A stretch of 29,830 bases of DNA from a virus: IMG/VR virus record IMGVR_UViG_3300027538_000010, positions 1 through 29,830 of that record; one strand, 5' to 3'. This document shows positions 1 through 29,830 of the stretch, piece by piece. The first letter of the stretch is position 1. Each line of letters starts with the position of its first letter. The notes under the pieces are model-generated. The model was given only the letters and a program-made list of their open reading frames with translations. It ran no database searches and was not told the origin of the DNA. The translations under genes and the position numbers were made by a program.

Positions 1-1808
1 CCCTTGATACCCAAATTATTCAACAAACTCTGCAAAGCCGTATAGCCCTGCGAGAAGTTTGTAAGGCCAGAACTCTGAGGCGTGATCGGGGCCTGCGTCT
101 GTAACGGCAAGCCACTGAGCAGCGACTGCTGGTACTGAACCATCTTGTACGGGTAGTCGCGGGCCTCTTCGAATTGAGCCTTGTCTGCGGCGATGCCTTC
201 GGACTCGATGCCACGCTGGGTCTGGCCAAGAGCAGCCTGCTGAGCCAGGTTCTGCAATCCGATCTGGCTTTCCTGAGCCCCCAGAGAACCTTGAGCCTGG
301 GTGCCACTCAAAGCACCTTGCAAAGCCTGGAGCTTACGAGCCTGGTCAGCGTTGTACTGAGCCATGGCTTGTTGGTAGGCGGTGTTGTAACCCTGGCCCG
401 TAATGTTGGCCAGGTTAGTAGCCAAGTTACGATCGGCTTCAGACTGCATAATTGCCTGACGACCACCGCCATATGCCCCAGCTTGAGTCAGCTTGGACAT
501 ATTGGCCATGTTGGTGATCTGAGCTTGACGACGAGCCTCTGCGATCTGAGGATCAAGCGACGCCTGCAGGTACGGGTTCATGTACTGCTGAGCTTGGGGA
601 GCACCAAACGCTGCACCAGCCAAGCCCTGCATCTGACCAGTAATGTTGCCTGCGGTCTGAGCTGCTTGGGTCACAGCGCCAGGAACCTGAAGGCCACCAG
701 CGGTCTGGAAAGCCTGTTGCTGCAAGCCAGAAGTGCCGGCAGTCAGTGGCCCCTGATAAGCCTGGTAAGGCATCTCAGACAGAGCCTGCCCCTTACCCAG
801 CATTCCGGTCACATAAGGACCAGCCCAAGTAGACAGGTTGGATTCGTAGGAAGTGCCAGCCGGCCTGGTAGAAGTATCAACCAGATCACCTGCGGCATAA
901 CCTTTGATGCCACCGCCAGAAGCATAGCCCACAGCACCCCCAGGCATGTACTTGTCTGGGTTAATCTGCTTGCCTTGCTTCTTAGTACCAGTACGAGCCA
1001 TGCGGATCTTGTCCATCATCTGATAGAGCTTCTTGGCACCGGCATCAGAGTTACCGTTACCCAGGTGAGATACAACGTCAGCAGGCACAACAAACTCCCC
1101 ATGGCTCAAAGCGGCCGGTTGTTCTCCATCGATTTCAGCCGGTAGTTCATCCGACATTCCATCAGTAGATCCTTGCAGGTAACGACCCTTGGCCAAAGCC
1201 ATTAAGCCACCATGAGCCGCCTTCACAGGTTGCGCGGCAATTTGCTTGGCCTGCTCGGTAGCTTGCTGTTGAGCGGCCGCAGCTTCACCAGGAGCGGTGT
1301 ACTTCACATCAGTAAAGTACTGACGGCCTGCACTGCCAGGACGGCGATTGGGATCGTTCTGGTACGGCACAGCAGCTCGAGTGGCCGTCAACTGAGGGAT
1401 AGAACCTTGATAGCCAACCCGGTTGTACGTGGGCTGGGCGTTCAAATTCATCAGACCACTAACCAGACCAGCGGCCTGAGCAGGGTTTTGCGAGATATAT
1501 TTTGAAACTGATGCAGCAGACAGATTGCCTTTGCTGATCTGAGAAACCAGATCGTTGAGCGTTGCCCTGTTGGGGTCATAGACAGGCTGCCCTTGGTAAA
1601 AGTACTTGCCTTCAGGAGAAATGGCTGTGCCGTCAGAATAGTACTTCCAGTTATACCCAATCTCGCCAGGCTTGGTCGTATTAGGGATCTCTGTTACATA
1701 ATCGCTTGTTGAAGTATTAGAGGTGGTTGTGATCGGGGGATCTTCTTCATAAGACCATAACGGTTCCCCAGTCTCGGGATCGAACTCACCAGTCATTACG
1801 AGTGCCAT
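1..1808 (-). CDS. Putative internal virion/ejection protein, 3' end outside window
   Basis: An open frame starts at ATG 1808 after a good ribosome site (AAGGAG, 6 nt upstream) and runs without a stop to the left edge, giving about 602 visible residues. No catalytic motif is seen. Residues about 198-290 form a conserved-looking module: GGLMALAKGRYLQG, then LPAEIDGEQPAALSHGEF, PADVVSHLGNGNS, and a basic KKQGKQINPDKYMPGG stretch. I recall this module from other phage structural regions, without an assigned function. From about residue 340 the protein is rich in Gln and Ala with few prolines, as in long helical proteins that are ejected with the DNA. It follows the other large Ala-rich gene of the tail-end cluster with a 37-nt gap. 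The role as an internal or tail-tip virion protein is inferred from position and composition. That the frame is a real gene is near certain. Confidence 0.75.
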   Translation of the reverse strand, partial: MALVMTGEFDPETGEPLWSYEEDPPITTTSNTSTSDYVTEIPNTTKPGEIGYNWKYYSDGTAISPEGKYFYQGQPVYDPNRATLNDLVSQISKGNLSAASVSKYISQNPAQAAGLVSGLMNLNAQPTYNRVGYQGSIPQLTATRAAVPYQNDPNRRPGSAGRQYFTDVKYTAPGEAAAAQQQATEQAKQIAAQPVKAAHGGLMALAKGRYLQGSTDGMSDELPAEIDGEQPAALSHGEFVVPADVVSHLGNGNSDAGAKKLYQMMDKIRMARTGTKKQGKQINPDKYMPGGAVGYASGGGIKGYAAGDLVDTSTRPAGTSYESNLSTWAGPYVTGMLGKGQALSEMPYQAYQGPLTAGTSGLQQQAFQTAGGLQVPGAVTQAAQTAGNITGQMQGLAGAAFGAPQAQQYMNPYLQASLDPQIAEARRQAQITNMANMSKLTQAGAYGGGRQAIMQSEADRNLATNLANITGQGYNTAYQQAMAQYNADQARKLQALQGALSGTQAQGSLGAQESQIGLQNLAQQAALGQTQRGIESEGIAADKAQFEEARDYPYKMVQYQQSLLSGLPLQTQAPITPQSSGLTNFSQGYTALQSLLNNLGIK

Positions 1809-1845
1809 TTTTAGCTCCTTAGGGGCATTTTATTCAATTGGTCAT

Positions 1846-4140
1846 TTATCGGGTACGGATATTTCCGAACATGTCTTTGTACGCCTCTGTTCCTCTGGGC
1901 TTGCTGCCCGTGGACAAAAGGTACTTCAATAACGAGTTGACAGTTTCACTTCCCGCCGTACCCGCCAAGCCTGCGTACTCCTGCAATTGCTTCAAAGGAT
2001 CAACAGGCGCATTGGCTTGAGCAGCAAGAGCCGGAGCTGCGGGAGCTGCAACAGGTGCCACAGGAACCGGCAACCCAGTGGGCTTAACTGGAGGTGGGAT
2101 CCGACCAATCGCCACAGGGCCCTGAGCATTCAGCAATCGCTGGGTCTCTGCATTGCTTTGATCTTGTAGACCGGCGGATTGCAAAGTCTTGATTATGTCA
2201 ACGCCACCACTGGGAAGCCCATATTGGCCAGCCCCAGCTCCGCCACCAATCGGCCCCATTGGGCCGCTGCTGTAGTACCTGTCAAACCCAGCACCGCCCC
2301 CGCCAACTCCAACAGGAGGACCGAATACTGCCCCGCGAGATGCAGCACCGGCATCTTTGCCAGGCTCAACCTGGGCCCCCTCAGTAGGCTGACCCTTCTC
2401 CAAAGATCCCAGATAACTTGGTCTTTCACCCAGGTTGGCCAAGTAGTTAATGTCAGAATCCTCAGGACCGCCAACTTCAACCTTAGCAAGACCGTCTTCA
2501 CCTTCTTCTGTAACCTGCTGTTCAGATCCGTCTCCCAAAAGCAGGGGGATCAGGCCGGCAATATCTTCTTGAGTAACTTGGTAGCCTGTCTTGTTAAGAG
2601 GGCTAGCCTTCATGCGCTCGCTGGCGGCAATTGTTGCCTCGTTAATACCACCTTGCTCACTCTTTTGGGTAATAGCCCGGTTCTGAGCAGCTTGTTTAAT
2701 CAGACTGGCATAAGAAACCGACGGTTTCTTTTGTCCGCTTGGGAGGTATTGATCCTCCGGTGCTTCCATAGCAGAAACGGTGCCATTGGGATTTATGGTA
2801 ATCGTGCTTCCATCATCTCCGCGCAAAGTGTATCCACCTGAACGAGCTGCTTTAGCAACCTCTTCGGTCAAATCAACCTGATTCTCACCAGTGCCATAGG
2901 TGTACTTGACAACGTTACCCTCGTTATCAATTGTCAGTTCATCGCCATTTGCACCCTGGATTGTGTTGGTCGATGCTATCTCAGTACCGCGCCCAAGGAA
3001 ATCTGAATATTGATCTAACGTGTCTTTGTCTGTAATGCCATATTGCTTGGCAACATTCAAATCAGTTAAGTCCTGAGCTCCAACTTGCTTGGCAAAATTA
3101 AAGTCTTCAGCATTATTAACGCCCAAGTTTCTGGCATAACCAAAGTCCTGGGACGTATCAATACCAAGCTGCTTTGCAAAGTCAATATCAAGTGCGTTTT
3201 GAGCACCAATATCTTTGGCTAAGTCAAAATCTTCTTTGTTACTAACACCAATTTGCTTGGCATAATTAAAATCGTCAGCAGTGCTAAGACCAATGTCTTT
3301 AGCCAACTGCAAATCAAAGTTATCTTTGGCTCCAATTGCTTTGCCAACCTGAAGATCGTATGGGTTATCTGCCCCGATCTCTTTTGCATATTGGTAATCT
3401 TTTAGATCAGTAACTCCAATTGCCTTAGCGTCTTTCCAAGCGGCGGCATCATAACCAAACCCGTTATTGTTAGCTTCTTTGTAAGCGTTGTACTCGTCCT
3501 TGGCAAACTTGACTCCAAAGTCAATGGCCGCATTCAGAACGCCGGTGCTGTTACCCTGGATCGCAGCTGCAGTAGCACGGGTAATCTGCTCTTGAGTGGT
3601 CTTCGGAAGTTCTGTAAACCCAGGGATCTCCTGAGCAATAACTTGGGCGCAAGCGTTAGCACCGCCAGTTAGCAAAGCAACCGTCGGATCCTTACCTTGA
3701 GCGGCTTGGATAGCTGCATAGGTCGTCGTAGTTCCTACGTTCTTGGCAAAGGCATCAGGGACAAGATCGGCGTTCTTAACAATCTCGGTCAGCTTTTGAG
3801 AGCCCACATTACCAACGTACTGCAGAGCCGTGGTCTTAACAGCTTGTCCAACATCGCCACCGTTCATGGCTGTGTTGAGACACATATTACCCACAGCGGC
3901 TGCAGCGGCCGGATATGCAGCGGCTAGCTCAGCGCCAAGAATCCAATTACCAATAGACGGAGCAGCGGCCGGGAATGCCATGCTAATGGCAACGGCAGCA
4001 AGTTGTTTAGGATTCTCAAGAATAGACTCTACGGTATTACCGACTTTCTGAGCAACTTTTCCAATTGCGTCATAAGTGCCGCCAGTAACCTCGCGTACTA
4101 CCTCAAATCCCTTTTTTACAACATTTACTGCAGCGCTCAT
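1846..4140 (-). CDS. Putative internal virion protein with ten 14-residue repeats
   Basis: This is a 764-residue protein. The N-terminus is Ala-rich and weakly hydrophobic (about residues 45-95, FPAAAPSIGNWILG and AAAYPAAAAAVGN), compatible with membrane interaction during DNA ejection. Residues 238-378 are ten consecutive 14-15-residue repeats of the form AKxIGxxxxxDFxx. A small beta-rich stretch follows (GANGDELTIDNEGNVVKYTYG, then TITINPNGTVS), and the C-terminal third is Gly/Pro/Ala-rich and probably disordered. The start ATG overlaps the upstream stop (ATGA), with GAGG upstream. The size, low complexity and position after the tail genes suit an ejected or internal protein. No lytic transglycosylase motif is seen, so the function is inferred from context only. 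Confidence 0.7.
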   Translation of the reverse strand: MSAAVNVVKKGFEVVREVTGGTYDAIGKVAQKVGNTVESILENPKQLAAVAISMAFPAAAPSIGNWILGAELAAAYPAAAAAVGNMCLNTAMNGGDVGQAVKTTALQYVGNVGSQKLTEIVKNADLVPDAFAKNVGTTTTYAAIQAAQGKDPTVALLTGGANACAQVIAQEIPGFTELPKTTQEQITRATAAAIQGNSTGVLNAAIDFGVKFAKDEYNAYKEANNNGFGYDAAAWKDAKAIGVTDLKDYQYAKEIGADNPYDLQVGKAIGAKDNFDLQLAKDIGLSTADDFNYAKQIGVSNKEDFDLAKDIGAQNALDIDFAKQLGIDTSQDFGYARNLGVNNAEDFNFAKQVGAQDLTDLNVAKQYGITDKDTLDQYSDFLGRGTEIASTNTIQGANGDELTIDNEGNVVKYTYGTGENQVDLTEEVAKAARSGGYTLRGDDGSTITINPNGTVSAMEAPEDQYLPSGQKKPSVSYASLIKQAAQNRAITQKSEQGGINEATIAASERMKASPLNKTGYQVTQEDIAGLIPLLLGDGSEQQVTEEGEDGLAKVEVGGPEDSDINYLANLGERPSYLGSLEKGQPTEGAQVEPGKDAGAASRGAVFGPPVGVGGGGAGFDRYYSSGPMGPIGGGAGAGQYGLPSGGVDIIKTLQSAGLQDQSNAETQRLLNAQGPVAIGRIPPPVKPTGLPVPVAPVAAPAAPALAAQANAPVDPLKQLQEYAGLAGTAGSETVNSLLKYLLSTGSKPRGTEAYKDMFGNIRTR
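3007..3429 (-). repeat. Ten tandem 14-residue coding repeats
   Basis: Within the internal virion protein, units begin AKAIGVTD, AKEIGADN, GKAIGAKD, AKDIGLST, AKQIGVSN, AKDIGAQN, AKQLGIDT, ARNLGVNN, AKQVGAQD and AKQYGITD. Each is 14 residues (42 bp), the last 15. Conserved positions are A1, K2, G5 and an acidic-hydrophobic pair at 11-12. The DNA copies have diverged at third positions, so this is an old protein-level repeat and not a recent DNA expansion. Confidence 0.85.
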
Positions 4141-4541
4141 GCCAACCTCACTTTGGTCAGATAGGTTCTTCCTTGCCCACCATCTAGCTTCTCAGTTGTT
4201 ACCTGGAATATGGGGAGCTTACTAAGAATACCGGCAAACTCTTTTTTGTCGTAAGGAATCTGCACTTCCTTGTATCCGTCCTCGCGAAGCTGCATCAACG
4301 CCTTAAATAGGTAGTTAATTCCCTTGATGATCGAGACGCCTCCGTTAATAACGTGAGCCTCAGCCACGCCTTTGGAAATATCTTTATAGATCAACAAGGC
4401 ATCGCCGGAACGAATAATCTTCATCCCGTTTTGTATTGCATCCTCTAAGCCAGCCGCATATTGCTCCAAAGTAAACTGGCCATCTGGATAATTATTCTTC
4501 AGGTCGTTACTGAGAATCTCTTTGATGCTCATCTCTGCCAT
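4137..4541 (-). CDS. Conserved small protein of the tail/internal cluster, function unknown
   Basis: This is a 134-residue acidic/mixed alpha-beta protein. The start ATG at 4541 has AAGGA six bases upstream, in the 9-nt gap after the preceding gene, and its stop overlaps the next start as ATGA. No signal peptide or membrane helix is present. The central segment GVAEAHVINGGVSIIKGINYLFKALMQLREDGYKEVQI alternates strand and amphipathic helix, loosely reminiscent of acetyltransferase-like folds, but I see no diagnostic acyl-CoA loop. Its place between a large structural gene and the repeat-bearing internal protein suggests a virion or assembly role. I do not recognise the family with confidence. 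Confidence 0.75.
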   Translation of the reverse strand: MAEMSIKEILSNDLKNNYPDGQFTLEQYAAGLEDAIQNGMKIIRSGDALLIYKDISKGVAEAHVINGGVSIIKGINYLFKALMQLREDGYKEVQIPYDKKEFAGILSKLPIFQVTTEKLDGGQGRTYLTKVRLA

Positions 4542-4550
4542 GTTGAATCC

Positions 4551-5942
4551 TTACTGCGTCAGATCGTAGAAAGAGATGGACCCCAATCCATCTCCTGTTG
4601 TTGCGCCAGACACCGTGCGTACAGCAAGCGTGTAGATATCGCTCACTCCAGCCAAGGACACCCCCAGCTGCAAGTCCCAGTTGTACCCGGTCGGCGCGCT
4701 TGTTTGGCTAACACCCGCACTACCTGATGAAGTGACATAGTCCGTCTGAGCAATGGTCCCAATCGAGCTGATGGCTGTGGCTGCAACATCGTATTCCACG
4801 TTGCTGTCAGATGGAACTGTAGCCGCCCAGGTCGCTCCCGTCAAAGTCGGGTTCTTCAACAAAGCCACTTCGTAGTTCTGGCTAGTCGTGGGGAGAAACT
4901 GTACCCGGTTTGGTAAAACTACCGCCCCGGTACGGCCAGAAGCTAGTCGAATGGAGACAATAGGATAAAACGTAGCCGCCGTGTTAATGGTCGTAAAGAT
5001 TGTGGTGCGACGCGCCACATGGTCAATTGATGTCTGCTCAAACCCACCCTCAGATACAACAGAGCAACAGATCTGGGTCAAGGTCGCGGCGACCGCCGAG
5101 GTTGTGGTTGTAATCTCATACCTTACAGGCAGGATGGCCGTGGTCATGTAGACCGTGGTGCCATAAACGTTTGCAGTGTTAAACGTGTGGCAAACAATGT
5201 ACTCACCGTTGATGATGAACCCACAGCGGACCGATCCCACGCCCAGCCATTCAAAGTCCATCCACAGAATCTGCGGTTTTGTTAGGTCTAAGGTATACCC
5301 ACTGGTGCCCGTCCCATCTAAGGGGTCGCCGTTCCAATCAGCCTGGTTGACTGTCCGGGCATCGCTGGGAGTTCCTGAGGTGTTAGAACGCAAGACAAAG
5401 CTATTGACCCCATCTACTTTCTGGAAGAACACGCCGTTGTCAGTGTTGAAGTAGCCCACGCGCTGGGTCAGGTTGACGCTGTTACTCGCATCCATCACAA
5501 AGGTAGCAAGCACCAACAGCCCTTTACCGGGCTGATATGGGAAACTGCGATAGGTTTGACGAACCACAGAACCCACGCCCCCGGCCGTCACGCTCATGCT
5601 GACGCTGGCCTGGTTTGTATTGAACGTGGTGGACCCTGTGCCTGTCGTCGAAGAGTCAAACTGGTTATCAGCAGCGTAACGGTTCTGGCTATCAAACAGG
5701 GTATAGGGCTGGCTCACCCGCTGGCGACCAAACGCATCCAGGGCTGTGGGCGGGAATGAGATTGGTACTTCTGTATTGGAGGCCATAAGCTGTCCTACGA
5801 TCTTATTGAGCTGGTTGAAGTAAAGACGCAGAACATTGTTGAACTGCTCTTGGTATTGGGAGCTGTATTGTCCCGGGGCAAGAGGCAAGTTCGGGGGAGT
5901 AACCCGTAGCAGTTCAGCATCTGATGTGACAATCAACGTCAT
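4551..5942 (-). CDS. Virion structural protein, probable tail/appendage component
   Basis: This is a 463-residue protein. After a short helical N-terminus (residues about 24-55, with YFNQLNKIVGQLM) comes the signature DAFGRQRVSQPYTLFDSQ at about residue 68, which I associate with structural proteins of aquatic phages. The rest is Thr/Ser/Gly/Val-rich and looks all-beta, typical of virion shell or fibre domains. Cysteines are few (TQICCSVVSEGG). The start ATG overlaps the stop of the gp10-like gene (ATGA), so the two are translationally coupled and probably made in related amounts. Which part of the particle it forms cannot be told from sequence. Confidence 0.75.
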   Translation of the reverse strand: MTLIVTSDAELLRVTPPNLPLAPGQYSSQYQEQFNNVLRLYFNQLNKIVGQLMASNTEVPISFPPTALDAFGRQRVSQPYTLFDSQNRYAADNQFDSSTTGTGSTTFNTNQASVSMSVTAGGVGSVVRQTYRSFPYQPGKGLLVLATFVMDASNSVNLTQRVGYFNTDNGVFFQKVDGVNSFVLRSNTSGTPSDARTVNQADWNGDPLDGTGTSGYTLDLTKPQILWMDFEWLGVGSVRCGFIINGEYIVCHTFNTANVYGTTVYMTTAILPVRYEITTTTSAVAATLTQICCSVVSEGGFEQTSIDHVARRTTIFTTINTAATFYPIVSIRLASGRTGAVVLPNRVQFLPTTSQNYEVALLKNPTLTGATWAATVPSDSNVEYDVAATAISSIGTIAQTDYVTSSGSAGVSQTSAPTGYNWDLQLGVSLAGVSDIYTLAVRTVSGATTGDGLGSISFYDLTQ

Positions 5943-8305
5943 GAGTTGCCTCTACGACCATCAGGCCGGATGTCAATACGAGGCGCTCCAAGCTGCCACT
6001 GCAATCCCAACTGGTTACCCTGAACCTTAAACACCAGCTGACGCCCGCGCACACGCACATAAACCTGGCCAGTGAACTCCTCAACCGGGGCCGATGCAAT
6101 ACGGCTGATCGTAGCGTTGTCTGAACCACCAACAGAGGCTGGATTGGTATATCCCGACCCAGAGTTCTGCAACGGGATCAAGGTCATAGTGACCTGAGGA
6201 GTCGTCTCCCCAGTAGAACTTCTAAACGTCAAGTCAGGCAGGATACGCCAGATAAAGCCAAAGTTATGGCCGTCGCTGATGTCAAATTCTGAAGACGAGA
6301 TATACGAGTCAATGGCCGCAGGCACCCCAGTTGTGTTGTCGTCATTACCGTTCTCGTGGTACACCAGATTGTTAGACGTTGAATTGATGTACGGAGCAGC
6401 CAGCGGATAGTCCAAGGAACCAGAGTCTAGCCACGCCGTGCGAGCCATGCTGCCGTAGTACCAAATATCCTCAAGATAGTTGTAAACCACGTACTTATCG
6501 ATCTGGAGTGAGTTCGCCGAGCAGTAGAACCACCAGACCTCGTTAAAGCCCTCGTTAGTCCCGCTATACACCTGCTGAGCCTGAGCCAGGTTGATATTGC
6601 TATAGATATACTGACGCAGGTCGCAACGCAGGGTAGATACCCGGCCGTCGTATTTATAGAACTTGTCCACACCCATCCAGTACACCACGCCAGATGCAAC
6701 AGACGTAGCGTTCTGGCCCATGATGGAAATGTTGTCTCCCAGGATCTGGCTACCCCAGACAGTCGGAGCGCCCAAGTACTGCAGTGAATACACCGAAGAG
6801 TCCGTGAACACCACAATCTCCTGGCGGGTCTGCAAACACGTCACAATCTCTGAGCCATGGGATAGGCGCAAACTGCCAGCCTGGTTGGTAGCGGCAGGAG
6901 TCCACTCCACCACAGATTCTTGGTCCGACCAGCGGATCAACATGGGGTCTTGGGCGGTAGCCCCGTAGTCATTACAGCCAAAGGCAAACACAAACCGGCT
7001 GATGTCAGACACAAAGATCAAATTCTGAATTGTTGGAACACCAGACGCGCCAGACAGAGAGGTGACCGGGATCCCCCGGGCCGCAATAGTATGCGTGCCA
7101 GACTGAGAGCCAGAAGTAGTGATTGGCGTACCACCAGCTGTAGCCGCAAGGTTACATGTACCACTAGACGCATTGACAACGTAATACACCGTGCCAGGAG
7201 TCAGACCAGTCGGCAACGCCCCGGTCGTGGTCAGCATGATGGCGTCCCCGTTGGCAAAGTTCACACTGGCCGTCAGCACGCCAGGGGTGGCTATGGTGAT
7301 GGTGACAGGAGCGCCATTCACGTTGTAAGTGGCATTCCAGTAGTACATAGCCCCACCACGGGGACCAAATACTAGATCTTCACCAAAGTTAGACTGGCTC
7401 CACAGGCGCAACGCATCTGTACCAGTAGCTCCAACGCCCCAGGCTCCTAAGCCCCAACCGCCTGCACCCCATCCCGTCAAGGCCACCGTGTACTCAGGGC
7501 CGGTATTGATTTGGTACATAGCGTACACCGTGCCTCCCCCGCTAGCCGTGGTAGACGTGGCTTTGGCAGTGGCCGTATGGATTCCAGACTGTGTGCCGGT
7601 CGGAACGATCGCCGTGCCCCCAGAAGTGGCGGCAAGCTGGAATGTGTACCCTGAAGTATTAACAACATAATAGGTCGTGCCTGCCACAAAACCTGTAGGC
7701 AAAGCGCCCGTGGTGGATAACACCACTTCAACGTTGTTGGCCAGCTGAAACTGGGCCGTAAATACGCCTGTCGAGAGGACCAGGCTTACCGTGGATTCTG
7801 CAGTTATGTTGTAGGTAGTGGCAGACTGCAAGGAGATCTTGTATTCCCCAAGCAACGTCAGGCCACCTATGGCAGAAGAGCCGTTAAACGTTACATACGC
7901 GCCGTCAGCAAACCCACCGGCCGCATCAGTCACCAGAACCGTAGAAGAGTTTAGGATAGTCCCAAACGGGTTTGTCAGGGTTGTAGTAGCCCTAATAGGC
8001 GTAATGTCGTAGTACGCACCGCCGTTGGATATGTAGAACTTTAGGTTTGTACCAACGCCAATCAGGTTAAGCGAGGTAAGAGTTACCCAGTTCCATAGAG
8101 ACCGGCACACGCCCTTAAAGTAATTGGCAGAGATCTGAACCCAACCGCCGAGCTTCTCAGGGGTGCCAGCACGGAAGCGAACCTTCTCAGAGTCGTACCA
8201 ACCACCAACTACTTCGGTGCCAGCATTGACCGAACCCAGGGCCTCAGAAGCGTATCTGGTGTTTTCTTTGTTCACGCCCGGCCTAAACATGATTTTTTTT
8301 AGCAT
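5939..8305 (-). CDS. Tail stabilisation/tubular protein (P22 gp10-like)
   Basis: This is a 788-residue protein. The N-terminus, FRPGVNKENTRYASE followed by GGWYDSEKVRFRAGTPEKLG, is characteristic of the tail accessory (packaged-DNA stabilisation) proteins of short-tailed phages related in role to P22 gp10. The body is all-beta, with propeller-like WxxG repeats around residues 275-290 and a C-terminal section rich in WYYGSMARTAWLDSG-type strands. A 65-residue segment is duplicated within it (separate entry). I chose ATG 8305; a second in-frame ATG follows five codons later, and no strong ribosome site separates them. Only 14 bp divide this start from the divergent plus-strand endonuclease gene. 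The assignment rests on the N-terminal signature, size and neighbours. Confidence 0.75.
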   Translation of the reverse strand: MLKKIMFRPGVNKENTRYASEALGSVNAGTEVVGGWYDSEKVRFRAGTPEKLGGWVQISANYFKGVCRSLWNWVTLTSLNLIGVGTNLKFYISNGGAYYDITPIRATTTLTNPFGTILNSSTVLVTDAAGGFADGAYVTFNGSSAIGGLTLLGEYKISLQSATTYNITAESTVSLVLSTGVFTAQFQLANNVEVVLSTTGALPTGFVAGTTYYVVNTSGYTFQLAATSGGTAIVPTGTQSGIHTATAKATSTTASGGGTVYAMYQINTGPEYTVALTGWGAGGWGLGAWGVGATGTDALRLWSQSNFGEDLVFGPRGGAMYYWNATYNVNGAPVTITIATPGVLTASVNFANGDAIMLTTTGALPTGLTPGTVYYVVNASSGTCNLAATAGGTPITTSGSQSGTHTIAARGIPVTSLSGASGVPTIQNLIFVSDISRFVFAFGCNDYGATAQDPMLIRWSDQESVVEWTPAATNQAGSLRLSHGSEIVTCLQTRQEIVVFTDSSVYSLQYLGAPTVWGSQILGDNISIMGQNATSVASGVVYWMGVDKFYKYDGRVSTLRCDLRQYIYSNINLAQAQQVYSGTNEGFNEVWWFYCSANSLQIDKYVVYNYLEDIWYYGSMARTAWLDSGSLDYPLAAPYINSTSNNLVYHENGNDDNTTGVPAAIDSYISSSEFDISDGHNFGFIWRILPDLTFRSSTGETTPQVTMTLIPLQNSGSGYTNPASVGGSDNATISRIASAPVEEFTGQVYVRVRGRQLVFKVQGNQLGLQWQLGAPRIDIRPDGRRGNS
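7082..7762 (-). repeat. Two copies of a 65-residue beta domain inside the tail protein
   Basis: Residues 182-246 (7762-7568) and 344-408 (7276-7082) align along their whole length. Both contain TTGALPTG, then GTxYYVVN, LAATxGGT, and an ending like TQSGIHTAT or SQSGTHTIA. The 97 residues between them are unrelated. The two units are clearly diverged at DNA level. They look like small beta modules often seen in phage appendage proteins. Confidence 0.85.
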
Positions 8306-8313
8306 GCTATACT
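8301..8313 (+). promoter_or_regulatory. Possible extended -10 promoter for the plus-strand endonuclease gene
   Basis: The sequence TGCTATACT (8305-8313) matches an extended -10 element: TG at 8305-8306, one spacer base, then TATACT at 8308-8313. There is no convincing -35 box, which extended -10 promoters can lack. Transcription would begin about seven bases downstream, at or next to the ATG at 8320, giving a leaderless message. The 8-bp palindrome AGCATGCT (8301-8308) overlaps both this element and the start codon of the divergent tail gene. Confidence 0.4.
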
Positions 8314-8319
8314 CGCTTC

Positions 8320-8970
8320 ATGGCGTCAACAGATAAGACTGCGTATGTGTACATTTGGTTCAGTCCAGATTGGGTGCCATTTTATGTAGGCATAGGCAAG
8401 ACATCAAGCCGATGGAATCCGGCTCGGGCCAAGCACAAAGATCGAAACTCCCACTGCATGCGCTTAATTGCAAAGTACGGCGCAGAAAATGTTCGCGTCC
8501 ACAGATTCTTCAAACTGTCTTGGGAAGATGCATGTGCAATGGAGCGATCTCTTATCGCGCACTTCAAAAGAATTTCTGACGGTGGAACCCTAGCCAACTT
8601 TACCGACGGGGGAGAGGGAGTTTTAAGCCCAAGGCAAGAAGTTTTGAAGAAAAAGCGCGAGGACTTACTAAACCCGGCAAATCCAATAAGGGAATACCAC
8701 AAGATCTTGAATTCTGACCCGGAGATCAAAAAACGGCGCGTTGAAGGCATCCGTAGCGCACAAGAAAAAAGACGTGAAAAAATGTCAGACCCAGTAGCGC
8801 TGGCGCAGCGAAAAGCCAGACTCACAGAAACCTTAACATCTCCAGAGTATTTGGCTAGACGTGCGCTATGGGATACACCAGGTTCAGAGTACCGGGCCAA
8901 GCTGTCCGCAGCCAGAAAGGCATACTGGGAACGCAAGCGGTTAGAAAAATTCATGTCAACCCCCGAGTAA
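8320..8970 (+). CDS. GIY-YIG homing endonuclease, only plus-strand gene
   Basis: This is a 216-residue protein with a GIY-YIG nuclease domain in residues 9-90: VYIW in place of GIY (Tyr11), FYVGIGK for YIG (Tyr22), Arg31 in SSRW, and the metal-binding Glu75 in AMERSLIAHF. The C-terminal half is very basic, with repeated short helices (KKKREDLLNPAN, EKRREKMSD, RKARLTETLTSPEY, RKAYWERKR) that resemble NUMOD3-type DNA-binding segments. No Shine-Dalgarno sequence precedes the ATG, and a possible promoter lies immediately upstream. The gene runs against all others; its 3' end overlaps the endolysin gene by 15 nt and its start lies 14 bp from the tail gene start. This fits a free-standing selfish endonuclease inserted between two phage genes. 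The long reverse-strand frame opposite it is an antisense shadow. Confidence 0.85.
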   Translation: MASTDKTAYVYIWFSPDWVPFYVGIGKTSSRWNPARAKHKDRNSHCMRLIAKYGAENVRVHRFFKLSWEDACAMERSLIAHFKRISDGGTLANFTDGGEGVLSPRQEVLKKKREDLLNPANPIREYHKILNSDPEIKKRRVEGIRSAQEKRREKMSDPVALAQRKARLTETLTSPEYLARRALWDTPGSEYRAKLSAARKAYWERKRLEKFMSTPE

Positions 8971-9402
8971 CGCGCACTCTGCTGTACGCCGTTTAACAAG
9001 GCCGGGGAGAACGCGCCCGCCACCTCTGGTCCAGAGCATCAATTGTTCCTTGGCTCCGTCCCAGTCTTGGGCGTTGATTTTCCTCTTTAATGTGCTTGTC
9101 TGCAAGCGTCCAACGCCCAGGTTATAGCAAAAATCTACGATGGCATTACAGCGCTTTTCATCCGTCAGCAGGCCAGGGCAGTTACGTAGAACCCCGGGTA
9201 GGAAGGTGTGCTGCAGCTCATACATGAGGAGGGCGGACGCCCGGGCGTCGTCGATATGGGGATCCTGGAGGGTAACCTTGCGGCCGTCCTCGTAATAGGT
9301 GGATCCATAGCCAATCGTTGGAATCCCAGCCGGGCATAGGTAGGGGGCGGACCGAAAGCCCTCAAACTGCTTACACAGCTTAGCAGCCAAGTCCAGATTC
9401 AT
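8956..9402 (-). CDS. Endolysin, T4-type lysozyme (GH24)
   Basis: This is a 148-residue muramidase that would cleave the N-acetylmuramic acid-N-acetylglucosamine bond of peptidoglycan. Catalytic positions fit the spacing Glu-8-Asp/Cys-5-Thr: Glu14 in FEGFRS, Cys23, and Thr29 in TIGYGST. Cys therefore replaces the usual Asp, a known variant in phage lysozymes. Further family marks are FCYNLGVGRLQTSTL and the C-terminal GLVKRRTAECALL. There is no signal peptide or signal-arrest helix, so export depends on a holin. The start ATG overlaps the holin stop (ATGA). The last 15 nt overlap the convergent endonuclease gene. Confidence 0.92.
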   Translation of the reverse strand: MNLDLAAKLCKQFEGFRSAPYLCPAGIPTIGYGSTYYEDGRKVTLQDPHIDDARASALLMYELQHTFLPGVLRNCPGLLTDEKRCNAIVDFCYNLGVGRLQTSTLKRKINAQDWDGAKEQLMLWTRGGGRVLPGLVKRRTAECALLGG

Positions 9403-9902
9403 AGCCCACGCTTAGCCAAGGTGCGGTCGAGGAACCAGTAGTTGATCGTGCCAGAGACCAGCGCCACGAAGTCAGGCGACATAATCATCTTGAACACCTC
9501 AGCCACAGGCACGTTGTGAAGCCACGCATTCCAGCACAGCCAGACATGGGCCAGCGACCAGACCAGCATGACCCAGTACGTGACCACCGGACGGACCGAG
9601 GCGGACAGGGAAGCAACCCAACCACCGGCAGCTTTGACCATCTCGGCCTGCTGCTGGATCGCAGAGTTCAGGGCATCCATCACCCCAGTGTCTACGGCAA
9701 GCTCCCGTTGCGCGGCAATCTCAGCCAGCTTCTGCTGGCCCCGGACCTTCTCCAGGTCGCACTGCTTGTCGAACATGGCCAACTCGTGCTGGCGCTCGTT
9801 CTTTTTGTCCAGGAACTTGATCACCTCCGGGGCAAGCCGGAAGAACCCACCAAACAGGGAGCCGAATAAGCCGCCCCCAACCACGCTAAGAATATCGCCC
9901 AT
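9399..9902 (-). CDS. Holin, three-transmembrane GTA-type
   Basis: This is a 167-residue membrane protein. An N-terminal glycine-rich hydrophobic stretch (about residues 4-21) is followed by a charged coiled-coil-like linker (residues 30-85, DKKNERQHELAMFDKQ onward). Two hydrophobic helices follow, about 103-124 (VRPVVTYWVMLVWSLAHVWL) and 142-160 (ending TINYWFLDRTLAK). The order and the SVRPxVTY and YWFLDR landmarks match the holin family first described from gene transfer agents. It would make the inner-membrane lesions that release the endolysin encoded immediately downstream. The start ATG follows directly on the previous stop (TAAATG), with AAAGAG upstream. Confidence 0.8.
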   Translation of the reverse strand: MGDILSVVGGGLFGSLFGGFFRLAPEVIKFLDKKNERQHELAMFDKQCDLEKVRGQQKLAEIAAQRELAVDTGVMDALNSAIQQQAEMVKAAGGWVASLSASVRPVVTYWVMLVWSLAHVWLCWNAWLHNVPVAEVFKMIMSPDFVALVSGTINYWFLDRTLAKRGL

Positions 9903-10517
9903 TTAGTAACTCTTTTTGGTTAACATTGATGAAGCAATCGACATAAGGGATTGCACGTCTTCTATGCTCTCAGGTCGATCTTTGAACCCGATGGTGATCT
10001 GTCCGATGAAACGCGTTGCGTCGGGTGGTACAGAGATACGACAACCGTAGGTGACACCAACTTCAACGTACCACAGGCCGATTTCGCTTTGTGGCTTATG
10101 GTAGTCTCCACACGGCGTTTCTCCTGCCATGAGTTTGACAACGTCCGCATTGTTCGCCTGATTAGTTGTGAAGAGACCAACATCAATACCCTCCAGTCGT
10201 TTATCCCGCCCATCCTTGGTATACGCCCGGTAAAGAACACGAGTCCCAAACAACGGGTTTACCTTGAATATAGACACAGTCTGGGCACCGCCGTACTTAA
10301 TCAGCACTGCCGCAGCATCCTCCACCCTGGCCTCGTTAATGCTCGGTAGCTTCTGGCTCTCTTTGTAAGCCCCGACCAATAGGTCATGGTTAGCATAGAC
10401 AAACCAGGCACAGAAACCAAACACAAACATGATGAGCAAGGCAATTAGCTTGAACGGGCTATCCACGTAGGTCAGCACCCTGTCCAGTACTCCCAGCGTC
10501 TTGTCCTGCTCACTCAT
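9903..10517 (-). CDS. Single-pass membrane protein of the lysis cassette, unknown function
   Basis: This protein has 204 residues if started at ATG 10517, which overlaps the upstream stop as ATGA; a start nine codons earlier is possible but lacks support. A short cytoplasmic N-terminus with YVDSPFK leads to one transmembrane helix (about residues 25-43, LIALLIMFVFGFCAWFVYA). A periplasmic-type domain of about 150 residues follows, with two cysteines (TPCGDY and TYGCRIS) that could form a disulfide. Its position directly before the holin suggests an accessory role in lysis or superinfection exclusion. It is not a typical spanin: there is no lipobox and no long coiled coil. Confidence 0.8.
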   Translation of the reverse strand: MSEQDKTLGVLDRVLTYVDSPFKLIALLIMFVFGFCAWFVYANHDLLVGAYKESQKLPSINEARVEDAAAVLIKYGGAQTVSIFKVNPLFGTRVLYRAYTKDGRDKRLEGIDVGLFTTNQANNADVVKLMAGETPCGDYHKPQSEIGLWYVEVGVTYGCRISVPPDATRFIGQITIGFKDRPESIEDVQSLMSIASSMLTKKSY

Positions 10518-11062
10518 CTCCACAATCCTTTTGAAATCCCCCACTGGACCAGCCAGTACATCGCTAGACTAAACGCCGCAATGATCGCCACTGAGAGCTG
10601 GATGTCCTGGATCATCTCCTTGCGGTCCTGGGCCTTGGCGGCATCAATGATCTTTTGCTTGACCGCCTCAGCCTCTTCCTTGGCAATCTGCCGCTTCATG
10701 CTCTCTCTGAGCTTGACCATGTCATCCCAGATCTTCCCCTGGCCAGACCACACCAACATCTCGTACAGCTCGTACTCCTGCCTCTCTAGCTCCCGTCGCT
10801 TCAGGACAATCTCCATCGCTTCTGACGTTAGCTCTGCATCCGTTTTCTTGGGCTTGACCCCGTTGGCCTTGTCCCACAGCGCCTCGCGCTTCTCTCGCTC
10901 CTTGACCGCCTCGGCCTTCTCAATGATGGCCTTCTGGTCAAAATACCCGACGATACTCTTGGTTAACTCATTGGCGTCCTTGCCGAGCTTGATAACCTCC
11001 TTGATGGTGGCTACCGCCGCTTTGGCCCCGGCAAATGCAACGCCAATGGTTATCGGGTCAAT
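10514..11062 (-). CDS. Coiled-coil protein with C-terminal membrane helix, apparent ATT start
   Basis: The frame is open from the stop of the upstream gene region down to TGA at 10514. An ATG occurs only at 10816 (100 residues), and no ATG, GTG or TTG lies in frame before it. The 82 codons upstream of that ATG still read as good protein (DPITIGVAFAGAKAAV, then a charged helix with EKAEAVKEREKREALWDK). GAGGT sits 5 nt before an ATT at 11062, giving 182 residues beginning (M)DPITIG. The protein is mostly charged helix, with one hydrophobic helix near the C-terminus (SVAIIAAFSLAMYWLVQWG). Together with the next two genes it forms a membrane/lysis set. The extended start is an inference; the 10514-10816 core is secure. 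Confidence 0.65.
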   Translation of the reverse strand: MDPITIGVAFAGAKAAVATIKEVIKLGKDANELTKSIVGYFDQKAIIEKAEAVKEREKREALWDKANGVKPKKTDAELTSEAMEIVLKRRELERQEYELYEMLVWSGQGKIWDDMVKLRESMKRQIAKEEAEAVKQKIIDAAKAQDRKEMIQDIQLSVAIIAAFSLAMYWLVQWGISKGLWR

Positions 11063-11069
11063 TTCAACC

Positions 11070-11240
11070 TCACTGAACCGGGGCTTCTTCCGGCTTGGTC
11101 TCAGGCATCGGCACCTGGGGGATTGCCTGCTCCTGAATGGCTTGAACCAGCTGGAACACCTCGCCGTACGGGCGCGTACCCAAATACTGCAGAGTGGCGT
11201 TCACCAGGCTCAGGCTCAACTCAATCTTCTTATCTTCCAT
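11070..11240 (-). CDS. Small protein of unknown function upstream of lysis genes
   Basis: This protein has 56 residues when started at ATG 11240, which has GGAG seven bases upstream; an ATG six codons earlier lacks a ribosome site. The sequence is MEDKKIELSLSLVNATLQYL, then a helical middle with VFQLVQAIQEQAIPQV and a Pro/Glu-rich tail. The overall look is one amphipathic helix-turn-helix unit followed by a disordered tail. Small proteins with this N-terminal pattern are common next to phage fibre and lysis genes, but I know of no assigned function. Its stop lies 7 nt before the apparent ATT start of the next gene. Confidence 0.65.
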   Translation of the reverse strand: MEDKKIELSLSLVNATLQYLGTRPYGEVFQLVQAIQEQAIPQVPMPETKPEEAPVQ

Positions 11241-11294
11241 GGATATCTCCAAATGCAACCGCTGAGATGGGGCAGCGGCGAAACCCCTTATTTA

Positions 11295-11645
11295 TTATGC
11301 CGCCCAAGGCAGCGGGGGAGTCACCACCGGCGGGTTGATCTGGTTTGCAATTTGTTGAGCCACAGCGGCTTCCGTTGCAGTCTTGTCCACGCCGTTGGCC
11401 CAGATCCAGCCCAGCACCTGTTGCTCGGTCAGATTAGCGTAGGGGGTGAACGAGCCGCCTGTTGGGGCGGGGATGGAGCATGTGGAGTACACCGAGCCGG
11501 TGTAAGTGTTGCCGCCGCTTACTTGCTGGCCAGAGCAGGTCCAATGCACCACGAATACAACGTCAGTTTCGCCGTCAGCCTGCGGGTAGCAGTCCATAGC
11601 GGTCACGTCCCAGGTCATGGTGATGGAGGTTAGGGTGTCGGTCAT
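11295..11645 (-). CDS. Conserved small protein after the S74 fibre, unknown function
   Basis: This is a 116-residue protein with a strong ribosome site (AAAGGAA) before ATG 11645. The N-terminal half is beta-rich (LTSITMTWDVTAMDCYPQ, then DVVFVVHWTCSG) and contains three cysteines. A helix with LTEQQVLGWIWANGVDKTA and AVAQQIANQINPP and a Pro-rich tail follow. The NLTEQQVLGWIW element recurs in my memory in small proteins beside phage tail fibres, so a fibre-associated or chaperone-like role is possible, but this is inference. There is no signal peptide or membrane helix. Confidence 0.75.
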   Translation of the reverse strand: MTDTLTSITMTWDVTAMDCYPQADGETDVVFVVHWTCSGQQVSGGNTYTGSVYSTCSIPAPTGGSFTPYANLTEQQVLGWIWANGVDKTATEAAVAQQIANQINPPVVTPPLPWAA

Positions 11646-11663
11646 GGTGATTCCTTTCAGGGG

Positions 11664-13955
11664 TTATTTAGTTTCAAGTTGCGCCACACGAGCGCGGAGA
11701 GATTGCAGTTCAGCAATAATGTTGGCAATGAATTCAGCGGAGCCGTACTCCATCTGCTGCATCTTTTCACCATCCTTTTCGCCCACCACACTGCCTGGGC
11801 TGACTTCTTGTACTTCATGTGCAATAAAACCAACGCCCTGAGCACCCGTTTCCTTCCAAACCCAGGTTTTAGGCTTGAGTGCGTCAATGAATGCACCACT
11901 GCCGGTAAGAGGTTGCGGGTTGTCCTTGAGTCGGTAATCAGATGAGGTATTAAAGGCGGTATTGGCCCCGTCCGTTGTAATCGATCCTCGCGCACCACCA
12001 GTGCCATCTCTAAAATAAACCTGATATCTTGTTCCACTCGTTGCGGAATTCCAAAGATCAAGAGCCTCAAAACCTGCGCTGTTTGTCTTAAATAACGGGC
12101 CAAACGTCCCAGATGCATCTACGGTTAATTTAGGCGACCAACCAATTCCTGCACCAGCAGTTGTAGTCGCAATCATGAAGTTACCGCTGGAGTCGATACG
12201 GGCACGTTCTGTGTTGCCATTAGTAGCAAACAACAAACTAGAAGAAGAGCGAATGGCAAATTCTCCCGTGCCGCCACCAGAAACCAAGCTGCTTGCTTTT
12301 CCGATCAAGCCTTCATATGAGCCATCTCCAAGGGTCTGGTAAGAGCCATATACACGCAGTCGAGAACCGTCAGAGGATGTTGTGCCAATAAGCAAGTTAC
12401 CGCTGGAGTCGATACGGGCGCGTTCTGTGACGTTTGTCCTAAAAACTAACGCATGGTTAGTGTACGTACCGATAACTGAAGTTCCTGCGCCTTCAGAGGA
12501 ATACAGCTGCAATCCAATGTTTGCCGAAGCAATCCTTGTTTCTGCTGAACTTGCGTTGTAAACGTGCAAATTAACCGTGGGAGAAGTTATACCCAACCCC
12601 AAGTTGCCACTCGCATCCAGCGTCATTGCTTGGGTGAACGTTATGGCGTTACCTGCTGTGCCAGAGGCTGCTGTGAACCAGCCAAACCCACCCGTTGTCA
12701 GTGCGGAAAAACGGCAAGCCTCATCAGTTGTGCTGTACTTGAAAGTATTTGCCGCGTCTTCGTAGAAATTGAACCCAAAGTTTGCGGCTCCGCTTGCTTG
12801 CTGAGATACCGAAACAAAAGTGCTGACTTGAAAGGCTTTGCTTGTTGAGTTCCAAGCACTCGGCGTAACCCCCAATCCGAGGTTACCGGAGGAGTCGATA
12901 ATGGCCCGTACAGTTCCGCCAACAGGATTGCCGCCTTGTGTCGTGCTTTGAACAAAACACAAATCACCATAGTTGTTATACGAAGAAGCAACCAGCCAGT
13001 TTCTTGTTGATGCGTTTGAATCATCGCTCCAAAGGCCCAAACCAGAATAAGCAGAAGTACTCTTAATCCGAGCAACAGAAGCAGATACATCCAGCTTATA
13101 AGCAGGAGAACTCGTCCCAATACCCAGCCCTGTGCTGGTTAGGCGCATGCCTTCGGAGCCTGAAATACCAAAAGCGATTGGTCGGTTGTTGTCTTGATAA
13201 ATCAGACCAATCAGGCTGGTGCTGTCGTATCCAAAATAAAACTCACGGCTACCAGATTGATAAGTTTCAAACTGTTTGTAACGCCCAGACCCATCGATCT
13301 TTATCGCAGTTGCTACTGCACTGCTCGACAAACCAAGGTTAGTCCCATTAAACGTCAGCGCAGAACCAGTGGTGACTACCTTGGAGCCGTTGAGGTACGC
13401 TACTCCGTTGGCTGTGCCCGCTGAAAGCGTAGTGGCATTTGTGACCGTCAGAGCATTGGCAGTGAGCGTCGTACCGTTAAATGTCAAGTTAGCAGAGCCT
13501 GCTAGCGCACCACTGTTGTTGTATTGAACCTGTGTGTTAGACCCGCCAGCAGATGCGCCAACCTGAACAAAATCAGATCCGTTCCATGCAACTTGTGCAG
13601 ACTGACCAGAACCTATCGTCACACCCGTCGTAGGACCAACCCCCACAATCTTGACCGCATACCCACCAGTCGTTGAGTTAATGACCGTGTAGATCTTGGA
13701 CTGGGCCGGGGCCGTGATGGTCCTTATCGCCGTGCGTGCGCCTGAGCACAGCAGGATAGCCTGACGAGCCTGGTTTGCCGCAAGGGTCGTGGTAGTCAGC
13801 GTAACGTCAGCGTCCGTGCTGAGCGTGGTCGTACCGGCAACCGCACTATCCAGGAGAGAGGTAATACTGTTGTTTACAGTGTCGCCCCAGGTGCCGGAAA
13901 GTTCACCAGTGACCGGAAGGGCTAGGCCCAAGAGAGATGTTGCTGCTGTCGTCAT
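11664..13955 (-). CDS. Tail fibre with C-terminal S74 intramolecular chaperone
   Basis: This is a 763-residue protein with TAGGAG five bases before ATG 13955. The N-terminus (TSLLGLALPVTGELSGTWGD) and the TITAPAQSKIYTVINSTTGG segment at about residue 80 are typical of fibre attachment regions. The middle carries several copies of a DSSGNLxIGTTS-like motif, expected of a trimeric beta-fibre. Residues about 671-763 form a peptidase-S74 (endosialidase-type) chaperone: SSDYRLKDNPQPL with the Ser-Asp pair, then GVGFIAHEVQEVSP, MEYGSAEF and a C-terminal helix. In this family the chaperone folds the trimer and then cleaves itself off at the Ser. The protein is therefore a likely receptor-binding fibre. 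Confidence 0.9.
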   Translation of the reverse strand: MTTAATSLLGLALPVTGELSGTWGDTVNNSITSLLDSAVAGTTTLSTDADVTLTTTTLAANQARQAILLCSGARTAIRTITAPAQSKIYTVINSTTGGYAVKIVGVGPTTGVTIGSGQSAQVAWNGSDFVQVGASAGGSNTQVQYNNSGALAGSANLTFNGTTLTANALTVTNATTLSAGTANGVAYLNGSKVVTTGSALTFNGTNLGLSSSAVATAIKIDGSGRYKQFETYQSGSREFYFGYDSTSLIGLIYQDNNRPIAFGISGSEGMRLTSTGLGIGTSSPAYKLDVSASVARIKSTSAYSGLGLWSDDSNASTRNWLVASSYNNYGDLCFVQSTTQGGNPVGGTVRAIIDSSGNLGLGVTPSAWNSTSKAFQVSTFVSVSQQASGAANFGFNFYEDAANTFKYSTTDEACRFSALTTGGFGWFTAASGTAGNAITFTQAMTLDASGNLGLGITSPTVNLHVYNASSAETRIASANIGLQLYSSEGAGTSVIGTYTNHALVFRTNVTERARIDSSGNLLIGTTSSDGSRLRVYGSYQTLGDGSYEGLIGKASSLVSGGGTGEFAIRSSSSLLFATNGNTERARIDSSGNFMIATTTAGAGIGWSPKLTVDASGTFGPLFKTNSAGFEALDLWNSATSGTRYQVYFRDGTGGARGSITTDGANTAFNTSSDYRLKDNPQPLTGSGAFIDALKPKTWVWKETGAQGVGFIAHEVQEVSPGSVVGEKDGEKMQQMEYGSAEFIANIIAELQSLRARVAQLETK

Positions 13956-13963
13956 AAAGACTC

Positions 13964-15115
13964 CTACGAGTTCGTGTTGATATTTTGCCAGTTAGGAGCC
14001 TGCGTGTCATCCACATTAGCCCACCCCGGCGTTTGAGTTGTCCCCACAGCCGTCCACCCAGGCGACTGCGTATCCGTAACCTGGGTCCAGCCAGGCGTCT
14101 GTTCATTGTTGATATTCCCCCAGTTGGCCGTCTGGGTGTCGTCGATCGGGTTCCAAAGATACTCGGCGTAGATAAAGTCTGCCGCCGTCGCTGCCTCGGA
14201 TATAGCAGCCATGTAGTTCATAGCCGCCACAAACTGAGCTGCCGCCGTAGCCGTCTCCAGCACCTCGGCCATCATGGTCAAGAACCCAACATCAGAATCC
14301 GTGCCCGTGGCTGTCTCGCTCACCAAGCTCTGGAAATTCACACTGGCAGATACCTCATCCGTGGCCGTGGCGGTCTCAAGAATATCGCCAAAAAACTCAA
14401 ACTGAGAAGCCGTCTGGTCAGCCGCCGTGGCCGTTTCAGACACCTCGCCGGGGTATGTTGGCGTGGCAGATATGGTATCCGCGCCCGTGGCATTGTCACT
14501 TGTTACACCCTGGAAATCTGGATTTGACGCATCAGTATCCGATCCAGACGCAGTTTCACTTACCGACGTCCCAAAATTGGCATTTGCCGAGATCTCGTCA
14601 GACCCAGAAGCCGTCTCCGCCACAGAGGCAAACACCGAGACATTAGAGTCAATCGAGTCCGCCCCAGTAGCTGTCTCGCTAATAGCCGAATCAAACGCCG
14701 CCTGGGCCTCTACGCTGTCCGCACCCGTGGCAGTCTCAGAGATAACCGTGGAGTAGGTAGGCGTGGCCTCTATTGAGTCTGACCCGCTGGCGGTCTCTGC
14801 TACCGCCACCCCAAAGTCTTGGCTTGCCTCAATGCTGTCAGACCCGCTTGCCGTTTCATCTACAGCGACCTGGAAGTCTACGTTACCATTTATGGAGTCA
14901 GACCCACTCGCCGTCTCAGCAATGCTAGATTCAAACGTAGCCAGGGCCGATACAGTATCAGCCCCCGTGGCGGTCTCAGAGATGGAAGAAGAGTGCGTCT
15001 GGTTGGCAGATATGCTGTCAGCGCCCGTGGCAGTCTCAGCCAGGTCACGGTCATAAACCGAATCACCCCAGCCAGCTTGACCCCATGTACCGGACCCCCA
15101 GCCGCCTTCTGCCAT
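13964..15115 (-). CDS. Repeat protein: fifteen 20-residue and five 11-residue units, likely appendage
   Basis: This is a 383-residue protein built almost entirely of repeats. Residues 1-26 are Trp/Gly-rich (GGWGSGTWGQAGWGDS). Residues 27-326 are fifteen units of exactly 20 residues of the form ETATGADSxxAxxxFxxxIS. Residues 327-380 are five 11-residue units with Trp every 11 positions (TPGWTQVTDTQ type). Nothing remains outside the repeats but the last three residues. It lies immediately upstream of the S74 fibre, so it may be a fibre shaft, spacer or adhesin part. The composition (Ser, Thr, Ala, Asp; almost no Lys or Arg) suits a surface-exposed beta structure. No enzymatic motif is present. 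Confidence 0.8.
   Translation of the reverse strand: MAEGGWGSGTWGQAGWGDSVYDRDLAETATGADSISANQTHSSSISETATGADTVSALATFESSIAETASGSDSINGNVDFQVAVDETASGSDSIEASQDFGVAVAETASGSDSIEATPTYSTVISETATGADSVEAQAAFDSAISETATGADSIDSNVSVFASVAETASGSDEISANANFGTSVSETASGSDTDASNPDFQGVTSDNATGADTISATPTYPGEVSETATAADQTASQFEFFGDILETATATDEVSASVNFQSLVSETATGTDSDVGFLTMMAEVLETATAAAQFVAAMNYMAAISEAATAADFIYAEYLWNPIDDTQTANWGNINNEQTPGWTQVTDTQSPGWTAVGTTQTPGWANVDDTQAPNWQNINTNS
13967..14137 (-). repeat. Five 11-residue Trp repeats at the C-terminus
   Basis: Tryptophans occur at exactly 11-residue spacing in five units: TQTANW, EQTPGW, TQSPGW, TQTPGW, TQAPNW. Each is followed by a polar linker such as TQVTD or ANVDD. The 33-bp period differs from the 60-bp repeats that precede it. 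Confidence 0.88.
14138..15037 (-). repeat. Fifteen 60-bp coding repeats (20 residues each)
   Basis: Units start at ETATGADS or ETASGSDS and are exactly 60 bp with no indels across 900 bp. Positions 1-7 are nearly invariant; the later part varies, usually with an aromatic residue at position 15 and IS, VS or VA at positions 19-20. Units near the 5' end of the gene (high coordinates) are most alike; the last three (ETATAAAQ, EAATAADF) have decayed. Confidence 0.92.
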
Positions 15116-15145
15116 TATTCATCTCGTGAGTACGTCGTCATTAAA

Positions 15146-15715
15146 TTAAGCGCTAAGAGAGAATGTATAGCTGACTGTCAAAACATCACCCGATACCACA
15201 GAGCGGTCACCAGGAGACTGGAAGTCAGCAGCCGAGAACAGCGTGCCACTCGTACCAGAAGCTGCCGAAGCCAGGAAAGCCCCGCCCACCGTTGCCGTAG
15301 CGTTGATACTAAAGCTAGCCTTAGAAGCCGAGTTGGTCACCACAGACGGGTTAGCGTTAGTAGCCGCAGCAAACGTAGCCGCAGGGCGGTTGCCAGAGTA
15401 AGGGGTGATCTCAGTCCAGCCACCGTGGAGAGCCAGGGTGTCAGTAGCCGCAGGGGTGTTAGATGCGCCAGCACCGTACAGACCAATATACCAGGCCGTG
15501 ATCTGGGTGGTCGAGGTTAGAGCCACACCAGCCATGTACTGTAGGCCGACGTTTACGACCAGGTTGTGGGTCTCGTCACGCCATTTCAGGTTGCCGTCTT
15601 TGTCAAAGCACTCAATAAAGTACTGGCCCGTAGCCTTGGCGGTCTCGCCCGCGCCGGTGTTGGCGATCATGCCGCCTTCAAATTTGTCTGTGGCTTTCAA
15701 GAATTCGGTGGTCAT
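15146..15715 (-). CDS. Virion structural protein, probable tail/fibre-region component
   Basis: This is a 189-residue protein with AAGGAG before ATG 15715. The N-terminal half contains YFIECFDKDGNLKWRDETHN followed by LVVNVGLQYMAG, a signature I associate with small structural proteins encoded among phage tail genes. The C-terminal half is Ala/Ser/Thr-rich beta (FSINATATVGGAFLASA, then VLTVSYTFSLSA at the end). No enzymatic motif is visible. It sits between the connector-region genes and the repeat protein, so a role as adaptor or decoration for appendages is likely. Confidence 0.75.
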   Translation of the reverse strand: MTTEFLKATDKFEGGMIANTGAGETAKATGQYFIECFDKDGNLKWRDETHNLVVNVGLQYMAGVALTSTTQITAWYIGLYGAGASNTPAATDTLALHGGWTEITPYSGNRPAATFAAATNANPSVVTNSASKASFSINATATVGGAFLASAASGTSGTLFSAADFQSPGDRSVVSGDVLTVSYTFSLSA

Positions 15716-15725
15716 GGACCGCTCC

Positions 15726-16139
15726 TTAGTTAGATGAACGTATTAAAGCCGACGTTGCCGTGTTCTGCGGCATCGTGACCGTAAAGTTGGTGGATGTCTT
15801 GTCAGACCCAAAGTCCAGCACGGCAATTGATTTGTTGCCCTGGGATGCGTTGTAAATCAGCGCACACCGCGCCGTCACACTAGCATTGAACGCAACGTTG
15901 GCAAAGTTGACATAGACCGTATACCCAGACGTCTGGATAGTAATGCCCGTCATCTGAACCCCGCCAGCTACATAACCCGTACCAGTCACCTCGTTGGTAG
16001 AGGAATATACGGTTGTATCTTCGTTCAGGTTTGCATTGGCGTTGTACAGTGCCATGTAAATATCGTCCACGAGAAGGTTGTGAACACCCTCGTAGAGCTC
16101 GGCCTTGAAGCTGGTGGTCTGGGTTTGAACAATGCTCAT
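15726..16139 (-). CDS. Conserved small virion protein, unknown role
   Basis: This is a 137-residue protein whose ATG 16139 overlaps the connector-gene stop (ATGA). The sequence starts SIVQTQTTSFKAELYEGVHN followed by DIYMALYNANANLN, then a beta-rich domain with EVTGTGYVAGG and ALIYNASQGNKSIAVLDFG. I recognise the pattern from phage structural clusters, where it is usually left as hypothetical. The beta sandwich-like composition and coupling to a connector gene suggest a tail or head-tail component. No signal peptide, membrane helix or catalytic motif is seen. Confidence 0.75.
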   Translation of the reverse strand: MSIVQTQTTSFKAELYEGVHNLLVDDIYMALYNANANLNEDTTVYSSTNEVTGTGYVAGGVQMTGITIQTSGYTVYVNFANVAFNASVTARCALIYNASQGNKSIAVLDFGSDKTSTNFTVTMPQNTATSALIRSSN

Positions 16140-16795
16140 GACACCGGCACCCTAACTTGGCCGTCTCTGTATGCGTCCATACGCTGCTTCCCGTCGCCAA
16201 GGTTCTTCAAGAGAGCAATTGCCTGCACATACCGATCGCTGTACAGCTTAACCATATCTTGCTCTGCCTTGGTATAGGTAGCGGCTTCCATCAAGGTGCC
16301 ATACAACAACGCAGAGTCAAAGTTATCACCCAGCCACGTGCGCCCATCCGCCGCGTCCACAATGGACTCGGGCAGGTAGAAGTAATGCAACTCAACCTCG
16401 TAAGACAGATCAGGCGTGGGGCCCAGGATAAAGCTCAGCTCATCCTCGTTATCTGACCGGGGGCCAAAGATCGCGTAGTGCTTGGGCTTGCCACGGTACG
16501 CCGCTGCCGTGCTTGGATAGGCTTCACGGATGAAGTTCACGTCCTTGTTGAGCAGGTACAGATACTCGCTATCAGAGATAACGGCAATCGAATACACCGA
16601 CAGAAAGTCCGTGGGGCACTGGAGATACTTATTCCCTACGGTAGCTGTACCCGTCACGTTCTTACGCAAAGACGCCAGCTGCACCGTGTTGTAGATGCGC
16701 TGCTCCGCCTGCTTGATGAAGGTGTCAATGTTACTTGTCGGGAACGAGTTCTCTATATAGTCATTAACTGCAGTTACGAGTTCTTGGTAATTTAT
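16136..16795 (-). CDS. Head-tail connector/adaptor protein without a canonical start codon
   Basis: The frame is open from the codon directly after the endonuclease stop (16798-16796) down to TGA at 16136. Residues begin (I)NYQELVTAVNDYIENSFP, then IKQAEQRIYNTVQLASLRKN, which is the expected N-terminus of a phage adaptor protein. Yet no ATG, GTG or TTG occurs until GTG 16684, which would remove 37 well-formed residues. The first codon after the stop is ATA, and AGGGTGG lies 8 nt before it. Further on are FLSVYSIAVI, GKPKHYAIFG and the long helix ALLYGTLMEAATYTKAEQD. It would join portal and tail. The start assignment is inferred; the coding frame is secure. Confidence 0.75.
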   Translation of the reverse strand: MNYQELVTAVNDYIENSFPTSNIDTFIKQAEQRIYNTVQLASLRKNVTGTATVGNKYLQCPTDFLSVYSIAVISDSEYLYLLNKDVNFIREAYPSTAAAYRGKPKHYAIFGPRSDNEDELSFILGPTPDLSYEVELHYFYLPESIVDAADGRTWLGDNFDSALLYGTLMEAATYTKAEQDMVKLYSDRYVQAIALLKNLGDGKQRMDAYRDGQVRVPVS

Positions 16796-17626
16796 TTAAG
16801 CCACCCTAATCAAAGTGTACTGCCTGCACACCTTGCCTTTCTGCTTAACCGCGTTTGCTACCGCCGAGCGGACTACGCCAAAATAATCGGCAGCGTGGGT
16901 TTGACTCAAAAAAGAAATCTGCAATTCAGGACAAAACACCGGCCGCCATTTGGCACGTGCCGATTGTGCTATAGATTCGGGTTTTTGTGTGCGCCCTTTT
17001 GATACCTCAGAGCGCTTTAGCTTTGCTTCAGGCGTAGAGAATGTCGCCTTCTGGCATGCAATACGTGCCTGACGAATATTTGGGTCTTGCCAAGACCTAG
17101 ACACAGATTCTGCTCGATTTTTTAGCTCCGGGAGGGGCCTTACATACCCGGCCCAACGAAGCCTGCCGCCTCCAAGAGCGCCTAGACGCTTGCCATGCAA
17201 AATACCTTTTGGCGTGTTGTAAGCCTGCTTAATAGACTCAACTGTTTTGGCGCGCCATTCAGGATCTGACCAGCGCTTTTTGGCTGCGTCGGACCTCTTT
17301 TTCTTTGCCTCATCTGAATAGGACCTGGGCCGTAGCCCTGCGCCTCCAAGAGAGCTATTGTACGTTGGCTGAAACTCGGCAATCAACGCAATCTCAGCAA
17401 CGTTTAGCTGAGCCAGATCGAACGCAACATATAGCGAATCTACTAAAAACGCATTTGTTCCGTATTTGGCAATCGCCTCGTGCAGCTTATATTTTTTAGC
17501 CGTCTTACAAGACGCTATGCGCACATGCCCCTGCCAACGCTTAGAAATAGATTGGCGCGTCTGTCCTACATACTGCTCACCAGTAACAGTATTGGTTACA
17601 AGATAGACAGCCCCAGCTTCAGTCAT
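16796..17626 (-). CDS. GIY-YIG homing endonuclease inserted before the adaptor gene
   Basis: This is a 276-residue protein. The nuclease domain (residues 5-95) has AVYLVTN (Tyr8), EQYVGQTRQS (Tyr19), Arg30 in SKRW and metal-ligand Glu78 in NVAEIALIAEF. Residues 105-230 hold NUMOD3-like DNA-binding segments (SYSDEAKKKRSDAAKKRWSD; later STPEAKLKRSEVSKGRTQKP). The C-terminus (SFLSQTHAADYFGVVRSAVA) resembles the helix-turn-helix of intron-encoded nucleases. ATG 17626 has GAGG five to six bases upstream, just after the previous stop. Its own stop TAA is followed at once, in the same frame, by the adaptor coding sequence. It probably cleaves cognate sites in related phages lacking the insertion. 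Confidence 0.9.
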   Translation of the reverse strand: MTEAGAVYLVTNTVTGEQYVGQTRQSISKRWQGHVRIASCKTAKKYKLHEAIAKYGTNAFLVDSLYVAFDLAQLNVAEIALIAEFQPTYNSSLGGAGLRPRSYSDEAKKKRSDAAKKRWSDPEWRAKTVESIKQAYNTPKGILHGKRLGALGGGRLRWAGYVRPLPELKNRAESVSRSWQDPNIRQARIACQKATFSTPEAKLKRSEVSKGRTQKPESIAQSARAKWRPVFCPELQISFLSQTHAADYFGVVRSAVANAVKQKGKVCRQYTLIRVA

Positions 17627-17633
17627 ATCAACC

Positions 17634-17900
17634 TCAGGCCATCGGGCCTCGTGCCATCACACCTTTGGTAGCCGCACCAGTGCCACGGATCTTGATGCCA
17701 TCCGTCTTGACCGGCTGATCCCCTGCAGCTTTGCTAACCGCGCCAACCGAAAGGTTGTACGTGTCCAGCTTGCTACGATTGGGGCTCTTGCCAGGGTTCT
17801 CTTCAATCTTCACGGCCTTACCCTTCATGGTGTGGGGCTCAGCATAGACGCTGGCCTGGCCAACTTCTTTACCCATAACTTTTTTGCTGTATGTGGCCAT
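17634..17900 (-). CDS. Small basic protein with DGI/ATKG motif, unknown function
   Basis: This is an 88-residue, Lys- and Gly-rich protein with GGAGG before ATG 17900. It begins ATYSKKVMGKEVGQASVYAE and ends KTDGIKIRGTGAATKGVMAR. The tail shares the spaced DGI...R/KG...KG pattern with three genes of the 19.7-20.8 kb cluster. No cysteines, membrane helix or enzyme motif are present. It is likely a small virion or DNA-associated protein, but this is only inferred from charge and location. The endonuclease gene begins 7 nt after its stop. Confidence 0.7.
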   Translation of the reverse strand: MATYSKKVMGKEVGQASVYAEPHTMKGKAVKIEENPGKSPNRSKLDTYNLSVGAVSKAAGDQPVKTDGIKIRGTGAATKGVMARGPMA

Positions 17901-17901
17901 A

Positions 17902-18093
17902 TTAGCCTCCGCGAGAGCTGGATTTCTGGTTCATGGCACGGGCCAGGTTGCGTCCGTACTTCTTCATGTTCGCAGAAGTGACACCACCCTTGGCCAGCTT
18001 GGTCATGGGCTTGCCAGGATGCATCTTGGCTTCGTGCTTATGCACGGCAGATGCCACCATCTTCTTGTCTTGCGCTAAGTCTTTTTTGTCCAT
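17902..18093 (-). CDS. Small basic protein with KGG motif, unknown function
   Basis: This is a 63-residue protein with AAAGGAG before ATG 18093. It starts DKKDLAQDKKMVASAVHKHE, continues AKMHPGKPMTKLAKGGVTS, and ends ANMKKYGRNLARAMNQKSSS. It is strongly basic and His/Lys/Met-rich, with two short amphipathic helices. The AKGG tetrapeptide recurs in other small genes of this region. I have seen this pattern among uncharacterised phage proteins. A nucleic-acid or capsid-lining role would fit the charge but is not demonstrated. Confidence 0.72.
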   Translation of the reverse strand: MDKKDLAQDKKMVASAVHKHEAKMHPGKPMTKLAKGGVTSANMKKYGRNLARAMNQKSSSRGG

Positions 18094-18104
18094 TTCTGGC
18101 TCCT

Positions 18105-18488
18105 TTAAGATACCGATACTGTACCAACACTTGTCGTCCCAACCAAGTAGTTTGGGGTGAGACCAACATCAAAAAAACTAGATCCGCCAACCGGAGCCCA
18201 GCCCCACTGGATATCCCGGGAACCACCAGAAGGGAAGCCATTCGCATCCAATCCAGCGGTGTAGTACGTCGTGTCCGGTCTTGGCTGACGCACGGCCTGC
18301 GGATCATCAACCGGGTACATGCCCAACTGCAACTGCGGCTGGTCAGGATCCCAGCACTCCGGGCAAACCTTCAACTGGTACAGCTTGGTCTTGATGACCT
18401 CAAACTTGAGCTGCTTGAGCTTGAAACGAAAGCCACAGCGATCGCACTGCGAGATCGCAAATTTGCCGGATGAGAACCTTTGGCCCAT
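18105..18488 (-). CDS. Zinc-ribbon structural-region protein
   Basis: This is a 127-residue protein. Two CxxC pairs (Cys15/Cys18 in QCDRCGFRF and Cys42/Cys45 in VCPECWDPD) are 23 residues apart and form a zinc-ribbon-type knuckle. The middle (PQLQLGMYPVDDPQAVRQPR) is conserved-looking, and the C-terminus is Gly/Ser-rich beta. The ATG shares one base with the upstream stop (TAATG), so it is coupled to the connector-like gene. Zinc ribbons usually bind nucleic acid or stabilise small folds; within a head-tail module, either a virion component or a regulator of late expression is possible. The family is familiar to me from phages, the function is not. Confidence 0.78.
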   Translation of the reverse strand: MGQRFSSGKFAISQCDRCGFRFKLKQLKFEVIKTKLYQLKVCPECWDPDQPQLQLGMYPVDDPQAVRQPRPDTTYYTAGLDANGFPSGGSRDIQWGWAPVGGSSFFDVGLTPNYLVGTTSVGTVSVS

Positions 18489-19423
18489 TACGGGGTACTC
18501 CCGCCAATGAACTGCTGGCGAGGCACAAACCGTAGCGGTGCCTTCTCATGATCTTCACCTGCGGCCAGGGCAAACTGCTCGTCATAAGCAGCCTTCAGCA
18601 TGTCTACTCGGGGCATCAGCTCTGGCACCTTCATGGCAATGTAGTAGGCCAACCCAGCTGCTACGGCCGGCAGGAAACGAAAGTTCATGTCCCCCGTCTG
18701 AATACCTGATCCAGCGTCTTGGATACGACGCATGCGCCAGTAAACAAACTGATAAGTTGTGGAGCTATCAGGGGTTGGCCAAACTGTTACAGCCGGCAAC
18801 TGGGGCACAAACACAGCCGTGCCAGTAATGTGGCTGGCAGCAGTAGTGTTGTTCTGGGCCCGGAAGCATCCACCCAGAGAGTTGCCGTCGATGTAACCGT
18901 AATAAATGATCTCTGAATCCAGCTTGATGTAGCCAGCGCCCGCAAGACCCACCGTAGAGCTTAGAGGAATGGTGGTTGCGGTAGCGTTTAGAGCACCATC
19001 CAGTAGCAGGTCGGTGGGATTGGTTTCGCCAGACAGACGCTGGATCCAGACCTGGATGGGGCGGGCCTGGGTCAATTTGTTAGGGATCGTCGCATAGGTA
19101 GAAACGCTAATACGGGAGATCGTCAAGTCAGCCTGGGTGGAGGAAACGTTGGCCCCCGTACGAATAACCTGGTCCAACAAGTCAATCGTGTCCAGCGGCA
19201 ACGGATACGTGCTCAGACCTGGAACCAACGTAATAGAGCCTTCTTCGATGGTCCACATGTTCAGGCCACGGTTAGCCCATTCAATGGTCATCAGGTTCAT
19301 GGACCGGCGAGCTGTACGCAGGTCGTAACCAGTCCGCATCTCACGACCGGCACGCTCCCATGCTTCCTCGGCTAATTCCGTGAACTCAAGGTTAAATGCG
19401 GTGGTGCCAGTCGTGTAGCTCAT
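18488..19423 (-). CDS. Head-tail connector/tail structural protein
   Basis: This is a 311-residue protein whose ATG 19423 overlaps the previous stop (ATGA). The N-terminal half is helical with FTELAEEAWERAGREMRTGYD and SMNLMTIEWANRGLNMWTI, a layout found in phage connector proteins. A beta insert follows (TTIPLSSTVGLAGAGYIKLD, then EIIYYGYIDG). The C-terminal region is again helical (FRFLPAVAAGLAYYIAMKVP, ending LRFVPRQQFIGG). It is encoded among head-completion genes, well before the fibre genes. I favour a connector or tail-hub role; a tail-tubular-A-like protein is the alternative. Confidence 0.72.
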   Translation of the reverse strand: MSYTTGTTAFNLEFTELAEEAWERAGREMRTGYDLRTARRSMNLMTIEWANRGLNMWTIEEGSITLVPGLSTYPLPLDTIDLLDQVIRTGANVSSTQADLTISRISVSTYATIPNKLTQARPIQVWIQRLSGETNPTDLLLDGALNATATTIPLSSTVGLAGAGYIKLDSEIIYYGYIDGNSLGGCFRAQNNTTAASHITGTAVFVPQLPAVTVWPTPDSSTTYQFVYWRMRRIQDAGSGIQTGDMNFRFLPAVAAGLAYYIAMKVPELMPRVDMLKAAYDEQFALAAGEDHEKAPLRFVPRQQFIGGSTP

Positions 19424-19674
19424 TTCATTGCAGCCCGGATGTTATCGACCATGTTGGGATAAGGACGGCCAGCAGCCTTGGCAGCAGCTTTAGCTTTTGC
19501 CTTCTTGGCAGAGCTCAGCTTCTTGGGAGCGCCCAGGCTTTCAGGACGCGGCTTGCTCCAGACCTCACCACCCTTGGCATACTGGGTGAAGTCAGTGTCA
19601 TCCCGGCGAGCTTTACGCTTTCCGCTGGGCATCTTAGAGGGGGCGATATCCCCCATGCCGCGACTGGCCATCAT
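19420..19674 (-). CDS. Small basic protein with AKGG motif, unknown function
   Basis: This is an 84-residue protein with AGGGGA upstream of ATG 19674; a second ATG follows at once. It begins MASRGMGDIAPSKMP, has a charged middle RRDDTDFTQYAKGGEVW, and ends in an Ala/Lys helix plus GRPYPNMVDNIRAAM. It is basic overall. The AKGGEV segment matches similar segments in neighbouring small genes. The family pattern is familiar from uncultured phage genomes, with no function I can name. Confidence 0.75.
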   Translation of the reverse strand: MMASRGMGDIAPSKMPSGKRKARRDDTDFTQYAKGGEVWSKPRPESLGAPKKLSSAKKAKAKAAAKAAGRPYPNMVDNIRAAMK

Positions 19675-19675
19675 G

Positions 19676-19915
19676 TTATTTCCCCTTGGCGTAACCGCCG
19701 CCGCACATCACCATCGTGCCACGTGTCTTGCCACGCTCGGCAATACCATCTGCACGACGAGAAGCGGAAGAGATAGATCCACCGCCAGCCTTCTTCACAG
19801 GCTTTCTAGGGCGAGAAGAACCCATGTCAGGTTCCTGCGGGACGGGAACACCAGAGCCTTCCGTCCAAACGGAATCACCCTTGGTCTTTTTCTTTTCCAG
19901 TTCTTCGTCGTACAT
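19676..19915 (-). CDS. Small basic protein with RADGIAxRGKTxG motif
   Basis: This is a 79-residue protein with AAGGAG before ATG 19915. The N-terminal half is charged and Pro-rich, without predicted structure. The C-terminal half is KKAGGGSISSASRRADGIAE followed by RGKTRGTMVMCGGGYAKGK. The central motif SASRRADGIAERGKTRG is nearly identical to that ending the gene at 20469-20843 (SASKRADGIAQRGKTKG), and a looser copy lies in the adjacent gene at 19926-20231. No fold or function is known to me. Confidence 0.75.
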   Translation of the reverse strand: MYDEELEKKKTKGDSVWTEGSGVPVPQEPDMGSSRPRKPVKKAGGGSISSASRRADGIAERGKTRGTMVMCGGGYAKGK

Positions 19916-19925
19916 GGTCAGCTCC

Positions 19926-20231
19926 TTAGCACTTGCCGCCGCGCTTCATGCCTTTGGCAGAGCCAGCCATCTTGATGACTTTGCCCTGGGTCTTGCCCTT
20001 GGTAGCAACGCCATCGCGGCTGGGAGCAGCCGTCTTAACTTTGCCCATGGGGGTCGTCGGGGTTTTTTTCTGAGTAGCCATAGTTTCACCACCTTTTGAG
20101 AATTTGCGGCCTTTGTCCGCCTTGCTGAACTCTTGCCCCACAGACTGTGGGACGCCTGCTTTCTTCGCAAATGCCGGGCTATGGGCCACGGCTTCCATGA
20201 AGTTATGTTGTTTCTTGCTAACCGAGGGCAC
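19926..20231 (-). CDS. Small basic protein with GTG start and GKTxG motif
   Basis: I chose GTG 20231 because GGGAG lies 7 nt upstream and the protein then begins (M)PSVSKKQHNFMEAVAHSPA, a natural start. The longer frame from an ATG at 20315 would read through the overlapping coiled-coil gene and looks like noise. This gives 101 residues. The N-terminal domain is a short helix bundle (AFAKKAGVPQSVGQEFSKAD) ending in KFSKGGETMA; the tail is basic, with RDGVATKGKTQGKVIKMAG and a final MKRGGKC. Its start overlaps the upstream gene by 14 nt. Function unknown. Confidence 0.75.
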   Translation of the reverse strand: MPSVSKKQHNFMEAVAHSPAFAKKAGVPQSVGQEFSKADKGRKFSKGGETMATQKKTPTTPMGKVKTAAPSRDGVATKGKTQGKVIKMAGSAKGMKRGGKC

Positions 20232-20466
20232 TTTTTTGCTCCCTGATAAACGCATCAATTTTGGTTTCCAGGCGGTCGATCCGGTCCAGAACCCGATTGA
20301 TGTCGTGGTGAACATCCACCTTCGTCACATATTCCTTGGCTACCTCTTCCCTTGTCCGGTTCAGGAGAATCTGTAGCCGGGAGATTTCCTCCGACTTTTC
20401 CTTCAGATTCCAACCTAGTAACCCGAGCAATGTAGTCAGCAAGGCGTTCCACAACATCATTTCCAT
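20218..20466 (-). CDS. Small membrane-anchored coiled-coil protein
   Basis: This is an 82-residue protein. A hydrophobic N-terminus (MMLWNALLTTLLGLLGWNL, residues 3-21) is followed by about 50 residues of charged heptad-like helix (EEISRLQILLNRTREEVAKE, later DINRVLDRIDRLETKIDAF). The layout is that of an inner-membrane-anchored coiled coil, as in some holin-like or spanin-like phage proteins, but it lies in the head gene cluster and not with the endolysin. The stop of the preceding gene is 2 nt away. Function unknown. Confidence 0.72.
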   Translation of the reverse strand: MEMMLWNALLTTLLGLLGWNLKEKSEEISRLQILLNRTREEVAKEYVTKVDVHHDINRVLDRIDRLETKIDAFIREQKSALG

Positions 20467-20468
20467 GA

Positions 20469-20843
20469 TCAGATCATCCGGCCTTTGGTCTTTCCACGCT
20501 GGGCAATACCGTCAGCACGCTTGGAAGCAGATCCAACCTTACCGCCTTTTTTCATGCCGGCAGCAGACTTGATCTTGTTAATGATGCCATCGTCATCAGG
20601 AGCCTCAACGCCACGAGCTTCACGCTTGTACTGGTCACCCAGCTCGCTTACCTCTTGAGCCAGGCGAGCCGATTCTTTACGAGCTGCAGGCTGGCCAGCA
20701 ATGGCTCGGAAGTTGGACTCCTGCATGTTCTCGCGGGAAGGACGTGCATTGGCCAATGCCGCCATCTCTTCCAGATCAGCAGCACGGTCCTTAGCCTTGG
20801 GGCCGTAGCGCTTCAAATTCTCTAGGTACTTAGGATTAGGCAT
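20469..20843 (-). CDS. Small basic protein with RADGIAxRGKTxG motif
   Basis: I placed the start at ATG 20843 (MPNPKYLENLKRYGPKAKD) because TGAGGA lies just upstream; an ATG 7 codons earlier overlaps the previous gene. The protein has 124 residues. It is helical and charged through residue about 85 (DRAADLEEMAALANARP, then ESARLAQEVSELGDQYKRE), with a basic C-terminal tail AAGMKKGGKVGSASKRADG continuing to IAQRGKTKGRMI. The tail is the clearest copy of the motif shared within this cluster. Function unknown. Confidence 0.75.
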   Translation of the reverse strand: MPNPKYLENLKRYGPKAKDRAADLEEMAALANARPSRENMQESNFRAIAGQPAARKESARLAQEVSELGDQYKREARGVEAPDDDGIINKIKSAAGMKKGGKVGSASKRADGIAQRGKTKGRMI

Positions 20844-20851
20844 ATTGGTCC

Positions 20852-21097
20852 TCAACATTTCCAAGCCCGCAGGCTTTTATTGATCCTTGAATCCGGGTCT
20901 TTGGCCGTCTTCTCGGAGGTTAACTTCTTCTTCATCCCTTCCATGCGGGCGCAGAAAGAGTCTCGGCGTTTGCCGCCTTCCGGCTGGGGAGGTTTCAAGT
21001 TCATCCCCTGCTTTTTGGCAGAGGCGCGACCCTTGGCGTTCAAACCGCCCTTGGGATTCTTGCCTTCCTTGCGCTGCCATGCTGGTGACTTAGCCAT
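20852..21097 (-). CDS. Small basic conserved protein, unknown function
   Basis: This is an 81-residue protein from ATG 21097, whose first eight bases overlap the glycosyltransferase stop. It begins MAKSPAWQRKEGKNPKGGLN and continues AKGRASAKKQGMNLKPPQ; the C-terminus is KRRDSFCARMEGMKKKLTS with DSRINKSLRAWKC at the end. The pattern is highly conserved in my memory of phage genomes and falls under a domain of unknown function. Lys and Arg make up about a quarter of the residues. Two cysteines are present, one being the last residue. A DNA- or RNA-binding role is plausible on charge alone. Confidence 0.8.
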   Translation of the reverse strand: MAKSPAWQRKEGKNPKGGLNAKGRASAKKQGMNLKPPQPEGGKRRDSFCARMEGMKKKLTSEKTAKDPDSRINKSLRAWKC

Positions 21098-21842
21098 TTG
21101 CAACTTTCAGTTTGGGCGTGCAGTACTCAGCAATAAGCGGCTTCAAGGCATCTTCCTCGAAATTGCGCTCAAACTCTTCAGTACCTACGTGCGGCAAGCT
21201 GATAGTTGGATCCAGAAACACAGTGAAGCCCTCGGCCGTAGCACGGTCGCAGAACAAATAGTCCTCGCCGTAGTACTTGCCGTTGTACACGCCAAAGTCA
21301 AAGATGGCGTGTTCATCACGGTTCTTGACGTCATTAACGTAGCGCCACTCAGGATGGTTCTTCGACATCGTCTCCAGGACGTGCCGCTGGATCATCATGA
21401 ACCCGGTGCCAATACGTCGGATCTGCAACATGCCGTTGTTGTCAAACACAAGCTGGTTGGTGTCGTCGTCCACATGGATGTCCATGAAGAAGCAACGATC
21501 TGCCCCACGGCGTGGATACACACCAGCGGTAATGTCCTTGCCCTGGCTCACAGCCAACAGGCGCAAAACAGCATCAGCAGTAATGATGACGTCAGAGTCA
21601 ACGAACAACAGCGTGTCTGCATCTGTTTCTAGGAAGTCTGCCACCAAAGCATTGCGGGCCTTGGTGATCAGAGAACAGCCAGAGATATGGCTGATATAAA
21701 GCGTCACGCCAAACTTGGCGGTCTGTGATGCTAATTGCGTCAAAGCAATAGCCGTCTTGATGTTCAACCGCCCGTCATAAGCCGGGATGGCAATCATCAA
21801 TTTACGACCGTTTAGGTCAACAGGACGCTTTTCTTCAACCAT
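21090..21842 (-). CDS. GT-A fold glycosyltransferase
   Basis: This is a 250-residue protein. Near the N-terminus IAIPAYDGRLNIKTAIAL fits the nucleotide-sugar binding start of GT-A enzymes. SLITKARNALVADFL leads to LLFVDSDVII, with the metal-binding DxD motif at residues 82-84. The later YGEDYLFCDRA (Glu193-Asp194) and LPHVG (His218) fit the acceptor-base and metal-ligand positions. It would transfer a sugar from a nucleotide-sugar donor; the donor and acceptor cannot be read from sequence. The start ATG overlaps the upstream small structural gene by 8 nt, and the gene is embedded in the head module. It may therefore modify a virion protein, or else host surface glycans or DNA. Confidence 0.85.
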   Translation of the reverse strand: MVEEKRPVDLNGRKLMIAIPAYDGRLNIKTAIALTQLASQTAKFGVTLYISHISGCSLITKARNALVADFLETDADTLLFVDSDVIITADAVLRLLAVSQGKDITAGVYPRRGADRCFFMDIHVDDDTNQLVFDNNGMLQIRRIGTGFMMIQRHVLETMSKNHPEWRYVNDVKNRDEHAIFDFGVYNGKYYGEDYLFCDRATAEGFTVFLDPTISLPHVGTEEFERNFEEDALKPLIAEYCTPKLKVANG

Positions 21843-22107
21843 AGAAAGCTACCGCAGTACAGCTTGCGCCAACAGTAATCACCAAGCTGTTTTGAACCAC
21901 AGCACCTTCTCCAGGAAGAATGATGTAGCTGGCATCAGCAGCGGCGATCGTAAACGTAAAGAGGGTTGTTGCGCCGTCTTTAACAGCAACAGAGCTTGCA
22001 GCAGAGGCGCTGTAATACAGGCCCTTCAGACGAGTACGCCCGTTGTACGCAGTAGTGTCAGTGCCTGCAGGACAACTAACGCCTTTGACATCAGTTTGCA
22101 TTGCCAT
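21835..22107 (-). CDS. Small structural-region protein, unknown function
   Basis: This is a 90-residue protein with AGGAGA before ATG 22107. The sequence is beta-rich: TRLKGLYYSASAASSVAVKD, then TLFTFTIAAADASYIILPGE and SLVITVGASCTAVAFYG. The look is a single small jelly-roll or Ig-like domain, as in head decoration or fibre-base proteins. It is coupled (8-nt overlap) to the glycosyltransferase gene, which makes it one candidate substrate. That link is speculative. Confidence 0.75.
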   Translation of the reverse strand: MAMQTDVKGVSCPAGTDTTAYNGRTRLKGLYYSASAASSVAVKDGATTLFTFTIAAADASYIILPGEGAVVQNSLVITVGASCTAVAFYG

Positions 22108-22150
22108 AACTAATCTCCTGTTAAACGGGGGCCGTAGCCCCCAAGGTTAA

Positions 22151-22585
22151 TTAGTTCTGGTTGCCAACAGGATAACCAACGCCGTCAGATCCACGGACAG
22201 TGTAAGCCACGCTCAACACACCAGCAGAGGCGGCAGTTGCAGTAAAGCTCAGGATGGCATCCGTAGCGCCAACGTTAGACATCGTGCCAACGTTAGCAGC
22301 GGTAACAACCAAGTTGTTCAAACCGGCAGCGGTAGACAACGTACCAATAGTGGTTCCACCAACGGTAACGTCAGGAGTTCCTGCAGCGCCAGTCGTCATG
22401 TAAGACTTAACGTCGTGGATGATCGAGCCAGCGGGAATCATGACGGTTACAGCGGAACTGGCCACCAGAGTGACTTGTTGCGTAACAAGAGTTGCACCAG
22501 TATTGCGAACGGTGCCAGCAGTCGTGCCGGTGGTGTCTTTGACGGTGCCCAGCAACCAGGGGCCCAGGTGAGTTGCGAATCCCAT
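22151..22585 (-). CDS. Small beta-rich structural protein
   Basis: This is a 144-residue protein with GAAAGGAA before ATG 22585. It starts GFATHLGPWLLGTVKDTTG, and the rest is Thr/Val/Ala/Gly-rich beta (VTLVASSAVTVMIPAGSIIH, later AGVLSVAYTVRGSDGVGYP). It is the first gene after the terminator/promoter spacer that follows the major capsid gene. The all-beta composition and head-module location suggest a decoration or head-fibre protein. No catalytic motif is present. Confidence 0.75.
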   Translation of the reverse strand: MGFATHLGPWLLGTVKDTTGTTAGTVRNTGATLVTQQVTLVASSAVTVMIPAGSIIHDVKSYMTTGAAGTPDVTVGGTTIGTLSTAAGLNNLVVTAANVGTMSNVGATDAILSFTATAASAGVLSVAYTVRGSDGVGYPVGNQN

Positions 22586-22673
22586 GATGGGTTCCTTTCA
22601 TGCGTTGTAGTGTGCCAATCTGCATGACGTCGGCCGGGACCGTTTGACACACCGGAAAGCCCGGAGTGAATGC

Positions 22674-22702
22674 AATATACCTCAAAAGAAAAAGGGGCAC
22701 AA
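22674..22702 (-). promoter_or_regulatory. Possible restart promoter after the capsid terminator
   Basis: On the minus strand TTGTGC (22702-22697) and TATATT (22679-22674) are separated by exactly 17 bases. The -10 matches the sigma-70 consensus at five of six positions; the -35 matches only TTG. The -35 falls in the loop and right arm of the terminator hairpin. Transcription would start near 22667 and leave about 80 nt of leader before the next gene. Confidence 0.35.
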
Positions 22703-22711
22703 GGCCCCTTT
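22684..22711 (-). terminator. Intrinsic terminator after the major capsid gene
   Basis: On the minus strand an 8-bp perfect stem, AAAGGGGC (22711-22704) with GCCCCTTT (22698-22691), encloses the loop CTTGT. The run TTTTTCTTTT follows. Stem, short loop and T-run in this order make a strong Rho-independent terminator for leftward transcription. It lies 23 nt after the capsid stop. Confidence 0.88.
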
Positions 22712-22714
22712 CTC

Positions 22715-22734
22715 ATAAATCCCAGAGGATTTAT
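22715..22734 (-). other. Second perfect hairpin at the capsid stop codon
   Basis: ATAAATCC (22715-22722) and GGATTTAT (22727-22734) form an 8-bp perfect stem with a 4-base loop. It touches the capsid stop codon (22734-22736) and lies three bases from the terminator stem. It is AU-rich and has no T-run, so it may protect the 3' end of the capsid message rather than terminate. Confidence 0.6.
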
Positions 22735-23645
22735 TAGGACGAACCGGGGGATCCGAAGATACCCAGCGGGTCAGACACGCCGAACGAATAACGCTCACGG
22801 GCCTTGTAACGCACGTTGCCCGTGTCAAAATCCCCGTCCATTGAATTAGACAGCGGGGTACGCACGAAGTGCTTCAGACCGTTGGGCACGTCCGTGGTCA
22901 GGAACCAGGCGTTCGTGTCGGTCAAGAAGTGGTTAACACAGTAGCCATCAGGGATGGAACCGTTGTTCTTCAGGGCGTTGATGTCGTTGTCGGTCGTACC
23001 AACGCGCAGCTCGGTCTCGAGCAGGCGGGTAGCCACGAACATCAGTGCCGGCGGAACGACCAGCTTCTTGGGCTTGGCTGCAATCAGCAGACCGCGTTCA
23101 TCCGTCCAAGCGGCGATCTGAATCACGGCGTTTTCCAACGACGTTTCATTCAGGTCAGCGCCAGTGGTGGGGCGGTTGCTGTTGGTGCCACCAGAGATCA
23201 GCGGGTGAGCGGTGTTACACAGGGAAACGCCGTCGCCGTAGGTAACGCCAGTGTTGAACGCGTTGTTCAGCACGTTAGCGGCCTTGACCTGCTTGGTGTA
23301 CGCCATCGCACGAGCCAGCGCCTTCGTGTAGCGGCTGGACAGACTGTCGTACAGGTTATCTTCGATCGCTTCTTCAGTGATCGAGAAACCCATAGCGATG
23401 GTCTCGTGGGTGTAGCGAGCCGTCCAGGCTTCCTGCGCATTGTCATAAGCAATGGCGGAGCCTTCGTTCTTCACCGGGGCGGCGGAGAAGCCAGACAGCT
23501 TGGTTTCTTCTTCGAACGAACGCTCGGAGGTTTCGGTCTCATAAATCTCTTTATGTTCCTCGCCATAACGGGCGTACTCCAGGCCGAACAGGGCGTTCAA
23601 GCCGGGGAGCAGTTCTTTAAGTAGTTGTGCGCGTGAAATAGCCAT
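22734..23645 (-). CDS. Major capsid protein
   Basis: This is a 303-residue protein with AAGGAG before ATG 23645. It is preceded by scaffold and putative decoration genes and followed by a strong terminator, the expected place for the most abundant product. Features consistent with an HK97-fold shell protein related to Mu gpT-type major heads are LKELLPGLNALFGLEYARY at the start, EIYETETSERSFEEETKLSG (E-loop-like), HETIAMGFSITEEAIEDNLY and a long spine-like helix (SSRYTKALARAMAYTKQ). NTAHPLISGG, LVVPPALMFVATRLLETELR and the C-terminal YKARERYSFGVSDPLGIFG also fit. No protease gene or N-terminal cleavable delta domain is evident. Confidence 0.88.
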   Translation of the reverse strand: MAISRAQLLKELLPGLNALFGLEYARYGEEHKEIYETETSERSFEEETKLSGFSAAPVKNEGSAIAYDNAQEAWTARYTHETIAMGFSITEEAIEDNLYDSLSSRYTKALARAMAYTKQVKAANVLNNAFNTGVTYGDGVSLCNTAHPLISGGTNSNRPTTGADLNETSLENAVIQIAAWTDERGLLIAAKPKKLVVPPALMFVATRLLETELRVGTTDNDINALKNNGSIPDGYCVNHFLTDTNAWFLTTDVPNGLKHFVRTPLSNSMDGDFDTGNVRYKARERYSFGVSDPLGIFGSPGSS

Positions 23646-23659
23646 GATTTAGCTCCTTA

Positions 23660-24265
23660 TCAAGCCACGCCAGTGGTGTTGTTGTACTGGTGCGTGTTGA
23701 TCTTCACCAGCAGTTCGTAGTAGTACGTGGTACCGCTAACGACAACAGAGGTGTCAGGAACAACATCAATTACACGCAGAGGGATGGTTGCGGTCGTGCC
23801 AGCGCCAGAAGCGACAACGCCGATGGTCGAGTTACCAGTGGTAGTCGAACCGCCGTTTTGCGCCATGGGCACGTTTTGACCGACAACAGTGCGAGCCGTA
23901 TAGGTCATCGTGGTGCCAGAAGACACAACGGCAACCTTGAAGATCGCGTTCGGATCATCAACAACGTAGGCATAAGCCGGGTTGGCAGCGGTAGACAGGC
24001 TGGCCGGATAGTACTGGCCCTGCACGGTCTGACCGTTGGAGTTGATGTACTGGCAACCAACCAAAACGCCACAGGGAGTGGCAGCGTTGGTGCTGGTGTC
24101 AGCGACTAGAAAACCACCACTCAGTTTCACGGTCGCGCCATTCAGAATGGCGGTTGCGTAGCCTGCGGCAATGGGAATCTGGCGAATAGCGCCTGCATAC
24201 GGCATGCCATCAACTCGGTTGATAGGCTCTAGGCCGTAAGGAGCGCTTACTGTGGGATAAGCCAT
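23660..24265 (-). CDS. Putative capsid decoration/head structural protein
   Basis: This is a 201-residue protein with TAGGAG before ATG 24265. It begins AYPTVSAPYGLEPINRVDGM, then IPIAAGYATAILNGATVKL, and is otherwise beta-rich (FKVAVVSSGTTMTYTARTVV, YYYELLVKINTHQYNNTTG at the end). This N-terminal signature is common immediately beside major capsid genes of uncultured aquatic phages. Its position between scaffold-linked genes and the capsid gene, with its own strong ribosome site, fits a head decoration protein made in quantity. Being a minor capsid protein is the alternative. Confidence 0.75.
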   Translation of the reverse strand: MAYPTVSAPYGLEPINRVDGMPYAGAIRQIPIAAGYATAILNGATVKLSGGFLVADTSTNAATPCGVLVGCQYINSNGQTVQGQYYPASLSTAANPAYAYVVDDPNAIFKVAVVSSGTTMTYTARTVVGQNVPMAQNGGSTTTGNSTIGVVASGAGTTATIPLRVIDVVPDTSVVVSGTTYYYELLVKINTHQYNNTTGVA

Positions 24266-24281
24266 TTTGGACTCCTAAAAG

Positions 24282-24737
24282 TTACATACCTTTACCGAAA
24301 GTAACCTTCGTCTTCCGCTCATTGAAGAGAGGCATACGAGCGTCACTTTCACGCATGAAGTTGTTATCTACCGAGTTCATCTGCGCGTTAGCCTGATCCA
24401 GGTAATACGCTTCACGATCCTCAATAAACTCAACTGGAATTTTGCAAAGCAGCAGACCACCGATCTCGATGGAGTCCTTAAAGCGACCTTCTTGGTTGCC
24501 CAGGAGAACCACCTCGGGGTGTTCCGACGCCTTTACAGGTTCCCAACCCTCGCGGAATTTTGAAGAGATGTTTGTGGCATCAGGTGAATTCAGAGTGCTC
24601 AGTCGTACCCAACGAAACGCATAACCTGGCTCCGGGTTCGGGTCAGGCAGAAGCTGGGGAGGCATCCAGCGCTTGGGGCGCTCAGATTTTTCACGACTTC
24701 CAATCTCACGCTTTTCACGAATCTGTGTCATTTTCAT
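24282..24737 (-). CDS. Small head-module protein, unknown function
   Basis: This is a 151-residue protein. ATG 24737 overlaps the scaffold stop; a second ATG two codons on is equally usable, and TGAGGAAA lies before both. The N-terminus is very basic (REKREIGSREKSERPKRWMP) and likely disordered. A compact domain follows: YAFRWVRLSTLNSPDATNIS, GWEPVKASEHPEVVL, IEIGGLLLCKIPVEFIEDRE and a helix YYLDQANAQMNSVDNNFM. It is coupled to the scaffold gene, so it may be a minor scaffold or an internal head protein. I recognise the pattern only as a conserved phage hypothetical. Confidence 0.75.
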   Translation of the reverse strand: MKMTQIREKREIGSREKSERPKRWMPPQLLPDPNPEPGYAFRWVRLSTLNSPDATNISSKFREGWEPVKASEHPEVVLLGNQEGRFKDSIEIGGLLLCKIPVEFIEDREAYYLDQANAQMNSVDNNFMRESDARMPLFNERKTKVTFGKGM

Positions 24738-25678
24738 TTCCTCATTTCATCCGCAACCTTACGAGCATAGAGATCCAAAGGAACTCCTAGCCGCTTGGCG
24801 ATTTCCACCTGCGATTTGGTAAGTACGACTTTCTTAGGCGCAGTACTCCGCGTTGCCGGTGAGACAACGTTTGATTTTGTCTGCCGAGATGTAGCATCAG
24901 CAGGCTTCCCAGACTCAAACGCATCTGGGAAACGTCCCTGCATGTCAGTGTCGATACGTCGATAGTATTCGTCACTGCCAGCAGGAATTCCTTCCTCAAT
25001 CAGATCCTCATGCAGTCCTAGAGCATAGGACGTCATTCTTTTGTTGGCACCAAACCACTGGTTTCGCTCTTGCCAGGCAAGGAGCTTGGTGTCAACCGGA
25101 GCTGATTTTGGCTGTTGGGCGATTTGTACATTAGTTTCATCTTCTTGTAAAGGGGCAGGACGAAAGTTATTAACTCTCTCCATCTTCATCTTGGCAGAGG
25201 TCAGCTCTTCCTGAGCCGCCACCAGAGCATCAGAATCCCCAGCTTCGTACGCTTCCTTGTACTTGCGCTTGGCATCTTCCAATTCCCCATTTACAGTCTT
25301 TTTGGCCTGCTCAAGCAACACGTTCTGATTGGCGCTCAGGGAGCCCTTCAGCTTCTTGTTCTCTTCAGCAATGGCTTGGGCAATACGAACAGCCTCCTCA
25401 CGCTCACGCAACGCAGCCTCTTTGGCCCGGCGCTCCTCGTGGTAGCCCTTCGTGAAATGCTTGATTCGCTTTTGTACGCTCTCGTCGTACTTGGCGATCT
25501 CGTCCTCCTCAAACTCCTTGGGAGGCTCGTCCATCGGTTTGCGGTTACGGTCTTGCTCAGGCGTGTCGTCGATGATCTCGACTTCGTCTTCCTGGGCCTG
25601 GACCATAGCACCACCCTTACGAGGATTCTCTGAAGCCTCATCAGGGAATTCAAATTCAACTTTTTCCATGTCAGCCAT
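24734..25678 (-). CDS. Capsid scaffolding protein
   Basis: This is a 314-residue protein with AAGGAG before ATG 25678. It has the classic layout: a very acidic N-terminus (residues 1-65, EKVEFEFPDEASENP, then EDEVEIIDDTPEQDRN), a long charged coiled coil (about 85-175, EERRAKEAALREREEAVRIA onward) and a basic helical C-terminus (VVLTKSQVEIAKRLGVPLDL, then YARKVADEMRK) that would dock on the capsid protein. It sits upstream of the capsid gene by two genes, as in P22-like head modules. No protease motif is present. Residues 200-280 contain a more conserved-looking patch (LLAWQERNQWFGANKRMTSY). Confidence 0.85.
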   Translation of the reverse strand: MADMEKVEFEFPDEASENPRKGGAMVQAQEDEVEIIDDTPEQDRNRKPMDEPPKEFEEDEIAKYDESVQKRIKHFTKGYHEERRAKEAALREREEAVRIAQAIAEENKKLKGSLSANQNVLLEQAKKTVNGELEDAKRKYKEAYEAGDSDALVAAQEELTSAKMKMERVNNFRPAPLQEDETNVQIAQQPKSAPVDTKLLAWQERNQWFGANKRMTSYALGLHEDLIEEGIPAGSDEYYRRIDTDMQGRFPDAFESGKPADATSRQTKSNVVSPATRSTAPKKVVLTKSQVEIAKRLGVPLDLYARKVADEMRK

Positions 25679-25687
25679 GTTTACTCC

Positions 25688-26089
25688 TTACGCACGGGAA
25701 ATACCCCGGGGGTCTTGAACCACAGCCTCGACAGAATCATCGTTAATGATCCTGAACTCTTTGCCGTGAATCTTGATTCGAGTCCCAGTGTTGGGGCGGA
25801 CCAACACAAAGTCACCCACCTTGCAAGAAGGCCCGTTAGGGAAACGCTTCTCGTCCTTGTAGGCATCTGGACCCATCTTGACAACAAACAGTACGGGGGA
25901 GAGAAGCTCCTCGTAATGCATCGTCTGGCCGGCTTTCACCAGGCCGCTATCGCCATACTCTTCTTCGATCTCTGGGAGAACGCACAAGAGATGGTAGGTT
26001 GCAGGATCAGGCACTTGTTTAGCCTTCTCCTCTGCTGACGCATTCAATACGCCAGACAAATCAACAGCACTCACATCAAACTCAGTCAT
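25688..26089 (-). CDS. GroES-like co-chaperonin
   Basis: This is a 133-residue protein, longer than bacterial GroES (about 97). The core matches the Cpn10 beta-barrel: YHLLCVLPEIEEEYGDSGLV (strand and start of the mobile loop), LSPVLFVVKMGPDAY (the GxVLAVG-like strand), CKVGDFVLVRPNTGTRIKI (the VKVGDxVxF landmark) and KEFRIINDDSVEAVVQD (the EEYLIMxESDILAIV landmark). The loop DSGLVKAGQTMHYEELL sits where GroES binds GroEL. It would replace or assist host GroES in folding the capsid protein, as T4 gp31 does. The start overlaps the upstream gene by 8 nt. No GroEL gene is in the window. Confidence 0.78.
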   Translation of the reverse strand: MTEFDVSAVDLSGVLNASAEEKAKQVPDPATYHLLCVLPEIEEEYGDSGLVKAGQTMHYEELLSPVLFVVKMGPDAYKDEKRFPNGPSCKVGDFVLVRPNTGTRIKIHGKEFRIINDDSVEAVVQDPRGISRA

Positions 26090-26273
26090 TGTCGTAGTCT
26101 TTCATTTTTCGCACGAGGTCACCTATTTCAGACTGCGCGGTCAGGAGACCTCGGATAACACCGCACAGCTCTTTGTAGTGATCGTAGGACTTAGCACCAC
26201 CATCACCCAAAAACTCGACAAGTTCTTTTCTCCGCTCTTCGAGCTTAGAGTTTAGATATTCATACTCGTCCAA
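26082..26273 (-). CDS. Small coiled-coil protein with TTG start, unknown function
   Basis: This is a 63-residue protein. The only workable start is TTG 26273, directly after the portal stop (TAATTG), with AAAGGAG inside the end of the portal gene five bases away. The sequence is helical: DEYEYLNSKLEERRKELVEF, then a turn GDGGAKSYDHYK, then ELCGVIRGLLTAQSEIGDLV. The layout suggests a small two-helix hairpin. It is coupled at both ends (portal stop, co-chaperonin start). A packaging or head-assembly accessory is possible from position only. Confidence 0.7.
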   Translation of the reverse strand: MDEYEYLNSKLEERRKELVEFLGDGGAKSYDHYKELCGVIRGLLTAQSEIGDLVRKMKDYDND

Positions 26274-28766
26274 TTACTCTCCTTTGTTGCGTTTTGACAA
26301 TGAAGCCATCAGCTGGTCACGCACGCGAAGAGCTGCCTCTTCTTGTTGCTGGGCCAACTTTTGCTCATGCGTTTGCTGAGATTGACGCATCCTCAACGCA
26401 TGTTCCGCCTGGGACATCTGCATGTCCATCTGGGCCTTCTGAGATGCAGCCTGCGCTGCAATCATCGGTCCCTGATACTTGTTCTGAGCCTGCTGAGCCT
26501 TCAGCTGAAGCTCGGCCTGCTTGATCTGCAGATCGCCCTGCACCTTCTGAGCCTTGGTCTGCACCTCTTGTGCCTTGAGCTGGAGCTCTTGCTGCTGCAT
26601 CTGGATGATCGGGTCTTGCATCTGCTGCTGGGCCTGCTGTTGGGCAGCTTCGCCTTTGTGCATCTGCAACAACTGCTTCGCGGCTTCCGCCACCATCTTC
26701 GACAGCTGGACCTCGACCTGCTCAGGCAGCTCAACATCAGGGGCGGGCATCGTCACACCCATGCGCTCTTGGATCTGGTTGCGGTAGTTGAACGCCATGT
26801 GCTCAGCAACGTGGGCCATGATCGCACCCTGCATTTGCTGGGCCATCGGCGTCTGGCCAATCTGTCCCATGATCATTGGATCCTGCATCATCGACGTGTG
26901 AACCGCTATATGCGCCTCATGGTCCTGGAAGATAAACGCCTTCGTAGGCTTACCATTCAAGAACGCCATGTTCTCGCTGATCGGATCACGCGGCTTCATG
27001 TCGTCAGACATCGGAACCAGCTTGTCACCGTTCTTAACACCCAGCACTTCAATCATCTGGCGGTGCAGATACGGCAAGTCATAGATCTGGGGAGCACCCT
27101 GGGCCATTTGCATGACCGCTTGGTACTGCATGATCCGCTGAGCCATCGTCGAGCTGTTGGGATCACTCACCGGAATCACGTCAACCGAGTCATAGTCCGA
27201 CTGGCGGGCCATGCGGTCGCCGCTCTCAGGATCAAACTCATATTCCGTCGGTGCATAGTCTCGGATGATTGACTTCAGGAGCTTGAACTCCTGGCGCATC
27301 GAGAAATGCACCCGCGCTTGGACCGCACTCATCGTCTTGAGCTGGCGCTCGAGCAATGCGAGGGTCGTACCCACTGGGGCATTAGCGCTCATATCACTGA
27401 TGTTCATGTCAGCGATAGATCCCAGGCGTCTTGCCTCGTCCGTGATCTTATCTAACAGCCCAGACAGAACCTGGCTCGGCTCTTTATAGGGCAGAGCCAT
27501 GATGTTGTCTTTGATCGCGCCACTAGGAACGTCAACATCGCGGAATTCACCCGGGGCAATCGGGGTATCGTCGCCCTTAACCCTCAATCCTCGGGCTTTA
27601 AGACCCCCAGGAAGGTTAGAAAGCGTACCAGCGTCCACAAGCTGGCGAATAAGAGCAGTACCGGCGCGAGCATAACCACCAATGAGGTGAATATAGCCAA
27701 AACCATAAGCACCAAAGCCAGGGATATAGTCATATTGAACGAAATGCTGGCGCTTGAGCTTGTTTTCATCGTCAGGTTCCCAGTTTCTGCGAATGGCCAG
27801 CACTTCCATCGACGCCCGGTCAATCGTCACAACATAAGGAAGGGCAACACCGTCCTTATCTTCATAACCAGGCATGTCGTAATCAATGTGGATCTCGGCA
27901 ATCTGGTAACGATCGTCGTCAGTCAGGCTGTATCCCTGCTCTTCAGCCTTTTTCTTCTCCACATCCGTGTGAATCATCACCGGCTCGCCCAGATCTACGT
28001 CTCGGTAGAACCCGGCAACCTGTAGTTTTCTCACATCGTTCTTGGTTTTCCTCATCAGATGCGTCACGCGCTCTGAATTACGCACTCCCGTCGAGCCGTA
28101 AGGAATAATGATGTCTTCAGCCGGGATAAATATCGAGGTTTGACGCCCCATGCCCGGATCAAAATACACTTTTTTGAACGCCGCGCCTGCCAATCCCAGG
28201 TTAAACAGCATTCTTTCGTGCTCAGGGCGGTACTCAGTCATCACCTCCGTGAGCTGGTAGTTCATATCGTCCCGAACACGCTCGGCGGCTTCCTCTTTAA
28301 GCCGATCGATCGCACCAATAATCTCAGTTTTGACCGGCCCGGCTGCTGGGAAAGTCTCAATAATCGTCTCGCTCTGAAACCTAACAGCGGCCTCGGTGAG
28401 AAGCGTTGAGAAAACACCGCACGCCCCGTTCCAAGGCTCTGTTCTCTCTTCATATTTCATCCCCAGCACTTCTAAACCCTTCACATACATCTCAACCCAG
28501 TCTTTTCTGGATGAGATATCTGAGTCAACCAGCCCCATAATGTCTTCGGCAACTGATTGAAGAGCTCCTTCGTCCATCTCTTCAGCCAGGTTGGCGTCAA
28601 ACTCACCCTCTTCCTCTTCAGGCATCAGGTCAATTTCCATCCCACCCATATCAATCTTCACGCCTTCAGGGTTCTCAATCTCAATTTCAAGCGCAGGCTC
28701 CATCTCAAGTGAGTCCAACCCAATGGGAGCTTGATACAAACCCGGTGTCATGCTGTTAGTTGCCAT
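26274..28766 (-). CDS. Portal protein (P22-like, large)
   Basis: This is an 830-residue protein encoded directly after the terminase. Residues 1-70 are acidic (EIEIENPEGVKIDMGGMEID). The portal body follows: DISSRKDWVEMYVKGLEVLG, TEPWNGACGVFSTLLTEAAV, FNLGLAGAAFKKVYFDPGMG, IPAEDIIIPYGSTGVRNSER, YDYIPGFGAYGFGYIHLIGG, PYKEPSQVLSGLLDKITDEA. From about residue 670 a very Gln-rich helix continues to the end (QQQAQQQMQDPIIQMQQQEL and so on), matching the long C-terminal helical barrel of P22-type portals. The dodecamer forms the DNA entry channel and docks terminase. ATG 28766 has AAGG upstream. At 830 residues it is longer than P22 gp1 (725). Confidence 0.92.
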   Translation of the reverse strand: MATNSMTPGLYQAPIGLDSLEMEPALEIEIENPEGVKIDMGGMEIDLMPEEEEGEFDANLAEEMDEGALQSVAEDIMGLVDSDISSRKDWVEMYVKGLEVLGMKYEERTEPWNGACGVFSTLLTEAAVRFQSETIIETFPAAGPVKTEIIGAIDRLKEEAAERVRDDMNYQLTEVMTEYRPEHERMLFNLGLAGAAFKKVYFDPGMGRQTSIFIPAEDIIIPYGSTGVRNSERVTHLMRKTKNDVRKLQVAGFYRDVDLGEPVMIHTDVEKKKAEEQGYSLTDDDRYQIAEIHIDYDMPGYEDKDGVALPYVVTIDRASMEVLAIRRNWEPDDENKLKRQHFVQYDYIPGFGAYGFGYIHLIGGYARAGTALIRQLVDAGTLSNLPGGLKARGLRVKGDDTPIAPGEFRDVDVPSGAIKDNIMALPYKEPSQVLSGLLDKITDEARRLGSIADMNISDMSANAPVGTTLALLERQLKTMSAVQARVHFSMRQEFKLLKSIIRDYAPTEYEFDPESGDRMARQSDYDSVDVIPVSDPNSSTMAQRIMQYQAVMQMAQGAPQIYDLPYLHRQMIEVLGVKNGDKLVPMSDDMKPRDPISENMAFLNGKPTKAFIFQDHEAHIAVHTSMMQDPMIMGQIGQTPMAQQMQGAIMAHVAEHMAFNYRNQIQERMGVTMPAPDVELPEQVEVQLSKMVAEAAKQLLQMHKGEAAQQQAQQQMQDPIIQMQQQELQLKAQEVQTKAQKVQGDLQIKQAELQLKAQQAQNKYQGPMIAAQAASQKAQMDMQMSQAEHALRMRQSQQTHEQKLAQQQEEAALRVRDQLMASLSKRNKGE

Positions 28767-28774
28767 GTTCTACC

Positions 28775-29830
28775 TTAATAGTAAGCGTGTTTCCGTTTGA
28801 AACTTACGGGCTCGTCTCTCTCATCAGTTTGAAGACGCAAGAACCCACCCTGTCGAAACCTCAATAACGCTTGAACCGTCGCGTCAACTAAGTCATCGTG
28901 CTCAGCATTCGGGAAAGCAGCCATCTGCTCAATCAGCTCATACGCCCATCGGGTGTCCGGTGCCCATACTTTACCCGACCTGAACAAATCAGTCACAGAG
29001 TTTAATCGGGCAAACTTGTCGTTACTCACCTGCCGCGTCCCCCGGCTTGGCGTGTACTCCGTCACCGGGATCCCCATCTGCCTCAGCTCAAAAACCAAAG
29101 GAGCCCCCGCCGCTTTGGCTTCCACCAACAACGTGTCTGGCTCCCAATACTGATAATGGCTCATCGCCCTATCCTTCAGCTCAGGGAACTCCATCCGCTT
29201 TTGGAACGCATCCAACAAGATAATATTAGGATCCTCGACGTTCTCATTCATATAGAACACCCCTAACGTCACGCAAGCCGAGAAGTCACTCCTCTCACTC
29301 TTCGTAAACGCCGTGTCCCAGCTCTGGATCAGGTACTCAATCTTCGGCGGGTCATCCTTCTCCCAGACCTTCCACCACTCCCTCTTAACCAACGCCCCTT
29401 CTTCACCCGTCGGGCTCTGTTGATACTGGGCGTTCCACTTACTCGGGGGGAGTTCTTCCTTCAGGGCTTCTAGTTCCTTCTGGCTCCAGAACTCTGGCCA
29501 CAAGGGATTTCCGCTCGGGAGGATTGCCGGGAGCTCAATCACTTCCCAGTCTTCACCCTTTTCTCTCGCGGCAGCATCCTTCATCACCCGGCCAGTAAGG
29601 TCTCTCTCCCCCCAACGGGTCATAACAATCACAATCGCCCCACCAGGCTGCAAACGCTGTCTTGGACCAGACGTGTACCACTCGTACACCTTGTCATATA
29701 CAGACGGGTCTCCAGCCGCCAACGCCGCTTCTTGTTCCGAATGGGGGTCGTCAATAATCAATAGGTCCGCACCCTTACCCGTCACCGTACCGCCAACACC
29801 AATAGCAAAGTACTCCCCGCCCCCCGACGT
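28775..29830 (-). CDS. Terminase large subunit, 5' end outside window
   Basis: The open frame extends to the right edge; the visible 351 residues begin TSGGGEYFAIGVGGTVTGKG. The first in-frame start codon inside the window is only an internal GTG. ATPase elements seen are the Walker B LLIIDDPHSEQEA and the coupling motif IVIVMTRWGERDLTGRV. The RNase H-like nuclease follows, with first acid in LIQSWDTAFTKSERSDFSAC, second in TLLVEAKAAGAPLV and third in NAEHDDLVDATVQALL. The Walker A part lies outside. It cuts concatemers and drives DNA into the prohead through the portal encoded 8 nt downstream. Confidence 0.95.
   Translation of the reverse strand, partial: TSGGGEYFAIGVGGTVTGKGADLLIIDDPHSEQEAALAAGDPSVYDKVYEWYTSGPRQRLQPGGAIVIVMTRWGERDLTGRVMKDAAAREKGEDWEVIELPAILPSGNPLWPEFWSQKELEALKEELPPSKWNAQYQQSPTGEEGALVKREWWKVWEKDDPPKIEYLIQSWDTAFTKSERSDFSACVTLGVFYMNENVEDPNIILLDAFQKRMEFPELKDRAMSHYQYWEPDTLLVEAKAAGAPLVFELRQMGIPVTEYTPSRGTRQVSNDKFARLNSVTDLFRSGKVWAPDTRWAYELIEQMAAFPNAEHDDLVDATVQALLRFRQGGFLRLQTDERDEPVSFKRKHAYY

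Follow-up and report, generated by a model that had tools for sequence, protein, structure and literature searches.

A free-standing GIY-YIG homing endonuclease gene (HEG) lies on the start codon of a virion structural gene in the 29,830 bp stretch of virus DNA analysed here (referred to as the window), and the structural gene, which encodes an SU10-type adaptor (the connector), now opens with ATA immediately behind the HEG stop codon. Insertions of this kind recur among connector genes, and comparison of the sequences reveals loss of the ATG, continued translation of connector codons 2-19, a conserved RNA hairpin, and a Shine-Dalgarno (SD) sequence placed at a set distance. We consider it probable that the HEG homes to the adaptor start codon and brings with it a structured non-AUG start module that initiates the adaptor at AUH (AUA, AUC or AUU). 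In the mechanism we propose, the HEG would home to this site in a large group of uncultured phages and would take its translation start, leader included, from the adaptor gene; the adaptor would then be started from a module consisting of a 7-bp RNA hairpin, 5 nt, a GGUG SD, three bases, UAA, and AUC, AUU or AUA, with initiator tRNA decoding the AUH as fMet. The hairpin could keep the SD and the AUH accessible, or it could anchor a ribosome newly terminated at UAA by folding behind it, favouring restart.

The features concerned, all on the minus strand, are as follows.

17634..17900, minus: small upstream gene (88 aa, ending RGPMA and stop), which directly precedes the connector in HEG-free relatives (ORF list; same order in L002-L081)
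17624..17636, minus: leader and start codon that first belonged to the connector (TGAGGTTGATATG), now those of the HEG (identical leader before HEG-free connectors; 5' boundaries of HEG copies)
16796..17626, minus: GIY-YIG homing endonuclease gene, 276 aa, ATG to TAA (Pfam GIY-YIG; PHROG 314; motif residues)
16811..16835, minus: predicted RNA hairpin, arms 16835-16829 (CAAGGTG) and 16817-16811 (CACTTTG), 11-nt loop (covariation; codon-preserving null; covariance model)
16801..16807, minus: SD-like AGGGTGG, 5 nt before ATA (GG at -10/-9; duplex energy -7.1 kcal/mol)
16796..16798, minus: HEG stop codon TAA, directly adjoining the connector start
16136..16795, minus: connector (SU10 adaptor family), 219 aa plus stop (Pfam PF24175, 1.9e-24; predicted fold similar to phage adaptors including SU10)
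16793..16795, minus: ATA, probable connector start codon, ATC or ATT in relatives (aligns with ATG/GTG of HEG-free connectors; selection test)
16682..16684, minus: GTG at codon 38, the earliest canonical start in frame (N-terminal helices 3-14 and 20-37 would be lost if it were used)

The junction and its two genes

The HEG stop codon is followed without a gap, and in the same frame, by ATA AAT TAC CAA, with the ATA at 16795-16793. The initial annotation had described this arrangement, together with the absence of any ATG, GTG or TTG for a further 37 codons, and both observations hold: the first such codon is the GTG at 16684 (codon 38). The two putative ribosome sites that it pointed out, TGAGGTTGATATG and AGGGTGG, are also present where described. 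It had further considered that a corrected sequence might read ATG at 16795. The same ATA junction is found in contigs L125 (3 mismatches and 1 gap in 8057 bases relative to the window) and L142 (0 mismatches and 1 gap in 3004), both of which may derive from samples related to the window's; because these two further contigs share the junction, the ATA is not a base error, and sequencing error was rejected as its source. A chance junction was ruled out by the occurrence of TAA-ATC or TAA-ATT at 30 or more further distinct connector loci.

The connector qualifies as an SU10-type adaptor by both sequence family and fold. Pfam SU10_adaptor (PF24175) aligns to its frame from residue 2 onwards (E 1.9e-24), and Foldseek matches its predicted structure to phage portal-tail adaptors, SU10 among them, at a TM of about 0.6. 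The closest adaptors of named phages are only about 33% identical to it. A second, divergent SU10_adaptor match is present in the window at 18488-19423 (minus strand; PF24175, 3.3e-7, 311 aa) and falls in the same structural cluster; two adaptor proteins are also annotated in the named phage DSL-LC04.

The HEG scores 24.3 bits against the GIY-YIG domain PF01541 (cut-off 22.6) and matches the PHROG 314 homing endonucleases at 2.6e-19. Residues Y8, Y19 V20 G21, R30, E78 and N90, mapped by analogy onto the motifs of I-TevI, are invariant in 10 relatives. No relative of this HEG family was detected in the 84,980 species genomes scanned and, given also the low identity to named adaptors, we found no cultured example of the arrangement. 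The window contains a second GIY-YIG-type HEG (8320-8970, plus strand; PHROG 314, 3.2e-9), which overlaps the 3' end of an opposite-strand lysozyme-like gene (8956-9402, minus strand). An intein was ruled out as an explanation of the junction by the TAA that separates the HEG from the connector.

Insertion at the connector start

The initial annotation proposed that the insertion lies at the connector's original start and that the HEG has taken over its ribosome site, and suggested comparison with relatives lacking the insertion. This comparison bears out both proposals: in relatives without the HEG, an ATG follows the same leader at the point of insertion, and the connector N-terminus is unchanged. 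Among 80 connector relatives in IMG/VR nearly all start with ATG or GTG, mostly right behind the gene ending in RGPMA, and the exact leader of the window precedes an ATG (TGAGGTTGAT-ATG) at the HEG-free connectors of L037, L048, L054 and L059. The closest HEG-free relative, L002, lacks the HEG and has a connector ATG at the insertion point; over the 2.9 kb that lead up to the HEG it matches the window at about 96% identity, and past the insertion this drops to 68-77% across the connector's first 200 bases and to some 55% more than 1.1 kb away. Close relatives thus differ in whether the HEG occupies this site, and flanking identity breaks there in the manner left by conversion. From these alignments the recombination breakpoint sits at the HEG insertion, as homing predicts, and the element would presumably be mobile through cutting of such empty sites. 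The empty-site relatives and the drop in identity together indicate that the HEG occupies the codon at which the connector originally started, and that it uses the connector's leader and start. At the 5' boundaries of other copies the HEG likewise begins where the connector began, whatever the phage leader, and in L213 and L360 it still opens with the connector's first codons.

The connector start appears to be a hot spot for several HEG types, as seen in L006, L008 and also L024, which has an HNH-like gene. In L006 a different GIY-YIG-like gene (1023-1718) shares its first seven residues with the connector (MTYNELV), and the connector restarts with a duplicated ATG N-terminus. L144 (2700-3135) and L151 (2100-2527) are near-identical in the upstream region and in a HEG remnant, yet their connectors differ at a dS of about 1.9, from which it follows that they recombined at the HEG-connector junction when the HEG was already dead. 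We had entertained long-term vertical keeping of AUC in this remnant and rejected it in favour of junction recombination.

Recurrence and loss of ATG

Connectors were collected from three sources: a junction pattern in which the last base of the start was left open, a scan with the HEG family in which the junction was unconstrained, and a scan with the second HEG type. The HEG-family scan, run without reference to the junction, agreed with the junction-pattern scan, and L013 and L020, found through the connector alone, also have a TAA-ATC junction. The 116 distinct connectors in IMG/VR start with ATG (59), ATC (24), TTG (11), GTG (10), ATT (9) and ATA (1), and the remaining two (ACG and CTG) have an ATG a few codons upstream. 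All 34 distinct AUH connectors (24 ATC, 9 ATT and 1 ATA) are preceded by a single type of HEG C-terminus or by what remains of it, and none of the HEG-free connectors among the 116 has an AUH start. On a tree of 111 connectors, built with the start codon left out of the alignment, 17 changes are needed to account for the AUH label, and well-supported branches force no fewer than 11 of them. These sequence comparisons indicate that the HEG has repeatedly landed on the codon that starts an essential structural gene of these phages.

Within this HEG family a second class is distinguished by a different C-terminus. The connectors behind it start with TTG (10), GTG (1) or ATG (1), mostly in an overlap with a TGA stop; both classes therefore mostly avoid ATG. 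The members of this class (L216-L231) mostly have a TTG start in a TTGA overlap, where HEG-free relatives usually have ATG. The three other HEGs at the connector start (L006, L008 and L024) have left an ATG. A scan with GGTGGCNTAAATG yielded, among the matches listed, ATG cases before a connector (L294/L287) that have neither HEG nor hairpin. The absence of ATG could mean that the adaptor is made in smaller amounts or under IF3 control, or that the rebuilt junction is shielded from cutting by the endonuclease, and in part it may reflect shared descent of the cassette, in which third-base substitutions are few.

Translation of the connector from AUH

In the AUH genes the next canonical start can be anywhere from codon 6 to codon 59. 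Initiation at the first such codon, GTG at codon 38 in the window, would give a shortened connector, and the GTG at 16684 is certainly present, as are TTG or GTG codons at position 6 or 7 in some relatives; several AUH genes, the window not among them, thus have a possible start there. The position of the codon is not conserved, however, and truncation at codon 38 would delete two helices (3-14 and 20-37) that are predicted with high confidence (pLDDT block means 85-96). Selection was measured in 13 independent pairs of AUH genes in which no canonical start precedes codon 20. Between the members of these pairs, codons 2-19 differ by 72 synonymous and 66 nonsynonymous changes, which gives a dN/dS of 0.142, compared with 0.152 in the remainder of the same genes and 0.159 in codons 2-19 of ATG/GTG genes. 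Codons 2-19 are therefore under purifying selection like the rest of the gene, and are translated in these genes, where the AUH is the sole codon at the family start position. We regard a shortened product as quite improbable, and the AUH itself is most likely the initiating codon. The earlier suggestion that the connector begins at ATA with AGGGTGG as its ribosome site accordingly remains, on the sequences, the most likely of those considered.

An SD-like sequence, GGUG in nearly all, lies a few bases before every AUH. All 34 AUH junctions have an SD duplex at or below -4 kcal/mol, compared with 75% of HEG-free starts, and the GG is at -10 in 34 of 34 and at -9 in 32 of 34. The two HEG codons that contain it keep a third-base G and the amino acid of the first one varies (AGG/ATG/AAG, then GTG); retention of the third-base G despite the amino-acid change points to selection on the RNA. 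As in infC, a conserved AUH with an SD thus occupies the start position of the family.

The HEG stop and the AUH touch, in the same frame and with only TAA between the two reading frames, at 32 of the 34 distinct AUH junctions, an arrangement that would suit readthrough of TAA, as the initial annotation had offered as an alternative. The connector would then form the C-terminal portion of a fusion with the HEG, in which the Ile codon is simply an internal one, and {AUA, AUC, AUU} is indeed exactly the Ile codon set. At the ATC junctions of L206 and L212, however, the HEG is read past the ATC in another frame, and upstream of the ATC the connector's own frame stays open for just 10 codons and contains no start. 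In L129, L147 and L159 hardly any HEG is left and the AUH is retained; L159 has only about 3 HEG codons (a remnant of ~15 nt) and still has the SD, stop and ATT. An SD placed at fixed spacing would also be without a role. TAA, moreover, is commonly taken to be the tightest stop codon. We judge readthrough to be very improbable. Since AUH also serves connectors whose HEG is a remnant, the proposal that connector amount is tied to that of the endonuclease is weakened as well. The AUC connectors of L206 (1102-1173) and L212 (2798-2869) have a strong GGAGGTG and no adjacent stop, and the standard hairpin is missing or altered.

Initiation at AUH has its own difficulty. AUU, AUC and AUA are known to initiate in E. 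coli, but weakly; for AUA the figure of Hecht et al. 2017, as quoted in PMC12864459, is at most about 1% of AUG. Such weak AUA initiation is thus odd for a virion protein, which counts against the explanation we favour, as do the ATC junctions of L206 and L212 without a hairpin in standard form and L159 without any hairpin. IF3 opposes non-AUG initiation, as at infC and sigR (PMC5472188); when ribosome recycling factor is lost, ribosomes can initiate at non-canonical codons that lie beyond a stop, and re-initiation is aided by an SD (PMC2268962).

A conserved RNA hairpin at the HEG 3' end

A stem just upstream of the SD was first suggested by folding single junctions. In a gap-free alignment of 28 distinct junctions its seven pairs form in 196 of 196 cells, 30 of which are changed on both sides, and double-sided changes occur in five of the seven pairs (C-G to U-A, A-U to G-C and G-C to C-G). 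The covariation score is 0.466 compared with 0.218 in shuffled alignments (none of 500 as high) and 0.04-0.13 in the slid control (maximum 0.133). RNAalifold recovers the identical helix unaided. Because the region codes for protein, we also used a shuffle in which synonymous codons for the same amino acid are swapped among sequences: none of 5000 such shuffles matches the observed pairing, and in the set of 37 junctions, where pairing is complete (259 of 259), the best of 2000 shuffles reached 247. These shuffles ignore relatedness, which the slid control preserves. In every full copy 15 nt separate the end of the stem from the AUH. The window hairpin scores 57.4 bits against the covariance model, whose rows included the window copy (L173). 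Rfam has no known structured RNA family that matches the hairpin, whether at gathering score across the window or with the limit relaxed to E 5 for 16000-18200, and it may be a new RNA element within the cassette. An outer stem in the window fold (TTAAGC with GCTTAA) is not conserved and was dropped.

A scan for the hairpin followed by GGTG and TAAAT, with the last base of the start and the next gene unconstrained, found 77 contigs, all of which have the pattern before a connector and 76 of which have all seven pairs; the starts are ATC in 56, ATT in 19, ATA in 2 and ATG in none. In L361 (2988-3030) the loop of the hairpin is shorter, and GGGTAAACCC and a TTG start come after it; this is the only copy seen that combines hairpin and canonical start.

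With an insertion right behind an AUG and a conserved hairpin at fixed distance, it might be asked whether the HEG segment is spliced out, or bypassed by the ribosome with the hairpin as signal, so that the upstream AUG is joined to codon 2; by sequence alone the AUH is indistinguishable from the end of an intron. However, Rfam searches found no group I or group II intron or other family at gathering score in the window, nor up to E 5 in 16000-18200, the ~15-nt remnant in L159 keeps its AUH although the hairpin is gone, and a well-placed SD lies directly before the AUH. Removal or bypass is scarcely credible on this evidence.

The hairpin lies inside the HEG coding sequence, and phage HEG transcripts are known to have regulatory structures or processing sites (PMC2988022), so it might serve the HEG or its DNA, as a binding site or in decay of HEG mRNA, rather than connector translation, with AUH as a tolerated by-product. 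Against this, reduced HEGs that could not encode an endonuclease (L129/L455, L099/L147/L157, L454, L465 and L013) retain the hairpin with all seven pairs, the SD and the AUH, and the distance to the AUH is fixed in every full copy. We think this explanation unlikely. Initiation or re-initiation at AUH, on the preferred reading, would instead be aided by the hairpin; it is helpful at most and not indispensable, since L159 does without it.

A stronger form of the proposal is that hairpin, SD, UAA and AUH constitute a compact mobile RNA element that actively directs AUH initiation, in which AUG is selected against and which has been spread by homing and become necessary to the phage; its persistence after death of the endonuclease would then follow from the dependence of the phage upon it. 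We put this forward tentatively, as something that may well be so but that we would not yet expect. The same reserve applies to the parallel that it would create, a bacterial counterpart of structured initiation and re-initiation elements. The initial interpretation is in part upheld by these findings; the recurrence, the spread across AUC, AUU and AUA, and the upstream hairpin formed no part of it.

Comparison with known systems

Each ingredient has precedents: HEGs are known beside essential genes of phages, and both non-AUG starts and re-initiation have been described. In the literature searched we found no mobile element whose insertions have repeatedly left an essential gene with an AUH start served by a hairpin-SD module of the element's own. 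If the proposal is correct, a virion protein gene in many phage lineages depends on start codons that bacteria are thought almost never to use, and gene callers would consequently miss or truncate the connector. A selfish gene would have settled on a triplet that a gene cannot lose, taking the start codon and supplying a replacement, and the hairpin-SD-AUH module would offer a small testable system in which structure and termination bypass start-codon proofreading.

The cassette resembles the T4 seg genes, which are free-standing GIY-YIG genes (PMC2988022), in being a selfish cassette between essential genes with host-gene expression signals and recombination tracts. The seg and mob genes of T4 are intergenic and have cut sites hundreds of bases or more away (PMC2988022), whereas the window-type cassette is on the start codon itself and has a replacement AUH start module. 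Aeh1 mobE in nrdA and T4 mobA in gene 60 also interrupt an essential gene that must function but, as far as they are described in PMC2988022, those insertions split the gene in two; here the start codon alone is displaced and re-supplied. The non-AUG start recalls infC, with AUU (AUC in Streptomyces), and sigR, with GUC, both repressed by IF3 (PMC5472188). Those are single host genes, whereas here the weak start is on a mobile element, recurs across phage lineages, varies between AUC, AUU and AUA, and lies behind a conserved hairpin. As in termination-reinitiation (PMC2268962, PMC6728339), the stop touches the start and the SD is inside the upstream gene; unlike the classical cases, the start is non-AUG and the AUH is kept in remnants that have no intact HEG upstream.
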